A stretch of 64,000 bases of DNA from assembly GCF_013394595.1 (NCBI RefSeq), contig NZ_CP053348.1:3250001-3314000 (forward strand), written 5' to 3'. The stretch's first letter is position 1, and every line of letters begins with the position of its first letter. The notes beneath the pieces are model-generated. The model worked only from the letters and a program-made list of their open reading frames with translations, ran no database searches and was not told the origin of the DNA. This DNA is from Winogradskyella forsetii. Its GTDB lineage: Bacteria; Bacteroidota; Bacteroidia; Flavobacteriales; Flavobacteriaceae. Shown here piece by piece: positions 1-64,000 of the stretch. The position numbers and the translations under genes are program-made.

Positions 1-238
1 TGTTTAAGTCACTTAACCCCTCTTGTTTTATAATATAATACTCTATAGGAACCTCTGTAGCCGTGTAATTTATAGTTTTAATGTATTGATTTATCTTTTT
101 TGTTTTCCAACCAACGTTTGCAAGGTTATCTAATCTTAAATTTACATCTTCCGTTGTCACTTCACTTTTTTCATTAGCACATGAAAATAATAAGGACATA
201 CTAATTGTTAATATTAAGAGTGTTCTACTCAATGCCAT
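1..238 (-). CDS. Putative lipoprotein, C-terminus beyond the window
   Basis: Reading leftward from the ATG at 238, the frame stays open to the window edge (79 codons). It begins with a basic-hydrophobic segment ending in LLFSC, a lipoprotein signal peptide and lipobox with the lipidated Cys at about residue 20, followed by a charged region. The product should be a periplasmic or outer-membrane-anchored lipoprotein. Its start overlaps the end of the upstream Skp-like gene by 14 nt in another frame, so the two are probably translationally coupled. I do not recognise the mature domain; too little is present to name it. Confidence 0.6.
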   Translation of the reverse strand, partial: MALSRTLLILTISMSLLFSCANEKSEVTTEDVNLRLDNLANVGWKTKKINQYIKTINYTATEVPIEYYIIKQEGLSDLN

Positions 239-719
239 CATATTTAGTATTGGCATAAATTATTATATCTTTCGTAATATTGAATTCATCTTTAGAATAC
301 ATAATATTACCATTACCAGATGCTCCTAATATGATTTCATAATCTTTTAATTTCCCATACTCTTTTACATATCCATTTAAACGACTCCATACTTGTTCGC
401 TAACGGAATTCTTAAAATAAGCCTGATATTCCTCAAGTTTAGCATTCTCTTGTTGTAAATTATATTGAAGTAATTTATCTTCCTTTTTTTCTTTTACAGA
501 TACTTGAAATAATTGATATAGACTATCTACTTTTTTAGCCTGTATGCTAATCTTAGTTGTATGTAATTCATTCATCTCTTTAGACATCTTAAAAGCACCA
601 AATAACTCAACATTATCAACATAAACCGCTCTTTTATTACCATAAAAAGTTGTAACAATAATAAAAGCTAGAATTATTAAAATAAAAATAGAATTAAATA
701 TGGGAAGTATTTTTTTCAA
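225..719 (-). CDS. OmpH/Skp-like membrane-anchored periplasmic protein
   Basis: 164 residues. An N-terminal hydrophobic helix (about residues 5-27) is followed by a YVDNVELF segment resembling the start of mature OmpH/Skp chaperones, then a lysine/glutamate/glutamine-rich stretch expected to be coiled coil (about 45-115). The C-terminal motif GASGNGNIMYSKDEFNIT matches the Gly-rich, 'ITKDII' ending of Skp family members. Skp proteins hold unfolded outer membrane proteins in the periplasm. This is probably an accessory paralogue, because it is not beside bamA and appears membrane-anchored. The frame has no ATG at the start and must begin at TTG 719. It overlaps the downstream lipoprotein gene by 14 nt. 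Confidence 0.6.
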   Translation of the reverse strand: MKKILPIFNSIFILIILAFIIVTTFYGNKRAVYVDNVELFGAFKMSKEMNELHTTKISIQAKKVDSLYQLFQVSVKEKKEDKLLQYNLQQENAKLEEYQAYFKNSVSEQVWSRLNGYVKEYGKLKDYEIILGASGNGNIMYSKDEFNITKDIIIYANTKYDGIE

Positions 720-1213
720 TGCATTGACGGTTTAGTAGTTAGAACCTAAATATACTCATTAAAAAAAAAATATTATTATTCTTACAAAGAATAATTTAAG
801 ATTTTTTTAACATTCAATTTAAAACATTGATTATCAGCAATATAAATATGTCTGTTAATTATTAAAAGTTTCAATACATACTTTAAATCTGAAGTTAAAT
901 ATAAAAATGGCTGACGTTTTAATATTAATTACAGTGAAGAAGAACATATGGAGTAGCTAAACCTAAATGAAATCTGTTTACCTAATAATTTAACCCCCAA
1001 TAAGTTAGTGGTAATATTTTAAATTTCAAAACCAATATATTAGAATATGAAATATTAGAAATGAACTTTAAAACAGAAGCTAGAAATAATCTCTGTTACA
1101 GAAGAAATAAGTACCGTTGAAACCTTTTGTAAATACAATGAAAGTACTGAGCCATTTTATAGTTGGAAAAAAAGTTTGAGCACAAAGGCGAAGCAGCTCA
1201 GCAGTATTTAATC
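720..1213. other. 494-bp intergenic region with decayed coding sequence
   Basis: Very AT-rich. The left half (720-900) holds A/T runs and no recognisable element. The right half contains short open stretches broken by stops, ending in the transposase-like scrap listed separately. It looks like a graveyard of a former mobile insertion rather than a regulatory leader, because both flanking genes point away from or end at it on the minus strand. Confidence 0.4.
1095..1211 (+). pseudogene. Transposase-like helix-turn-helix fragment (remnant)
   Basis: A 38-codon open stretch on the plus strand ends in TAA at 1209-1211. Its peptide contains EEISTVETFCKYNE and FYSWKKSLSTKAKQL, which resembles the HTH core of IS3/IS66-type OrfA proteins ('...FCxxxxIS..TFYxWKKKF...'). 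It has no start codon, no partner orf and no terminal inverted repeats that I could find. I infer a degraded insertion sequence; the family is uncertain. Confidence 0.3.
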
Positions 1214-2032
1214 TTATCCAAAAGCAGATTCAACTGCACCACCATCAATCCTAATATTTGATCCGTTGATATAGCTTGCGTGTTCAGAACATAAAAATGC
1301 CACAGTTGAAGCGACTTCTTCTGGTTTTCCACGTCGTTCCATGGCAATATGTGGTCTTTTATTTTTTACAAACCACGCCTCAGCCTCTTCTATCGATAAA
1401 TTTTGTTCTTCCGCTACTTCTTCCATCATGGCTTCGGTCATTGGTGTTTTTACAAATGCTGGTGATATACAATTGAATAACATATTCTCTTTAGAATAGG
1501 ATCTCGATAAGCATTTAGATAAATTAACTATAGCAGCTTTACAGGCATTGTATGGACTTTCATTCTCATAAGGCTGAAATGCATTTTCTGATGCGACCAT
1601 AATCATCCGTCCCCAATTGTTTTTTTGCATCTGAGGAATAAAGGCTCGTGCAACTCTCACAGCTCCTAATAAATCTATTTCAATTGTTTTCATCCAATCA
1701 TCATCAGTAAGATTTAAAAAATCATCTGCAGCACCGCGAGCACCTGCAGAGTGAAATACAATATGTACACCACCAAAATCATCATCTATTTGTTTTGCCA
1801 TCTTTAAAACTCCTTCATTCTTAGAAAGATCAGCGGCTATTGTAACAATCTTATTGTTATCGTTTGACTCAGCTTCCACTATTCGCTTGGCTTCATCGAG
1901 TTCTTCTCCACCATCTTTATCCGATAGAATAATGTTTACGCCAGCTCTCGCTAAAAATTTCGCAGTTTCTAAACCAATGCCAGAATCTGCTCCTGTAATC
2001 AAAGCTGTTTTTCCTTTAATTTTTAAATCCAT
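1214..2032 (-). CDS. Short-chain dehydrogenase/reductase (SDR)
   Basis: 272 residues, usual classical-SDR length. The Rossmann glycine motif TGADSGIG lies near residues 14-21, HSAG replaces the usual NNAG at about 94-97, a catalytic Ser sits in the VASEN region, and the catalytic YNACK (Tyr-x3-Lys) is near 162-166. An acidic residue after beta-2 (LSDKD) suggests preference for NAD over NADP. The C-terminus has the typical GSNIRIDGG ending. Cytosolic NAD(P)-dependent oxidoreductase; substrate unknown. It follows another SDR after 9 nt, so the pair is an operon, possibly for sugar or sugar-acid oxidation, but nothing ties it directly to the fructan locus. Confidence 0.85.
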   Translation of the reverse strand: MDLKIKGKTALITGADSGIGLETAKFLARAGVNIILSDKDGGEELDEAKRIVEAESNDNNKIVTIAADLSKNEGVLKMAKQIDDDFGGVHIVFHSAGARGAADDFLNLTDDDWMKTIEIDLLGAVRVARAFIPQMQKNNWGRMIMVASENAFQPYENESPYNACKAAIVNLSKCLSRSYSKENMLFNCISPAFVKTPMTEAMMEEVAEEQNLSIEEAEAWFVKNKRPHIAMERRGKPEEVASTVAFLCSEHASYINGSNIRIDGGAVESAFG

Positions 2033-2041
2033 GATTCTATT

Positions 2042-2860
2042 TTATCCGTTAGTAGTAAATCCAGGATAACACGTCATCCCACCATCTACAAAGATTGTTG
2101 TTCCATTTATATATTCAGATTCATCTGATGCCAACCAACTGGCCACAGCACCAATATCTTCAGGTTCTGCCATCCGGTTGTAGGGTATTAAGCGCAACAG
2201 GTCGTTATAGCTTTGCTCATTATTCCAAACGTCTTTATTAATAGCTGTCTTAGTTGCGCCAGGTGCAATGCTATTACACCTAATTTTATACTTCGCATAA
2301 CCTTGACAAATACTCTGCATTAACATCACTATACCGCCTTTGGCCGCTGCATAATTAGCGTGGTTTGACCAAGGAATTACCTCATGGACCGAACTCATAT
2401 GAATTATTTTACCCGCTGATGACGAAATTTTTTCCTGCACACCATTCGCCATAAATTCCTTAAGCGCTTCGCGAGCACACAAAAATTGGCCTGTAAGGTT
2501 GACTCCAATAACTTGGTTCCATTGGCTAATTGTCATGTCATGCAATGGTGCATCTTTTTGAATTCCAGAATTTGATACACAAATGTCTATAGTACCAAAT
2601 TCGGTTTTACCAAACTTGAATAATTCCTTAACTGAAGCCTCATCACTAACATCTGCCTGTTTAATCCGAACGCCAGCATTCTTGGAGTCTTGGGTTATTG
2701 CATGAGCGACTTCCTCCGCTCCAATTTTATTATTGTGATAATTAATAATTACATTTGAACCCTCCCTTGCTAATGCTTTAGCTACTGCTGTTCCTATTCC
2801 AGAACTCGCACCTGTTACAATACTTGTTTGGTTTGTTAATCGTTCATTTGGTTTTTGCAT
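2042..2860 (-). CDS. SDR oxidoreductase, glucose 1-dehydrogenase-like
   Basis: 272 residues. It carries TGASSGIG (about 16-23), NSG at the NAG position, a catalytic Ser in HMSSV and YAAAK as the active-site Tyr/Lys pair, and ends with GTTIFVDGG. The sequence resembles the glucose 1-dehydrogenase/3-oxoacyl-ACP reductase branch of classical SDRs. NYHNN after beta-2 lacks the NAD-selective acidic residue, hinting at NADP. First gene of a two-SDR operon (9-nt gap to the next). Substrate unknown; a sugar or sugar-alcohol is a guess from family resemblance only. Confidence 0.82.
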   Translation of the reverse strand: MQKPNERLTNQTSIVTGASSGIGTAVAKALAREGSNVIINYHNNKIGAEEVAHAITQDSKNAGVRIKQADVSDEASVKELFKFGKTEFGTIDICVSNSGIQKDAPLHDMTISQWNQVIGVNLTGQFLCAREALKEFMANGVQEKISSSAGKIIHMSSVHEVIPWSNHANYAAAKGGIVMLMQSICQGYAKYKIRCNSIAPGATKTAINKDVWNNEQSYNDLLRLIPYNRMAEPEDIGAVASWLASDESEYINGTTIFVDGGMTCYPGFTTNG

Positions 2861-3076
2861 AAGAATATTAAATGGATGTTTCCAAATCTAGCTGTTTTGA
2901 GCAAGCGTCATTAACTTTAATGCTTTAGTTATTAGCCTTTTTGAGCTAAATTTTGCGAGTTTAGAAATTTTGACACATTTAAGAGTTTTTATAACCCATA
3001 ACATTTTAACTCGGAAGACTTTAAAAATCTATACCTAAATTTGCGATCTTTTAATTTAGTAATTCAATCATAAAAA

Positions 3077-3804
3077 ATGTCGCAACAAAAAATGACCTTA
3101 GTTTTTATACATTATTTCGGTGGAGACGGTGGAAGTTGGAAATGGCTTTCTAAGAAATTACCGAAAAGGTTTGACTGTAAATTTTTTTGACACTGCCAGG
3201 ATTCGATAATACGTCACCTTTAGAAGAAAAATCCATTCGTAGTTTCTCGCAATGGATCAGTGACCAAATTAAAGCACTAGACTTAGATAACTATATATTG
3301 GTTGGTCATTCCATGGGCGGAAAACTCGCTTTGTTTACTGCTTTTATAAATCACGACTGCTTACCTCAAAAAATGATTCTAATTGCACCTTCCCCTCCAA
3401 CTATTGAAAATATGACTGCTGAAGAAAAAAAGCGAATGTTAAATCATCCTGATCAAGATAGTGCAGTAACAACTGTAGAGCAAAGCACTAATAAAAAGTT
3501 GAATAGAAAAAGGTTCAAATATGCCGTTGAAAGTCAACTAAAAGTAGATAATGCAACTTGGAAATGGTGGATTGAAACGGGAATGACTAATGATATTAGC
3601 TGGGCAATCAAAAATATTGATGTTCCGACATTTGTAATCTGTAGTAAGAATGACCCTGTAATAACAACTAATGCCATTCAAGAAGAGGTTTTACCATATC
3701 TAGAAACGGCAAAACTCATTACGTTTGGTAGATCTGGACATTTAATACCCATGGAATCACCACGTAAGTTAGCCAAAGTCATTAAAAAAATTATTAAAAC
3801 TTAA
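3077..3804 (+). pseudogene. Alpha/beta hydrolase split by a frameshift at a T7 run
   Basis: The gene is in two frames. From ATG 3077 the first frame reads 37 residues including FIHYFGGDGGSW, the oxyanion-hole region common in alpha/beta hydrolases, then stops at TGA 3188-3190 straight after seven T residues (3182-3188). The second frame (usable from TTG 3187) continues at once with LTLPGFDNTS, the nucleophile elbow VGHSMGG, and a late Asp (KNDP) and His (GRSGHLIP) completing a Ser-Asp-His triad. One extra T would join them into a protein of about 242 residues, normal for the family. It may be a true frameshift mutation, a sequencing or assembly error in the homopolymer, or less likely -1 slippage. 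Substrate unknown. Confidence 0.75.
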
Positions 3805-3840
3805 ACGTTATTAAACTGATTGTCACTAAAACAAAATTAG

Positions 3841-3942
3841 GTTTTAACATTCAACCATGAAAATCACGGATTGCTGGCAGGTAAAATTGCATTCGAAATA
3901 AATCAACGGATAAAAACGCTAGAAACGATTACCAAATTTTAA
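3841..3942 (+). pseudogene. C-terminal coding scrap (possibly DUF3891-like)
   Basis: A 33-codon stretch ends at TAA 3940-3942 and encodes a peptide with HENHGLLAGKIAFEIN. A His followed by LAGxxA near a C-terminus recalls DUF3891 proteins, but the assignment is from memory and weak. A stop lies directly upstream in frame and there is no start, so this is at best a remnant of a lost gene between the hydrolase and the fructokinase. Confidence 0.2.
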
Positions 3943-3980
3943 GACTTTCTCAATTCTTGAGTGAATAAAAATAGCAGCTT

Positions 3981-4862
3981 CTAAGGCGTCATAAAACTAT
4001 GAATATCTGAAAGTGTTAATCTAGGATTCGCCCCTTTATTTTGAGCCACCAAAGCACCAACAGCACATGCAAAATCAATAGCGTCTTGTGGAGAACTTTT
4101 GTTTAATAATTGGCTAATAAGTGATGCCAAAAAGGAATCTCCAGCTCCAACCGTATCTATGACCTTTATTTGAAATCCACTATTGTAAAATAGTTTGTCA
4201 TCATATAATAAAACAGCTCCGTGCGGCCCTTTAGTAACACAAATATGTTTTGTATTCGTCTTATCAGCTATGTATTTTAAATTTTGTTCTAAAGAGTTAT
4301 ATTTAGAACCCATATACTTGCTTACCTCAAAAAGCTCATCATCATTAAACTTTATGAAGTCTGCTTTTTTCATAAGATGAAACAATACTTCTTTCGTATA
4401 ATACGGTGATCTTAAATTAAGGTCGAAAATTTTATAATTAGCAAGCTCTACAAGCTCATACAATGTATTTCTAGAAATGTCATCTCTAGCAACCAAACTT
4501 CCGAACACAAATGCATCTGCCTTTTTTACAGCAGTTTTAGAAACTTCTGTTACACCTATTTTATCCCAGGCACGAGGGTATTTAATGTCATAAGATGCTG
4601 AACCTTTATCATTTAACATCACTTTTACTTTCCCAGTTTTATATTCGCTAAGTATTTGGACAGAACTCATATTTATACCACAATCTTTAAGGTATTCCAT
4701 AATTTTTGCTCCACCTTTATCTTTCCCAATAGCGCTAATCATTGTTACATCATGTTTAAATGATTGTAGTCTGCTTGCTACATTTAAAGGCGCACCTCCT
4801 ATTTTTTTATGGGTTGGAAACACATCCCATAATACTTCTCCAAAACATACTATTCTAGCCAT
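3981..4862 (-). CDS. PfkB-family fructokinase
   Basis: 293 residues from ATG 4862 (MARIVCFGEVLWD...), the normal ribokinase/fructokinase length. The N-terminal GEVLWD and KIGGAPLNVA match the fructokinase substrate-binding signature, and DTVGAGDSF (residues 236-244) is the PfkB ATP/anion-hole motif with catalytic Asp242. The role is ATP-dependent phosphorylation of cytosolic fructose to fructose 6-phosphate, the last step of the fructan pathway encoded upstream. The frame is open back to 4925, but that stretch is a perfect terminator hairpin, so the shorter start is preferred. It is the final gene of the locus, separated from the DUF4960 gene by the terminator and therefore perhaps attenuated. 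Confidence 0.88.
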   Translation of the reverse strand: MARIVCFGEVLWDVFPTHKKIGGAPLNVASRLQSFKHDVTMISAIGKDKGGAKIMEYLKDCGINMSSVQILSEYKTGKVKVMLNDKGSASYDIKYPRAWDKIGVTEVSKTAVKKADAFVFGSLVARDDISRNTLYELVELANYKIFDLNLRSPYYTKEVLFHLMKKADFIKFNDDELFEVSKYMGSKYNSLEQNLKYIADKTNTKHICVTKGPHGAVLLYDDKLFYNSGFQIKVIDTVGAGDSFLASLISQLLNKSSPQDAIDFACAVGALVAQNKGANPRLTLSDIHSFMTP

Positions 4863-4875
4863 AATATTTCTTTTT

Positions 4876-4916
4876 AAAAAAATCCCAAAAGAAGTTAAAT
4901 TTAAATTCTTTTGGGA
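4876..4916 (-). terminator. Perfect 11-bp terminator hairpin before the fructokinase
   Basis: On the minus strand TCCCAAAAGAA pairs with TTCTTTTGGGA (4906-4916 with 4883-4893), followed by seven T residues. It lies 14 nt before the fructokinase ATG and after the DUF4960 gene. It should end or attenuate transcripts of the SusCD operon. Partial read-through could set a lower level of kinase. Confidence 0.8.
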
Positions 4917-5061
4917 AAAATTCAACTAAATTAAACACTAACTCAAATATTTATTTTTTTTCTAGTTTAGAATTTAATAACTCTTTAGTATTTTCATCCA
5001 AAGTTTTAAAATATAATTTTAACACTGGCAGTGTACTCTAACACTGACGTTAAAAATTTTA

Positions 5062-6570
5062 TTAGTTTGAAAGACCTAAATCTGCCAAATGATTTAAAAT
5101 ATTTTTAGTAATAATCTTCATATTATCACCATTTGGCACACCACCTACTTCCCAATCCCACGTTCCACCTATAGCACAAACTACAGTACCAGCTGTTCCA
5201 TCTGATGGCCATTCAACACCCCAAACTTCGTTACCTACGCAGTTACCCCAAAGAATGTTACCACCTACAGCAGCTTCAAAATTTGACCGTGCTTCATCCA
5301 ATGTCGCAGCTTCCCATGGACCAAAATCCATATTATATTGAGCGACTCTATTCTTTTTTAAAGTACCAGCAGCTAAAGTCTCAAAATCTGCTCCAATACA
5401 ACCACCTGCATTTGAAGATACCCCAGTAAAGTATGGGCTAGAAGTATCTGCTGTCCAGCTACCACCCCAAGCATCACCTGTTGCCCAATCCTCATATCCT
5501 ATACCTCCAAAAGCTTGATTAGGAACTCCATTACCATCAACCACACCAATATCATCTAAAATAAATGCAGCAAAATTGCTTACAAGTAGATTTCCACCTG
5601 CCTCATAATAGGTTGTAACTCTATTAATTAAATTATCGGCTAAATCTGAACATGCTGGACTATCCGCAGGGCCTTCACCAATGATGCAGTTAGCACCATT
5701 ATTAGGGAATTGGGCTACCCTGTCTCCCCACCAGCCACCATCGAACTGAATCCAAATAGCATGATATACACTTAAATCTACCTCGCCATTGGCTACATCG
5801 GTAAACGAATGATAAGTAACTTCTGTAAAAGGTCCTGCAATATTTGGAAACCACTGGGCAGCGGTTTCATCATCATCTACTGTAAAATCCCCACCGTTGC
5901 AGGCGTCCCATGCCACAGGTGTATTTTCAGCAGCAGCACCTAAAAATGCTATTTTTCTAATATCAAAACTCACAAGGTATTCAATAATTCTTGAAGGTGA
6001 AATCACATTCGCGGTATCAAAAGTGTTGATTTTAAAAGTATAATCCCCTTCAGCAATATCGCTTATAGTATAAGATGTAGCATCTCCAGGTAAATTGACT
6101 ATATCATTATTGATTTGCAACCTTATACTTTGCAAACCAGTTTCTATTAAATCCCATGTTAGTATAAGGTTACTACCACCTTGTTGAGCATTAAAGTTAC
6201 GAACAGCTTCTGGACCTTCCCTACGTAAGCTAACGGTTTCACCTAAAGAAAGATTACCTTCAGCATCTTTTGTTTTTACGGTAAATGTATAATCCTTATT
6301 TACATCAATAATGCCATAGCTAAATGTTATTGCCGCACTTTGAATGTTTTCAATACCATCGGTATGACTTACAACTATGCTACTTACATTTGATGGATTC
6401 GTCCAAGTTAAAACAGCATCATCACCATTTAAATCAACGCTCAATCCACTTACTTTTTGGGCAATGGTTGGATTAATTGGGTCTAATTCTAAATCTTCAC
6501 AGGATGATGTGAGTGTTAATAAGAAGCCGAACACTAAAAACATCGCTATTCTTTTAATAATTTTAATCAT
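5062..6570 (-). CDS. DUF4960 surface glycan-binding lipoprotein of the fructan locus
   Basis: 502 residues. A signal peptide ends in LTSSC, and the lipidated Cys is followed by acidic residues (EDLELD) that favour surface export in Bacteroidota. Two fibronectin-III-like beta repeats follow (about 38-115 and 118-198), then a Gly/Trp-rich C-terminal domain (about 203-500) that I recognise as DUF4960. In Bacteroides thetaiotaomicron a DUF4960 lipoprotein of the levan locus is a surface glycan-binding protein; this assignment follows that precedent. It sits downstream of SusCD and the GH32-like gene, the usual place for a SusE/F-type binder. Ligand inferred as fructan. Confidence 0.78.
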   Translation of the reverse strand: MIKIIKRIAMFLVFGFLLTLTSSCEDLELDPINPTIAQKVSGLSVDLNGDDAVLTWTNPSNVSSIVVSHTDGIENIQSAAITFSYGIIDVNKDYTFTVKTKDAEGNLSLGETVSLRREGPEAVRNFNAQQGGSNLILTWDLIETGLQSIRLQINNDIVNLPGDATSYTISDIAEGDYTFKINTFDTANVISPSRIIEYLVSFDIRKIAFLGAAAENTPVAWDACNGGDFTVDDDETAAQWFPNIAGPFTEVTYHSFTDVANGEVDLSVYHAIWIQFDGGWWGDRVAQFPNNGANCIIGEGPADSPACSDLADNLINRVTTYYEAGGNLLVSNFAAFILDDIGVVDGNGVPNQAFGGIGYEDWATGDAWGGSWTADTSSPYFTGVSSNAGGCIGADFETLAAGTLKKNRVAQYNMDFGPWEAATLDEARSNFEAAVGGNILWGNCVGNEVWGVEWPSDGTAGTVVCAIGGTWDWEVGGVPNGDNMKIITKNILNHLADLGLSN

Positions 6571-6629
6571 GATTTTCTTATTTTATTTGTTATTTTGAAA
6601 TACTGCATACTTTACAGGAGTAACTTTAC

Positions 6630-8288
6630 TTACGGTTTAGTTACTTTTATTGTTTTAAAAGACACTGAGCTATTATCTGCAAATACACCCCAAGATGTAT
6701 TTGGTGCTTTATAAACTCTTGATGTAAGTGCAACTTGGTTATTTATATAGATTACAACTATGGAATTTTCTACAACCATCTTAACATCATAATCTACATT
6801 TGGTTCTAATGTGAAAGAAGTCTCATTATCCGAAATTGTTGAACTTGATAAAGATGACCTAGTTGTTTTATCTAATCTTATTTTATTCTCACTTGGTACA
6901 AAACGTAAACTTATTACGTTGTCATTTTCGTCACAAGCACCCAGAAAAAATCCAAAGTCTCTATTTGATTGTGAATATGATACAGTAGTTGATATCAAAT
7001 ATCTTGGTGCGTCAATAGGTTCATAAAAAACCGCCGAAACATCATTATTAGTAGAACTACTAAGATTATAAGACTCTTCGTTTGCATCTGTTTTTTCAAA
7101 AGTGCCAATTTCTCTATTTAGTTCTAGAGCAATTTCTGTTTGCATACCACTGCTAATTGCATCTGGTATAGACAACATCAAATCATCATTAGAGTCTTGT
7201 GTTAATTTGTGAGCCACTAAATTTCCGCCCCAAGTTTTAACACCAGAATCTAAATTATTCTCAGTTCTTGCAGTCCACCCCATCATAAAGGCATCTGTGC
7301 CGTTACTTACTGCTTTTGCAGCATAAAAATCATTACCATCTAGAAATTCTGAACTAGTTGGTTGCTCCCATGGTCCAGTTGCTGAACTACTTTTTCTATA
7401 TAAAACTTTACGTGAATCAATATCAGAAAAGATTAAATAATACATACTTCCCATTTTGAAAACTTGAGCTGTTTCCATCATAAAGTAAGTACTATTATCT
7501 CCATCGTAAAAAATGTCATCGTATGTCCAAGACAACAAATCTGTCGATATGTAAGAAGCAATAACGCCTTTAAAAACTCCACCAACATTTGCTCTGGCAC
7601 TAACAAGCATATAGTAAGTTCCCGCATCTTCAAAAACATAAGGGTCTCTAAAATTATCTTGCTCATCAAACTGCATTCCTGTTGGCGCATAAATAGTTGT
7701 AAATGTGCTGTTCTTAGTAAAACCAGCTTCAGGATTCGTTGAAGTTGCCAACATAATACCTTCTTTTATATTTACACAATTTGATGGGAAATTAGGATTA
7801 TGCCCTGTGTAAAAACCGTAATATATGTTGTCTTTAACAAAGACCGATCCTGAACCAATAGCAAAGTCTTGGTCACATACTGCAGAACTTGAACTAATTA
7901 TTTCTGAACTAATCTCATCATACGATGAAAAATCAGTCGTAGATAGTGTATACCATGGATGTCTTTGATTTGAGTTATCATTCCAAATATCTTTCAAATA
8001 ATATATATAAAATTTATTTGAAGCATCATCGTAAATAGGCATTAAATCACCTATACGTCTTCCATTTGATCCTATTTTATAAATTGAATAATCAGATTGT
8101 TCTATCTGCGGTGTACATTGCAAATTTTCAAACACAGGGTCGGTATCTGGATCATCATCTGGATTAGTCAAATCAGGTCCCTGAATTGTATCTACTGAAT
8201 CATCTGTGACTTGGCAACTATTAGCCATAATAAAAAGACTTAACAGAAGTACTGTGGTAAAAAATTTAATTTCATTTCTCGATTTCAT
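6630..8288 (-). CDS. GH32-like five-bladed propeller lipoprotein, divergent
   Basis: 552 residues with a lipobox ending at Cys25 and an acidic linker to about residue 55. Blade motifs give a GH32-type active site: GDLMP with Asp81 as likely nucleophile, NFRDP with Asp215 as transition-state stabiliser, and METAQ with Glu272 as likely acid/base. The classical WMNDPNG is absent and replaced by the GDLMP form, so this is a divergent branch, possibly an endo-acting levanase. A C-terminal beta-sandwich (about 400-552) follows, as in GH32. Expected at the cell surface, cutting polymeric fructan for SusCD. It lies between SusD and the DUF4960 binder. Confidence 0.72.
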   Translation of the reverse strand: MKSRNEIKFFTTVLLLSLFIMANSCQVTDDSVDTIQGPDLTNPDDDPDTDPVFENLQCTPQIEQSDYSIYKIGSNGRRIGDLMPIYDDASNKFYIYYLKDIWNDNSNQRHPWYTLSTTDFSSYDEISSEIISSSSAVCDQDFAIGSGSVFVKDNIYYGFYTGHNPNFPSNCVNIKEGIMLATSTNPEAGFTKNSTFTTIYAPTGMQFDEQDNFRDPYVFEDAGTYYMLVSARANVGGVFKGVIASYISTDLLSWTYDDIFYDGDNSTYFMMETAQVFKMGSMYYLIFSDIDSRKVLYRKSSSATGPWEQPTSSEFLDGNDFYAAKAVSNGTDAFMMGWTARTENNLDSGVKTWGGNLVAHKLTQDSNDDLMLSIPDAISSGMQTEIALELNREIGTFEKTDANEESYNLSSSTNNDVSAVFYEPIDAPRYLISTTVSYSQSNRDFGFFLGACDENDNVISLRFVPSENKIRLDKTTRSSLSSSTISDNETSFTLEPNVDYDVKMVVENSIVVIYINNQVALTSRVYKAPNTSWGVFADNSSVSFKTIKVTKP

Positions 8289-8331
8289 AACTTCTTTTGT
8301 TTATTATATGATTATCAGTAATCTTTTGATA

Positions 8332-8367
8332 TCCAGAAGAAGCCATTTATAATGAATTTCTTCTGGA
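8332..8367 (-). other. Perfect inverted repeat between susD and GH32-like gene
   Basis: TCCAGAAGAA at 8332-8341 is exactly complementary to TTCTTCTGGA at 8358-8367, with a 16-nt loop and no T-run after it on the minus strand. It is therefore not a standard intrinsic terminator. It lies in the 119-bp gap after SusD and may act as an RNA processing or 3'-end stabilising hairpin that keeps susCD mRNA more abundant than the downstream genes (inference). Confidence 0.5.
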
Positions 8368-8407
8368 ATTACCAAACTAACTCAAAAACTATAATCCTTT
8401 CAATTAA

Positions 8408-10150
8408 TTAATATCCTGGATTTTGTATGTATAATCCTCCTGTTATATCAATTTCTCTTTGTGGTATTGGATAGTATTCATCTCTACCAGCGGTAAATTG
8501 TGCATTGGCTAAAAAATCTCTTTTTGTTTTCTCAACATCTACATAACCATTTAAAACCTCTGCTGCTTCACCCCATCTTACTAAATCAAAAAATCTGGCA
8601 CCTTCCATAGCAAACTCTAAACGACGTTCAAACTTTAACGCTTTAAGCGCTTCTTCACTTGAAAGTGTTAATGGATAAGTTCCAATACCATAAACATCAG
8701 TAGCACCAGCATTAATTGGTCTGTTAGTACTATTAGCTGCACGGTCTCTAATTTGATTTATTATTGCTATACCTTGAGACACTTGATTGAGTTGGATCAT
8801 AGCTTCTGCTTTCCATAATAGGACATCTGCATATCTAATAAAATCGACATTTTTTGATGTTCCAATAAACGGCCCCTCTTTTACGTAACAAGAACAGTCT
8901 GGAGCTTGTTGTTCTTTCATGTTTCCAAAATACCCATAAACACCAGGGTCTCTAGCCCAACTAAAGTTATAAATCATATCCCCAGCATTGTTAACCATGT
9001 TTCTGTACTTAAATGGTCTTCCAGGAATACCAACGGTATGGTCTATTCTTGGATCTAACGTAAGTCCACCAGCAAGTGATGTTTCACCATTACCATCTAC
9101 TGAGTCATAAATATCTGTATCATTAAATGTATCCAAAAGCGGTAAGCCATTAGTATCCGTTTTAAAGGCATTCACCATATTTTGACTTGCTAAGTGAAAA
9201 CCACAACAGCCATATAAGACTGAACCATGAGGAGAATTAAGCCCTGTAACAAAACTTACCCTGCTAACCAAAGTACCATCATTTATTGAAAATTGAGCTG
9301 CCCAAATTGATTCTGGTCCATTATCAAATCCATCTAAAAAGTTATTCCCAAAATCTGGCTCTAAAGCTCCCGTAACATCATCAGCGTAATCAATAACTTC
9401 TTGCAACCTAGCAGAGTTTATGCTAGTTACTTGATGTGTGTCATTTTGCTCGTAAGCTTGATATAAACGTAGTTTTGCTAAATAAGCTGCAGCTGCATTT
9501 TTATCGGCTCGTCCAACTTCATCTTGAGCTTGTGGTAAATTATTATAAGCAAATAAGAAATCCTCTGCTATCATATTCCACAACTCATCATTGGTCATAT
9601 CATTAGTGGCATTTGCTTTTTCTTCAGCCGTCATAGTTTCAACTATATAAGGCACCTTTTTAAATAACAATTTCAACATGAAGTGACTATGGGCTCTTAA
9701 AAAGCGAAGTTCAGCTTGTCTTAGCGTTTTTGTAGTAAAATCTGCTTCAGATGTTTCGTTAATCAACTCTAAGGCAAAATTAGCACGACTTATAGCCTTA
9801 TAATGGTTCACCCAAGTTTTGGGTGTCATCCAATCTCCATAATCTGGAATGGTTAGATTATACATTTCATAACGATGAATTACATCTACATCACCGATAC
9901 CGCCTCCTCCTTTGTAAGCGTCATCAGCACGCACACTGCCGTATACCCATTGATTCGTTATTGGGCCAACCACTTCATCATTTGCTATACTTGCATAGGC
10001 AGCTATAACCAACCCTTCTAAATTCTCGTTGGTACTCACATCATCTTGTGATAATAATCCTTCTGGTTTATAATCTAGAACGTCTTCACTACAGGCTGTC
10101 AGAAAAGCTATCGCTAACAGCCAAACTAAAAATATTTTTTTGTTTTTCAT
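8408..10150 (-). CDS. susD-like: SusD/RagB-family surface lipoprotein
   Basis: 580 residues from ATG 10150; an earlier in-frame TTG at 10156 is less likely. The lipobox FLTAC is followed by SEDVLDYKPEG, the usual SusD beginning. TPR-like helices with LRAHSHFML, YLAKLRLY and the C-terminal FERRLEFAMEGARFFDLVRWG are hallmarks of the RagB/SusD family. It forms the lid of the SusC channel and binds oligosaccharide at the cell surface. Ligand inferred as fructo-oligosaccharide from the GH32 neighbours. The start lies 12 nt after the SusC stop. Confidence 0.95.
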   Translation of the reverse strand: MKNKKIFLVWLLAIAFLTACSEDVLDYKPEGLLSQDDVSTNENLEGLVIAAYASIANDEVVGPITNQWVYGSVRADDAYKGGGGIGDVDVIHRYEMYNLTIPDYGDWMTPKTWVNHYKAISRANFALELINETSEADFTTKTLRQAELRFLRAHSHFMLKLLFKKVPYIVETMTAEEKANATNDMTNDELWNMIAEDFLFAYNNLPQAQDEVGRADKNAAAAYLAKLRLYQAYEQNDTHQVTSINSARLQEVIDYADDVTGALEPDFGNNFLDGFDNGPESIWAAQFSINDGTLVSRVSFVTGLNSPHGSVLYGCCGFHLASQNMVNAFKTDTNGLPLLDTFNDTDIYDSVDGNGETSLAGGLTLDPRIDHTVGIPGRPFKYRNMVNNAGDMIYNFSWARDPGVYGYFGNMKEQQAPDCSCYVKEGPFIGTSKNVDFIRYADVLLWKAEAMIQLNQVSQGIAIINQIRDRAANSTNRPINAGATDVYGIGTYPLTLSSEEALKALKFERRLEFAMEGARFFDLVRWGEAAEVLNGYVDVEKTKRDFLANAQFTAGRDEYYPIPQREIDITGGLYIQNPGY

Positions 10151-10162
10151 GATCAATTTTTT

Positions 10163-13100
10163 TTAAAAGTTTAAGTTAAATCCTAAAGAAAGGACTGTTG
10201 GCACTGGTATTCTATTTACATCCGTTCGCTCTGGATCTGGACCTAAATAGTCTTTATGCGTAATCCAGAATAAATTCTCTCCTTGTAAATAAAATCTAGC
10301 ACTTGTCATTCCTCCAAGTCCACTAATTATATCCTGTGGTAAGGAATAACCTATTTGTAGGTTTCTTAATTTGAAATAAGAATTTTTTCTAAAGGTGTAG
10401 TCTGATGTTCTCGTATCATTAAACGCTAATGTTGCAGAGGGGACATCAGTATTTGTATTCTCTGGCGTCCAAGCGTTTAAAAGCCCAACACCTCCATTTT
10501 CTCTGCCCGATGCAAAATTGTTATAAAATACGTAAGGGTCTTGACCAATACGGTTTGTTACACCCGATCCAAATAACGAGAAATCAAAATTCTTATAAGC
10601 TAAGTTTATTGTAACGCCATACTCTAATTCTGGAAGCGTTGTTCCTATCCAATCTCTATCATCTACATCTATAATCCCATCACCGTTAATATCAACATAT
10701 TTAATACTACCTGGTCTTGCCAAATCTTGAGTTGGGCTATTATTCACGTCTTCTTGACTTTGAAAAAGTCCATCTGTTCTATAACCAAAAATGGAGAACA
10801 CTGAGCGTCCAATAATTGAATTATCAACAGTACCTCCAAAATCTGTTTCTCCCCCTTCGTTAAGCTTTGTTATTTTATCTGCAAAATGAGATATATTGGT
10901 TGTAATCCCAAAGGTAAAACCGCTATCAAATGTTTTGTTATATCCTATTGCAAACTCCCAACCTTGCCCTTCGGTATTAGCAATGTTTAATACGGTATTA
11001 GCACCTTCACCCTGTGTTGCAATTGTTCTGGGAGCGCGCAAAATGCCTTTAGTTTCTCTAGTATAATAATCAAATGACCCTGTAATATTATTATTGAATA
11101 AAGAAAAATCGATACCATAATTATATTCAGCCGTTTCTTCCCAACTTAAATTATTGTTCTCTGATTGAATTCTTACAAATCCTGATGGCAATGTTCCAGT
11201 ATTATTACCATTAATATCATAAGCCGTTCCCACATTATAATAGACATTGAAGAAGTCAGGTGAATAAAGGTTTTGATTAGGCCCATATCTTGTTTCGAAT
11301 AAACCGAAACGCGCACCATCACCAATTTCCTGATTACCAACAACCCCATATCCAGCTCTTAACTTTAAGTTAGAAACAACATCGTTTTCCGGAAAGAAGT
11401 CCTCATTGCTTATTCTCCAACCAACAGTCGCTGCTGGAAAAATACCATAACGCGTATTAGGACCAAAACGGGAAGACCCATCACGACGCAAAGTAAAGGA
11501 TGCCAAATACCTATCTGAGAAAGCGTAACTAATTTTTCCGAATTGGGAAACGGTTGTATTTGCCGTTGATGTACCTCTAGACGTTCTTGCTCCCGTGCCT
11601 GCATTCAAGACAAAAAAGTCTTCTGTCTCAAACGGAAAATCGTCGGCTTGAGCTAAGACTGTATCAAAATCATTTCTTATATACTCATAACCTAATAAAG
11701 CAGAAAATCGGTGATTTTCCCCTAATTCTAAATCATAATTTAATGTATTTGTAAATACAAAACTTGAAAACTTATTGGTATCAATTATTAAACGGTTATT
11801 ATCCCTAACAATAAATCCATTGTTTACTTTACGTTCAATGTCTTTTCTTTTAAAATCGCTAAAATCTAAACCTGCACTTGTCCTAAACTTTAAACCCTTT
11901 AAAAGATCAATTTCTGCAAAGACATTACCAAAAAAACTATTTTTATCAGCATTGTCCCAACGGTTTAAATATTGCATTAATAAAGGATTATTTCTATCTG
12001 AATAACCTGATCCAATAGGACCAGCAAACTCTCCATTAATATCATAAACAGGAATTGTTGGAGCTAAAGTAATTGCTAAACCTGTAGTTGGAGCACTACC
12101 AACATCTGGAGAAACTAATGTTTCATTGGAAGTAAAAAACTGTGTATTTACCCCAACCCTAACTTTATCATTAAACAACTTAGTGTTAGCATTTATTTTT
12201 GCAGAATACCGATCATAATTTGTGTATTTAAGCATTCCTGTGTTTTTTAAGTAACCGAAGTTCAACATCACGGATGATTTTTCTGAACTTGCAGAAATAG
12301 TTACTTCATTATTAAATACAAAACCAGTATCATACATTTCGTCTTGCCAATCTGTATCACCAACAGGAACAGATGTATCACCTCCCACAAATGGCTGAAC
12401 ACTTACATTATTGAGTACTGGGTTGTTAAAATCTTCATTCCAATCAAAATTGTAAATTGAGCCGTAGCCTGCGTTTGGATCTGCATTATCATTAACAGAA
12501 GCCTGCCATAGGACCTGTCCTCTTTCAAGTGCATTCATCATTTCATAACGTTGTTGTTTTTCAGATTGCATGGACAAATTTGAATTAAAGCTTACAGTAA
12601 CGCGCTCTCCCTTAGCTCCACTTTTGGTAGAAACTACTATGACACCATTCCCTGCTCTTGATCCATAAAGAGATGAAGCTGATGCATCTTTTAGTACTTG
12701 GATAGACTCTATGGATTCAGGATTTAAACTTGCAAACACCTCAGGCCTCTTGGTTGGAACCCCATCAATTACATAAAGTGGGCTATTATCTCCTAGAGTG
12801 GTAATACCACGTATTAAAATATTACTTGCTGCCCCAGTTGGGTCTCCAGACTTTTCAATAAAAAGCCCTGGAACACGCCCCTGTAAAGCCTGCATAGCAT
12901 TTCCAGAACTTCTACTCTGTCCTTCAATGTCACTAATTTCTACAACACTTATGGCTCCTGTCACATCTACTTTACGTTCTTTAGTATATCCCGTCAACAC
13001 AACTTCATCTAGTGCAGCCTCATCCATGACCAATACAACGTCTATTACTGAACGTCCATTGATTTGAATTTCTTGAGATTTGAAGCCTATGTAGCTGAAA

Positions 13101-13309
13101 ACCAAAGTCGCATTGGCATCCATATTTTCCAACACATAATTACCATCAAAATCTGTTGCGGTACCTTGGGTTGTGCCAGATACAATTACAGATACGCCAG
13201 GTATAGGCATCCCGTCCTCCTGTGAGGTAACAGTACCTTTTACCTGAGCTTGCGCCAAAATGCTTATAAGAGCAAATACAGGCAGACATAAAAGTTGCTT
13301 TAATTTCAT
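10163..13309 (-). CDS. susC-like: SusC/RagA-family TonB-dependent oligosaccharide transporter
   Basis: 1048 residues. A signal peptide (about 1-21) precedes a carboxypeptidase-like regulatory domain (VKGTVTSQEDGMPIPGVSV, about 23-105), the SusC motif VTGAISVVE, a plug domain (about 115-230, with VLKDASASSLYGSRAGNG) and a long outer-membrane beta barrel ending in aromatic LGFNLNF. It imports oligosaccharides across the outer membrane using TonB energy, in complex with the SusD lipoprotein encoded next. It follows the GH32 gene by 11 nt in one operon. Substrate inferred from context as levan- or inulin-type fructan. Confidence 0.96.
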   Translation of the reverse strand: MKLKQLLCLPVFALISILAQAQVKGTVTSQEDGMPIPGVSVIVSGTTQGTATDFDGNYVLENMDANATLVFSYIGFKSQEIQINGRSVIDVVLVMDEAALDEVVLTGYTKERKVDVTGAISVVEISDIEGQSRSSGNAMQALQGRVPGLFIEKSGDPTGAASNILIRGITTLGDNSPLYVIDGVPTKRPEVFASLNPESIESIQVLKDASASSLYGSRAGNGVIVVSTKSGAKGERVTVSFNSNLSMQSEKQQRYEMMNALERGQVLWQASVNDNADPNAGYGSIYNFDWNEDFNNPVLNNVSVQPFVGGDTSVPVGDTDWQDEMYDTGFVFNNEVTISASSEKSSVMLNFGYLKNTGMLKYTNYDRYSAKINANTKLFNDKVRVGVNTQFFTSNETLVSPDVGSAPTTGLAITLAPTIPVYDINGEFAGPIGSGYSDRNNPLLMQYLNRWDNADKNSFFGNVFAEIDLLKGLKFRTSAGLDFSDFKRKDIERKVNNGFIVRDNNRLIIDTNKFSSFVFTNTLNYDLELGENHRFSALLGYEYIRNDFDTVLAQADDFPFETEDFFVLNAGTGARTSRGTSTANTTVSQFGKISYAFSDRYLASFTLRRDGSSRFGPNTRYGIFPAATVGWRISNEDFFPENDVVSNLKLRAGYGVVGNQEIGDGARFGLFETRYGPNQNLYSPDFFNVYYNVGTAYDINGNNTGTLPSGFVRIQSENNNLSWEETAEYNYGIDFSLFNNNITGSFDYYTRETKGILRAPRTIATQGEGANTVLNIANTEGQGWEFAIGYNKTFDSGFTFGITTNISHFADKITKLNEGGETDFGGTVDNSIIGRSVFSIFGYRTDGLFQSQEDVNNSPTQDLARPGSIKYVDINGDGIIDVDDRDWIGTTLPELEYGVTINLAYKNFDFSLFGSGVTNRIGQDPYVFYNNFASGRENGGVGLLNAWTPENTNTDVPSATLAFNDTRTSDYTFRKNSYFKLRNLQIGYSLPQDIISGLGGMTSARFYLQGENLFWITHKDYLGPDPERTDVNRIPVPTVLSLGFNLNF

Positions 13310-13320
13310 TTTAAATTATT

Positions 13321-14940
13321 TTAGTTAATATTTAGTTGGTTAATTTCTACGTTACCAAGAGTAAATTCTTGGTCTTTGGGTTCAATACTTAGTTTGCTGA
13401 ATGGTGCGTTCGGAAAAAATATTTCAGTCATTACTGTTTCTCCATTATCAAAAAACAGTTCTATAGACGTTTTATCAAGAATAATAGTACCAAGAAAATC
13501 TTTATTAGTTGATGTTCTTTTAGCAACGGAAATGCGGTCTGCAAACTTTTCTGAAAATTCTGTTTTACCAGATTTTCTTCTATCTACAAAAAAGTTTTTA
13601 TCATTATGGCTATATCCAAAAGCTAAAGTGTCTCCTTGTTTATTGGTTAGTTTGAAGGCGAAACCACTGTTTTTTAAATCTGAAATTTTAAAATTAATTT
13701 CTGTACTTGATAAATCTATTTCTTTTGAATCGATAATTTTTTCAGCGCTTTTTATTGCTATTGATTCTTTTTTAAATTTGGTACTTCTATAATTAGTTAA
13801 TTCTTTTACTGGATGAAATAACAATCTATAACTAGCACCTGCTTTTTGAAGTTCAATTTCTCTTGCTACTGTCATAGAACTTCTCCAAGTTTCAGTTGGC
13901 ACTACATTAGCATATTCCCAATTAGACATCCATCCCATAAATAATTTTCGGCCATTTGAATCGGGTATATTAGCCCATGTTACTCCTGCATAATTATCTC
14001 TTCCGTAGTCAATCCATATAGATTTATGCTCCGTACTATTTAAGTCGTCCTCAAACGAAGGGTCTATTTTAAATTGTTTTCCATCAAAATCCCCCACGAA
14101 ATATTGGGTTGCACTTCCACTATTTGGTCCACCAGGATTAATACTCACTAACAGTACCCATTTAATTTCATCTGTTCCTTGAACTACCATTGGAAAAAAA
14201 TCTGGACATTCCCAAACACCTCCGTGCGCACCTATTCCTTCACCAAAATCCGATTCTAATTTCCAATCTTTTAAATTTGAAGAGCTATAAAACATAATTT
14301 TTTGTCCAGCAGCTAAAACCATTAACCATTTATCATGTAGAGAATCCCAAACTATTTTTGGGTCTCTAAAATCTTTGATATCTGGATTTTTAATTACAGG
14401 ATTTCCAGAATATTTGGTAAACGTTTTTCCTTCGTCTAAAGAATATGCTATGGCCTGTGATTGGTAATTTATTTTGCCAGCTTTTTCACCTTCCATATCA
14501 TGGTATGTAAACATTGCTATTACAGGCTCAATACCACCTTTGGAAAACCCTGAGCTATTATTAACATCTACAACGGCACTTCCTGAAAAGATATATCCTT
14601 TATCATCTGGGTATATAGCTATGGGCATCTCTTTCCATGTTACCATATCTGTGCTAATAGCATGCCCCCAATGCATGGGTCCCCAAGTGTTTCCATCTGG
14701 ATAATGCTGAAAATATAAATGGAAATACCCATCTTTGTAGAACATCCCATTTGGGTCATTCATCCAAGCTTTCTTTGGCGTGAAATGAAAATTAGGTCTA
14801 TACAGTTCTTCTTCCGAATATGACACTTTATCAGCCATATTTTCTGCGTCTTGACTCGCTATGGACTTATTTTTACAATTATGAAATAATGACACACAAA
14901 TCATCAATAAAATAAGTTTTGAATAATAAAATCGTTTCAT
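13321..14940 (-). CDS. GH32 fructan beta-fructosidase (levanase/inulinase type)
   Basis: 539 residues with lipobox ending at Cys22. All three GH32 catalytic motifs are intact: WMNDPNG with nucleophile Asp62, FRDP with stabilising Asp193 and WECP with acid/base Glu244. The five-bladed propeller (about 50-370) is followed by the C-terminal beta-sandwich. It hydrolyses terminal beta-fructosyl bonds of fructan or sucrose-like oligosaccharides, releasing fructose for the MFS importer encoded just upstream (stop and start adjoin at 14940/14941). It is probably membrane-tethered; whether it acts in the periplasm or at the surface is not decidable here. Confidence 0.93.
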   Translation of the reverse strand: MKRFYYSKLILLMICVSLFHNCKNKSIASQDAENMADKVSYSEEELYRPNFHFTPKKAWMNDPNGMFYKDGYFHLYFQHYPDGNTWGPMHWGHAISTDMVTWKEMPIAIYPDDKGYIFSGSAVVDVNNSSGFSKGGIEPVIAMFTYHDMEGEKAGKINYQSQAIAYSLDEGKTFTKYSGNPVIKNPDIKDFRDPKIVWDSLHDKWLMVLAAGQKIMFYSSSNLKDWKLESDFGEGIGAHGGVWECPDFFPMVVQGTDEIKWVLLVSINPGGPNSGSATQYFVGDFDGKQFKIDPSFEDDLNSTEHKSIWIDYGRDNYAGVTWANIPDSNGRKLFMGWMSNWEYANVVPTETWRSSMTVAREIELQKAGASYRLLFHPVKELTNYRSTKFKKESIAIKSAEKIIDSKEIDLSSTEINFKISDLKNSGFAFKLTNKQGDTLAFGYSHNDKNFFVDRRKSGKTEFSEKFADRISVAKRTSTNKDFLGTIILDKTSIELFFDNGETVMTEIFFPNAPFSKLSIEPKDQEFTLGNVEINQLNIN

Positions 14941-16266
14941 TTAGTTTTTACCTTTAGTTAATTTTTTACTTAAATCTTCAAGTGAAATACCTTTTGTCTC
15001 GGGCATAACGAATGCTACAAATAATAATTGAAATACCATCATTATAGCGAAAAACATAAAGACGACTCCAGCACCAATGGCTGAAAATAGCACTGGTACT
15101 AACGAGGGCACCACTGCAGCTAATATCCAGTGAACCGAACTACCGAATGATTGCCCAGAACCTCGTAGGTGGTTAGGGAAAATTTCTGAAATGAATACCC
15201 AAATCACAGTCCCTTGTCCTATGGCATGGGAAGCTATGAACATGAATAAAAATATTGGCATCGCATTCCCTTCCCAATTCAAAAAGAATGCTGCCGATAC
15301 TAAAGAAAGGGAAATTATATAACCGAAAGAACAGATATACATCAATTGTTTTCTTCCCAACCTATCAATTAAAAAGATACCTAAAAGTGTAAAGAGCATA
15401 TTGGTTATACCCACACCTATACTACTTAATAGGGCTGCGCTTTCTCCCAATCCTGCTTCTTCCAAAATTCTGGGTGCGTAATATAAAAATGCGTTAATGC
15501 CTGATAATTGATTGAAAACCGCGATAGCAAATGCTAGAATTAAAGGAAACCTATATTTCTTAAGGAAAATGTTTTCATTCGGGACCGTGTTATCCATTTC
15601 ATCCTTTATCTCCAACATTAATTTTTCCGGATCTAAATCAGGATTTATTAGCTTTAAAACTTCCTTCGCCTCACTATTTCTCAATTTTGTCAATAACCAT
15701 CTTGGACTTTTTGGCACTGTTAAAGCAAAGACCGTATAAATAGCTGCTGGAAGGGCTTCTATACCCACCATCCATCGCCATGCATTTTCGCCAATGCCAT
15801 TCAACATATAATTAGAAAAGAAGGCTACCAAAATACCAAACACAATATTGAACTGATAAAGAGCTACTAATTTACCTCTATCTTTTGCAGGTGCTATTTC
15901 TGATATATAAGCAGGAGCTGCTATAGTGGATGCGCCTACACCAAGGCCTCCAATAAACCTAAAAATTGCAAATGTGATAGGATCGTTTGCTAGACCTGAA
16001 CCGATTGCAGATAAAGTATATAAGACGCCAATCCAGACCAATGTTTTTTTACGCCCCAGTCTATTGGTTGGTATACCACCGAAAAGAGCACCAACAACGG
16101 TGCCCCAAAGTGCCATTCCAATTACAACTACACCATGAAATATGTCTGAAGAACCCCATAATAATTGCAGTTTTTTTTCAGCTCCAGATATGACAACAAC
16201 ATCAAAGCCAAATAAAAAACCTGCTAATGCAGCTGTAATTGACCAAACTAATATTTTATTATTCAT
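14941..16266 (-). CDS. MFS sugar-porter family importer, probable fructose permease
   Basis: 441 residues with 12 predicted transmembrane helices. Sugar-porter signatures are present: NRLGRKKT in the loop after helix 2, DRLGRKQ in the second half, PKSPRWL after helix 6 and PETKG after helix 12. It should carry a monosaccharide by proton symport across the inner membrane. Between a sensor of periplasmic sugar and a GH32 gene, fructose is the natural substrate (inference). It is the first gene of the long minus-strand operon, 243 bp downstream of the HTCS gene. Confidence 0.88.
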   Translation of the reverse strand: MNNKILVWSITAALAGFLFGFDVVVISGAEKKLQLLWGSSDIFHGVVVIGMALWGTVVGALFGGIPTNRLGRKKTLVWIGVLYTLSAIGSGLANDPITFAIFRFIGGLGVGASTIAAPAYISEIAPAKDRGKLVALYQFNIVFGILVAFFSNYMLNGIGENAWRWMVGIEALPAAIYTVFALTVPKSPRWLLTKLRNSEAKEVLKLINPDLDPEKLMLEIKDEMDNTVPNENIFLKKYRFPLILAFAIAVFNQLSGINAFLYYAPRILEEAGLGESAALLSSIGVGITNMLFTLLGIFLIDRLGRKQLMYICSFGYIISLSLVSAAFFLNWEGNAMPIFLFMFIASHAIGQGTVIWVFISEIFPNHLRGSGQSFGSSVHWILAAVVPSLVPVLFSAIGAGVVFMFFAIMMVFQLLFVAFVMPETKGISLEDLSKKLTKGKN

Positions 16267-16509
16267 TCTAAATGTTGGTGTTAAAGTTTCTATAAAACTA
16301 TAAAACCAACCTATCCTAAATGATAAGGAATGTTACATTCAACAAAAAAAATAAATAAAAATTTTAAAATACTGTAATTCAAATATTTAAACCAATTTTA
16401 TTCACTAATAATCTAGTGATTAAATAAAAAAAATGTCAATTTAGATACATTTACGGTTAATATAGTTGTGTAACAAAAAGCAATTAAACACTTTACAAAC
16501 CAAATATTA
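16267..16509 (-). promoter_or_regulatory. Upstream region of the fructan operon
   Basis: This 243-bp AT-rich gap separates the regulator gene from the first operon gene and is the natural place for the HTCS-controlled promoter. I found no perfect TAnnTTTG -7 element on the minus strand, consistent with an activator-dependent promoter. No clear repeat or operator could be named by eye. Confidence 0.4.
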
Positions 16510-19209
16510 TTAACTTTTTCTATATGATTTTGGGGTTTTACCAAACTTATTTTTAAAAGTTGAAGAAAAATAACTAGGAGAAGAAAATCCAACGGAATAT
16601 GAAACTTCTGAAATAGTAAGCCTTGAATCTTGAAGTAAAGTTTTTGCTTTTTCTAATCTAATATTTATAATGTAATCACTTACACTTATGTCTAGAATTG
16701 ATTTAATTTTTCTATATAATTGAACTCTAGATATGTTTAATTTAGCTGCTAATTGTTCTACTGTAAAACTTGAATCATCTATATTTTCATAAATATGTTT
16801 ATTCATTACCTCTATAAAATCTTGTTCAAATAAACCTATTTTCTTAATTGGTTCAGATTTATATATATTTTTAATATAATGTTTACGAAGTTTCTCACGA
16901 TTATATAAAAGGTTTTTAATTGATCTGTATAGAATAGCAAAACTAAACGGTTTGGTTAAGAACAAGTCTGCCCCAGATTCTAAACCTTGAATATAAGATT
17001 CTTTACTATCATAAGCAGTTAAAATAATAACTGGAATGTGCGATGTTCTTATATCTTTTTTTAATATATCACATATTTCGAATCCATTTTTCTCAGGTAA
17101 ATTAACATCGCAAACTATAATATCTGGCATTACTTCAAATGCTTTTTCTAAAACATTATTACCGTTACTTATACTTACGCTATATTCTAATTTTAGCTTA
17201 CTACTTAAGTATTTAACCAAATCTTCATTATCTTCAATAATTAATATTGAATCTCTATTTTCTTCAATTAAATCATTTTGTACTGTGAAAGCATCATCTT
17301 CATAGTCTAAATTAAAATTTAACAATGGATTATCTAGGATAGCTGGTTCATAAACAATTTCATCTGAACTCAGGTGTACATTATCTTTATATAAAGTAAT
17401 TATAAATTCTGTTCCATTACTTGAACTTACTTCAATTTCTCCTTTATGTAATTCTATAAACTCTTTTGATAAATGCAAACCTATACCCGAACTAGATTTA
17501 TTATTATTTGACCCTTGGTAAAAAGCTTTAAAGACATTATTTATTTCATCATTCGGTATTCCAATACCAGTATCTTTAAAATAAATTTTAACAAAGTTAC
17601 TTTCTTTTATATCTTTAATCTCAATTTTTATGGTACCGTTGTTAGGTGTAAACTTAAAAGAATTTGAAAGTAAATTAAAATATACCTTATCCATTAGGTT
17701 TCTATCTAAATAGATATCTAAATATTCATTATTTGTATTTAATAAAAAGTTAATATTTCTTTTTTGGGCTTCTCTTTCAAAATCTTTGAAAATTGTATTT
17801 GAAAACTGAAACAAATTTGTTTTTGATGCTCTTAAAATAAATTTTTTATCTTCAACTTTTCTAAAATCTATCAATTGATTAATTAAACGTAATAAACGTT
17901 TTGAATTATTAAAAATCAAACCAACTTCTTTTAAAAGTTTATGGTCCCTAAAATTTTTGTTTTCAGAAAGCGAATCTATTGAAGATAGAATTAGTGTAAT
18001 TGGTGTTTTAAACTCGTGAGAAAGACCTGTAAAAAAATTGGTCTTCGCTTCATTAATTTTTTTTATTTGATTTCGTTGAATCGTGATTTTATTGTTTTGA
18101 ATTTCTAACTCTCTTTTCTTTTTCTTTAAATTAAAACCAGAATAAATACTAAAAGCTGCTAATAGTATAATAAGTATTAAAAGAACTAAAAGTAATTTCA
18201 AAGCATTACTTTGAGTCGTATAAGTTTCTTCTTGTTGTTTGATTTTTATTTGTTGATTTTCTATATCATTTTGGTGCTGATTAATTTTATCAAACTGATT
18301 TTTCATTATATCAGCATTTCTAGAGTCAATTACAGTAGTGGTTAAAACATTTATTTTAGCCACACTTTCACCAGTCAAAATTTTTAATGCTAATTTGATT
18401 GCTTCGTCTCCACCTGTAGGATATAATATAGATGCAGATAATATGCCTTTTTGAACTAATTGAATACCATTATTAGCACCATTTAAACCATCTATACCAA
18501 TAAATTTGATAGCTTTTTCAACCCCCTTAGATTTTGCAATCTTCCAAGTATTATAAGCAATTTCATCATTAAATGCATAGACATAGTCAATTGGTCTAAC
18601 GTTTAAAGAATCTAGGATTTGAGGTATCATTTGGTTAACATCTTCATCTCTAATACTATATACAACATTGATATTAGGCTCCTTGTCTACTATTTGATGA
18701 AAACCCAAATGCCTTTCTATAACGGGTGAAGAATCATCGCCTCCTTTTATTTCTAAAACATTGATTTTTTTTTGATTTTGTGAGGCAATATAATTTGCCG
18801 CATTGCGGCCAACGTCAATGTTATTGGCTCCAATATATGCTGTGAATTTTTGAGATTTAATTTTACGATCTACAATAATAACTGGAACTCCTTTATCATA
18901 AGCTTTTTCAATTATTGGAACTAATGGTTCTGATCTTAGCGGAGAAACTATAATTACATCAAAACCATTATTTAACATGAACTCAATTTGTGCATTTTGA
19001 AGTTCTATATCTCCATTAGCTTGAAAAATAGTTAAATCTATTTCTGCATTTAGTGAAGCTTCAACTTTCATTTCATGATCCATTGATTTTCTCCAATCAT
19101 CAGTACTGATACATTGGGAAAAGCCAACCTTAAAGTTTTTTTCATCTTTGAGCTTATTGCATGAAAATAAATTCAAAAAAATGAACACTATTAATATTAA
19201 TCTTAACAT
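16510..19209 (-). CDS. Hybrid two-component system sensor/regulator with sugar-binding domain
   Basis: 899 residues. In order: lipobox-like signal end (FSC, Cys17); periplasmic LacI/RbsB-type sugar-binding domain (about 25-305); helical linker; transmembrane helix (about 338-357); histidine kinase with H-box SHEFKTP (His398) and ATPase domain with DTGIGIP; receiver domain (ILIIEDNE, phospho-acceptor Asp in CDVNLP); and AraC-type DNA-binding domain at the end (SPSYFSSTFKNKFG). It resembles the fructose-sensing HTCS of the B. thetaiotaomicron levan locus, which uses this sensor fold and not the more common Y_Y_Y propeller. It should sense periplasmic fructose and activate the operon beginning at 16266. 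Confidence 0.94.
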   Translation of the reverse strand: MLRLILIVFIFLNLFSCNKLKDEKNFKVGFSQCISTDDWRKSMDHEMKVEASLNAEIDLTIFQANGDIELQNAQIEFMLNNGFDVIIVSPLRSEPLVPIIEKAYDKGVPVIIVDRKIKSQKFTAYIGANNIDVGRNAANYIASQNQKKINVLEIKGGDDSSPVIERHLGFHQIVDKEPNINVVYSIRDEDVNQMIPQILDSLNVRPIDYVYAFNDEIAYNTWKIAKSKGVEKAIKFIGIDGLNGANNGIQLVQKGILSASILYPTGGDEAIKLALKILTGESVAKINVLTTTVIDSRNADIMKNQFDKINQHQNDIENQQIKIKQQEETYTTQSNALKLLLVLLILIILLAAFSIYSGFNLKKKKRELEIQNNKITIQRNQIKKINEAKTNFFTGLSHEFKTPITLILSSIDSLSENKNFRDHKLLKEVGLIFNNSKRLLRLINQLIDFRKVEDKKFILRASKTNLFQFSNTIFKDFEREAQKRNINFLLNTNNEYLDIYLDRNLMDKVYFNLLSNSFKFTPNNGTIKIEIKDIKESNFVKIYFKDTGIGIPNDEINNVFKAFYQGSNNNKSSSGIGLHLSKEFIELHKGEIEVSSSNGTEFIITLYKDNVHLSSDEIVYEPAILDNPLLNFNLDYEDDAFTVQNDLIEENRDSILIIEDNEDLVKYLSSKLKLEYSVSISNGNNVLEKAFEVMPDIIVCDVNLPEKNGFEICDILKKDIRTSHIPVIILTAYDSKESYIQGLESGADLFLTKPFSFAILYRSIKNLLYNREKLRKHYIKNIYKSEPIKKIGLFEQDFIEVMNKHIYENIDDSSFTVEQLAAKLNISRVQLYRKIKSILDISVSDYIINIRLEKAKTLLQDSRLTISEVSYSVGFSSPSYFSSTFKNKFGKTPKSYRKS

Positions 19210-19473
19210 CGTTAATAATTGGAATTTTATAAATATATCAAAACCATCCCCTAAAATTTAGAATGCCACAAATAAAAAAGCATTTTTTTGAGGAAAAAAT
19301 ATTTTTTATTTTATAGTGTGATAGAAATCAAAAGAGAATTTATATAAGTGACAGTTCTTACTCTTGAATTCTCTTATTAAACATTTTTTTGCATTCAAAT
19401 AGTTATTAATAATAACTAATTTCAAAAAAAATTTAAAAGCAGCAATTTGTTGTACCTATGTTGCACCCCATCA
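19210..19473. other. AT-rich leader region of the HTCS gene
   Basis: It holds the upstream sequence of the regulator gene after the tRNA terminator. There are several A/T runs and no perfect TAnnTTTG element on the minus strand. No gene or clear repeat was seen. Confidence 0.35.
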
Positions 19474-19506
19474 ATAAAAAAAGCCCTTCAATTTCTTGAA
19501 AGGCTT
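19474..19506 (-). terminator. Terminator of the initiator tRNA transcript
   Basis: On the minus strand an 11-bp stem (arms 19496-19506 and 19481-19491, one mismatch, 4-nt loop) is followed by a run of T. It lies 12 nt after the tRNA 3' end and insulates the HTCS gene from tRNA transcription. Confidence 0.8.
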
Positions 19507-19517
19507 GATTCTTCTAG

Positions 19518-19590
<73 letters not shown>

Positions 19591-19662
19591 ATGTGATCAA
19601 AAAATGAATATCTTAGCTTTTAACTTTCGGTTCATAATGCCGACTAAATCATTTTAGGACTG

Positions 19663-19690
19663 CAAAGATAACACTTTTTTTAGAATACAA
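19663..19690 (-). promoter_or_regulatory. Promoter of tRNA-fMet
   Basis: On the minus strand TTG (19688-19690) is followed after 17 nt by TATCTTTG (19663-19670), a perfect match to the Flavobacteria pattern TTG-N17-23-TAnnTTTG. It lies 72 bp upstream of the tRNA 5' end. Confidence 0.75.
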
Positions 19691-19700
19691 AAGACTAAAC

Positions 19701-19737
19701 AAAAAAAATAACGCTCAAAAATAAAATTGAACGTTAT
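19701..19737 (-). terminator. Terminator of the LRR gene
   Basis: On the minus strand ATAACGTTCAA pairs with TTGAGCGTTAT (one mismatch in 11 bp), followed by eight T residues. It starts 23 nt past the LRR stop codon. Confidence 0.75.
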
Positions 19738-19760
19738 CGGTTATTAATTATGGCAAGTAC

Positions 19761-20600
19761 TTAATCTTCTTCTTCAGTATCCAACGTTACCAATGCACCT
19801 TTCAAATTTGCTTCGTCTAAGTCGAAATCAACAATATTAGGAAGCTGCTCTTTTAAAACTGCATAGTTTCCTTTAAACTGATTATTACTTAAGAGTAATG
19901 TTTTTAAACTTTTTAATTCCACTAACACACCTGGAAGATTTCCATAAAAGGCATTATTTGATAGCACTAATTCTTCTAATTGGGTTAATTCGCCAATTGA
20001 TGATGGAATTGCACCTATTAAATTATTATCAAAAACACTTAGGACTTTTAGAGATTTTAAATTAGATAAACTAGATGGTAACTTCCCCATCAATTGATTA
20101 CTACTCAATATTAAGTTTTCTAAGTTAGTTAAGTCTCCTATTGACGAAGGAATCTGACCGAAAAAATCATTATTAAACAGTTCCAAGGATTTCAAATTGG
20201 TTAAGTTGCCTATATCTGTTGGTATTGCTCCACTAAAGCTATTCGAGAATAATTTTAAGATCTCTAGCTTAGACAAGTTGACTACAGTACTTGGCAATTC
20301 GCCTTCCAACTTATTGAACGATAAATCAAGAACTTTTAAATGTGTTAACTTTGAAATGGATTCTGGAAGACTACCATTTAAGTTATTAAAACTTAAGTTT
20401 ATGGTTACTACGTTATCATCTTCTAAAGTAAGTCCGTACCATTTTGAAACAGGTTGCTCCAAATCCCAAGTGTGATTCCAAGCCTCTCCATTGGTCGTGT
20501 TATATAAATCGATAAGAGCCGCCTTTTGATCTTGGGAAACTCCTGCAAATGAGAGTACTGAAATGAAACAGCATAGTAGTGTTATTTTTAGTGTCTTCAT
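19761..20600 (-). CDS. Secreted leucine-rich-repeat protein
   Basis: 279 residues from the preferred ATG at 20600, just before a clean signal peptide (MKTLKITLLCCFISVLSFA); the frame is open to 20627. Residues about 22-70 resemble the cap of plant-type LRR proteins (ALIDLYNTTNGEAWNH). About eight LRRs of the LxxLxxLxLxxNxLxGxIP type follow, then an acidic tail (DTEEED). Such LRRs make protein or peptide binding surfaces. No T9SS C-terminal sorting domain is evident. Ligand unknown. Confidence 0.8.
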   Translation of the reverse strand: MKTLKITLLCCFISVLSFAGVSQDQKAALIDLYNTTNGEAWNHTWDLEQPVSKWYGLTLEDDNVVTINLSFNNLNGSLPESISKLTHLKVLDLSFNKLEGELPSTVVNLSKLEILKLFSNSFSGAIPTDIGNLTNLKSLELFNNDFFGQIPSSIGDLTNLENLILSSNQLMGKLPSSLSNLKSLKVLSVFDNNLIGAIPSSIGELTQLEELVLSNNAFYGNLPGVLVELKSLKTLLLSNNQFKGNYAVLKEQLPNIVDFDLDEANLKGALVTLDTEEED

Positions 20601-20637
20601 AGGTAGTAGATTTTTGTGGAGGGACACAATAACATCA

Positions 20638-20668
20638 CGAATATAACTACATTGACTTCGAACTGCAA
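20638..20668 (-). promoter_or_regulatory. Candidate promoter of the LRR gene
   Basis: On the minus strand TTG (20666-20668), 20-nt spacer, TATATTCG (20638-20645), one base from TAnnTTTG. It lies 38 bp upstream of the preferred start. Confidence 0.4.
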
Positions 20669-20732
20669 CTTTTTTCGATGAACTACATCAATAAAAAACT
20701 TAAATACCTCTTTTTGAGTATTTTATGAATTT

Positions 20733-20915
20733 TCACTGCTCTATACTTTCAGCTTGAAAATTGACAATTTCCTGATGTTCAATGGTTGTTGTTATTTGAA
20801 TCGGATTGCAACAAATTTCACAATCTTCAATATACTTTTGATGATTTTGGGAGACATCTACGAGCATCGAAATCTGTTCCCAGCAATGTGGACATTGAAA
20901 GAAGTATTCTTCCAT
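20733..20915 (-). CDS. CPXCG motif-containing cysteine-rich protein
   Basis: 60 residues. Two Cys pairs, CPHC near the N-terminus and CEICCNP in the middle, fit the small zinc-ribbon-like CPXCG family. Full length and well conserved in composition; function unknown, cytosolic. It follows the TolC gene by 13 nt in the same direction and may be co-transcribed with the efflux operon. Confidence 0.75.
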   Translation of the reverse strand: MEEYFFQCPHCWEQISMLVDVSQNHQKYIEDCEICCNPIQITTTIEHQEIVNFQAESIEQ

Positions 20916-20928
20916 AATGGTTCAATAT

Positions 20929-22251
20929 TTATAATTCAACATTTAATAATTCTCCACTTATCTGAAGCAACGTCAATTCTGCTAATTTTGCATCATATTT
21001 TGCCTGATTTCTGCTTAACTCTGCATTCAAGAGATTGAGTTGCGCTTGTCTGAACTCTATGGAAGTAACTTGTCCGAGTTTGAATTTTTCTTGAGTACGG
21101 TCAAAATTATTTTGAGCCGTTTTTATATTGTCTTCCTGTACTTGAAAAATCAACAATTTATTTTGATAATCATCCCAAGAATTATTAAAGTTACGCTCAA
21201 TGTCAAGTATTAATTGTTCTTGCTGTAACTGTTGATTCTCCAGAAATATTTTAGAATTTTTCACCTGTGTTATGGTGCTACCACCATCAAATAAGTTCCA
21301 AGTTAAATTGAGACCTGCAGAAACACCAGAACTTGTGTTTTGAAGCGTAAATGCCAAGGGGCTATTATTCGAAGATTCATTCCAACCATAGGAACCAATC
21401 AAACCTAATGTAGGTAAAAACTGAGCTTTGTTGGTTCTAATATCATACTGACTAATATTGATATTGCGTTCTGCCTGTAATAAAGAGACATTATTGGCTT
21501 TGGTTTTTTCTAGAAGTTCTTCTTTATTTAATTGTATCAAGAAATTTAAATCCGTTTCAACAATAAAGTCTTCTGCATATTTACTTCCTAAAATAACGCT
21601 TAAATCGCGCTTCGTGTTTTTCAGTTCCTGTTTAATATTTATAACACTTATACTGTCATTATTAATATCCACTTCAGCATTTAAAACATCTAACTTTGTA
21701 CTTTGACCATAATCAAATTGATAACCAGCTCTGGTTAATCTATTTTTTGATATAATTAAGGTTTCTTCGAGAACATCTTCATTTTCAGTTAACTGTGCTA
21801 CCGTGTAATAGACCGAAAAAAGCTGTAACATGGTTGTTTCAATAGTCTCACGAGCCTCTAATTCTGATAATTGATATTGCTCTTTTAATCGTCTATAGTT
21901 GTATAGGCGCCCCAAACCATCAAATAATGTATAGTTCAAATTGATTGAAGCATTGTATCTGCGTGTTTCCGCACCTTCCGCAACTCGAGTTTCCCCATTT
22001 GCCAACTGACCTTCTGAATTTTGAACATCTAAACTCGCTCCTGCATTTCCTGTAAGTGTTGGTAAGTAACCTGAATTTAAAACATCTTTATTGTTGTCTG
22101 CAACTTCAACCGTATTAGTCGCTATTTTAATACCGTAATTATGTTCCAAAGCCAGCTTAACCGCTTCTTCCGTGGACAGTACTTCTTGTGCAGTAGCTAA
22201 AATTCCGAAGAAAAATAAACTGTATGATATATAGATTTTAATGTTCTTCAT
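20929..22251 (-). CDS. TolC-family outer membrane efflux protein
   Basis: 440 residues with an N-terminal signal peptide. Two long helical repeats rich in Gln, Asn and Leu contain the family features LTWNLFDGG and RTQEKFKLGQVTSIEFRQAQ. It forms the trimeric outer-membrane tunnel for the RND pump encoded just upstream; the two reading frames overlap by 14 nt, so translation is probably coupled. Third component of the tripartite operon. Confidence 0.92.
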   Translation of the reverse strand: MKNIKIYISYSLFFFGILATAQEVLSTEEAVKLALEHNYGIKIATNTVEVADNNKDVLNSGYLPTLTGNAGASLDVQNSEGQLANGETRVAEGAETRRYNASINLNYTLFDGLGRLYNYRRLKEQYQLSELEARETIETTMLQLFSVYYTVAQLTENEDVLEETLIISKNRLTRAGYQFDYGQSTKLDVLNAEVDINNDSISVINIKQELKNTKRDLSVILGSKYAEDFIVETDLNFLIQLNKEELLEKTKANNVSLLQAERNINISQYDIRTNKAQFLPTLGLIGSYGWNESSNNSPLAFTLQNTSSGVSAGLNLTWNLFDGGSTITQVKNSKIFLENQQLQQEQLILDIERNFNNSWDDYQNKLLIFQVQEDNIKTAQNNFDRTQEKFKLGQVTSIEFRQAQLNLLNAELSRNQAKYDAKLAELTLLQISGELLNVEL

Positions 22252-25200
22252 CTATCTTTTGTTCCTTTATAGCGCGTTCTACATCTTCTTTTGCAATTCT
22301 ATTTCCTGTCATCAACCATTTTTTATTGGTCTTAAAACTATTGGTTGCTGACAATAAAATCGGCAAAATCACTAAAGTCAAAATGGTGGCAATACCTATA
22401 CCGTAAGCAATAGAAATTGCCATTGGTTTCAAAAATTGTGCCTGCCTGCTTTTTTCCAACAATAGTGGTGCAATACCAGCTATGGTGGTCAATGAGGTTA
22501 AGAAAATTGCTCTAAATCGTGTCCGGCCAGCTTCATATAGAGCCTCTTCGAACTTCATTCCCGATTTTAAAAAGGCATTGAATTTACCAATCAAGACCAA
22601 ACCATCATTTACCATAATACCAATAAGTGCAATGATACCTAACATGGATAAAATATTAATAGGAAAATCGTGAAACCAGTGTCCCCAAGCCACAGCAATA
22701 AAACTAAATGGAATCAGTAAAATTAACATTAATGGCTGACTATAACTTCTAAATGTAAAGGCAATAACCACATAAATTAAGAATATTACCACAGGCACGG
22801 TTGTTTCTGCAGATTTTGACAATTTTCCCGCCTCACGATTCTGCCCTTCGTAAGACACACCTACAGTTGGGTATTTTGAAAGAATTTCTGGCATTACGTT
22901 ATTTTGAATATCCAGCAGTATTTCTGCCGCACTTCCGTTAGGATCCTTCAAATCCGCATTGACTTGTATTTCACGCTGGCCATTTAAATGACTGATACTT
23001 TCGTCGCCTCTTTTGATGGTATAGGTTGCAATTTCGCCAAATGGCACACGCTGTCCCAAAGGAGATACGATTCGCATGTCATCTAAATCGTTTATAGATG
23101 CTCTATCGCTTCTGTCGTATCTTACCCAGACCCTTATTTCGTCTTGTCCTCTTTGAAAGCGTTGGGCCTGCAAACCAAAGAAACCTGCCCTAACCTGACT
23201 CATTACCTCTCTAAGATTTAAACCAAGTGCATAAGCCGTTTCATTTAATTCTATATTGATTTCCTTAATCCCTTCTGGATCTGTGTCTGTGACATCAGCC
23301 AATAATGAATTCTGTTCCAAAACCTCTCTTAATTCTGTTTTGGCCAACTTAAGCTCTTCTGTATTATTTCCTAATAATGAAATAGAAACCGGAGATCCAC
23401 CAAAGTTACCACCAGACCCAAAAGTTAAACGCTCTACGCCATAAACATTACCCACTTCTTCCCTTATGGCATTGGTTATTTCTGGTGATCCAAAATCACG
23501 TTCCTCTCCAGGTAAGAGGTTCACATTGATACTTGCTTTATTATTACCAGGACCAACACGTTTAATAATATTTTCTACTACGGCTTTGTTTCCCGACTGT
23601 TTCTCTGTAAAGGTCTCATTAACGCGCCATGCCGCAGCTTCTACCAAAGTAATTATTGAATCTGTTATCTTTGGATTTGTTCCCTCTGGCATTAATAAAT
23701 CTATACTAACTCTATCACTTGCAATACTAGGGAAAAATGCCGTTTTTATAATTCCGCCTTGGTTGGCACCTATCGTTAAAATCATTAGTGCTAATAATAT
23801 GGCGAACGTTATAAAGCGTTGGTTCAATGCAAATCTTAAAACAGGACTGTACAAATTATCCCGACAATAGACCATAAACTTATCCCCATATTCATTAATC
23901 ATCCGAAGTTTCAAAAACACCTTTGCTATTCCCTTTTTTTCACCTTTTTCTTCCGACGACATCGTTACCAATGCCTTTGAATGGGCAATATGTGCGGGTA
24001 AAATAATTAATGCTTCTACTAAGGAAACCACCAATGTTAAGATAACTACGACAGAAACTTCACTAAAAAAGTCCCCTATTCTACCTTCCAAAAATAGAAA
24101 CGTAGAGAAGGCCAAAACTGTTGTAATGATAGCTGAGAGAATTGCCGGCAACACCTCCATAGTACCATCAATTGCTGCTTGTATTCTTGGCTTACCTTGT
24201 TCGTAATGTTGATAGATGTTTTCGGCTATCACAATACCATCATCTACCAAGATACCAATAACAATGATCATCCCAAAAAGAGACAAGACGTTAATGGTAA
24301 CTCCAAATTGCGCCGCAAATACAAACATTCCGAGAAAAGCAACCGGTAAACCAAATGCTACCCAAAATGCCAATCTTGTATTTAAAAAAACGGACAAAAA
24401 TAAAAGCACCAAGAAAATTCCCATGGCACCATTTTCTAAGAGTAATTGCGTTCTTTCATTGAGTCGTATGGAAGAATCACTTACAACATCAATTTTAATC
24501 CCTGAATATTTTTGGTTAAACTCCACAATATATGCATTAACCTTATCTGCAGTTGAAATAAGGTCTTCACTATTAGTGTTTGTAATTTCAATATTTACAG
24601 CAACATTGCCATTAAAAAAGGTGGCGTTTGGTGTTTCTGAAAATCGATCCCTAACAGTAGCCACATCCTGTAACCTTACGATAGTTCCGTCATCACTTGC
24701 CCTAACAGGTAGATTGTTTAGCTCGTCACCGTAATACGACCTATTGTTGGCTCTAATTAAATAATCTTCAGTGTCGGTTTTAATATTTCCACCAGTGGTT
24801 AAAATATTGGATTGGGATACTGCAGCAGCAACTTCAGCAAAAGTAAGGTTGTAGGCTAACAAATCATTTTCCCGAACGGCAATTTCTATTTCCTCTTCGG
24901 GATAACCAGTTATATTGATTTGAGAAATCCCTTCCATAGCACGAAGGTCATTTTCAATAGTTCTTCCTATTTGTTTTAAAGCGACGAGTTCAATATTTTC
25001 GCCACTAATTGAAAAATCAATGGTTTGTCTAATCCGTTCTTGTTTGGCAACGACCAATGGCTCCATTCCTGTTGGGAAATTTGGCACACGATCTACAGCG
25101 TTTTTTACCTCTGCCAGCATATCATCTATATCCTCATCACTCTCAATCTCTACCGTTATGCTGCCTCCGTTTTCACGGGAAGTGGATGTCACACGCTCTA

Positions 25201-25432
25201 CACCAATTAATCCTTTTAAATTATCTTCAATTTTAAGCACCACTCCTTCTTCAATCTCTTCTGGTGCTGCTCCTGGATAAGTGATATTTATTGAGATAAT
25301 TTCTGCTTCCTGTAAGGGAAAAAACGACGACTGAAGACGCAACATCCCTAAAACGCCAAAAATGAGAAAAGCGATAATAATTATATTTACCGCAACATCA
25401 TATTTTATAAAATACGCAATAACTTTTCTCAT
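22238..25432 (-). CDS. RND efflux pump, inner-membrane permease (AcrB/HAE1 type)
   Basis: 1064 residues, the normal length for the family, with 12 transmembrane helices in two halves and two large periplasmic loops. The TM4 motif GILVDDGIVIAENI carries the proton-relay acidic residues, and the second half has GIMVNDGLVLIGKF. The proton-driven pump should expel hydrophobic or amphiphilic compounds through the neighbouring TolC protein. Substrates cannot be predicted. No CzcA-type metal motif was recognised. Confidence 0.95.
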   Translation of the reverse strand: MRKVIAYFIKYDVAVNIIIIAFLIFGVLGMLRLQSSFFPLQEAEIISINITYPGAAPEEIEEGVVLKIEDNLKGLIGVERVTSTSRENGGSITVEIESDEDIDDMLAEVKNAVDRVPNFPTGMEPLVVAKQERIRQTIDFSISGENIELVALKQIGRTIENDLRAMEGISQINITGYPEEEIEIAVRENDLLAYNLTFAEVAAAVSQSNILTTGGNIKTDTEDYLIRANNRSYYGDELNNLPVRASDDGTIVRLQDVATVRDRFSETPNATFFNGNVAVNIEITNTNSEDLISTADKVNAYIVEFNQKYSGIKIDVVSDSSIRLNERTQLLLENGAMGIFLVLLFLSVFLNTRLAFWVAFGLPVAFLGMFVFAAQFGVTINVLSLFGMIIVIGILVDDGIVIAENIYQHYEQGKPRIQAAIDGTMEVLPAILSAIITTVLAFSTFLFLEGRIGDFFSEVSVVVILTLVVSLVEALIILPAHIAHSKALVTMSSEEKGEKKGIAKVFLKLRMINEYGDKFMVYCRDNLYSPVLRFALNQRFITFAILLALMILTIGANQGGIIKTAFFPSIASDRVSIDLLMPEGTNPKITDSIITLVEAAAWRVNETFTEKQSGNKAVVENIIKRVGPGNNKASINVNLLPGEERDFGSPEITNAIREEVGNVYGVERLTFGSGGNFGGSPVSISLLGNNTEELKLAKTELREVLEQNSLLADVTDTDPEGIKEINIELNETAYALGLNLREVMSQVRAGFFGLQAQRFQRGQDEIRVWVRYDRSDRASINDLDDMRIVSPLGQRVPFGEIATYTIKRGDESISHLNGQREIQVNADLKDPNGSAAEILLDIQNNVMPEILSKYPTVGVSYEGQNREAGKLSKSAETTVPVVIFLIYVVIAFTFRSYSQPLMLILLIPFSFIAVAWGHWFHDFPINILSMLGIIALIGIMVNDGLVLIGKFNAFLKSGMKFEEALYEAGRTRFRAIFLTSLTTIAGIAPLLLEKSRQAQFLKPMAISIAYGIGIATILTLVILPILLSATNSFKTNKKWLMTGNRIAKEDVERAIKEQKIDEEH

Positions 25433-25433
25433 G

Positions 25434-26576
25434 TTATTCTGTTGGATTTGAAACGTCGGTGGTTTTTGACTCTTTATTGACTTTCACCAACATACCTGCA
25501 TAAGCGCCTGGCACTGATTTTGAAAGAATAACGGTATTATCAGGAATCCCTTTTACTACGACCTCCTTTGGTGAGAAATAAACAGGTTCTACGTCAAGAA
25601 TATCTAATATACTATCTTTTATAATGAAGATTTCTGACTGATCAACCAATAGTTTTCGCGATATTTTGTAGGCATCAGGAATCTCTTTAGCTTCTAATTG
25701 CGCCTCTAAATACATGCCTTCCTTTAAATCCTTTCCCTTAACTTCAACAAACACCGTTACCGTTTGAGTCGCTTGGTCAATACGACCATTTATTCGAGAA
25801 ACCGTGCCTGTATAATTCGTCTGTTTGTTTATCGTATTTAAAGTTACATTCTCGCCTATTTGCAATAGGTCGCTAAACGTTCTACTAATGGCTAACTCTA
25901 ATTCATAAATTGACGTATCTATAAATTCGCCTAACTTCTGTCCTGGCCTTACTAAAGTTCCTTTATTTACTAAAGCCTCTGTTAAAATTCCATTATAAGG
26001 TGCATAGATTCTATATTTTGAAAGACGCTGCTCTAAATTCTTCACATTATAATAAGCAGATTGTACGCCTCGACCAGTAATAAAATAATTGACTTTTTCA
26101 ATATCGGATTTTGGTAATTCCGCAGTACTATTATTCATATCAAAATTCCTTAGGTAAGCTTCCCAAACCGGAAAGGCTTCAGGATAATCTAATCTTAAGT
26201 CTGGCATTAATGAGGTAATCAAATTATACAAATCGCTCTTTGCTGATTGTACTGAGGCATAATATTCACTCGAATTTATACGAATGAGTAACTGACCTTT
26301 TTTATACGGTTGGCCTGCTTTAAAATCTTCTGAAGAATTTTCGAATACGCCTTGGACTTCTGAGTAAAGCTCTAACCTGTCTTTTGCAATAAGATTACCA
26401 TTTGCAGGAATGGTAATGGGTACAGTTGAATTTTTAACCGTATCTACAAAAACAGTCTTTACAACTTTTGCAACTTCTGGCTTAGTCTTCTTATTACTTT
26501 TGACGATTAGGTAAGCGCCAAAGACTGCTGCCAAGATAATAACAGCACCAATTGCAAATAAAAGTAATTTTCTCAT
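25434..26576 (-). CDS. RND periplasmic adaptor (HlyD/AcrA family)
   Basis: 380 residues: an N-terminal membrane helix (about 4-26), beta-barrel and lipoyl-like domain with paired hairpin segments, and a central helical hairpin (about 115-195). GILTEALVNKGTLVRPGQKL is typical of membrane fusion proteins. It links the permease to TolC. First gene of the operon, with one nucleotide between its stop and the permease start. Confidence 0.92.
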   Translation of the reverse strand: MRKLLLFAIGAVIILAAVFGAYLIVKSNKKTKPEVAKVVKTVFVDTVKNSTVPITIPANGNLIAKDRLELYSEVQGVFENSSEDFKAGQPYKKGQLLIRINSSEYYASVQSAKSDLYNLITSLMPDLRLDYPEAFPVWEAYLRNFDMNNSTAELPKSDIEKVNYFITGRGVQSAYYNVKNLEQRLSKYRIYAPYNGILTEALVNKGTLVRPGQKLGEFIDTSIYELELAISRTFSDLLQIGENVTLNTINKQTNYTGTVSRINGRIDQATQTVTVFVEVKGKDLKEGMYLEAQLEAKEIPDAYKISRKLLVDQSEIFIIKDSILDILDVEPVYFSPKEVVVKGIPDNTVILSKSVPGAYAGMLVKVNKESKTTDVSNPTE

Positions 26577-26642
26577 AGAATTCCTTTTGAAGGTTAGCTT
26601 CTAATGTTTTTTTATGAGTTAAGGATTAAAACAAAGAAGCTA

Positions 26643-26650
26643 CAAAAATA
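26643..26650 (-). promoter_or_regulatory. Candidate -7 element of the efflux operon
   Basis: TATTTTTG on the minus strand matches TAnnTTTG, 67 bp upstream of the adaptor gene. No TTG was seen at the expected -33 spacing, so support is partial. Confidence 0.4.
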
Positions 26651-26700
26651 TCCTTTTGGGAATGATTTGCAGTTAAAAAAAACTTAAAAGGAACGATAAG

Positions 26701-28608
26701 TTAAGATAATTCTTCTAATTGAAATTGAGCACTTTCCCAATCTTCCATTAGTTTTTTTATGGATTTTTTCTTTTTCTGATAGGCATCAAAAAACTTTGGG
26801 TCTGAAGCTGTTTTATCATAATCCGTAGCCAACTTAACATCATCGGATTTAATCTCTTTTTCCAGTTGACTGATTTCAGACTCTAAATTACTAATCTTGT
26901 TATTTAAAGACTTTAACTTTTTTTGATCCTCATAGCTTTGTTTATTGCTTTCTTTCGGTTTTTCTGAAATAACGGTTCGCTTTTCGGCTTCTCGTAAATT
27001 TTCAAGATTGCGCTGTTCTAGATAAAAATCAATATCACCTAAATATTCTTTGATATTCTGATCTTTAAATTCATAAACCGTATCTGTTAAACCTTGAAGG
27101 AAATCCCTATCGTGAGAAACCAATATTAAAGTCCCTTCAAATTTCTTTAAAGCTTCCTTAAGTACATTTTTCGATTTAATATCCAAGTGATTTGTTGGCT
27201 CATCCATTATGAGAACATTCAAGGGTTGCAACAATAACTTCGCCAAAGCCAAACGATTACGCTCGCCACCAGAAAGTACTCTCACATACTTTTCTGCTTC
27301 TTCTCCTCTAAATAAAAAAGACCCCAGAATATCACGGACTTTACTTCTATTGGTTTCGTTAGCCGCATCAATCATCGTATCTAAAACAGTTTTACTTCCG
27401 TCTAAATACTCAGCTTGGTTTTGTGCGAAATAGCCGATTTGAACGTTGTGTCCTAAATTTAACTTCCCTTCGTGTTTAATTTCACCAACGATAATTTTTG
27501 CCAAAGTTGATTTTCCTTGTCCATTTTGTCCAACGAAAGCTGTCTTAATATCTCTGGGCACGGCTAAATTAACGTTGTGCAATACCTGTAGTTCTCCATA
27601 AGATTTAGACACATTTTCAAGCTCAACAACCACTTTACCTGGTGTAACAGATACAGGGAAATTTAGGCTCATTACGCTGTTGTCATCTTCATCAACTTCA
27701 ATTCTATCAATTTTATCTAACTTTTTAATTAACGATTGTGCCATGGTTGCCTTAGAAGCTTTAGCCCTGAACTTTTCGATGAGTTTTTCAGTTTGCTCAA
27801 TCTTCTTCTCTTGATTTTTTTGAGCGGCAAGTTGCTGCACTTTCATTTCCTTTCGCAAAGCTAAAAACTTTGTGTAAGGCTTGTTGTAATCATAAATTCT
27901 CCCTAATGAGATTTCGATAGTTCGATTGGTGACGTTATCTAAAAACATCTTATCGTGAGAGACAATGACTACCGCTCCACTATAGCCTTTCAAAAAGTTT
28001 TCCAACCAAATTATAGATTCAATATCCAAGTGGTTGGTTGGCTCATCCAAGAGCAATAAATCGTTATTTTGAAGTAAAAGTTTTGCTAATTCTATACGCA
28101 TTCTCCAACCTCCAGAAAACGTATCGGTCAATTTATCAAAATCTTCACGTTTAAATCCTAAACCTTGAAGGATTTTCTCAGTTTCACCTTGATAATTATA
28201 ACCGCCTAAGATTTCGTATTGATGCTGCACATCATTCAGATCTATCATTAATTGATTATAGGATTCACTTTCGTAATCCGTCCGTTCTGCTAATTGTGTG
28301 TTTATATGTTCTAGTTTGGCTTCACAATCTTTAATTTCCTTAAAAGCTTCATAGGATTCCTCTAAAACGGTTTTGCCAAAATCGAAGTCGATATCCTGTT
28401 TTAGAAACCCTATTTTTAAATCTTTGTCTGCTGCAATTTGTCCTGTATCGGCTTCTTGTTCTTTAGATAAAATTCGAAGCATGGTGGATTTGCCAGCACC
28501 ATTCTTACCGATTAAACCGATTCTGTCCCCAAGACCTAGCTTAAATGTAATTTCCTCAAACAGATATTCACCTTGAAACGAAATGGAAAGATTATGGATA
28601 TTAAGCAT
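26701..28608 (-). CDS. ABC-F family ATPase (ribosome-associated type)
   Basis: 635 residues, two ATPase domains and no membrane segments. Walker A: GKNGAGKST and GQNGQGKST. Signatures: SGGWRMRIELAK and LSGGERNRLALA. Walker B: LLLLDEPTNHLD and VLIMDEPTNHLD. A charged linker (about 240-300) separates the domains and a coiled-coil tail (about 540-635) ends the protein, as in Uup/YheS. ABC-F proteins act on ribosomes. Whether it resolves stalls or gives antibiotic tolerance is not evident. Confidence 0.92.
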   Translation of the reverse strand: MLNIHNLSISFQGEYLFEEITFKLGLGDRIGLIGKNGAGKSTMLRILSKEQEADTGQIAADKDLKIGFLKQDIDFDFGKTVLEESYEAFKEIKDCEAKLEHINTQLAERTDYESESYNQLMIDLNDVQHQYEILGGYNYQGETEKILQGLGFKREDFDKLTDTFSGGWRMRIELAKLLLQNNDLLLLDEPTNHLDIESIIWLENFLKGYSGAVVIVSHDKMFLDNVTNRTIEISLGRIYDYNKPYTKFLALRKEMKVQQLAAQKNQEKKIEQTEKLIEKFRAKASKATMAQSLIKKLDKIDRIEVDEDDNSVMSLNFPVSVTPGKVVVELENVSKSYGELQVLHNVNLAVPRDIKTAFVGQNGQGKSTLAKIIVGEIKHEGKLNLGHNVQIGYFAQNQAEYLDGSKTVLDTMIDAANETNRSKVRDILGSFLFRGEEAEKYVRVLSGGERNRLALAKLLLQPLNVLIMDEPTNHLDIKSKNVLKEALKKFEGTLILVSHDRDFLQGLTDTVYEFKDQNIKEYLGDIDFYLEQRNLENLREAEKRTVISEKPKESNKQSYEDQKKLKSLNNKISNLESEISQLEKEIKSDDVKLATDYDKTASDPKFFDAYQKKKKSIKKLMEDWESAQFQLEELS

Positions 28609-28633
28609 ATTTGTGACATAAGTTACAGAACAT

Positions 28634-28656
28634 CAAACCTAAAAAAGTTATCTTTG
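28634..28656. promoter_or_regulatory. Divergent -7 elements between ABC-F and DUF983 genes
   Basis: TATCTTTG at 28649-28656 (plus) and TAGGTTTG at 28634-28641 (minus) are both perfect TAnnTTTG sites, placed 37 and 25 bp from the ATGs of the DUF983 and ABC-F genes. Neither has an obvious TTG at -33. The two promoters must compete for the same 23 bp. Confidence 0.5.
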
Positions 28657-28693
28657 TTCTTAATTTTAAAAGTGCAAAAGTAAGCTATTAAAT

Positions 28694-29083
28694 ATGATTA
28701 GAAAAGGAATGAAATTGTACAGCATTCTGTTTGGTGTTTGTCCAAAATGCCATCAGGAATCGATGTATGTAAATAAAAACCCTTACGTGCTTTCAGAAGT
28801 TATCAAAATGCAAGAGAAATGCTCGCATTGCCATACTAAATATCAAATAGAACCTTCTTTTTTTTACGGTTCAATGTATGTGAGTTATGGTGTTGGTATT
28901 GCTTTTGCTGTAGCTGCTTTTATCATCAGCTATAATATGTTGGAATCTTCATTGACCATCGCTTTTGTTGCAATTGTAGCTACTTTAATAGGTTTTATGC
29001 CGGTAATAATGAGATTATCCCGTAATATTTGGATTAATCTCTTTTTGAGTTATGATAAAAGCAAAGCTAAAAGCCCATCCTAG
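28694..29083 (+). CDS. DUF983 family membrane protein
   Basis: 129 residues. Two Cys pairs (CPKC and CSHC, about 15-43) form a zinc-ribbon-like N-terminus. Two transmembrane helices follow (about 58-80 and 85-107), then a short basic tail. This matches DUF983. Function unknown; in some bacteria family members lie beside cytochrome oxidase genes, but not here. Transcribed divergently from the ABC-F gene. Confidence 0.82.
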   Translation: MIRKGMKLYSILFGVCPKCHQESMYVNKNPYVLSEVIKMQEKCSHCHTKYQIEPSFFYGSMYVSYGVGIAFAVAAFIISYNMLESSLTIAFVAIVATLIGFMPVIMRLSRNIWINLFLSYDKSKAKSPS

Positions 29084-29145
29084 CCTTCCCCAAGGAAGGG
29101 ACTCTTACTCGAATGGATAAAAACATGTTATATTCTATAATACAA

Positions 29146-29173
29146 ACTGAGAACTGTGGACTGAAAACTGCCG
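29146..29173. repeat. ACTGNNN heptamer array, degenerate block
   Basis: Four consecutive 7-bp units in one phase: ACTGAGA, ACTGTGG, ACTGAAA, ACTGCCG. It lies about 115 bp from the main array, in the same gap between the convergent DUF983 and FAD oxidoreductase genes. Confidence 0.6.
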
Positions 29174-29286
29174 ACGATGGATCCTGTTTAAAAGCTATTT
29201 CAATAAGTTATACCAAGAAAACACCAAGGCGCACAAAGAAAAAAGGTCGGTACTTGAAATAAAACTTCCTACAATAGACATTTAAT

Positions 29287-29348
29287 ACTTTACACTTTTT
29301 TTACTGTAGACTGTGGACTGTGGACTGTGGACTGTGGACTGTGGACTG
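29287..29348. repeat. ACTKNNN heptamer tandem array
   Basis: The array begins with ACTTTAC and a longer ACTT unit, then ACTGTAG, five perfect ACTGTGG units (29310-29344) and a partial ACTG. The first four bases of each unit are constant and the last three vary between blocks. It ends 5 bp before the FAD oxidoreductase stop codon. No protein-coding sense was seen. Confidence 0.8.
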
Positions 29349-29352
29349 CATA

Positions 29353-30396
29353 CTAAACAAACCTATTCACATCAATTTCAGAATCTAAGACGTCATTATT
29401 TTCTATAAAATTATAGAGTTTCTTAGCGACATAAGGTGCAATCATCACACCTCTTGTTCCCAGTCCATTTAAAACATATAGATCTTTATGCTCTGCATGC
29501 CTGCCCACTAAAGGTCGTCTATCTTTTACGGTAGGTCTTATTCCTGCGACGTGATTCACAACTTGGAATTCACAATTGATAAAAGTTTTTAGTTTTGAAA
29601 GTAATTCTTCTTTCGCCTTTTCTGTAGGCTGATTAGTTTTATCGTCATTATCGTAAGTCGCACCAACATTATATAAATCATTTCCTAGCGGAATAACAAA
29701 GACTGAAGATTTTACGGCGTAATCAATTTTTAAATCTGGTGCCTTGATGGTTATAATCTCTCCTTTAGAGCCCGTTAGCGGAATAGCTTTAAAGTAGGGG
29801 TTTTGCTTTACTCCAAAACCTTCAGCGAATACTATCTGTTTTGCTTGAAGGTTATTATATTGAATTATACCCGATTCGAATTGTATTTTGCTGTGCTGAA
29901 AAGTTCCTTCTTCAAAACAATCATTCTCCTTTAAAAAATTTTTATAATTTAAAATTAAAGTTTCAGTATCTATACGGCCTGCATGCAAAACTTCTCCCAA
30001 TGCAAATGGTGCATCAATTGCTGAATTCGTGTTTTTAACCAGTTCTGTTGAAAGATAGGCTTCAAGACCTGGTTTATCTGACGCCGTAAACCATTTGTTT
30101 TGCTCTTGGATGGAAGTAAAACGTCTTAAAATTCGAAGCTTGTAGTCGATTTTAATGTTTAATTCGTTCTCAACTCTGGTATATGTAGGTATTGACAATG
30201 CGAGTTGCTCTTTGGCTTTCCATACTTCCGAAAAACGTTTTAATATCACAGGATTGTAAAGTCCTGCAGCAACTATTGACGACTTCTGTGAATTGTTATC
30301 GAAGACCAAAAATGTTTTGTTATTCGCACGCAATTCCTCGCAAAATGCAATACTTGCCAATCCACAACCTACAATAATGTAATCTACTTGTTTCAT
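29353..30396 (-). CDS. FAD-dependent oxidoreductase (DAO family)
   Basis: 347 residues. The N-terminal VDYIIVGCGLASIAF gives a GxGxxS/A dinucleotide-binding fold. A central substrate domain follows, and the C-terminal GIRPTVKDRRPLVG plus LNGLGTRGVMIAPY are typical of D-amino-acid oxidase/glycine oxidase-type flavoproteins and of the MnmC oxidase domain. Cytosolic amine or amino-acid oxidation is likely; the substrate is not determinable. It has a monocistronic setting. Confidence 0.8.
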   Translation of the reverse strand: MKQVDYIIVGCGLASIAFCEELRANNKTFLVFDNNSQKSSIVAAGLYNPVILKRFSEVWKAKEQLALSIPTYTRVENELNIKIDYKLRILRRFTSIQEQNKWFTASDKPGLEAYLSTELVKNTNSAIDAPFALGEVLHAGRIDTETLILNYKNFLKENDCFEEGTFQHSKIQFESGIIQYNNLQAKQIVFAEGFGVKQNPYFKAIPLTGSKGEIITIKAPDLKIDYAVKSSVFVIPLGNDLYNVGATYDNDDKTNQPTEKAKEELLSKLKTFINCEFQVVNHVAGIRPTVKDRRPLVGRHAEHKDLYVLNGLGTRGVMIAPYVAKKLYNFIENNDVLDSEIDVNRFV

Positions 30397-30401
30397 TGTG
30401 G

Positions 30402-30409
30402 CAAAAGTA
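30402..30409 (-). promoter_or_regulatory. -7 element directly before the FAD oxidoreductase start
   Basis: TACTTTTG on the minus strand matches TAnnTTTG and lies only 5 nt ahead of the ATG at 30396. If used, transcription would begin at or within a few bases of the start codon, giving a nearly leaderless mRNA. Confidence 0.4.
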
Positions 30410-30490
30410 AATAAAACTTTGGTTCAAAGGATTCTGAAATATTAATCATGTATGAAAATAATTTGCCGAGATTCCTGCCTCTGTAGAAAT

Positions 30491-30520
30491 GCAAAACGCC
30501 CACTTAAAAAGTGAGCGTTT
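30491..30520 (-). terminator. Terminator of the gldKLMN operon
   Basis: On the minus strand a 12-bp stem with one mismatch (arms 30509-30520 and 30494-30505, 3-nt loop) is followed by a short T-run. It lies 25 nt past the gldN stop codon. Confidence 0.75.
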
Positions 30521-30544
30521 ATAATATTATCTATGTTAAGTTAA

Positions 30545-31456
30545 CTAGTAACTCCACATATCTTGTTCAAAGTTTCTGATTTTGTCTTTGATACGTTCTG
30601 ATTCTAAAAGCTGCATTAATGCATTTTCAGCGACATACTCTTTTACTTCTCTATCACCATAAACATTTTCTTCTTTGTAGATAATTCCACTAAAGCGTCT
30701 GCTGTTTAATAAATGATCGAAAGACAACGGCACAGCACTATTCTTATTGTTAAATGCTTTAGCATCATGCATGATATCTCTTATTTCTGGAAAAAACACC
30801 CAAAATAAACCAATTGGTTCCTTATTAGCCTCATCATCAGAGTCAATAAAGTTTACATCTGGTGCTGCCGGTGCAATACCTAAGATACGATACTTTAATT
30901 CCCCTTGACGCTTATCAAAATACCAGAGTCCCTTAATTAAATAAGAATTGATATCAGCTGGTCCAATCTCTCTACGGATCACATACTCCTCTGGAACTAA
31001 TGATGTATCAGAAACACCTTCTGCATTCATCCAATCAATTCCTACATCTGTAATCTCTTCCTTTTTTAAGGAAGGCGCAAGATCTTCCATGGTACGTTCT
31101 TCCGTAAAATAGGAGTCTGCATATACCTTAGGGATGATACCACTATTGACATTTTCCATTAAAACCATATACAATGATTTTCTGTCGTCTCCTAAATTAT
31201 CTTCAATCGGAAAATATAAAGGAAAATTGGCACGCTCATCCAAGACAACTTTTTCCCAAGTCATTTTAGAAAATAAGATATCTCTATCTCCGACATATCC
31301 ATATTCTAAAGGCTTGTCGTTATCTAGAAGTAACTGTGCTTCAGTTTTCATACCAATTTCTTCTGGTATTTTTGCATTTAGGATATTAGCTTGAGCAAAC
31401 ATCGAATTTGCAGCTAAAACTCCTATTCCTATACATAAAAAGCTTTTTAAATTCAT
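30545..31456 (-). CDS. gldN: Gliding motility / type IX secretion protein GldN
   Basis: 303 residues with a signal peptide (about 1-21). The sequence with IKGLWYFDKRQGELKYRILGIAP and FFPEIRDIMHDAKAFN is recognisable as GldN, the periplasmic ring-associated partner of GldK in the type IX secretion machine. It ends the gldK-L-M-N operon, starting 56 nt after gldM stops. Needed for secretion of adhesins and enzymes and for gliding in Flavobacteriaceae (family knowledge). Confidence 0.92.
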   Translation of the reverse strand: MNLKSFLCIGIGVLAANSMFAQANILNAKIPEEIGMKTEAQLLLDNDKPLEYGYVGDRDILFSKMTWEKVVLDERANFPLYFPIEDNLGDDRKSLYMVLMENVNSGIIPKVYADSYFTEERTMEDLAPSLKKEEITDVGIDWMNAEGVSDTSLVPEEYVIRREIGPADINSYLIKGLWYFDKRQGELKYRILGIAPAAPDVNFIDSDDEANKEPIGLFWVFFPEIRDIMHDAKAFNNKNSAVPLSFDHLLNSRRFSGIIYKEENVYGDREVKEYVAENALMQLLESERIKDKIRNFEQDMWSY

Positions 31457-31512
31457 CTTATTATTTGTTATAATTTGGGATTTTCTTTTATTGATACCGT
31501 CGTAGTTATCAA

Positions 31513-33087
31513 TTAGTTTGTAACTTCAACAGCTACAGGCGAAACTCCTTTTAATCGATATTTCGCATTGCCTTCTATTTTAGCTTCAATATCAAATATC
31601 GTAACTACATCTCCACTACGAGCTCTACCAATAGCTGATTTTGCCTGGCTATTCATTTTTGTACCAGCAACAGCAACTGTAGGTTGTCCAGGTACTTTTA
31701 TTTTAAATGATGTCACGTTAATTGGTAGATCGAATACGAAATCTTCTAATTTTGCACCAACCGTTCCGATTTCTAAATTACGCTTCGGTAATTTTACGAT
31801 ACCATCTTGACCTGCAATTGTACCAGTAGGTTTTGGAATATCTTTAATTCTAAACGTTTGCTGGTCACTTGCTTTTGTACCATCATCTAAAGTAGCAGAA
31901 ACATTAATAGTAACTTCTCTACCTGTTCCAGGATTCATTACATATTTCCCAGTACCAGAAGCTTTAGATAAACCTGCTCCACTAGCACTAACCTTATTAT
32001 CTGGTACACCAGCAAAAGATATAGTCATTGGGTTAGCGACACCACGATAAACAACGTTCATCTTATCTGCAGAAATTGTTGCAGAATTTGGTCTTGGAAC
32101 CACCACGTAATTACCTACGATAGGAATATCCAATGGTTTCCCATCCTCAAGAAATGTAAATTTACCTTCAATTTTTTGTTCACCGACATTACCGACCCTA
32201 AAATCTAAACGTGCTGCTCCTGTAGAGTCTATAGCATTGGACAAATCAATCTCTTGACCTTCTACAACCAATTTTGTAGGTGTTACATTAGCATACTTCC
32301 CTAAAACAACGCGTCCTTGAAATTTTTCACCTGCAAAAAATGCCGATTTATCAGCTAATACAATTGCTTGGTAGTTTTTCAATGATGTAGCGTCACTTAC
32401 AAGGTTTCCAAGGAAACCATTGTAAATATTAGTTTCAGTTGCTTTAACATCGTTTTGCATTGCCGTTAACTTGGTGTAAGATGCGATAGCTGGAAAGCCT
32501 TGAAAATGATAATCTAACCATTTCTTTTTAGCACCTTCACTATCTACGACTGGATCTAAACTAAAGCGTCTTTCGAAACTTTGTATGACTGGCTGCCATT
32601 TACCCTCATTTGGTAAAACGGCTTTGATATCAGCCTTGTATTTCTCTATTGCCTCTACAATTTCGTCACCTCTTTTAGTGTAACGGTCTCCTGTAAACCA
32701 AAGCTCATCAAGTTTATCACCTTTATCCATTTCCTCATAAGGTAATTCTCCATTTTCTTCTCTTTCGTAGCCTCCGTTTTTAACGATATCCTTTGCTTTA
32801 ACAGTTTCTAAAAATTTATAGAATTCATCAGAAATAATACTGATCTGTTTTGCTTTTTGATTTGCCGCTGCAAAATCCTCTGGCTTTTCTTCTGCCTGAG
32901 ATTCCAATTGATTCAAAATCCCTGTATTGGATGATGTAGCCAATTCATTTGCATTAACAAATTTCGTGTTCATTAAACCAAATGCAGATAATACTTCTTT
33001 TGACATGGTCATTGCGATCATGGCAATGAATACCAAATACATTAAGTTAATCATTTTTTGCCTTGCGGACTGTTTTCCTCCTGCCAT
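31513..33087 (-). CDS. gldM: T9SS/gliding motor protein GldM
   Basis: 524 residues. MAGGKQSARQKMINLMYLVFIAMIAM is the diagnostic N-terminus, with one transmembrane helix (about 14-34) that enters the GldL motor. The rest is periplasmic: a helical domain (about 40-220), then immunoglobulin-like domains that span toward GldK/GldN. With GldL it forms the proton-driven rotary motor that powers T9SS and gliding. Confidence 0.95.
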   Translation of the reverse strand: MAGGKQSARQKMINLMYLVFIAMIAMTMSKEVLSAFGLMNTKFVNANELATSSNTGILNQLESQAEEKPEDFAAANQKAKQISIISDEFYKFLETVKAKDIVKNGGYEREENGELPYEEMDKGDKLDELWFTGDRYTKRGDEIVEAIEKYKADIKAVLPNEGKWQPVIQSFERRFSLDPVVDSEGAKKKWLDYHFQGFPAIASYTKLTAMQNDVKATETNIYNGFLGNLVSDATSLKNYQAIVLADKSAFFAGEKFQGRVVLGKYANVTPTKLVVEGQEIDLSNAIDSTGAARLDFRVGNVGEQKIEGKFTFLEDGKPLDIPIVGNYVVVPRPNSATISADKMNVVYRGVANPMTISFAGVPDNKVSASGAGLSKASGTGKYVMNPGTGREVTINVSATLDDGTKASDQQTFRIKDIPKPTGTIAGQDGIVKLPKRNLEIGTVGAKLEDFVFDLPINVTSFKIKVPGQPTVAVAGTKMNSQAKSAIGRARSGDVVTIFDIEAKIEGNAKYRLKGVSPVAVEVTN

Positions 33088-33132
33088 TCTAATTAGGTTT
33101 TAATTGTTAATTAATTTGATTTTAAAAACCAA

Positions 33133-33762
33133 TTAGTTTTTGTTCATTGCAGATAACATGCCACCATATACACCATTTAAAGATGATAGGTTAGACGCTA
33201 AGGATTGCATTTGTTCTTTTAATTTAGTAGCATTTTCAACAGCTTCTTCATTAATAGCTGCCTGACGGTTTGCACTATCCACTTGCACCTTGTAAAGGCT
33301 ATTTAAAGATTCCATCTGAGCTGCTGCTAAAGACATTTCTTCACTATATTTCTTTTGAGCTTGAATACCATCAACTGTTGGAGAAATGCCTTTTGCAGCT
33401 CCTTCAAAGTTCTTGATACTATCTCCTAGGCTTGCCATAAGGGCGCCATCAATTTTAGCTTCTTTTAATAAGTTATCTAATTTCTTAGATAATAAGCCTT
33501 CGGCATCTTTAGGTGCTTCAACTTTCTTCTTACCTATAGATTGACCTCCAGCTAATTCTGGGTACACTAATGACCAGTCTAAGTCATCGCCTTGTTTTTC
33601 GAATGCAGATATAGTAAATACAATAGCTTCAACGATCATACCGATAGTAAGGATAAGGGATCCATAAGGCCAGTGTTGAATTTTGAATAACGCTCCAATA
33701 ATTACAATTGCAGCTCCAAGTCCGTAGACCATATTCATTGTTGATAATTTCTTTTGTGCCAT
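33133..33762 (-). CDS. gldL: T9SS/gliding motor protein GldL
   Basis: 209 residues from ATG 33762 (MAQKKLSTMNMVYG); the open frame reaches 33786, but the shorter start matches the family. Two N-terminal transmembrane helices (about 9-30 and 36-57) contain FKIQHWPYG and a glutamate in the second helix (IVEAIVF), the proposed proton-carrying residue. The cytosolic remainder is helical. It forms the pentameric stator-like part of the GldLM motor. Confidence 0.95.
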   Translation of the reverse strand: MAQKKLSTMNMVYGLGAAIVIIGALFKIQHWPYGSLILTIGMIVEAIVFTISAFEKQGDDLDWSLVYPELAGGQSIGKKKVEAPKDAEGLLSKKLDNLLKEAKIDGALMASLGDSIKNFEGAAKGISPTVDGIQAQKKYSEEMSLAAAQMESLNSLYKVQVDSANRQAAINEEAVENATKLKEQMQSLASNLSSLNGVYGGMLSAMNKN

Positions 33763-33849
33763 GATTTTGATTTTTTTGATTTTCAAATGAGCTTTTGGTT
33801 AAGTTACGCTCACTTAGGATTAATATTTAGTTTAAGTTAAGTTTAATTT

Positions 33850-35205
33850 TTAGTTTGTTGCTGAATTTGGTCTAGTGACTTCAGTTCCCATATAATCTTG
33901 AACTGTTCTAAAACCAATATAGCTTCTTGCAGAATCTGCATATTCATAATCCCTAGAGCTCACTTGCAAGAAATAGGCAACATCTTTCCAAGACCCTCCT
34001 CTTACCACTTTACGTGTATTGTTAGGATCATTTACATTTGGATTAATACTGGACATATATTCATAAGATGCAGGATCGTAAGAACCGTTTACCCATTCCG
34101 AAACGTTACCTGCCATATTATATAAATTGAAATCATTTGGATCGTAAGCATCTGCTTCTACAGTATATAAGGCCTGATCTGCTGCGTAATCACCTCTTAA
34201 AGGTTTAAAGTTAGCCATAAAACAACCTCTATCATTTTTTGTGTAAGGACCACCCCAAGGATAGGTTGCACCTTGCAAACCGCCACGCGCCGCATATTCC
34301 CATTCTGCCTCAGAAGGTAATCGGTATGAGTTTACAGCATGTCTTCCTCTTTTCTTTCTATCAGCATTGTGATATAACGTTCTCCATTGACAAAAGGCTT
34401 GTGCTTGTTTCCAAGATACACCTACTACTGGATATGCTCCGTAAGCATCATGCCAAAAATAATCATTGTGCATTGGTTCATTGTAAGAGTAAGCAAAATC
34501 CCTAATCCAAGCCGTTGTATCTGGATACACTTCCACTTCTTGTTGAATAATAACTTCAGAACGCTTTAATCCTCTGTTCTTAGCAGCTTTAGCAATGTCC
34601 ATGTAGGTATATTGGAACTTGAACTGCTTCACATCCCAAGTACGTTGACCATTATAGGATTCTTCTAATGGCAAGTACATACCGTCCATCACTTCAGCAT
34701 ACAATTCATCTGGATAATCATCCGTGTCAAAGTACAATTCGACATCACGATTAATTTTTCTTTGCTCGTTACCATAGGTATTTACCATGTAACTCTCATA
34801 AGCATTAAGGTTATTTGGATCTGAATCTTCATAAGCGAATTCTCCGATATCTCCACTACCTGCTGTTTTACCTTCTAGGTCAGCCATTTCAGCTAGCTTT
34901 AATCTTAGCGTAGAATCTCTTACCCATTCCACAAATTGGCGATACTCGCTATTTGTAATTTCTGTTTCATCCATGTAGAATGCACGAACTGTTGCGGTTT
35001 TTGTGGGTGCATCTTGTACACCAGCTAAATCATCATCGGATTTACCCATAATAAAAGCTCCACCAGGTACGAGTGTCATCCCATAGGGCTTTTCTGGATG
35101 CCACGCTTTACCTTTAACACCTACCAATTGCCCACGATCTCCAGAATTACAACTGGCTACCATAACTAGTACTGCGGTTAGTAAAATAAACTTCTTAATA
35201 TTCAT
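33850..35205 (-). CDS. gldK: T9SS/gliding lipoprotein GldK
   Basis: 451 residues with lipobox VASC (Cys19). The body is a formylglycine-generating-enzyme-like (SUMF1) fold: MTLVPGGAFIMGKSD at the start, RLPSEAEWEYAARGG, NMAGNVSEW and VVRGGSWKD. GldK makes the outer-membrane-associated periplasmic ring with GldN and is not thought to be an enzyme. First gene of gldKLMN. Confidence 0.95.
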   Translation of the reverse strand: MNIKKFILLTAVLVMVASCNSGDRGQLVGVKGKAWHPEKPYGMTLVPGGAFIMGKSDDDLAGVQDAPTKTATVRAFYMDETEITNSEYRQFVEWVRDSTLRLKLAEMADLEGKTAGSGDIGEFAYEDSDPNNLNAYESYMVNTYGNEQRKINRDVELYFDTDDYPDELYAEVMDGMYLPLEESYNGQRTWDVKQFKFQYTYMDIAKAAKNRGLKRSEVIIQQEVEVYPDTTAWIRDFAYSYNEPMHNDYFWHDAYGAYPVVGVSWKQAQAFCQWRTLYHNADRKKRGRHAVNSYRLPSEAEWEYAARGGLQGATYPWGGPYTKNDRGCFMANFKPLRGDYAADQALYTVEADAYDPNDFNLYNMAGNVSEWVNGSYDPASYEYMSSINPNVNDPNNTRKVVRGGSWKDVAYFLQVSSRDYEYADSARSYIGFRTVQDYMGTEVTRPNSATN

Positions 35206-35247
35206 AGTAACTCTAGGTTAAATTAGTCCTTATTAATTTTGAGGTCG

Positions 35248-35279
35248 TAAACATATTTATATATTTCCGAATAAACAAC
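35248..35279 (-). promoter_or_regulatory. Candidate gldK promoter
   Basis: On the minus strand GTTG (35276-35279), 20-nt spacer, TATGTTTA (35248-35255), which differs from TAnnTTTG only at the last base. It lies 43 bp upstream of the gldK ATG, followed by a plausible leader. Confidence 0.45.
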
Positions 35280-35364
35280 TTTTTTTATCTTTTTTTTGCA
35301 CTTTACCCTAAAAATAAGCGTTTCGTCGATAAAAAAAATGTTAAAATCCGATTAAGCGTACATT

Positions 35365-36531
35365 TTAAAAGCTATTCTTCCGATAGGCTTTATACCAGCG
35401 CTCTGGTATTTCGCCTTGTGTTGCCAACACATAATCGGAATGCATGCATGGTAATAACGTATGCTTTTTTAATTTATTATTAACGTTTGGCAAAAAAGGA
35501 ATTTCAATCCACCAGCGACCTGTTTTTAAACTCTTATAAAATATTAACTCATCGTCTTCAACTAATACATTATACTTCTGGTATTGTTTTTCATTGTTAA
35601 ACTCGTCATCTTTAACACGGCAATTAACGCCTTCAACAAAATACCATATCATTTGCGCCACAAGCATTGAAGTTGCACTATCGTTCTTTGACACATTATA
35701 TTCGTATATACCAAAAGACGACACCTTATTACTTATACCTGCATATCGACTTATGGCACAAATTTCTTTTCCCGAAAAACCATTTGGAGAATACTTTTGA
35801 GCATCGCTTACCTCAGCAGCTCTTACCGATTTTAAATCTACAGATACCACATGTGCATCTCGCATTAGTGGTTCTACCTTATTAATGTCTCCAGAAATCT
35901 CTCCTAAACGATAGGCCTCAAAATACAACTTTTCTATGAGATCTATTTCTTCTTGAGAGTTAAAATACGTTTGGTAACCAATTGTAGAATAATTAAACAA
36001 GTTATAGGGCTCCTCAACAATCACTTTTCCTACATAACTATTGTTCTTAATAGGAAGGTTGGCATCGCCTAAATCGAAATTAGTATCTACGCTTACAATA
36101 TTTACCATAGGCAAAATAGAATCGTAAGCACGATAATTGGCGTACGTTAAATCTTGACTTCCTCCTAATATAATAGGAATGATATTTTTTTCCACTAAAA
36201 CAGTAATGGCCGTACGAATGGCAAAATAAGTATCTTCTACTGTTTCGCCTTGTTCAATATCACCAAGATCTGCCAATGTGGTGTTCCAGTTGCCAGGAAA
36301 TAAAGTATAAAGGGTTTTACGGATGGTATCGAAATTGATTTTTGCTCCTATATAATTGACGTCATTTCTATTTTCCTGAACGCCGATAATTGCCATTTGG
36401 ACATTGTCCAAATCTGGAATTCCATTTTGGCGCGAATGAATTTTAATTTTTTTCCCTAACGATTGCTGCGCAGTTAACTCATTATGAGCCAAAACCGCAT
36501 CTGATACAGGCGTAAGAAAATTAAAATTCAT
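35365..36531 (-). CDS. Arginase-fold protein with degenerate metal site (formimidoylglutamase-like)
   Basis: 388 residues of the ureohydrolase fold. The usual Mn-binding motifs are altered: GGDHS is GGSQD, DAHxD is DTNFD and SxDxDxxDP is SVDLKSV, so His-to-Gln, His-to-Asn and Asp-to-Lys changes remove three of six ligands while three Asp remain. Annotation as an active formimidoylglutamase would therefore be doubtful; a binding or structural role is more likely. It starts 6 nt after topA stops and is followed by gldK on the same strand. I recall similar proteins beside gld and topA genes in other Flavobacteriaceae but cannot verify that here. Confidence 0.72.
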   Translation of the reverse strand: MNFNFLTPVSDAVLAHNELTAQQSLGKKIKIHSRQNGIPDLDNVQMAIIGVQENRNDVNYIGAKINFDTIRKTLYTLFPGNWNTTLADLGDIEQGETVEDTYFAIRTAITVLVEKNIIPIILGGSQDLTYANYRAYDSILPMVNIVSVDTNFDLGDANLPIKNNSYVGKVIVEEPYNLFNYSTIGYQTYFNSQEEIDLIEKLYFEAYRLGEISGDINKVEPLMRDAHVVSVDLKSVRAAEVSDAQKYSPNGFSGKEICAISRYAGISNKVSSFGIYEYNVSKNDSATSMLVAQMIWYFVEGVNCRVKDDEFNNEKQYQKYNVLVEDDELIFYKSLKTGRWWIEIPFLPNVNNKLKKHTLLPCMHSDYVLATQGEIPERWYKAYRKNSF

Positions 36532-36537
36532 AGGATA

Positions 36538-39069
36538 TTATTTCTTTTTAGTTGTCGTTTTCTTTTTGGCCGTGGTTTTCTTCTTAGTGGCTTTCTTTTT
36601 TGTTGCCTTTTTCTTTGGCGCATTTTTTTCGAGTAAGTCGAGTGCTTTTTCTAAGGTCATTTCACTAACATCAACTGTTTTGGCCAACTCTACTTTTTGT
36701 TTGCCTTTGATAATGTTGTGTCTTCCCCATCTTGCCTTCTCTACTCTAACGCCTTCGTCTTCCCAATTATGAATAACCTTGTCAATTTCTTTTTGAATCT
36801 TTTCTTCAATCAAAGTAACAATGTCTTCTTCAGACAGATTATCCCAATCGTACTTTTTATTGACGTTTATGAACATATTGTTCCATTTAATAAATGGTCC
36901 AAAACGCCCTTTTCCCTTTGTAACTTCTAAATCTTTATACATATATATAGGAGCATCCGCTTTTTCTTTCTCCTTAATATATATTAATGCTTCGTCCATT
37001 TCCACACTTAACGGATCGACACCCTTCGGCAGTGAGACAAACTTTTTACCAAATCGTACATAGGGTCCAAAACGTCCATTATTGACTTCCACCTCATCAT
37101 CTTTGTAATGACCTAAAGCTTTTGGAAGCTTAAATAAATCCATCGCTTCTTCGTAAGTAATGGAATTAAGCTGCTGATCTGGAGACAAGCTGGCAAACTT
37201 TGGCTTTTCTTCGTCTTCCATCGTTCCTACTTGAACCATTGGCCCAAATTTCCCTAAACGCACACTCACTTGGCGACCCGATTTTGGATCCGTGCCCAAA
37301 ATTCGTTCTCCAGATTCGCGTTCTGCATTTTCTTGAACATCTTCAACCTGTGGGTGAAAACCTTTGTAGAAATCTTTCATCATTTCTCGCCAATCTTCCT
37401 TGCCCTCAGCAATATCATCAAACTTATCTTCTACTTTAGCTGTAAAGTTGTAATCCAAAATACTTTCAAAATGATTGACTAAAAAGTCGGTTACAATCAT
37501 ACCTATATCTGTAGGCACTAATTTTCCTTTATTTGAACCTGTTTGTTCAGAAAGTGTATTGTCCTTTATTTTTTGATCCTCAAAAACAAGTTGCTTATAT
37601 TTTCTTTCGTCCCCTTCATGAGTTCCTTTTTCTACATAATTTCGATTCTGAATCGTAGAAATTGTTGGTGCATATGTTGACGGACGACCAATGCCTAATT
37701 CTTCTAACTGCTTTACCAAAGACGCTTCCGTAAATCTTGCTGGTGGACGCGTAAAACGTTCGGTTGCCGTGATATACTTATTCTGAAGTGCCTCCCCTAC
37801 TTTTAAATCTGGCAAAATGCCTTCTTGTTCCGTATCTTCATCATCCGTCCCTTCTAAATAAACTTTAAGAAAACCTTCAAAAGTGATGATTTCACCATTC
37901 GCTGTAAATTGCTCGTTAACGGTGTTTTTAGCGTTAATCTGAATTTTAAGATTAGTACGTTCTAATTTGGCATCACTCATTTGAGAGGCAATCGCACGTT
38001 TCCAGATTAAATCGTATAATCGGGCTTGGTCGCGTTCGGCATTGACTGTATGGTTTGAAAAATCCGTAGGTCTTATCGCTTCGTGAGCTTCCTGAGCACC
38101 TTTTGATTTTCCTTTATAATTCTTTGGATTACTAAATTTTGAACCATAAGCAGAAATAATTTCATTCTCTGCGCCTTTTTTAGCTTCATCAGATAAGTTG
38201 ACGCTATCTGTTCTCATATAAGTAATAAGTCCAGCTTCATACAAACGCTGGGCATTGGTCATGGTTCTACTTACTGAAAACCCAAGTTTACGTGACGCCT
38301 CTTGTTGAAGTGTTGATGTTGTAAATGGTGCCGCAGGTGACTTTTTTGCCGGTTTTTTCTGTAAGTCTGAAACCTCGTAAGATGCGCCAATATTATCATT
38401 TAGAAATTTTAACGCTTCTTTTTCGGAATCAAAATTCTTTGGCAGTTTCGCTTTGAATGAATTACCATCTTCATTAGTAAATTCTGCATCAACTCTGTAA
38501 GAGGCCGTTGCTTCAAAAGCTTGTACATCGCGTTCGCGCTCTACAATTAAACGTACGGAAACGGATTGTACACGCCCAGCCGATAGACCACCTTTTACTT
38601 TTCGCCATAAAACCGGAGACAATTCATAACCCACAATACGGTCTAAAACACGTCTAGCCTGTTGTGCATCTACCAAATTATAATCGATACTTCTTGGATT
38701 TTCGATCGCTTTGTTTATGGCAGATTTTGTAATCTCGTGGAATACAATACGCTTTGTTTTATTCTTATCTAATTTTAATGTTTCGGCTAAATGCCAAGCT
38801 ATTGCTTCTCCTTCTCGATCTTCATCACTCGCCAACCAAACAATGTCTGCCTTCTTTGCCAAATCCCTCAGCTTTTTAACAACATCTTTCTTATCTTTAG
38901 TCACTTGATACTTTGGCTCAAAATTTCCATCAACATCTACCCCTAATTCCTTAGATGGCAAATCGGCAATGTGCCCAAAACTGGACTCCACCTTATAATC
39001 CTTTCCTAAAAATTTCTCAATGGTTTTAGCCTTTGCAGGTGACTCAACAATTACTAGATTCTTCGACAT
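36538..39069 (-). CDS. topA: DNA topoisomerase I
   Basis: 843 residues. The N-terminal Toprim domain has LVIVESPAKAKTIEKFLG and DEDREGEAIAWH. The active-site tyrosine lies in GLITYMRTDSVNLS (about residue 290). C-terminal Topo_C-type repeats (KFGPMVQVG, RFGPYVRFG, RFGPFIKWN) replace zinc ribbons. The protein ends in a Lys/Thr-rich tail (about the last 25 residues), a histone-H1-like DNA-binding extension. Relaxes negative supercoils by single-strand passage. Confidence 0.97.
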   Translation of the reverse strand: MSKNLVIVESPAKAKTIEKFLGKDYKVESSFGHIADLPSKELGVDVDGNFEPKYQVTKDKKDVVKKLRDLAKKADIVWLASDEDREGEAIAWHLAETLKLDKNKTKRIVFHEITKSAINKAIENPRSIDYNLVDAQQARRVLDRIVGYELSPVLWRKVKGGLSAGRVQSVSVRLIVERERDVQAFEATASYRVDAEFTNEDGNSFKAKLPKNFDSEKEALKFLNDNIGASYEVSDLQKKPAKKSPAAPFTTSTLQQEASRKLGFSVSRTMTNAQRLYEAGLITYMRTDSVNLSDEAKKGAENEIISAYGSKFSNPKNYKGKSKGAQEAHEAIRPTDFSNHTVNAERDQARLYDLIWKRAIASQMSDAKLERTNLKIQINAKNTVNEQFTANGEIITFEGFLKVYLEGTDDEDTEQEGILPDLKVGEALQNKYITATERFTRPPARFTEASLVKQLEELGIGRPSTYAPTISTIQNRNYVEKGTHEGDERKYKQLVFEDQKIKDNTLSEQTGSNKGKLVPTDIGMIVTDFLVNHFESILDYNFTAKVEDKFDDIAEGKEDWREMMKDFYKGFHPQVEDVQENAERESGERILGTDPKSGRQVSVRLGKFGPMVQVGTMEDEEKPKFASLSPDQQLNSITYEEAMDLFKLPKALGHYKDDEVEVNNGRFGPYVRFGKKFVSLPKGVDPLSVEMDEALIYIKEKEKADAPIYMYKDLEVTKGKGRFGPFIKWNNMFINVNKKYDWDNLSEEDIVTLIEEKIQKEIDKVIHNWEDEGVRVEKARWGRHNIIKGKQKVELAKTVDVSEMTLEKALDLLEKNAPKKKATKKKATKKKTTAKKKTTTKKK

Positions 39070-39088
39070 TCTTAATTTTTTGCGTTTA

Positions 39089-39096
39089 CAAATGTA
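39089..39096 (-). promoter_or_regulatory. Candidate topA -7 element
   Basis: TACATTTG on the minus strand is a perfect TAnnTTTG, 20 bp upstream of the topA ATG. A TTG lies 16 nt further up (39113-39115), one base short of the usual spacing range. Confidence 0.5.
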
Positions 39097-39172
39097 TATG
39101 AAAATTAAGATACAATCCTAATTTGGTCGTAAATACGACACGTTTTATCGTGATATATTCATTATATATAAT

Positions 39173-39200
39173 GGAAAAAGCCCTACGAATTGTAAGGCTT
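39173..39200 (-). terminator. Terminator of the 142-residue lipoprotein gene
   Basis: On the minus strand AAGCCTTAC pairs with GTAGGGCTT (one mismatch, 5-nt loop), followed by a T-run. It lies 30 nt past the stop at 39230. Confidence 0.72.
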
Positions 39201-39229
39201 CTACTGTTTATAAAAATTTATAAGTCTAA

Positions 39230-39658
39230 TTAATATACATAAAGTATAGGTTCTTCAAATCCCTCAACATTTAATAAAACCTCATTTACTCCATCAATTC
39301 TAAGTGCTGTGAGATCGAAAGATTCTTCTTTAGTAAATACCGCTAGACAAGCCTCGTTATTATAAAGCGATAATTTTAAGTAACGCTGATTTGGTGACGA
39401 TTCTGCAATATTTCCTGAATCTATCAAAGTCATAACCCAAGTACTTGCATCACAACCACTACCCGCAATATTAATGTTTATGCAATCACCTTCTATATTC
39501 ATACTTTCAATAGGGTGCGACTCGGCTTCTTCATAAGTCGTATTATCGATTACTATCTCTAAGCCACAAGGTGTCGTTTGGACATCGTCGTCATCGCATT
39601 GCATATTCATAAATAACAGGCAAATCAACGACAACATAATAATTTTTTTGAACTTCAT
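39230..39658 (-). CDS. Small Cys-containing lipoprotein, function unknown
   Basis: 142 residues. A signal peptide ends in MNMQC followed by DDDD, an acidic sequence after the lipidated Cys that favours surface export in Bacteroidota. The mature part has three more Cys (TPCGLE, GDCINI, SGCDAS), possibly disulfide-bonded, and a beta-rich composition. I recognise no family. Its own terminator follows, so it is probably monocistronic. Confidence 0.65.
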   Translation of the reverse strand: MKFKKIIMLSLICLLFMNMQCDDDDVQTTPCGLEIVIDNTTYEEAESHPIESMNIEGDCININIAGSGCDASTWVMTLIDSGNIAESSPNQRYLKLSLYNNEACLAVFTKEESFDLTALRIDGVNEVLLNVEGFEEPILYVY

Positions 39659-39706
39659 AATATTAGTGTTTTACCTTATAGATGAAAAAATCTCAAAAAG
39701 GTTGCA

Positions 39707-40498
39707 CTAAATTGTAGATAATTTTTCTAATCGGTGCATTTGATCGCTTTCCTCATCAAAACCAATGACTTCCTTATAAATAAAATATATTGGTAAATAG
39801 CTAAATGACGCCGTCAAATAAATACCAACAAAACACATTAGCATACCAACGATACCAGCCAATACCCCTGAAACAAACAGTAATCCAAATGAAATCAGCC
39901 ATTTCTTATTACCTAAATCAAAAGACAATTTAACGATTTCTGAAATTGATAAATCTGGATTAAACGCATAAACGACCACCATAAATGATAACGGAACTAT
40001 AGCATAGATTATAGGCAAAACACACAACAAGGTTGCTAAAATTGAAATGCCCGAAAATGCAAGTCCTAACTTAACCGTCTTACCTAAATAAGGTTTTTTA
40101 AAGAAATAAAAATAATCTTCCTTACCCATTTGCTCTAAATCCTTCAACTTACAAATTCTATAAAAAGCAGCTTTAAGACCAAGACCTATGGTGCTCATAG
40201 CCACAATCATAAAAATATAAACAACTGCCATGACGAGAAAGAAAACAGGACTAACATCGGGTTGCGCATAAGGTTCGTATGGATCATAATATGCTGAATT
40301 GAGATCCATAAAGCCCATAAAAATAAGTGGTATGTAAACAATCATAATAAATGGTATCGCCAAAACCAGATTGAGCAATAAAGTTACCAATCCCTGTACC
40401 CAAACTTTTTTGAACAATTCTATGGATTGATTAAAAATTGTCCCAAAGTCTAGTGCTTTCGCATTCTGAATTCGATTTTGTAGTTCTGTAATATCCAT
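39707..40498 (-). CDS. Multi-pass membrane protein, function unknown
   Basis: 263 residues with five or six predicted transmembrane helices (around 33-60, 88-115, 150-185, 200-235). The soluble N-terminus MDITELQNRIQNAKALDFGTIF precedes a FNQSIELFKKVWVQG segment typical of glycerophosphodiesterase-like or DUF4013-like membrane domains. No catalytic motif was seen. It stands alone between a lipoprotein gene and the divergent miaB promoter. Confidence 0.65.
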   Translation of the reverse strand: MDITELQNRIQNAKALDFGTIFNQSIELFKKVWVQGLVTLLLNLVLAIPFIMIVYIPLIFMGFMDLNSAYYDPYEPYAQPDVSPVFFLVMAVVYIFMIVAMSTIGLGLKAAFYRICKLKDLEQMGKEDYFYFFKKPYLGKTVKLGLAFSGISILATLLCVLPIIYAIVPLSFMVVVYAFNPDLSISEIVKLSFDLGNKKWLISFGLLFVSGVLAGIVGMLMCFVGIYLTASFSYLPIYFIYKEVIGFDEESDQMHRLEKLSTI

Positions 40499-40652
40499 TT
40501 TTAATTAATTTGGTTGGTTAGTATCTCCCAAATTAAAAGTTTTTTTTAGAGATATTCAAGTAAAAAACCGTTCTAAATAGAAAATTCTTATTCAATTTCA
40601 TTGTTATTGACATCTTTTGAACACAAAATCTTAACGAAATTATAACTGCCAC

Positions 40653-40685
40653 TTTGTCACAGTCTCTAAAATAATAGTATCTTTG
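40653..40685 (+). promoter_or_regulatory. Promoter of the miaB operon
   Basis: TTTG (40653-40656), 21-nt spacer, TATCTTTG (40678-40685). Both elements match the Flavobacteria consensus perfectly. Transcription would begin about 40692, giving a leader of roughly 75 nt that contains the hairpin at 40745-40762. Confidence 0.75.
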
Positions 40686-40744
40686 CATCCTTATTGAAAA
40701 TTACGAATTATTATAGAAAGCTAATTTTCTATACAATTATGAAA

Positions 40745-40762
40745 TTCCCACATTTGTGGGAA
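40745..40762 (+). other. TCCC...GGGA leader hairpin before miaB
   Basis: TTCCCAC/GTGGGAA with a 4-nt loop, ending 5 nt before the ATG at 40768. It is one of several similar hairpins in this window directly ahead of start codons. Confidence 0.65.
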
Positions 40763-40767
40763 ATGTT

Positions 40768-42213
40768 ATGGAAAAAACGATAGACGAAAATAAACAAGGG
40801 GAAACCTTGATCTTAGATAAAAAAGAAGGCAACCAACGAAAACTCTTTATAGAAAGTTATGGTTGCGCTATGAATTTCAGCGATAGTGAAATCGTAGCTT
40901 CCATCCTTTCCGAACAAGGATTTAATACAACAAAAACCTTAGAAGAAGCAGATCTTGTTTTGGTCAATACCTGTTCTATTAGAGATAAAGCAGAGCAAAC
41001 CGTTAGAAAACGATTGCAACAGTATAATGCCGTAAAAAAGACGAACCCAAAAATGAAAGTGGGTGTTTTGGGCTGTATGGCAGAACGCTTAAAAACCAAA
41101 TTTCTTGAAGAAGAAAAAATTGTAGATTTAGTTGTAGGGCCAGATGCTTACAAAGATTTACCAAACCTTCTTGCCGAAGTTGATGAAGGAAGAGATGCCA
41201 TCAACGTTATCTTGTCTAAAGAAGAAACTTACGGAGATATTTCTCCTGTTCGTCTCAATACTAATGGCGTTACAGCCTTCGTATCAATAACTCGTGGTTG
41301 TGATAACATGTGTACTTTTTGTGTGGTTCCGTTTACAAGAGGGCGTGAGCGTAGCAGAGATCCACAAAGTATTATTGAAGAGGTAAATGATCTTTGGGCC
41401 AAAGGGTTTAAGGAAATTACCCTTTTAGGTCAGAATGTGGATAGTTATTTATGGTATGGTGGCGGATTGAAGAAAGATTTCAACAACGCTTCAGAATTTG
41501 AGAAAGCAACTGCCGTTAATTTTGCCAAACTTTTAGAGCTATGTGCCAAAGCACAACCAAAAATGCGTATTCGGTTTTCAACATCCAATCCACAAGATTT
41601 TACTTTGGATGTTATTGAAACCATGGCGAAATATGATAATATCTGTAAACACATTCATTTACCAGTACAAAGTGGAAGTGATCGAATTCTAAAGGAAATG
41701 AATCGTCTTCATACGCGTGAAGAATATTTTGAGCTTGTCGACAATATTAAACGGATTATTCCGGAGTGTTCAATTAGTGTCGATTTAATCGCTGGTTTTC
41801 CAACTGAAACTGAAGAAGACCACCAAGACACTTTGAGTTTAATGGAATATGTGAAATACAACTTCGGTTATATGTTTACCTATTCTGAACGCCCTGGAAC
41901 ATTAGCTGGACGGAAAATGGAAGATGATGTGCCGGAAGCCACCAAAAAACGTCGATTGAGTGAAATTATAGCCATAGAACGAAAATATAGTGCTATTAAA
42001 ACAAGCCAACATTTAAACAAAACAGTCGAAGTATTAATAGAAAAGGCCTCTAAAAAATCTGATTTGGATTGGTCGGGAAGAACTTCGGACAACACCGTTG
42101 CCGTTTTCCCAAAAGAAAATTATAAGGTTGGAGATTTTGTGAATGTTCATATTACGGATTGTACCAGTGCCACGCTTATTGGGAAAGCGGTTGGCTATTC
42201 AAAAAATAATTAA
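40768..42213 (+). CDS. miaB: tRNA-2-methylthio-N6-isopentenyladenosine synthase
   Basis: 481 residues from ATG 40768; an upstream in-frame GTG (40756) lies within the leader hairpin and is disfavoured. N-terminal UPF0004 domain with [15 protein letters not shown] and GCMAER Cys residues for an auxiliary 4Fe-4S cluster. Radical-SAM CxxxCxxC in [12 protein letters not shown]-terminal TRAM domain. It adds a methylthio group to i6A37 of tRNAs reading UNN codons. First gene of the block leading to secG. Confidence 0.97.
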
Positions 42214-42233
42214 GGCATTAACTTAAAAAGATA

Positions 42234-42250
42234 TCCCATTAAAACGGGAA
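42234..42250 (+). other. TCCC...GGGA leader hairpin before the sigma-54 activator
   Basis: TCCC (42234-42237) and GGGA (42246-42249) pair around an 8-nt interval, 7 nt before the ATG. It is weaker than the miaB and groEL versions on the sense strand, as the next pair is A-C. Confidence 0.5.
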
Positions 42251-42256
42251 ATAACT

Positions 42257-43522
42257 ATGGAATCCATTCAAGCCATAAAACAACGTTTCGGGATTATAGG
42301 AAATGACCCAAAACTCAATCGCTCTATAGAAAAGGCGATACAGGTTGCTCCTACTGATATTTCAGTTTTAGTTACTGGAGAAAGTGGTGTAGGTAAAGAG
42401 AGTATTCCGAAAATCATACATCAATTATCACACAGAAAACATGGTAAATATATTGCTGTCAACTGCGGTGCCATACCAGAAGGTACTATTGACAGTGAAT
42501 TATTCGGCCATGAAAAAGGGGCATTTACAGGTGCAACTTCTACACGTTCGGGCTATTTTGAAGTCGCAGATGGTGGTACCATTTTTTTAGATGAAGTCGG
42601 CGAATTACCATTAACCACTCAAGTACGTTTACTACGTGTTTTGGAAAATGGTGAATTTATAAAAGTAGGTTCTAGTAAGGTACAAAAAACAGATGTACGG
42701 ATTGTAGCCGCTACAAACGTCAACATGTTTGAAGCCATTAAAAAAGAAAAATTCAGGGAAGATTTATATTATAGATTAAGTACTATCGAAATCCATTTAC
42801 CGCCACTCAGGGAGCGCAAAGAGGACATCCATTTATTGTTCCGAAAATTTGCCAGTGATTTTGCCTTGAAGTATAAAATGCCAACGGTTAAGTTAACGGA
42901 CGATGCGGTTAGCTCACTCGAAAAATTTAGATGGAACGGTAATATACGTCAGTTACGGAATGTTGCCGAACAACTTTCTGTTTTAGAACAAAACAGAACC
43001 ATAAGTGGCACAACACTTCAAAATTACCTACCAAATACAGGTAGTAATTTGCCTGCAGTGGTCAACAGTTCTAAATCTGAAAGCGATTTTAGTAGTGAGC
43101 GTGAGATTTTATATAAGGTTTTATTTGACATGAAGAGCGATTTGAATGATCTTAAAAAATTGACTATGAAGCTCATGGAGACAGGAAATGTTTCAGATGT
43201 TCAAAAAGATAACGAGAATTTAATCCAAAAAATCTACGGTGATGATAAGGACGAAGAATTTGAAGCAGCTGTAGAAGATCTTGAAGTTTTATCGATACCC
43301 GAACATTCAGAAAACAATGAACCTGAGAGATCAGATGCAGAAGATAAATATCATTTTGCTGAAGAAATAGAAGAAGAGGAAACCCTATCTTTACATGATA
43401 AAGAATTAGAGTTGATTAAAAAATCGCTGGAACGGCACAACGGAAAGCGTAAATTAGCAGCTGCAGAACTTGGTATCAGTGAACGTACTTTATATAGAAA
43501 AATCAAACAATTCGATCTTTAA
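42257..43522 (+). CDS. Sigma-54-dependent transcriptional activator lacking a receiver domain
   Basis: 421 residues. The AAA+ domain begins almost at once: Walker A GESGVGKE, the sigma-54 contact loop GAFTGA, Walker [11 protein letters not shown] and the arginine finger region ([26 protein letters not shown]). An acidic linker (about 330-385) precedes a Fis-type HTH ([21 protein letters not shown]). There is no N-terminal receiver or GAF domain, so activity must be set by level or partner. It lies 43 nt after miaB. Its targets are unknown. Confidence 0.93.
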
Positions 43523-43612
43523 GATAAGATTAGGATTGTAATTATAACAAAACTCAAAATTGAAAGTTTTAATTAATATTGAAACCTCAATAAAACATTA
43601 TAGTAACCACTG

Positions 43613-43810
43613 ATGAAGGCCGTAGAAATATTTATGATAAGAAAGTCGTTTACCCGAAACAGTTCTGAAGCTATAAGACAAGAAGCGGAAGATATGATAA
43701 ATGAAAAGCACTATAAAGGTTACCGTCTAATAAATGTAGATTTTGATGTTGCTGATAATGCAGGCTACATTTATGCTTTCATAACCATGAAAAAACCAAA
43801 TTCCTATTAA
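43613..43810 (+). CDS. Small conserved-looking protein, function unknown
   Basis: 65 residues from ATG 43613, or 58 from ATG 43634. No signal peptide or membrane segment. A helix-like acidic/basic N-terminus is followed by YRLINVDFDV and GYIYAFITMKK, a beta-hairpin pattern recalling DUF4177-type small proteins, though I am not sure. Its TAA abuts the TTG start of lptE without a gap, so it is probably a real coupled gene and not chance. Confidence 0.5.
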   Translation: MKAVEIFMIRKSFTRNSSEAIRQEAEDMINEKHYKGYRLINVDFDVADNAGYIYAFITMKKPNSY

Positions 43811-44314
43811 TTGAAAACTTTGAAATACATACTAATTGGCTTCATTTGCCTTACAAGTTTTGCTTGTAAAGTCAATTATTCGTTTACAGGGATCACAGAA
43901 ACACCAGATACGTTTCAAGTCAATTTCTTTGAAAATAATGCCGATTTGGTAGAACCAGGATTGGATCGTTTATTTACCAATGCACTTCAGGACCGTATAC
44001 TAAACCAAACAAGTGCGCAATTGGTCAACACCGGAGGCGAGGTCATTTATGAAGGTGAAATTGTTGAATACCGCATTTCCCCAATGACCGCTACGGCAGA
44101 AAACACAGCGGCAGAAAACAGATTGACCATGAGTGTCAATGTGCGCTATATTAATACTCAGGATGAAGAAAAAGATTTGGAGCAACGTTTTTCCTTCTTT
44201 TATGATTATCCTGCAAACGCACAGCTTAATGGGAGTATAAAAGATACGGCCTTTGAAGAAATTTTAGAACGTCTCACACAAGACATCCTTAATGCCACAC
44301 TAGCCGATTGGTAA
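43811..44314 (+). CDS. lptE: LPS assembly lipoprotein LptE, TTG start
   Basis: 167 residues. A signal peptide ends in LTSFAC (lipidated Cys19) followed by KVNYSFTG, typical of Bacteroidota LptE. A beta-alpha sandwich (DTFQVNFFENNADLVEPGLDRLFTNAL) follows. LptE plugs the LptD barrel that inserts LPS in the outer leaflet. A stop codon directly precedes TTG 43811 and there is no ATG that keeps the signal peptide, so a TTG start is forced. It overlaps nothing but abuts the small upstream gene. Confidence 0.85.
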   Translation: MKTLKYILIGFICLTSFACKVNYSFTGITETPDTFQVNFFENNADLVEPGLDRLFTNALQDRILNQTSAQLVNTGGEVIYEGEIVEYRISPMTATAENTAAENRLTMSVNVRYINTQDEEKDLEQRFSFFYDYPANAQLNGSIKDTAFEEILERLTQDILNATLADW

Positions 44315-44317
44315 ATT

Positions 44318-45274
44318 ATGCAACTCCGAGAACTCACATATTTGTTAGAGCATCCGGAAGCCGTTACAGCTTCCCAAACCGAAGTATTATCTTCTGCGAT
44401 TAAGGAATACCCTTATTTTCAATCGTTGAGAGCTTTATTTCTTAAGGGCTTAAAGCAAAAAGAAAGTTATAAATACAATAACGCTTTAAAAATTACAGCG
44501 GCACACACGGCAGATCGTGGTGTGTTGTTCGATTATATTACCTCAGATATTTTTAATCAGAATGAAATCTCTGAACAGATAAAGCAAAATATAGAACATA
44601 TAAAATCTATTGAAGTCAATGAAGTTGACGATATTTCCGTTAACAAAAGTGTGACCATAGATGATGCTTTAAAAGAACATATTAAAGCCACTGAAGGTGT
44701 TTTAGACCCAGGTTTGTTTGAGGTAAAACCAATGCCTAAACCAAAATTAGAACTTCAAGATCCAAAAATTGAAGATTCAATTATAGCTGTTGACGTTAAA
44801 AACATTACCACCGAAAAACAATTAAAAATCGGAGAACCTTTAGAGTTTGATAAAACTGAAAATCACTCGTTTACAGAATGGCTTAAGATTACAAGTTTCA
44901 AACCTATTGTGCGTGAGGAAGCCAAAACAGAAATTGAATCCGAATCCGAGCCTGAAACACCTGAAACTTCGGATCAAGAGTCCTCTTTGCCACTTAAAAA
45001 CAAATTGGCAATTATAGATAAATTTATAAGTGATAACCCAAAGATCAAACCTGTTTCCAGCAATGCTCCAAAACCCAAACTGGTTAATAACGACGATGGA
45101 ATTTCAGATAGTTTAATGACTGAAACTTTGGCGCGAATTTATTTAGAACAAAAAAACTATGATAAAGCAATTCAATCTTACAAAATTTTAAGTTTGAAAT
45201 ATCCAGAAAAAAGTAGTTTCTTTGCACACCAAATAAAATTGGTCAAAGAATTAAAAGCTAATAATACAATATAA
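44318..45274 (+). CDS. TPR-containing protein of the lptE-secG block
   Basis: 318 residues, cytosolic. The N-terminal helical part begins QLRELTYLLEHPEAV and includes PYFQSLRALFLKGL. A long low-complexity acidic/Lys-rich middle (about 95-235) follows, then a single C-terminal tetratricopeptide-like hairpin (TETLARIYLEQKNYDKAIQSYKIL). I do not know a specific function; it may be an assembly or scaffolding factor. It starts 3 nt after lptE and ends 2 nt before secG, so it is clearly in the operon. Confidence 0.75.
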   Translation: MQLRELTYLLEHPEAVTASQTEVLSSAIKEYPYFQSLRALFLKGLKQKESYKYNNALKITAAHTADRGVLFDYITSDIFNQNEISEQIKQNIEHIKSIEVNEVDDISVNKSVTIDDALKEHIKATEGVLDPGLFEVKPMPKPKLELQDPKIEDSIIAVDVKNITTEKQLKIGEPLEFDKTENHSFTEWLKITSFKPIVREEAKTEIESESEPETPETSDQESSLPLKNKLAIIDKFISDNPKIKPVSSNAPKPKLVNNDDGISDSLMTETLARIYLEQKNYDKAIQSYKILSLKYPEKSSFFAHQIKLVKELKANNTI

Positions 45275-45276
45275 TA

Positions 45277-45621
45277 ATGAGTGCATTTACAATATTTTTG
45301 ATACTAATCGTAATCGTTGCCTTTTTACTAGTCGTAGTAGTTATGGTTCAGAATCCTAAAGGAGGCGGGTTATCATCATCTTTTGGTGGTGGCGGCACAC
45401 AACAAATGGGTGGTGTAAAGAAAACAGGAGACTTTTTAGATAAGAGTACTTGGTTTTTAGCCACGGCCTTGATCGTTTTAATCTTAGCATCCAACTTAAC
45501 CATTAGTTCTGGTGGAAATACAGAATCGAAAGCTTACGATGCTGATGACGCAACAGAAATGCCAGCTCCAGTAGCACCAGCAACTGACGACACCTCAACA
45601 ACAGACGGTACATCCGAATAA
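45277..45621 (+). CDS. secG: Preprotein translocase subunit SecG
   Basis: 114 residues, two transmembrane helices (about 3-23 and 58-76) joined by the family loop VMVQNPKGGGLSSSFGGGG and a TGDFLDKSTWFLA segment. An acidic/Ala-rich C-terminal tail extends beyond the E. coli length, common in Bacteroidota. Part of the SecYEG inner-membrane channel. Followed by an intrinsic terminator. Confidence 0.95.
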   Translation: MSAFTIFLILIVIVAFLLVVVVMVQNPKGGGLSSSFGGGGTQQMGGVKKTGDFLDKSTWFLATALIVLILASNLTISSGGNTESKAYDADDATEMPAPVAPATDDTSTTDGTSE

Positions 45622-45651
45622 TATCAAATCGATATTTTTCTAAAGACATTG

Positions 45652-45677
45652 AGCCAGCTTTTTAAGTTGGCTTTTTT
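45652..45677 (+). terminator. Terminator after secG
   Basis: AGCCAGCTT pairs with AAGTTGGCT (one G-T, 3-nt loop), followed by six T residues. It closes the miaB-secG transcript and separates it from groES. Confidence 0.85.
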
Positions 45678-45691
45678 ATTTACTCTGAATT

Positions 45692-45726
45692 GACCTGTGC
45701 TGAACCTGTTTCAGTGTTTCAGAGTC
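45692..45726. repeat. Dispersed GCTGAACCTGTTTCAG-type intergenic repeat
   Basis: The segment contains GTGCTGAACCTGTTTCAGTG, a sequence that I remember as a scattered intergenic repeat in Flavobacteriaceae. Only one copy was seen in this window, so the identification rests on memory. Confidence 0.35.
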
Positions 45727-45781
45727 TTTGTTTTTACAGGTACTTCATTCGTTTCGGCAGTTAAAAGACAATATCTGAAAC

Positions 45782-45813
45782 TTTGTCAGACTTTCTGACT
45801 TGGCATAATTTTC
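45782..45813 (+). promoter_or_regulatory. Candidate groES promoter
   Basis: TTTG (45782-45785), 20-nt spacer, TAATTTTC (45806-45813), one base from TAnnTTTG. It lies 50 bp upstream of the groES ATG. No CIRCE inverted repeat was seen. Confidence 0.45.
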
Positions 45814-45863
45814 GAACTACGCTAAAGCGTAATTTAATTAAACAACTAAAAAACATATAACAA

Positions 45864-46139
45864 ATGGGCTTAAACATTAAACCATTAGCAGACCGTGTTC
45901 TTGTAGAACCAATGGAAGCTGAAACTAAAACTGCCTCTGGTATTATTATTCCAGATAATGCAAAAGAAAAACCACAAAGAGGAACTGTAGTGGCCGCAGG
46001 TAAAGGTACTAAAGACGATCCTATTACTGTAAAAGTTGGTGATACCGTACTTTATGGAAAATATGGTGGCACTGAACTCAAACTAGACGGTAAAGATTAT
46101 CTGATGATGCGCGAGAGCGATATTCTGGCGATTATTTAA
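45864..46139 (+). CDS. groES: Co-chaperonin GroES
   Basis: 91 residues, standard length. [10 protein letters not shown] at the start, the mobile loop [18 protein letters not shown] and a C-terminal [13 protein letters not shown]. The heptameric lid of GroEL in the cytosol. groEL follows after 174 bp that hold a dispersed repeat and a leader hairpin, a larger gap than usual for groESL. Confidence 0.97.
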
Positions 46140-46200
46140 TCCAATTCCTACCTTCTCAGAGGGAAAGAACTATCAATCAAAATTAAAACTTGTATTTCAA

Positions 46201-46249
46201 CTGTCACATTGAGCGCCTTTCTGACGAACAAGCAGGCAGTCGAAATGCA
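46201..46249 (+). repeat. Dispersed ~46-bp repeat, copy A (groES-groEL gap)
   Basis: The segment runs from CTGTCACATTGAGCGC through ACGAACA and GCAGGCAG to CGAAATG. An inverted, diverged copy lies at 49769-49814. Shared blocks are TGTnACA, TGAGCGC, ACGAACA, GCAGGCAG and CGAANTG. Confidence 0.65.
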
Positions 46250-46265
46250 ATTGAAAAAAAATTAA

Positions 46266-47942
<1,677 letters not shown>

Positions 47943-48011
47943 TCCGTAGCACGGACAGGCAATTAACTCACTGTTATGGATAATATTAGTGAGAAAAATT
48001 ATTTTAAAACT

Positions 48012-48049
48012 GAAAAGCCTTTGATGAGAATCAGAGGTTTTCGTTTTTT
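48012..48049 (+). terminator. Terminator after groEL, first hairpin
   Basis: GAAAA-CC-TTTGAT pairs with ATCAGAGGTTTTC (one bulged G, one G-T), followed by six T residues, 69 nt past the groEL stop. Confidence 0.75.
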
Positions 48050-48177
48050 AAAATTATAATACTTTCTATATAGAATTCTCCCCTCGAGTGCTGACAACTA
48101 TCAGGATTAGGGTTGTTTTCCATGACAAACCAAACATATTTCTTATTAATTAAAACTATAAAAAAGTTAGAAAACAC

Positions 48178-48207
48178 AAAACCACCTCTTTCAAAGGTGG
48201 TTTTTTT
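48178..48207 (+). terminator. Second hairpin terminator downstream of groEL
   Basis: AAAACCACCT pairs perfectly with AGGTGGTTTT and is followed by more T residues. It may back up the first terminator or end a small transcript from 48050-48177, in which I see no gene. Confidence 0.8.
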
Positions 48208-48254
48208 ATCTTTTTCCTAAATAAGAGGTTTACACTAAATAAACCTGCCACAAT

Positions 48255-48337
48255 TTACTTCTTCTTTGGAGAAGCCTGTGGCATCTTTTTCGCTGCTGGT
48301 TTAGCCGCTTTAGACGCACTTTTTGACTTTAGTCTGT
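48255..48337 (-). pseudogene. C-terminal remnant of a Lys/Ala/Pro-rich histone-like protein
   Basis: Read on the minus strand, a frame ending at TAA 48255-48257 encodes SKSASKAAKPAAKK and ends MPQASPKKK. Such Ala/Lys/Pro tails belong to histone-H1-like DNA-binding proteins common in Bacteroidota. There is a stop just upstream and no start, so only the tail survives. The rest of 48208-48523 holds nothing recognisable. Confidence 0.4.
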
Positions 48338-48523
48338 CCCATAATTATATGTATTTAAAAGAACATATTAAAGGTAAATGACAATAGGGATTCAAGATAC
48401 TTTTGTTGGCTAAAATTTAACTAAAATCTTTAGTGCTTTAATTGTGCTAAAGTGCTAAATTGGTTTTAGGTGATTTTTATTACCATAAATTTCTTAGATT
48501 TAAAAATCTAATCAACCAACCCA

Positions 48524-49177
48524 ATGGCAAAAACAACTTGGAAGTACACTTTAAGAGAAATTATTATTGTGATTATTGGTATATCTATTGCTTTTAGCAT
48601 GAATAAATGTGCTGAAAATGCTAAGGACAATAATTTAAAACAGCAATATCTTATTAATCTTAAAAGTGATGTAGAAGCTGACAAAATACAGCTTAGAAAA
48701 AATATTGAAGCTATTAATAACAAACTAAACGCTTGTGCTAACATCATTCCACTGTTAAACTCAGGTAAAAAACAGGACATGCGACTTATGCAAGATGTGT
48801 TCACGGTTTTAGAATATAAAAATTTTAGTCCAAAAAATATTACTTACAAAACCTTAATCAATTCTGGAGACTTAAAACTTATTGAAGATTTTGAACTTAA
48901 AACTGCCATTCAACAGCACTACTCCAACTATGAGGAATTGCAGGATGCTTATGTCAGACACTTGAGTATTATACAAGATTATTTGGGCAATTATTTGGTA
49001 AACAATGCCGATTATGACCAAATCCAAAATGGAAATTCCCCGTTTTTGGATGAGATAAAACTGAAAAATATTGTAAGAGCATTGCTTACCACTTTTGATG
49101 ATAAGAAAGATGCTAGCCAAATTGGTATGGAAAGTTGTGATTCACTTATCAAAGTGATTAATTCTGCTTTAGACTAA
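48524..49177 (+). CDS. DUF6090-like membrane-anchored protein
   Basis: 217 residues. WKYTLREIIIVIIGISIAFSMNKCAE gives a short N-terminal segment and one transmembrane helix (about 8-26). The rest is a mainly helical, coiled-coil-prone domain with YLINLKSDVEADKIQL, resembling the DUF6090 family of Bacteroidota (recognised from memory). Function unknown. It lacks close co-directional neighbours. Confidence 0.65.
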   Translation: MAKTTWKYTLREIIIVIIGISIAFSMNKCAENAKDNNLKQQYLINLKSDVEADKIQLRKNIEAINNKLNACANIIPLLNSGKKQDMRLMQDVFTVLEYKNFSPKNITYKTLINSGDLKLIEDFELKTAIQQHYSNYEELQDAYVRHLSIIQDYLGNYLVNNADYDQIQNGNSPFLDEIKLKNIVRALLTTFDDKKDASQIGMESCDSLIKVINSALD

Positions 49178-49347
49178 TGTTAAAGGAAAAATTTGCTATG
49201 TCCTCTTTATCTACCATTACCTAATTTTTTAAATTACCCATAACCATAATAGACATTGATTATTTTCAAAAAAACCTAACTTTTCTAAGTAACCTAAAAT
49301 TAGACCTTTTAGTAATAAATTCAGAATAAAAATGGGAACAAAAAAAA

Positions 49348-49367
49348 GCCTGAATCTTAATTCAGGC
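49348..49367 (-). terminator. Terminator of the metal cluster, overlapping the last CDS
   Basis: GCCTGAAT pairs perfectly with ATTCAGGC (4-nt loop), followed on the minus strand by eight T residues. Its upstream arm lies inside the last codons of the HMA gene. Confidence 0.85.
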
Positions 49368-49746
49368 ATATAAATTTATTTTCCGTCTCCTTTTTCTTTT
49401 TTGTGATCGTCTGAACGTCTTCATCACGATACTTGCAACAAGGATGCACGGAGTTATATTGTTCTTCTGTGGCTTTGATCTCTTTAGTATCATGACCAAC
49501 TGCTGCAATACTTTCAGAAATAGATTTTACATCCGTTTTACGTTCATCAAAAATGAGTTTTAACTCGTGCGTATCCACATTCCAAACCGCAGATTTTACG
49601 CCTTTGGTTCTAATGGCTGCTTTTTCTATGCGCTCTTTGCACATACCGCAAACACCATCAACTTCGATACTTGCTTTTGCATTTTTGTTTTGTGCAAATG
49701 TTACTGTAGTCAGTAATACGGTTAATATTATAATTATACGTTTCAT
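49357..49746 (-). CDS. Secreted heavy-metal-associated (HMA) domain protein
   Basis: 129 residues: signal peptide (about 1-18), an HMA fold with the metal site GVCGMCKERIEKAA (the canonical GMTCxxC is changed to GVCGMC), and a second Cys pair near the end (HPCCKYRD) after a conserved His. Probably a periplasmic MerP-like copper or zinc shuttle. It is the last gene of a four-gene cluster with a TonB receptor and an HMA-MauE protein. The final residues run into the terminator stem, and a different frame gives a shorter acidic/basic ending, so the C-terminus may be frameshifted. Confidence 0.8.
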   Translation of the reverse strand: MKRIIIILTVLLTTVTFAQNKNAKASIEVDGVCGMCKERIEKAAIRTKGVKSAVWNVDTHELKLIFDERKTDVKSISESIAAVGHDTKEIKATEEQYNSVHPCCKYRDEDVQTITKKKKETENKFICLN

Positions 49747-49768
49747 ATTTTTTTGTTTTTTATTAAGA

Positions 49769-49814
49769 CACTTCGCCTGCCTGCCTGTTCGTAAGACCAG
49801 CGCTCAGTGTTACA
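49769..49814 (-). repeat. Dispersed ~46-bp repeat, copy B (inverted)
   Basis: On the minus strand this reads TGTAACACTGAGCGC ... ACGAACAGGCAGGCAG ... CGAAGTG and matches copy A at 46201-46249 in order and spacing. It lies between the TonB receptor and the HMA gene. Confidence 0.65.
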
Positions 49815-49892
49815 ATTTGGTTAATTTTATTAATTATTTTTTCAATTATAAAGAATGCTTCGTCATTCTTCCTCGCAATACCGTTCCAATTA

Positions 49893-52148
49893 TTATTTTA
49901 GTTTATATCGTAATCCTGCGTAATACATACTTCCAAAAATTGGGCCGTAGACAAAATTACTATCAAAATTTGAACCAAACGGGTTCTCTGCACTTACAAT
50001 TGGATTGCCTTGTCTTACGTTCGTCACGTTTTCTCCACCTAAATATACTTCAAATTTAGGAGAAAATACTTTCGTGACTTGTAAATTTAATGTCCCAACA
50101 GTTGGCGAATAGTCGTCTAACTGAAATTCTACAGGACTTAAATCCGTACTTGGAAAACGCTGCGAATCCAACCAATTGTAGGTCGCATCAAATTTCCATT
50201 GCGCACCGTTTTCTTTTTGATGCGTCTCATAAGAGGCATTGGCAAACAACCGATGTTTTGGAATTAAGGGCTTTTCTAATTTGCCAGAATTATAATCCGT
50301 TTTGATATCGTAATATTTATAAGCAGTTCTAATATCAAAATGCTCAAAGACATTATAATTAAATTCAAATTGAAAACTATACGCATAACTATCACCTTCT
50401 AAATTATAAAAATTGATTTCATAAGGATTTTCCCAATCGACAACCACTTGATTTTGAAAATCGGTTCTATAAAAATCAAAAGTGATGTCTGCTTTTCTCT
50501 CGAATAAATTGAAGCCTTGCAAATAACTGATGCCATAATTCCAAGCAATTTCAGGATCTAAACCATAAATCTTCCCACCTGAATTCAAAATATTGATTTG
50601 TCTAGAACTCGCAAACATATTTTGATTTTCTGCAAAAATATTGGCACTTCGTTTCCCGCGACCGACAGAAAACCGCCACGCAGATTTCCCCCAAGGCGTA
50701 TAACGTACATGCAAACGTGGCGTTACAAAAAATCCAAGTCTGTTATGCTGATCGACGCGCACACCAGCTGTCATGGTCAATTTATCCAAATTATCGTAAG
50801 CATATTCAAAAAATCCTCCGACCGAATTTTCGGTACGTTCGTAAGTATCTGTATTTACCAACTCGTCATAATGATCGTAGGTAAAACTCAATCCTGTTTT
50901 TACTTTGTGTCGAGAATCTGAAATAATTGTGTTATACACCAAATTAGAATAAAAACTATTATGCTGAATATCATACAGGTTTAAACCAAAATAAGAATCT
51001 TGTTTATGATGACTAAAAGCGGTCTGAAATCCTAAACTTTGGTAGGGGATTTCAGGGTTGACATATCCGAGTTTCGTAGTCACTTCAAAACGTTCTGTAT
51101 TGATTTCGCTTCCCCACGTTTCGACTCCGCTCAACGACCCAGGATTTCTTGGGTCGAAATTGTCTGGGTTAAACGCCACTTGTCCTGCTTGTTTTTCGTC
51201 GTTGAGATATCTTAAATTAATAAAACTAACCACCCCTTTTTCTGGATTGGTATATTGCCAACGGTTCATAACGTTGATTTGATTGTATAATGGCATATCT
51301 AAAAATCCGTCGTCATTAACATCATGTTTTTGCTGATGCGTGTTGCCATGCAAGTACAAACCTGTACTCCATTTATCGGAAACTTTAGTGTTTAGATGTG
51401 TGTTCAGTTCTAAACGTTCACTAGATGCGCCATATAGATTTACGAATAAGCGATTGTCCGTGGAAGGTTTTACCAATTCTGCATTGATTTGGCCAGCAAT
51501 ACTCTCAAAACCATTGACCACACTTCCTGTGCCTTTAGTAATTTGAATACTTTCTACCCAAGTTCCAGGAATAAAACTGAGTCCATAAGCTTGAGATGCA
51601 CCACGAATTGCCGGAATATTTTCAGTCGTAATCAATATATAAGGCGAGTTTAAACCCAACATCTTTATCTGACGTGTTCCCGAAACCGCATCTGCGAAAT
51701 TAACATCGATAGACGGGTTAGTTTCAAAACTTTCGGAAAGGTTACAACAAGCCGCTTTCAACAATTCGTCACTACTTACAAAAAGTGTGTTGGTCGCTTT
51801 TAAATACGATTTTGAAGTGGCTTGATTTCTTGAATTTACGACCACAGCATCTAATTCATCACTAGCTTGCAGCACATGTTTTATATACGTGTTTTCGTTA
51901 ACTGTAATCGTATCCGTTTTAAAACCCACATAACTAATTACCAATTTATTATATGAGAATTTATAGGGCAGCGAAAATGTGCCATCATCTGCTGTGATGG
52001 CTCCAACTGAAGATCCTGACCAATACACATTTGCCCCAGGCAAAGGCATTTCTTTAGCACTACTCGCTTCTAAAACAATTCCTTCTAATTGCTCTTGCGA
52101 GAATAGGTATATAGGGCAAAGTACTATTAAGATTATGAACTTTCTCAT
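49893..52148 (-). CDS. TonB-dependent receptor, probable metal or metallophore importer
   Basis: 751 residues: signal peptide, carboxypeptidase-like beta domain (about 20-105), plug (about 115-235, with KGTGSVVNGFESIAG) and a beta barrel ending in YAGLRYKLK. The plug contains a Cys pair (KAACCNLSESFETN), as in receptors found beside HMA genes. Its ATG overlaps the stop of the HMA-MauE gene by 4 nt, so they are translationally coupled. Substrate inferred to be a metal such as copper; direct evidence is lacking. Confidence 0.85.
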   Translation of the reverse strand: MRKFIILIVLCPIYLFSQEQLEGIVLEASSAKEMPLPGANVYWSGSSVGAITADDGTFSLPYKFSYNKLVISYVGFKTDTITVNENTYIKHVLQASDELDAVVVNSRNQATSKSYLKATNTLFVSSDELLKAACCNLSESFETNPSIDVNFADAVSGTRQIKMLGLNSPYILITTENIPAIRGASQAYGLSFIPGTWVESIQITKGTGSVVNGFESIAGQINAELVKPSTDNRLFVNLYGASSERLELNTHLNTKVSDKWSTGLYLHGNTHQQKHDVNDDGFLDMPLYNQINVMNRWQYTNPEKGVVSFINLRYLNDEKQAGQVAFNPDNFDPRNPGSLSGVETWGSEINTERFEVTTKLGYVNPEIPYQSLGFQTAFSHHKQDSYFGLNLYDIQHNSFYSNLVYNTIISDSRHKVKTGLSFTYDHYDELVNTDTYERTENSVGGFFEYAYDNLDKLTMTAGVRVDQHNRLGFFVTPRLHVRYTPWGKSAWRFSVGRGKRSANIFAENQNMFASSRQINILNSGGKIYGLDPEIAWNYGISYLQGFNLFERKADITFDFYRTDFQNQVVVDWENPYEINFYNLEGDSYAYSFQFEFNYNVFEHFDIRTAYKYYDIKTDYNSGKLEKPLIPKHRLFANASYETHQKENGAQWKFDATYNWLDSQRFPSTDLSPVEFQLDDYSPTVGTLNLQVTKVFSPKFEVYLGGENVTNVRQGNPIVSAENPFGSNFDSNFVYGPIFGSMYYAGLRYKLK

Positions 52149-52879
52149 GCCGTAATGGTTTTAGACAACATTACAATAGCCATTACAAGCATAATGGAAT
52201 TTTCAATAAAAGTCGCTTTGGTCATTGGCAATTTTAAGGCTGTACCCAAACATGCACATTGAATGGTTGTTTTACTAAACAATGCTTTGGTTACTCCAAC
52301 AGTTGTAATCCCTAAAACAATAAGTGTTACAATTAGCGCAATATCAATTTGAAAGCGCATTAAAAACATTAAGCCCAAGGTTAGCTCAATAAAAGGATAG
52401 ATCCAACCATAAGCTGGAACTGCCTTTGCCAAAGGATCGTACATTCTAAAACTCTCTGGAAAGCCTTTTAAATCCAATAATTTGAAAAAACTAAAAACAA
52501 TGTAGAACAAGCCCATAAAATCGAGCATAAAGCTAGAGGAATCCCAAGGCCTATAATTCAATAATATGGAAGCTGTTATAATGTAACCAAAGATTAGAAA
52601 CAACGGAAACAGTTGTTTTAGCTCGCTCTTTTCTTCTTCTGTTTCAGTAGAAACCGAATTAAATACGTTGGTCTCCTTTTTTACTGAAAGTCTATATTTA
52701 TCGGATAATGCATTTTGAAGCGTGTCCACTTCTACATGGGTTTTCATTTTTATAGTGGCTGTTTTACTTTCTAAATCAACAGAAACATTATCAACATTTG
52801 GTAATGCCGAAAGTGATTCTTCAACCGAAGCTTTACAATTGTTACAGGTCATACCTGAAACGTTATAGGTGTGTGTCAT
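52145..52879 (-). CDS. HMA domain fused to MauE/DoxX-like membrane domain
   Basis: 244 residues. The N-terminal HMA domain (about 1-70) has the metal site GMTCNNC. A linker leads to a four-helix membrane domain (about 90-240) with FKLLDLKGFPESFRMYDP and IQCACLGT, features of MauE/DoxX-type redox membrane proteins. It could bind a metal on the cytosolic or periplasmic side and couple it to membrane thiol chemistry (inference). Second gene of the cluster, before the TonB receptor. Confidence 0.82.
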   Translation of the reverse strand: MTHTYNVSGMTCNNCKASVEESLSALPNVDNVSVDLESKTATIKMKTHVEVDTLQNALSDKYRLSVKKETNVFNSVSTETEEEKSELKQLFPLFLIFGYIITASILLNYRPWDSSSFMLDFMGLFYIVFSFFKLLDLKGFPESFRMYDPLAKAVPAYGWIYPFIELTLGLMFLMRFQIDIALIVTLIVLGITTVGVTKALFSKTTIQCACLGTALKLPMTKATFIENSIMLVMAIVMLSKTITA

Positions 52880-52955
52880 TTTAAATTTAAATTTGAAATA
52901 TTAATAATTGGCATCAAAAATTGTGATGCTTAAAATCATAAAACTTCAAATAAAA

Positions 52956-53369
52956 TCAAATAAGGTAAGTTTCATCCAAAACCTGAAGGTCCTTGATGAG
53001 TATTGGCGGTGAATAATCCTTGTGCGGAACAACCGAGTTCGGTAAGTCCTCAAAAAGATTAATATAGGTATAACTGTAAGCAAATAGTAGGTGTTGCTGA
53101 ATAACATCCAAGTCTTCAAACGAATTGACGGTCATGTCAGACAAGCCTTCAATAATATCAATTTCATCTTTACAACAGCTCTTTTTCAGAAGGCTTACAT
53201 TGTCTATTTCAGAGATATCATCGGAACACTTTTCACTTTTAGAAAATATAGCTACATCGATCAATGTATCGCCACAAAAATGTTTCTCAATCGTTAATGA
53301 CAACGTTGAAAACAATACCAAAAAAGATAGTGCTATGGAAAAGACTTTATGTGCGTTTGAAACTTTCAC
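52956..53369 (-). CDS. HYC_CC_PP family secreted protein
   Basis: 137 residues beginning at GTG 53369, since no ATG precedes the signal peptide (about 1-25). The diagnostic features are HFCGD after the signal peptide, KSCCKDE in the middle and PP near the C-terminus (YSPPILI), so it belongs to the small HYC_CC_PP family of Bacteroidota. Members usually lie beside HMA and TonB genes, as here, suggesting periplasmic metal binding. First gene of the metal cluster. Confidence 0.78.
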   Translation of the reverse strand: MKVSNAHKVFSIALSFLVLFSTLSLTIEKHFCGDTLIDVAIFSKSEKCSDDISEIDNVSLLKKSCCKDEIDIIEGLSDMTVNSFEDLDVIQQHLLFAYSYTYINLFEDLPNSVVPHKDYSPPILIKDLQVLDETYLI

Positions 53370-53383
53370 GGTGCAAAGTTACG

Positions 53384-53391
53384 AAATTCTA
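53384..53391 (-). promoter_or_regulatory. -7 element of the metal cluster
   Basis: TAACTTTG on the minus strand is a perfect TAnnTTTG, only 14 nt from the GTG start, so the leader would be about 10 nt. No TTG at -33 was found in the expected interval. No Fur- or CsoR-type palindrome was recognised. Confidence 0.55.
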
Positions 53392-53420
53392 ACTTTACTG
53401 ATTATTGAATTTTGAAACTA

Positions 53421-53849
53421 TTAACGATTCAGTTTATGGTAATAAAACGCTGGCAAAAGCAATATTAATCCAATAGGCTGGATTAAAAACCGTCTCACAT
53501 TAAAAAACATATAATAATCTTCCTGCCTTGGATTGATTACAAAATATAAAAATGGAATCATCAGTAGAATATAAGCAGTAACATAGATAATGGTAGAAAA
53601 TTTAATAATATTCTTGTCGTTAAAAATAAGATATAATATGCCTAAGGAAATCGTTGAATTCAAAACAAACCTTAAGGTAGTATTGAGAACTAGCTTTGCT
53701 ATTTCCCGTCTCGGACTATCCATGTATAAATAATCATTTTCGAAAAACTTAAGGTAGGGATCGTAGAACAGTTCATCCTCAAAACCTCTAATGGCTACCA
53801 AAAGTAGAAACAAAAAAACGACGCATATGTATCTGGTTAGTTTAGTCAT
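53421..53849 (-). CDS. Exosortase F system-associated membrane protein
   Basis: 142 residues with an N-terminal helix and three further transmembrane segments (about 55-75, 85-105, 120-138). The stretch RGFEDELFYDPYLKFF is characteristic of the XrtF partner of Flavobacteria. Its ATG lies inside the end of the xrtF gene (8-nt overlap), so the two are coupled. Its job with XrtF is not known in detail. Confidence 0.82.
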   Translation of the reverse strand: MTKLTRYICVVFLFLLLVAIRGFEDELFYDPYLKFFENDYLYMDSPRREIAKLVLNTTLRFVLNSTISLGILYLIFNDKNIIKFSTIIYVTAYILLMIPFLYFVINPRQEDYYMFFNVRRFLIQPIGLILLLPAFYYHKLNR

Positions 53850-54393
53850 TAGGCTTTATAGTTTTAGAAAACCGATTGACCCAGACCATCCAAAGTAAAA
53901 AAACCACACCATAAATGAGCATCGGGAAAATCACGGTATGCATAATTTCCTGTCGCCAAGGATAATGGTATAATCCAACAGAAAGAATAACAATTCTAAT
54001 CAGATTAAAAGCATAAATAAGGATGCTGCCAGCAAAACAGTAAAAAAGTGTTGACTTCCATTTGCCAGCAAATGCAACGATAAATGAGACAAATAAAATG
54101 ATAATACTAATAGCATTGCAGCCTTCAATAACACGAGCTACATATTTTCCGTTTATCACGATTTTCATGGAAGGTTCATTGGGATGCGGCAACACCTTAG
54201 TGTCATAACCAAAACCATTTAATAACGCCTTGGTTTGCTCGGCCACTAAATTGGTTAAGTAATCTGGATAATATTCAGAACCATCAGAACTATTCAAATA
54301 GAAATTGTAAGCAATGGTCAACGCAGCATATACAGCCAGAAATGTAACTATAAAACGAATTACGGATTTGTATTTTACTAATAGTGCTCTCAA
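53842..54393 (-). CDS. xrtF: Exosortase family protein XrtF
   Basis: 183 residues with about five transmembrane helices. The three catalytic residues of exosortases are visible: Cys in IEGCNAIS, Arg in FNLIRIVILS and His in MHTVIFPM. It should cut and anchor C-terminally tagged surface proteins. A stop codon upstream leaves TTG 54393 as the likely start. No target with a clear sorting tag was seen in this window. Confidence 0.87.
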   Translation of the reverse strand: MRALLVKYKSVIRFIVTFLAVYAALTIAYNFYLNSSDGSEYYPDYLTNLVAEQTKALLNGFGYDTKVLPHPNEPSMKIVINGKYVARVIEGCNAISIIILFVSFIVAFAGKWKSTLFYCFAGSILIYAFNLIRIVILSVGLYHYPWRQEIMHTVIFPMLIYGVVFLLWMVWVNRFSKTIKPND

Positions 54394-54485
54394 GCCATCT
54401 GGAAACTAAGTTGGTGTTAAATTTATAAAAACAGTAATTCAAAATAGCGCATTTTAAATACTTTTACCAAAACTTATTTACACTT

Positions 54486-54944
54486 ATGACATTTCAAGAC
54501 TTAAAACCCAAAATAAAATCCATCATATCGAATGATAATCTTACTGTTGACGAACGATTGCTTAAAATTTGCGACACTCTTGAAAGGACTATAGCGTATT
54601 ACAATTGGGTTGGTTTTTATTTTAAAAACGGCGATAAAAATGAATTGAAACTAGGCCCTTACGTTGGTGAGCCAACCGACCATACTATAATCCCTTTTGG
54701 AAAAGGTATTTGTGGACAAGTAGCCCTTAGCAATCAAAATTTCGTAGTTCCCGATGTGACCGCCCAAGATAATTATATTGCTTGCAGCATTACCGTAAAG
54801 GCAGAAATTGTGGTTCCTATTTTTGTTAATGGGGAAAACATTGGGCAGATTGATATTGATTCCAATACGCCTAATCCTTTTACAGCGGACGATGAACGGT
54901 TTTTGGAGTTTGTTTGTACTCAAGTCGCTTCGCTTCTTTCGTAA
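54486..54944 (+). CDS. GAF-domain protein, free methionine-(R)-sulfoxide reductase type
   Basis: 152 residues, a single GAF domain. YNWVGFYF, GKGICGQVA, YIACSITVKAEIVVPI and GQIDIDS match fRMsr. The catalytic Cys (IAC) and one resolving Cys (GICG) are present. The third Cys of the E. coli protein (before the conserved IxxPxG) is replaced here by His, so the recycling chemistry may rely on only two Cys. Cytosolic repair of free Met-R-sulfoxide. Confidence 0.8.
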   Translation: MTFQDLKPKIKSIISNDNLTVDERLLKICDTLERTIAYYNWVGFYFKNGDKNELKLGPYVGEPTDHTIIPFGKGICGQVALSNQNFVVPDVTAQDNYIACSITVKAEIVVPIFVNGENIGQIDIDSNTPNPFTADDERFLEFVCTQVASLLS

Positions 54945-55049
54945 ATTCCAATAATAAAACTCCAAATTACAATAATTAAAATTTCAAGTAGGTTCGATGA
55001 AAATTTTTTCTTTTGAAACCCTCACTGGTTTATATTTTAAGCTATAGCA

Positions 55050-55090
55050 AAAAGTTCCAAAATGACCAATAAAGGTCAAATGGAACTTTT
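55050..55090 (+). terminator. Nested hairpin terminator after the GAF gene
   Basis: AAAAGTTCCA (55050-55059) pairs with TGGAACTTTT (55081-55090), and inside it TGACC pairs with GGTCA. The stem ends in four T and can act in both directions, between convergent genes. Confidence 0.6.
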
Positions 55091-55092
55091 CT

Positions 55093-55121
55093 ACTTCAGA
55101 CTTCTTACTTTATACTTTTCA
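55093..55121. repeat. ACTTNNN heptamer array
   Basis: Four consecutive 7-bp units in phase: ACTTCAG, ACTTCTT, ACTTTAT, ACTTTTC. It lies just after the terminator in the gap between the convergent GAF and SDR genes, the same setting as the arrays near 29.2 kb. Confidence 0.6.
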
Positions 55122-55192
55122 CTAAAAACAGCTAGCTCTTAGGCAGGGAAAAGGAGTTTATTACAAGCATTTCAAATTAGACATGGTATTAC

Positions 55193-55918
55193 TTACTTAC
55201 TCGGAGGCGTCGTTGGTCGCACTTCAATTTTACTTGGTAAGGTTCTTGGATTCATTTTTAATAAGTCGACCACCAATTCGCCAATATCTTCAATCTGAAT
55301 CTTCCATGCGCCTTTTTCATTGGGTTCGTTGCCATTGAAATGGGTGGAAACGGAACCAGGCATAATAGTGCTCACTTTTACACCGTATTGTCTTAAATCT
55401 AACATCACGGCTTGAGTAAAACCGGTAACCCCAAATTTACTCGCATTGTAGGCGGAACCTCCTGCGAAAAAGTTGGTGCCAGCTAAACTCGAAATGGTAA
55501 TATAATAGCCTTTTGATATTTTGAGTGCGTCAACACTTGCTTTAATGGAATTAAAAACTCCTGTGAGATTGGTATCAATAACATCATTCCACTGGTCTTC
55601 GGTCAGATCTTCAATACTTGCAAAATGTCCCAAACCTGCATTGGCAATGACAATATCCAATTTCCCAAAAGTACTTATGGCTTGGTTTACAGCTTCTTTC
55701 TGACTACTCAACTGTCTTACATCAGCCTTTACACCAATCACTGAGCCAGTTGTATTGGTTTTGGATGCTAGTGATTTTGCCGCTTCATTGGCCGCATTTA
55801 AATCACGACTGGTTATAACCACTTTTAGACCTTGACTAAGCAATGCCTCTGCCACACCATAACCAATACCTTTTGTTCCTCCTGTTATTAATGCTACTTT
55901 TCCTTTTAAATCTTCCAT
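55193..55918 (-). CDS. Short-chain dehydrogenase/reductase
   Basis: 241 residues from ATG 55918 (MEDLKGKVALITGG); the open frame reaches 55957, but the short start sits correctly behind the -7 element. Motifs: TGGTKGIG, NAG (IANAGLG), catalytic Ser in TISSL and YNASK. TSRD after beta-2 suggests NADP. Generic 3-oxoacyl-ACP-reductase-like SDR; substrate unknown. Monocistronic. Confidence 0.85.
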   Translation of the reverse strand: MEDLKGKVALITGGTKGIGYGVAEALLSQGLKVVITSRDLNAANEAAKSLASKTNTTGSVIGVKADVRQLSSQKEAVNQAISTFGKLDIVIANAGLGHFASIEDLTEDQWNDVIDTNLTGVFNSIKASVDALKISKGYYITISSLAGTNFFAGGSAYNASKFGVTGFTQAVMLDLRQYGVKVSTIMPGSVSTHFNGNEPNEKGAWKIQIEDIGELVVDLLKMNPRTLPSKIEVRPTTPPSK

Positions 55919-55941
55919 GTTCTTCTTTTTTTGGTTCTTAT

Positions 55942-55949
55942 CAAATTTA
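55942..55949 (-). promoter_or_regulatory. -7 element of the SDR gene
   Basis: TAAATTTG on the minus strand is a perfect TAnnTTTG, 23 nt upstream of the ATG at 55918. No TTG at -33 was seen. Confidence 0.5.
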
Positions 55950-55999
55950 CAAAACATGAACTGAAAGTGGCATTTTAAACTGTTATGAAAATTATAAAA

Positions 56000-56527
56000 T
56001 TAGTCCGTATTATTTGGTGGATAACCTTCAAAAATCTTCTCTACCAATTTCTCGAGTGTAGCTTCTCGCTTTTCTGGCGACGCATTATGCCTATAGGTAC
56101 TTTCACTAACAGCTAGCCAAAACAATCTCTCATTTTGTTGCTTATCTACAAAATCAATGACAATTTCCCTGGTGCTTTTGTTTGTTCCTATGGGCACACC
56201 AACAGAGACACCTCCAAAGCCTCCGCCACTTCCTCCACCAACTCCAACACCTACATTAGGATTATTTCTATTCATTAGCTTTTCACTTTGAATATCGATG
56301 TAGAAATCCGGATTGTCAGATTTTGTAAGTCCCATTTTAGAAAGTTTAGCGTCAATAGCACTTATTAAACGTAGGCTATCAAACTGGCTCAAACCCGTTT
56401 TCATATCGTCAAAATAATTATAGCTTTTGTAATTGCTAAAATCCGTTGATTTTTCGTAATCGTAGTTGACTATTGTGCCGCAAGAAGTCATTAAAAACGC
56501 AACAAATAGAAATTTTAAATTTTTCAT
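56000..56527 (-). CDS. DUF4136 lipoprotein
   Basis: 175 residues with lipobox MTSC (Cys16). DYEKSTDFSNYKSYNYF and a mid-region Gly-rich insert (GVGVGGGSGGGFGG) before REIVIDFVDKQQNERLFW match DUF4136 proteins. Function unknown. Probably anchored to the periplasmic side of the outer membrane, since no acidic export signal follows the Cys. Confidence 0.85.
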   Translation of the reverse strand: MKNLKFLFVAFLMTSCGTIVNYDYEKSTDFSNYKSYNYFDDMKTGLSQFDSLRLISAIDAKLSKMGLTKSDNPDFYIDIQSEKLMNRNNPNVGVGVGGGSGGGFGGVSVGVPIGTNKSTREIVIDFVDKQQNERLFWLAVSESTYRHNASPEKREATLEKLVEKIFEGYPPNNTD

Positions 56528-56577
56528 CTTTTTATTTTAAAGGTATAAAAAAATTAAAACCTAAAAGTGTATTTTAA

Positions 56578-57291
56578 CTATTCCTCTTCCTCATTAGGCT
56601 CTACAGCCTTCGTCAAAGATGACGAAATAATACCTGTTGGAATAGCTACGACACCCAAACCTATCAATAACATAAAGAAAGTAAATACACGACCTCCAAC
56701 CGTAATCGGATACACATCGCCATAACCAACCGTTGTTAAAGTAACTATAGACCACCAAAGGCTAGAAAATATAGAAGAAAAATGTTCTGGTTGTGCGTCG
56801 TTTTCAAAATAATAAATACCAACTGCAGTAAAATAAATGAGCATTATAGTTATAATCATAAATAAGATAATCTGCTCCTTTGCCATTATCATAGCATTCG
56901 CAAAATGGCGCATCGCTTTATTATAACGAACTAACTTGAATAGTCTAAACAAGCGGAACATTCTAAGTAAACGTAACGACCGTAGATCAATACCAAATGA
57001 TAAATAAAAAGGAAGAATTGCCAGAAAATCTACGATGCCGAAAAAACTAAAAATGAATTTCGGTTTGTTATCTGCCACATAGATTCGGGCTAAATATTCA
57101 AAGGTGAAAATGACCACACAAAAGGCTTCAATAGCATTTAAAACCACCCTTGTTTTGGGTTTCAAATCTGGTAAGGTTTCAATGGAAAAGGTAATGACCG
57201 AAAAAACAATGAGAAACTGAATAAAATAAGCGAAACGCCTGCTTTGCCTATTATCGTTGAGCTCTACGAGGTTTTTTAGGTATGCTTTCAT
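56578..57291 (-). CDS. Voltage-gated-type potassium channel subunit
   Basis: 237 residues, six transmembrane helices. S4 has Arg at every third position (SLRLLRMFRLFRLFKLVR). The pore loop carries the K+ filter TVGYGD (residues 187-192), and S6 follows. A short soluble tail contains no RCK or cyclic-nucleotide domain. A tetrameric K+ channel in the inner membrane; voltage dependence is inferred from S4. It lies 15 nt downstream of obg's end on the same strand. Confidence 0.92.
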   Translation of the reverse strand: MKAYLKNLVELNDNRQSRRFAYFIQFLIVFSVITFSIETLPDLKPKTRVVLNAIEAFCVVIFTFEYLARIYVADNKPKFIFSFFGIVDFLAILPFYLSFGIDLRSLRLLRMFRLFRLFKLVRYNKAMRHFANAMIMAKEQIILFMIITIMLIYFTAVGIYYFENDAQPEHFSSIFSSLWWSIVTLTTVGYGDVYPITVGGRVFTFFMLLIGLGVVAIPTGIISSSLTKAVEPNEEEE

Positions 57292-57306
57292 ATTAAGGAT
57301 GAAAGA

Positions 57307-58305
57307 TTAATCATTCAACAACTTCCATAGTTTATCCTTCAATTCTGTCAGTCCTTGTTGTGCCACAGATGAAATAAACATGTAATCCGCTTTTAAATCT
57401 TTGTCTAAAATTGTGGATATTTCAGATTTTAACTCTTCATCCAACATATCGGATTTTGAAATACAGACGAGTCTTTCCTTATCCAACATTTCAGGATTGT
57501 AGCGTCTTAATTCGTCTTCTAAAATTTCGTATTGTTCAACAATATCCTTAGCATCTGCCGGAATCAAAAATAAGAGAATTGAATTCCGTTCAATATGCCT
57601 TAAAAAGTAGTAGCCTAAACCTTTGCCTTCGGCTGCCCCTTCAATAATACCGGGAATATCTGCCATAACGAACGATTGGAAATCGCGATATTCAACAATA
57701 CCTAAATTCGGCTTTAACGTGGTAAATTCATAATCGGCAATTTTAGGTTTTGCAGACGTCAAAACAGATAATAACGTCGATTTTCCCGCATTAGGAAATC
57801 CAACCAACCCCACATCTGCCAATACTTTAAGCTCTAAAGTAATATCCAATTCTTCATGTGGAATACCAGGCTGCGCATAACGTGGCGTTTGGTTCACTGA
57901 ACTTTTAAAATGCCAGTTACCTCGTCCGCCCATGCCACCTTCGACCACAATCTTTTCTTCGCCATCTTCTGTAATTTCAAAGAGGATATCATTGGTTTCA
58001 GAATCTCGAACTACAGTTCCTAATGGGACATCAACATACATATCTTCACCATCAGCTCCTGTACTTCTACCTGAGCTACCATGTTCTCCATGACCAGCTC
58101 TAACATGACGTTTAAACTTTAAGTGAATCAGTGTCCAAAGGTTAGAATTTCCACGAAGAATGACATGGCCACCACGACCACCATCGCCTCCATCTGGTCC
58201 GCCTTTAGCAATATATTTTTCACGATGTAAATGCGAAGAGCCTTTACCTCCATTTCCGGATGTCACGTGCATTTTTACGTAGTCTACAAAATTTCCTTCA
58301 GTCAT
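57307..58305 (-). CDS. obg: GTPase Obg
   Basis: 332 residues. The Gly-rich N-terminal Obg fold ([18 protein letters not shown]) is followed by the GTPase domain with [18 protein letters not shown] and ISKSD. The optional C-terminal OCT domain is absent, as usual in Bacteroidota. Essential for 50S ribosome maturation and stress control. Preceded by a weak leader hairpin. Confidence 0.97.
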
Positions 58306-58311
58306 GTTTAC

Positions 58312-58329
58312 TTCCTATTAAAACAGGAA
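58312..58329 (-). other. Leader hairpin before obg
   Basis: On the minus strand TTCCTG...TAGGAA form a 6-bp stem with one G-T around TTTTAA, ending 6 nt before the obg ATG. It resembles the TCCC...GGGA hairpins of miaB, groEL and purK in place and size, with T-A replacing one C-G pair. Confidence 0.45.
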
Positions 58330-58453
58330 TTCTTTTAATTAAAATTCTAAGTTTAAAAGTTTATGTGTTTAATTGTTTATGAGTTAAGTGATTTATTTTT
58401 CAAATGAACGTCGATTCATATCTGTTTAGTTTCAATTAAACCCTTAAACTATT

Positions 58454-59563
58454 TTAAAGCTTATCAATAACTTTACTCAATCGTACCGTAATTTCTTCAA
58501 TACTACCAACACCATCAACACCAAAATACTTTTCTTGCTCAGCATAATAATCTTTTAGAATCGCTGTTTTATTGTAGTATTCCTTAATTCGGTTTCTAAT
58601 TATACGTTCATCGGCATCATCTGCTCTTCCGCTGGTTTGTCCTCTTTCAAGCAAACGTTTTACCAAAACCTCATCATCAACTTCCAAAGCTACCATGGCA
58701 TTAATTTGGGAATCTTTGCTATCCATTAATTCATCTAACGCTTTGGCCTGTGCATTGGTTCTTGGGAAACCATCAAAGATAAACCCATTGGCTCCCGTAT
58801 TTTTCTCCACCTCTTTATTCAACATGTCAATAGTAACTTGGTCTGGCACTAATTCTCCTTTGTCCATATAGGATTTCGCCAACATTCCTAAAGCTGTTTC
58901 GTTTTTAATGTTGAATCTAAACACATCGCCTGTTGAAATATGGATTAAATCGTATTTCTCCTTTAAGAAATTAGCTTGTGTTCCTTTACCTGCACCGGGA
59001 GGGCCAAATAGCACTAAGTTTGTCATGTGTTGTGTGGTTTTTAATTGATATACGTCTGGCAAATCCCGTCCTAAGCCGTCGTAATCCAAGCCGTAGCCAA
59101 CGATGAACTTATTCGGAATTTCCATTCCAACGTAATGAAGTTTAAAATCTTTATTGTAAGCCTCAGGTTTGTAAAACAAGGTTGCGATAAGCAATTGTTT
59201 TACATTTTCGTTTTCAAAAATACGATGTACTTCTTCTAATGTGTTTCCCGAATCTATGATGTCTTCTAAAATAACGACCGTTCTTCCCGTTAAATCTTGG
59301 GTCAAACCAATGAGGCGTTGTATATCTTCGGTTGACTTTACACCTTCATACGACGCTAATTTGATAAACGTGACTTCGCAAGGTTTTGGGTATTTCTTTA
59401 CGAAATCGCTCACCAACATAAATGAACCATTCAAAATACCAACAAAAACAGGAACTTCGTCTCCTAAATCTGCTGCAATAGCATCTGCCATTTTCTGTAC
59501 AGCAGTATCTATTTCTTTCTCTGAAATGAAGGGTTTGAAATGTAAATCGTGAAGCTTGATCAA
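58454..59563 (-). CDS. adk: Fused hypoxanthine phosphoribosyltransferase-adenylate kinase
   Basis: 369 residues. The N-terminal part (about 1-178) is an HPRT: VILEDIIDSGNTLEEV is the PRPP-binding loop and KFIVGYGLDYDG the base-binding end. The C-terminal part (about 181-369) is adenylate kinase: GPPGAGKGTQ P-loop, FDGFPRTNAQAKAL and a short LID (GRADDADE) lacking the zinc-finger form. It joins purine salvage (hypoxanthine or guanine to nucleotide) to AMP/ADP balance in one cytosolic protein. The start is TTG 59563. I recall this fusion from other Flavobacteriaceae. Confidence 0.92.
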   Translation of the reverse strand: MIKLHDLHFKPFISEKEIDTAVQKMADAIAADLGDEVPVFVGILNGSFMLVSDFVKKYPKPCEVTFIKLASYEGVKSTEDIQRLIGLTQDLTGRTVVILEDIIDSGNTLEEVHRIFENENVKQLLIATLFYKPEAYNKDFKLHYVGMEIPNKFIVGYGLDYDGLGRDLPDVYQLKTTQHMTNLVLFGPPGAGKGTQANFLKEKYDLIHISTGDVFRFNIKNETALGMLAKSYMDKGELVPDQVTIDMLNKEVEKNTGANGFIFDGFPRTNAQAKALDELMDSKDSQINAMVALEVDDEVLVKRLLERGQTSGRADDADERIIRNRIKEYYNKTAILKDYYAEQEKYFGVDGVGSIEEITVRLSKVIDKL

Positions 59564-59658
59564 AACGGAATTATTTTAGAATGGCGAAGATAATCAATTT
59601 GATTGATGATTGACGATTTTTTGATTTACGAATTTCAATGGTTGTCTCATTTTTACCT

Positions 59659-59666
59659 TATTTTTG
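59659..59666 (+). promoter_or_regulatory. -7 element of purK
   Basis: TATTTTTG is a perfect TAnnTTTG, giving a leader of about 120 nt that includes two hairpins. No TTG at -33 was found. Confidence 0.5.
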
Positions 59667-59708
59667 TAGTGAAAAAATGAATCTAAAGCTCTGAAAAGGT
59701 TCCTTTAT

Positions 59709-59727
59709 TTTCCGAAAGCTTCGGAAA
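59709..59727 (+). other. Hairpin in the purK leader
   Basis: TTTCCGAA pairs perfectly with TTCGGAAA around AGC. It lies 33 nt ahead of the second leader hairpin and has no T-run. No purine-riboswitch core could be recognised around it. Confidence 0.5.
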
Positions 59728-59759
59728 TCTAAGACAAAGTATTAATAAATTAAAAAGGT

Positions 59760-59777
59760 TTCCCATTTTCATGGGAA
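59760..59777 (+). other. TCCC...GGGA leader hairpin before purK
   Basis: TTCCCAT pairs perfectly with ATGGGAA around TTTC, 12 nt ahead of the ATG at 59790. Same design as the hairpins at miaB and groEL. Confidence 0.65.
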
Positions 59778-59789
59778 CAACTAAAGTTG

Positions 59790-60944
59790 ATGAACTATTT
59801 TTCTTCAAATTTTAAACTCGGTATTCTTGGTGGTGGCCAATTGGGCAAAATGATGCTTTATGACACACGCAAATTCGATATTTACACTTGTGTTTTAGAC
59901 CCCAGTAAAGATGCTCCATCTCGACTGGCTTGCGATGAATTTACCGTTGGCGATTTAATGGATTATGACACCGTTGTCAACTTCGGAAAAGATGTTGATG
60001 TCCTCACGTTTGAAATTGAAAACGTCAATGTTGATGCCTTAGAAACCCTTGAACAAAAGGGCGTAAAGGTGTTTCCGTCTTCTAAAACGTTACGGATCAT
60101 TCAGAATAAAGCCACCCAGAAATTATTTTATCGCGATCATGATATTCCAACAGCTGAATTTTCAAGATTTGCGTATTCCTCGGAAATTGATGAAGCTGTT
60201 GAAAATGGTGGATTAAGCTATCCGTTTGTTTGGAAAAGCGCACGGTTTGGTTATGATGGCACAGGTGTGAAAGTCGTAAGAAAAGAAGAAGATTTAACCG
60301 ATTTACCTAATGTGGAATGCATAACCGAAAAATTGATTCCGTTTAAAAATGAATTGGCGGTCATCGTTGCCCGAAATGAACAAGGCGATCTAAAAACCTA
60401 TCCTGTTGTGGAGATGGAATTTCATCCTGAGGCCAACCAAGTTGAGTATGTGATTTGTCCGGCTAGAATTCCTAATGAAATTGCTAAAAAAGCAGAATTT
60501 ATCGCTTTGAGAGTGGCAGACGCTTTCAAACATGTCGGTTTGTTGGCTGTTGAAATGTTCCAGACTGAAACTGACGAGATTTTAGTCAATGAAGTGGCAC
60601 CAAGGCCTCATAATTCTGGTCATTACAGTATTGAAGCCAGTTACACTTCACAGTTTGAACAGCAATTAAGATGTATTCTGGGTTTACCATTGGGTAATAC
60701 CGAAAGTAAAGTTGCTGGCGTAATGGTGAATCTGGTTGGAGCAGAAAACCATACCGGAAATGTGGTCTATAAAAATATTGAACACATATTGGCTATGGAA
60801 GGTGTAACGCCACATATCTATGGCAAAAAGCAAACGCGACCATTTCGGAAAATGGGACATGTTACTATTGTAAATAAAGATGTTGCTGTAGCTAGAGAAA
60901 TTGCTGAAAAAGTAAAGGGTAGTATTGAGGTAATTAGTGAATAG
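59790..60944 (+). CDS. purK: 5-(carboxyamino)imidazole ribonucleotide synthase
   Basis: 384 residues from ATG 59790 (an in-frame TTG precedes it by 3 nt). ATP-grasp enzyme: LGILGGGQLGKMM at the N-terminus, FVWKSARFGYDGTGV for ATP binding and NEVAPRPHNSGHYSIE for Mg/substrate. It carboxylates aminoimidazole ribonucleotide at N5, and PurE then shifts the carboxyl. purE lies 633 bp downstream, separated by a RhuM/Fic remnant. Confidence 0.96.
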   Translation: MNYFSSNFKLGILGGGQLGKMMLYDTRKFDIYTCVLDPSKDAPSRLACDEFTVGDLMDYDTVVNFGKDVDVLTFEIENVNVDALETLEQKGVKVFPSSKTLRIIQNKATQKLFYRDHDIPTAEFSRFAYSSEIDEAVENGGLSYPFVWKSARFGYDGTGVKVVRKEEDLTDLPNVECITEKLIPFKNELAVIVARNEQGDLKTYPVVEMEFHPEANQVEYVICPARIPNEIAKKAEFIALRVADAFKHVGLLAVEMFQTETDEILVNEVAPRPHNSGHYSIEASYTSQFEQQLRCILGLPLGNTESKVAGVMVNLVGAENHTGNVVYKNIEHILAMEGVTPHIYGKKQTRPFRKMGHVTIVNKDVAVAREIAEKVKGSIEVISE

Positions 60945-61012
60945 TTTTTGAATATTAAATTTTGAACTTGTTCAAAAAACGCACAGGTTCAGATTTTCTA
61001 ATGTAGTTATAT

Positions 61013-61037
61013 AACTACCGAGGAATTCTCGGTAGTT
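61013..61037 (+). other. Perfect 10-bp inverted repeat after purK
   Basis: AACTACCGAG pairs with CTCGGTAGTT around GAATT, 69 nt past the purK stop. It is not followed by a T-run. It may be a weak terminator or a scar of the insertion that brought the RhuM/Fic gene. Confidence 0.45.
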
Positions 61038-61103
61038 CAAAACTATTATTTAGGCATTAAAGATTTTCATTGAGTTAACTAATGAATAAACATTGAATAT
61101 ATT

Positions 61104-61585
61104 TTGAATGAAATTCTTATATATAAAAATGACAATCAAATAGAGGTTGAAGTGACCTATGTAAATGATTCTTTATGGCTTAATCTCAATCAAATTGGAG
61201 CGTTATTTGGACGTGACAAATCTGTAATATCAAGACACATAAAAAATCTTTACAAGGACAATGAACTTTCTGAAAAAGCAACTGTTGCAAAAAATGCAAC
61301 AGTTCAATTAGAAGGAAATAGAAAAGTATCGAGGAAAAAGCAGCTAATCTTCTCTATTTAGTAGTTAAAAATCATTCTTTTACAGATGGCAATAAACGTA
61401 TTGCTGCTTGGTTATTTGTTTGGTACCTTAATGAAAACAATTATCTATATACTGTTAACGGAATCAAAAAAATTGGCAATGACACTTTAGTTGCCTTAAC
61501 TTTGATGATTGCAGAAAGTAATCCGAAGGAAAAAGAACTGCTAATCAATGTGATTATAAATTTAATTAACACCGATAATGAGTAA
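61104..61585 (+). pseudogene. RhuM/Fic-DOC family gene with a large internal deletion
   Basis: The first part (61104-61361, TTG start) encodes the RhuM-like N-terminus: WLNLNQIGALFGRDKSVISRHI and NATVQLEGNRKV. In a different frame from about 61330 to TAA 61583-61585 it continues with EEKAANLLYLVVKNHSFTDGNKRIAA, the C-terminal Fic/DOC AMPylation-type motif, and 60 more residues. A full protein of this type is about 300 residues or more, so roughly the middle two thirds is gone, with a frame change at the junction. The tail overlaps the purE start by 8 nt. Former function: toxin-like nucleotidyl transfer, mobile between genomes. Confidence 0.75.
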
Positions 61586-62057
61586 AGTAGCCATAATAAT
61601 GGGAAGTAAAAGCGATTTGCCAGTAATGCAAGACGCCATAGATATATTACAAGGCTTTGATATTGAAATTGAAGTTGATATCGTTTCCGCACATCGAACA
61701 CCCGAAAAATTATTCGAATTCAGTAAAAACGCTCACAAAAGAGGTATTAAAGTTATTATTGCTGGTGCTGGAGGCGCTGCACATTTACCAGGCATGGTGG
61801 CTTCATTATCGCCATTACCCATAATTGGAGTACCTGTAAAAAGCAGTAATTCTATTGATGGTTGGGATTCCGTATTGTCTATTCTACAAATGCCTGGAGG
61901 CGTTCCAGTTGCTACGGTTGCCCTTAATGGCGCAAAAAATGCTGGAATTCTAGCTGCCCAGATTTTAGGCACTTCCGATACCTGTATTCTGGATAAAATA
62001 ATGGTTTATAAGGAAGGCTTAAAAGCAAAGGTTATAGATTCTGCAAAAGACCTATAA
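61578..62057 (+). CDS. purE: N5-carboxyaminoimidazole ribonucleotide mutase
   Basis: 159 residues, class I PurE. MGSKSDLPVMQDA, the catalytic SAHRTPEKL (His) and AGAGGAAHLPGM are intact. Octameric cytosolic enzyme that converts N5-CAIR from PurK to CAIR in purine synthesis. The ATG at 61578 overlaps the last codons of the Fic remnant, so the deleted gene now lies between two purine genes and may still couple purE translation. Confidence 0.97.
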   Translation: MSKVAIIMGSKSDLPVMQDAIDILQGFDIEIEVDIVSAHRTPEKLFEFSKNAHKRGIKVIIAGAGGAAHLPGMVASLSPLPIIGVPVKSSNSIDGWDSVLSILQMPGGVPVATVALNGAKNAGILAAQILGTSDTCILDKIMVYKEGLKAKVIDSAKDL

Positions 62058-62085
62058 AGAAGCCTCAACTCCCGTTGAAGCTTCT
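62058..62085 (+). terminator. Hairpin after purE
   Basis: AGAAGCCTCAAC pairs with GTTGAAGCTTCT (one C-A mismatch in 12 bp, TCCC loop) directly after the purE stop. The T-tail is poor, so termination may be partial. Confidence 0.6.
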
Positions 62086-62220
62086 AGCTATTAACCAACT
62101 CTACTTTTACATTATTTAATGTGCAAGTACTATAACTAAGATACAAAATATTCTACGGTTGATTATCATAAAATTAGTTAAAATTCAGATTATCAACTAT
62201 TTAACATAAATTAACAACAA

Positions 62221-64000
62221 ATGACAATTCTCAATAAACCATTCAATACACCATACAATACTGCTCCTTTTTCAAAAATAAAAACCGAGGATTTTATGCC
62301 TGCTTTTAAAGTAGCCATTAATAAAGCAAAAGCTGAAATTGATGACATTACCGCAAACAGCGAAGCACCAACTTTTGAAAACACTATTGAAGCCTTGGAT
62401 TACTCTGGCGAAGAGTTAGACCGTATTTCCAGTATTTTCTTTAACTTGAATTCGGCCGAGACCAACGATGAAATTCAGAACATAGCCCAAGAAGTTTCCC
62501 CTCTACTTTCAGAATTCAGCAATGATATTACGTTGAATGAAGCATTATTTAAGCGTGTAAAAGCCGTTTACGATTCAAAATCAAATTTAGATTTAACCAT
62601 AGAGCAAGACACTCTTCTCGATAAGAAATACAAAGGCTTTTCTATAAATGGCGCCAATTTACCCGACGATAAGAAAGAAAAATTACGTGCTATTGACAAA
62701 GAATTAAGCCAGTTAAAATTAAAATTTGGTGAGCATGTTTTAGCCGAGACCAATAAATATGAAATGCACCTAACCGACGAAGCCGATGTGTCCGGTTTAC
62801 CTGATGGTGCCAAAGAAGCCGCAAAACAATTAGCGGAAAGTAAAGATAAAGACGGCTGGTTGATTACTTTAGATTATCCGAGCTATATTCCATTTATGAC
62901 TTATGCCGATAATCGTGAATTACGCGAAGAACTATCAAAGGCAGCGGGAAGTAAAGGGTTTCATAATGATAAATTGGACAATCAGGATATTGTGCTGAAA
63001 ATTGCAAATTTAAGATTTGAGCGTGCTCAACTTTTAGGCTACAAAACGCATGCCCATTTTGTACTGGAAGAACGCATGGCAGAAACACCAGCAAACGTAA
63101 AGTCATTTTTAAACGAATTATTAGAAAAAGCCAAACCAGCTGCAAAAGACGAATTCAAAAAACTTGAAGACTTCGCAAAAGACCTAGACGGTGTAGACCA
63201 GCTTCAAAAATGGGATTCCGGTTATTATTCTGAAAAGTTGAAACAAAAGTTGTTCGATCTGGACGATGAAAAACTGAAACCTTATTTTAAATTGGAAAAT
63301 GTCATCAATGGTGCCTTTACGATTGCCAATAAATTATTTGGATTACAGTTTGAAGAAATTGATTCCATAGACAAATATCATGAGGACGTTTTAATCTATA
63401 AAGTCACTGATGCAGACGGAGAGTTGGTTTCCATTTTTTATGCCGATTTCTTTCCAAGAGCTGGAAAACGAAATGGTGCTTGGATGACCTCTTATAAACC
63501 GCAAATGATTAAGGCTGGTAAAAATGAAAGACCTCATGTCTCTATAGTTTGCAACTTTACAAAACCGACAAAAAGCAAACCGTCTTTATTAACTTTTAAT
63601 GAAGTGACAACCCTGTTTCACGAATTTGGCCATGCACTTCATGGCATGTTGGCCAACACCACTTACCCAAGTTTATCGGGTACAAGTGTGTATTGGGATT
63701 TTGTGGAATTACCAAGTCAGGTGTTAGAAAATTGGTGTTATGAAGAAGAATCTTTAAAATTATTCGCTACACATTATGAAACAGGTGAAGTCATCCCAAT
63801 GGAACTTATTGAAAAAATAAAAGCCTCATCAACGTTTCATGAGGGCATGCAAACCCTTCGTCAGTTGAGTTTTGGTTTGTTGGATATGAGCTGGCATGGT
63901 ATTGACCCTTCTAAAATCCAAGATGTAAAAGTGCACGAAGTTCAAGCCTTTGGAAACACCAATTTGTACCCTGAAGTACCAGAGAATTGCATGAGCACCT
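62221..64000 (+). CDS. M3-family metallopeptidase (oligopeptidase A/Dcp type), C-terminus beyond the window
   Basis: From ATG 62221 the frame is open to the window end (593 codons; a complete member is about 670-700). The zinc-binding HEFGHALHG motif lies at residues 467-475, with the downstream Glu-containing FVELPSQ at the expected place. The N-terminal helical domain has the family opening PFNTPYNTAPF. No signal peptide was seen, so it is probably a cytosolic or periplasmic oligopeptide-degrading enzyme. The end of the gene lies outside the window. Confidence 0.92.
   Translation, partial: MTILNKPFNTPYNTAPFSKIKTEDFMPAFKVAINKAKAEIDDITANSEAPTFENTIEALDYSGEELDRISSIFFNLNSAETNDEIQNIAQEVSPLLSEFSNDITLNEALFKRVKAVYDSKSNLDLTIEQDTLLDKKYKGFSINGANLPDDKKEKLRAIDKELSQLKLKFGEHVLAETNKYEMHLTDEADVSGLPDGAKEAAKQLAESKDKDGWLITLDYPSYIPFMTYADNRELREELSKAAGSKGFHNDKLDNQDIVLKIANLRFERAQLLGYKTHAHFVLEERMAETPANVKSFLNELLEKAKPAAKDEFKKLEDFAKDLDGVDQLQKWDSGYYSEKLKQKLFDLDDEKLKPYFKLENVINGAFTIANKLFGLQFEEIDSIDKYHEDVLIYKVTDADGELVSIFYADFFPRAGKRNGAWMTSYKPQMIKAGKNERPHVSIVCNFTKPTKSKPSLLTFNEVTTLFHEFGHALHGMLANTTYPSLSGTSVYWDFVELPSQVLENWCYEEESLKLFATHYETGEVIPMELIEKIKASSTFHEGMQTLRQLSFGLLDMSWHGIDPSKIQDVKVHEVQAFGNTNLYPEVPENCMST

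What the first reader, a model, noticed from the sequence alone, without database searches (positions are those of the whole stretch)
49357..53369. Four-gene HMA/TonB/MauE/HYC_CC_PP metal module
HYC_CC_PP protein, HMA-MauE fusion, TonB receptor with a Cys pair in its plug, and a periplasmic HMA protein are on one strand with a 4-nt start/stop overlap between the second and third genes. All carry Cys pairs suited to copper or similar metals, and each stage (outer membrane, periplasm, inner membrane) is covered. How these parts work together is, to my knowledge, not worked out.
Basis: partly seen in the sequence, partly recalled or inferred. Interest (0 to 1): 0.55.

Follow-up and report, generated by a model that had tools for sequence, protein, structure and literature searches.

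The report
Bacteroidota copper-uptake gene cluster, outer-membrane receptor
Four neighbouring genes in a marine-type bacterium look like a set of parts that bring copper through the cell envelope, and the same helper parts turn up beside known copper-export pumps, which makes copper the likely cargo and gives a testable candidate for a copper entry route in this large group of bacteria.

Summary
Four minus-strand genes: HYC_CC_PP, HMA-MauE fusion, TonB-dependent receptor (TBDR), HMA protein, with an ATGA overlap between genes 2 and 3. It is a conserved unit: 62 of 80 HMA-MauE loci carry all four in this order (many close relatives). In 148 genomes of the phylum the core is wider: an orthologous TBDR in 36, each with a plug Cys-Cys pair; HYC beside it in 22, HMA in 24, fused to it in four. 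The metal is most likely Cu(I): of 58 HYC loci, 21 have this TBDR and 28 a CusA-family pump, never both; 27 of the 28 keep CusA's three copper-site methionines. HMA-MauE also lies beside a multicopper oxidase, a Met-triad CusA or P-type ATPases and carries five membrane-helix methionines (12 of 13 complete) that ordinary MauE proteins lack. Best reading: copper acquisition, TBDR plug to periplasmic HMA, with HMA-MauE handling Cu(I) at the inner membrane. Copper is well supported, import is inferred, HMA-MauE's direction is open. Ten paper searches showed no description. New variant of a known kind.

The parts
52956..53369 (-). HYC_CC_PP family protein, 137 aa, GTG start, reads as exported, H-x-C then C then CC; first gene of the unit
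   Evidence: NF047658 117 bits, cut-off 28; H30, C32, C48, C65, C66 invariant in 21 of 21 chosen relatives
52145..52879 (-). HMA-MauE fusion, 244 aa: CopZ-like HMA domain (residues 4-60) followed by five predicted membrane helices with a CACLG loop and Met at 118, 122, 230, 233, 237
   Evidence: Pfam HMA and MauE; AlphaFold2 model mean pLDDT 78; Met set; 26 of 26 invariance
49893..52148 (-). TonB-dependent receptor, 751 aa, carboxypeptidase-regulatory-like domain, plug with C134-C135 (KAACCNLSESFETNPS), beta barrel
   Evidence: Pfam CarbopepD_reg_2, Plug; Cys pair in 36 of 36 orthologue genomes, in 0 of 25 other TBDRs examined
49357..49746 (-). HMA protein, 129 aa, reads as exported, CxxC plus C-terminal CC
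   Evidence: Pfam HMA; C33, C36, C103, C104 invariant in 22 of 22 chosen relatives
53370..53420 (-). short intergenic stretch with TAACTTTG just before the HYC GTG start, like the TAnnTTTG promoter element of Bacteroidota (recalled); would give a leaderless or near-leaderless transcript
   Evidence: sequence; promoter motif recalled, not tested

Best explanation
The cluster is a copper acquisition and hand-over unit of the Bacteroidota cell envelope. Copper, free or loosely chelated, is taken through the outer membrane by the TonB-dependent receptor (inferred from its family). The Cys pair in the plug passes Cu(I) to the CxxC/CC sites of the periplasmic HMA protein (inferred from conservation and from natural HMA-TBDR fusions). 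HYC_CC_PP, a small exported Cys/His protein, buffers or relays Cu(I) in the periplasm (inferred). HMA-MauE moves or holds Cu(I) at the inner membrane through a pair of methionine-bearing helices leading to a CACLG loop and the HMA domain, probably both cytosolic (inferred; direction not known). The shown steps are gene content, conservation, linkage and the copper-type partner pumps; the transport steps are inference.
For: Copper as the metal. In 58 HYC loci drawn from 148 genomes, 21 have the Cys-Cys TBDR and 28 a CusA-family pump within 8 kb, none has both, 9 have neither. In 27 of those 28 a pump keeps the three methionines that align with M573, M623, M672 of E. coli CusA; the exception (L145) is a pump about 5 kb from a sub-threshold HYC hit. 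The 11 Cus-type loci keep them too (11 of 11). Two further pumps in these loci lack them (L071, L119), and so do the two best-scoring heavy-metal pumps of the window's own genome. Other HMA-MauE genes lie near a multicopper oxidase (L231, Pfam Cu-oxidase domains), a Met-triad CusA (L233) or P-type ATPases with His-rich starts (L232, L234). Physical partnership: an HMA domain precedes the TBDR in one ORF in 4 of 36 orthologue genomes (L138, L163, L202, L203; Pfam HMA over cut-off in L202 and L203, just under it in L138 and L163), and an HMA follows CusB in L168 (24.7 bits, cut-off 24.8). HMA-MauE specialisation: in all 12 HMA-MauE genomes of the sample plus L063, 12 of 13 proteins have all five methionines (L232 has Thr at 237), and 13 of 13 have the four cysteines; of 22 ordinary MauE proteins from the same genomes none has more than one of the five, although all 22 have the CxC. 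The TBDR plug Cys pair is in 36 of 36 orthologue genomes and in 0 of 25 other TBDRs examined.
Against: No expression, binding or phenotype data for any member came up. Import rests on what TBDRs do in general. HYC, HMA-MauE and HMA proteins are linked to export pumps or resistance-type genes at least as often as to the TBDR in the phylum sample, so they are not import-specific. HMA-MauE is dispensable: 12 of 148 genomes, while 36 have the TBDR. No HMA protein was found near the TBDR in 12 of 36 genomes, three of them with the receptor at a contig end (L116, L141, L213). Fourteen of 36 TBDR genomes have no linked HYC call. The Met triad and HMA domains would also suit Ag(I). The TBDR model was poor (pLDDT 51), so a periplasm-facing Cys pair is recalled plug anatomy, not a structure. 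The N-inside topology of HMA-MauE is weak: the two loops with more Lys/Arg are also the long ones, and in one of them acids nearly cancel them. A published survey of Bizionia argentinensis names a different, OprC-like TBDR as its copper receptor.
Confidence: 0.6

Rival explanations
1. The cluster is a copper-defence unit: the TBDR is a sink, sensor or scavenger, and HYC, HMA protein and HMA-MauE serve detoxification, as they presumably do beside CusABC.
For: HYC and HMA-MauE occur with CusA and CusB in 11 of 80 HMA-MauE loci, 7 of them with an HMA protein, and HYC with CusA in 28 of 58 HYC loci; HMA-MauE lies by resistance-type genes elsewhere.
Against: A TonB-dependent receptor is not known to export (recalled). 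HYC loci have either the TBDR or CusA, never both within 8 kb, as if the two were alternatives. The two best heavy-metal pumps of the window genome lack the Met triad, so the unit does not serve such a pump here.
Confidence: 0.2
2. The receptor takes up a copper chelate (chalkophore or environmental ligand), not ionic copper.
For: Known copper TBDRs include a methanobactin receptor, and CrtA is proposed to scavenge chelated Cu(II) (PMC12914433, passages read).
Against: No biosynthesis gene was noticed next to the unit in the window or in the neighbourhoods read; not searched genome-wide.
Confidence: 0.1
3. The cargo is another soft or transition metal (Hg, Zn, Fe, Mn).
For: HMA domains also match MerP weakly. 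The nearest other TBDR group (319-358 bits, CNVCNTGDIHING plug) lies near Nramp, iron-dependent-repressor (DtxR-type) and FeoB genes in some genomes, so the wider clade may handle divalent metals. One Cus-type island (L063) also carries a Zn/Cd-type P-ATPase.
Against: MerP, MerTP and mercuric reductase models score below cut-off; nothing in the listed neighbours reads as MerA or MerR. The linked pumps are of the methionine-triad type.
Confidence: 0.07
4. The four genes are only a conserved neighbourhood with no shared function.
For: The flanks (GAF, xrtF, xrtF-associated gene, groEL further off) are conserved as well in close relatives.
Against: HYC, TBDR and HMA stay together in other families with other flanks, HMA and TBDR are fused in four genomes, and the same small proteins re-assort with CusABC.
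Confidence: 0.03

Closest known systems
OprC/NosA copper TonB-dependent receptors (Pseudomonas)
   Same: Outer-membrane TBDR with proposed copper cargo and cysteine in the site
   Different: No CxxxM or HxM in this TBDR; no OprC-type model among the NCBIfam hits at E up to 1; OprC not among the 16 solved relatives of the profile; a plug Cys-Cys pair instead, and partner HMA/HYC genes
OprC-like TBDR proposed for copper uptake in Bizionia argentinensis (G2EC70; PMC11213822, section 12 part 1 read)
   Same: Marine flavobacterium, TBDR, copper
   Different: The paper says it carries CxxxM-HxM and lists it near CcoG and NosL; our receptor lacks that motif. The paper's table does not name a receptor next to HYC or HMA-MauE; the Bizionia genome was not searched here
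CrtA copper TonB-dependent transporters (Bordetella, Pseudomonas; PMC12914433)
   Same: TBDR family tied to copper acquisition
   Different: CrtA logo has no conserved Cys or Met and the family is mostly in beta- and gamma-Proteobacteria (passages read); here the Cys pair is invariant and the family is in the window's phylum
CusCFBA copper/silver efflux
   Same: Shares HYC, HMA protein and HMA-MauE as neighbours in relatives
   Different: Opposite expected direction; no CusA in this unit, and the two best pumps of this genome lack the Met triad
MauE / DoxX-like membrane proteins, including BT_3928 family
   Same: Pfam MauE domain and the CxC loop; the membrane part aligns with NACHO/TMEM35A (9h9e_B, Z 10.3, rmsd 3.1, 114 aligned; a middling score for a helical bundle)
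   Different: HMA fusion plus five methionines absent from the 22 ordinary MauE proteins compared
MerT/MerP and MerTP mercury transport
   Same: Membrane helices plus HMA module with Cys pairs
   Different: Below the Mer cut-offs, no neighbour that reads as MerA or MerR, membrane part matches MauE

Membership tests
HYC_CC_PP (NF047658) | Score over NCBIfam cut-off and H-x-C, CC, PP motifs | tested here: met
   117 bits against 28; motifs
MauE (PF07291) | Score over Pfam gathering cut-off | tested here: met
   64.5 bits against 27
BT_3928 family (NF045576) | Score over NCBIfam cut-off | tested here: not met
   23.8 bits against 250
HMA domain (PF00403) | Score over Pfam cut-off with CxxC | tested here: met
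   56.7 and 36.3 bits against 24.8
TonB-dependent receptor | Plug domain over Pfam cut-off and beta barrel | tested here: met
   Plug 32.2 bits against 23.9; the barrel model PF00593 matches the fused orthologues L138, L202, L203 but not the window protein itself or L163
OprC/NosA copper receptor | CxxxM-HxM copper site (as given in PMC11213822; PMC8610252 seen as listing) | tested here: not met
   No CxxxM and no HxM in the protein
CrtA copper transporter | No conserved Cys or Met, two conserved His (PMC12914433) | tested here: inconclusive
   Invariant Cys pair here differs from the CrtA logo; the sequences were not compared directly
SusC/RagA (TIGR04056) | Score over cut-off | tested here: not met
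   60.2 bits against 368
CusCBA efflux | CusA with Met triad in the unit | tested here: not met
   No RND-size gene between 48.5 and 54.4 kb; the two best own-genome pumps lack the triad
MerP / MerTP | Score over cut-off | tested here: not met
   24-32 bits against 92-180
Copper transport | Copper uptake or copper-dependent phenotype | not testable with these tools

The most novel reading that the evidence does not exclude
This is a cross-envelope copper import pathway of Bacteroidota in which the plug of a new TBDR family hands Cu(I) by a Cys pair directly to a periplasmic HMA chaperone, and HMA-MauE is a new class of inner-membrane Cu(I) channel or carrier, a methionine ladder grafted onto the MauE/DoxX fold with its own built-in chaperone, filling the gap left by the unidentified inner-membrane copper importer in these bacteria.
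Probability: 0.33. Interest if true: 0.75.

Novelty: new variant of a known kind. Interest (0 to 1): 0.56.

Why it matters
How Gram-negative bacteria take up copper across both membranes is poorly known. In Bizionia argentinensis, also a marine flavobacterium, the published survey calls plasma-membrane copper uptake uncertain and found no CusF (PMC11213822, section 12 part 1 read). The present set gives named genes, invariant residues and a clean internal contrast (same helper genes with an export pump or with a receptor) that can be tested by a few deletions. If HMA-MauE proves to move Cu(I), it adds a function to the MauE/DoxX-like fold.

Tried and rejected
TBDR structure prediction from 18 relatives gave mean pLDDT 51 with the plug unresolved; not used and not searched. 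The fold search for HMA-MauE was dominated by the HMA domain; NACHO/TMEM35A (9h9e_B) is one row for the membrane part, and no other family is excluded. An operator upstream of HYC: most Cus-type loci read share TGTTAA repeats, and many loci of both types have a TAnnTTTG box close to the start, but I could not separate regulation from promoter and from the end of the xrtF-associated gene, so no claim is made. Mercury module: rejected on family scores and lack of mer-like neighbours. Literature: ten searches; the term HYC_CC_PP was in no paper, two searches returned nothing else of use because they returned no papers, and no title or abstract start in the other listings named this gene set. Read: for PMC11213822 the outline with abstract, section 12 part 1 of 2 and passages; for PMC12914433 and PMC11960050 passages only; all others seen as listings. 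The library lacks most subscription journals. Rows that do not fit: the Psychroflexus HMA-MauE copies L040, L051, L058 have none of the partners; L073 and L080 have HYC and an HMA protein but neither TBDR nor CusA by my cut-offs; L057 and L066 lie at contig ends. Of the 58 HYC loci, L127, L148 and L149 have none of the scored partners within 8 kb. The plug control used the 25 other TBDRs for which loci were given, of 89 other matches. The AraC-type gene search covered 9 of the 12 HMA-MauE genomes.

Full report
What is there. On the minus strand the window carries HYC_CC_PP (53369-52956), an HMA-MauE fusion (52879-52145), a TonB-dependent receptor (52148-49893) and an HMA protein (49746-49357). 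Family scores confirm each name. Genes 2 and 3 share ATGA. That HYC, the receptor and the HMA protein are exported is read from their N-termini; no signal-peptide predictor was run. Upstream lie an xrtF-associated membrane protein and exosortase XrtF (TIGR04127, TIGR04128). The nearest relatives of HMA-MauE are Winogradskyella (82% identity), so the host is probably of that genus or near it; the genome itself is unnamed, 4.51 Mb, and each of HYC, full-length HMA-MauE and this receptor was found in it once.

Is it a unit. Of 80 HMA-MauE loci from named genomes, 62 have HYC, HMA-MauE, the Cys-Cys TBDR and the HMA protein on one strand in that order, 11 have HYC with CusA and CusB instead (7 of them with an HMA protein), 2 have HYC and an HMA protein only, 2 have HYC only and lie at contig ends, and 3 have none. 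These are the closest 80 of 387 confirmed, so they lean to one family. In an even sample of 148 genomes of the phylum, HYC is in 46 (43 over cut-off), the TBDR in 36 (at 500 bits or more; other hits at 374 or less) and HMA-MauE in 12. HYC and TBDR share 23 genomes; Fisher p 2.7e-6 ignores kinship. In 22 of the 23 they lie within 8 kb of each other. Of the 14 TBDR genomes without a linked HYC call, several have a Cys-rich small ORF just upstream that may be diverged HYC (L200, L204, L206, L208, L210, L212, L213, read by eye; L200 and L212 reach 17-18 bits with my HYC profile). An HMA protein, separate or fused, lies by the TBDR in 24 of 36 genomes; 12 lack it, three of these with the receptor at a contig end.

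Which metal. The helper genes point to Cu(I). In the 58 HYC loci, 21 have the TBDR and 28 a CusA-type pump, none both, 4 only an HMA protein, 2 only HMA-MauE and 3 nothing that I scored. The best solved relative of such a pump (from L063) is E. coli CusA. The three copper-site methionines are kept in 27 of the 28 loci and in 11 of 11 Cus loci; two further pumps in these loci and the exception L145 lack them. The two best heavy-metal pumps of the window genome lack them as well. PMC11213822 names M573, M623 and M672 of E. coli CusA as the copper-binding methionines (passage). Against a pure copper reading, the L063 island also holds a Zn/Cd-type P-ATPase and a Fur-family regulator.

The receptor. 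The pair C134-C135 lies in the plug in the stretch KAACCNLSESFETNPS. All 36 orthologue genomes have a Cys pair there; two read SACC (L209, L212) and one (L213) is more diverged around it (window). Of 25 other TBDRs examined in five genomes none has it. By alignment it sits at the start of the plug, on the helix that in solved TBDRs is near the periplasmic side (recalled; no usable model). The N-terminal HMA domain of the four fused receptors would also be periplasmic. This suits hand-over of Cu(I) from plug to HMA. It is not OprC by motif: no CxxxM or HxM. The nearest other TBDR group, with CxxC in its plug, lies near Nramp, DtxR-type and FeoB genes in some genomes, so the wider clade seems to serve metal ions.

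HMA-MauE. The model has a CopZ-like domain and five membrane helices. Lys and Arg are commoner in the loops that would be cytosolic with an inside N-terminus, but these loops are also the longest, so the topology is only favoured. In it the HMA CxxC and the CACLG loop both face the cytosol. Methionines 118 and 122 on helix 2 and 230, 233 and 237 on helix 5 are invariant in 26 of 26 close relatives. Across all 12 HMA-MauE genomes of the sample plus L063, 12 of 13 proteins have all five and L232 has Thr at 237. Of 22 ordinary MauE proteins from the same genomes, all have the CxC and none has more than one of the five methionines; a 23rd covered only part of the domain and was left out. Outside the present unit, HMA-MauE lies near a multicopper oxidase (L231), a Met-triad CusA (L233) or P-type ATPases (L232, L234). 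An AraC-type gene with a CxxC near its start lies within 1.3 kb of HMA-MauE in 7 of the 9 HMA-MauE genomes searched for it; Pfam finds only its helix-turn-helix.

How it most likely works. Receptor takes copper in (inferred), plug Cys pair passes Cu(I) to the HMA protein (inferred), HYC buffers it (inferred), HMA-MauE carries or holds it at the inner membrane (inferred, direction open). Copper as cargo: about 0.85 in my judgement. Import across the outer membrane: about 0.7. HMA-MauE as a Cu(I) transporter: about 0.4.

Novelty. Copper TBDRs are known (OprC, MbnT, CrtA; PMC12914433 passages), and an OprC-like one is proposed for a flavobacterium (PMC11213822). I saw no description of this receptor family, of HYC_CC_PP or of HMA-MauE in ten searches of the open-licence library. 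That library lacks most subscription journals.

Noticed in passing
L229 6358-6918 +, L230 7799-8359 -, L231 6351-6911 +, L232 8871-9440 -: A short AraC-type protein with a CxxC near its start lies within 1.3 kb of HMA-MauE in 7 of 9 HMA-MauE genomes searched; Pfam sees only the helix-turn-helix. A candidate copper sensor. The window genome has two relatives elsewhere (37-38% identity), not by the cluster.
   Followed up: partly
L273-L276; L298-L305: A sister TBDR group with CNVCNTGDIHING in the plug; Nramp in L302 and L303, a DtxR-type repressor with FeoA domain in L302, FeoB in L299 and L302 by Pfam: perhaps an Mn/Fe receptor family. Other neighbourhoods were read by eye only.
   Followed up: partly
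L168 197-1834 -: An HMA stretch with C-terminal CC at the end of a CusB-type adaptor (24.7 bits, cut-off 24.8), parallel to the HMA-TBDR fusions.
   Followed up: no
L041, L063, L071, L075, L078, L079, L118, upstream of HYC: Conserved CTTCTGTTAAACAAAA...TTGTTAAA stretch before HYC in these Cus-type loci; possible operator.
   Followed up: no
window 53421-54393: xrtF and its associated gene lie just upstream of HYC here and in most related loci, about 50 bp away in the window; no functional link is known to me.
   Followed up: no
L063 11551-12033 +: A protein in the Cus island scores 51 bits with NCBIfam CopM, below its cut-off of 90.
   Followed up: no
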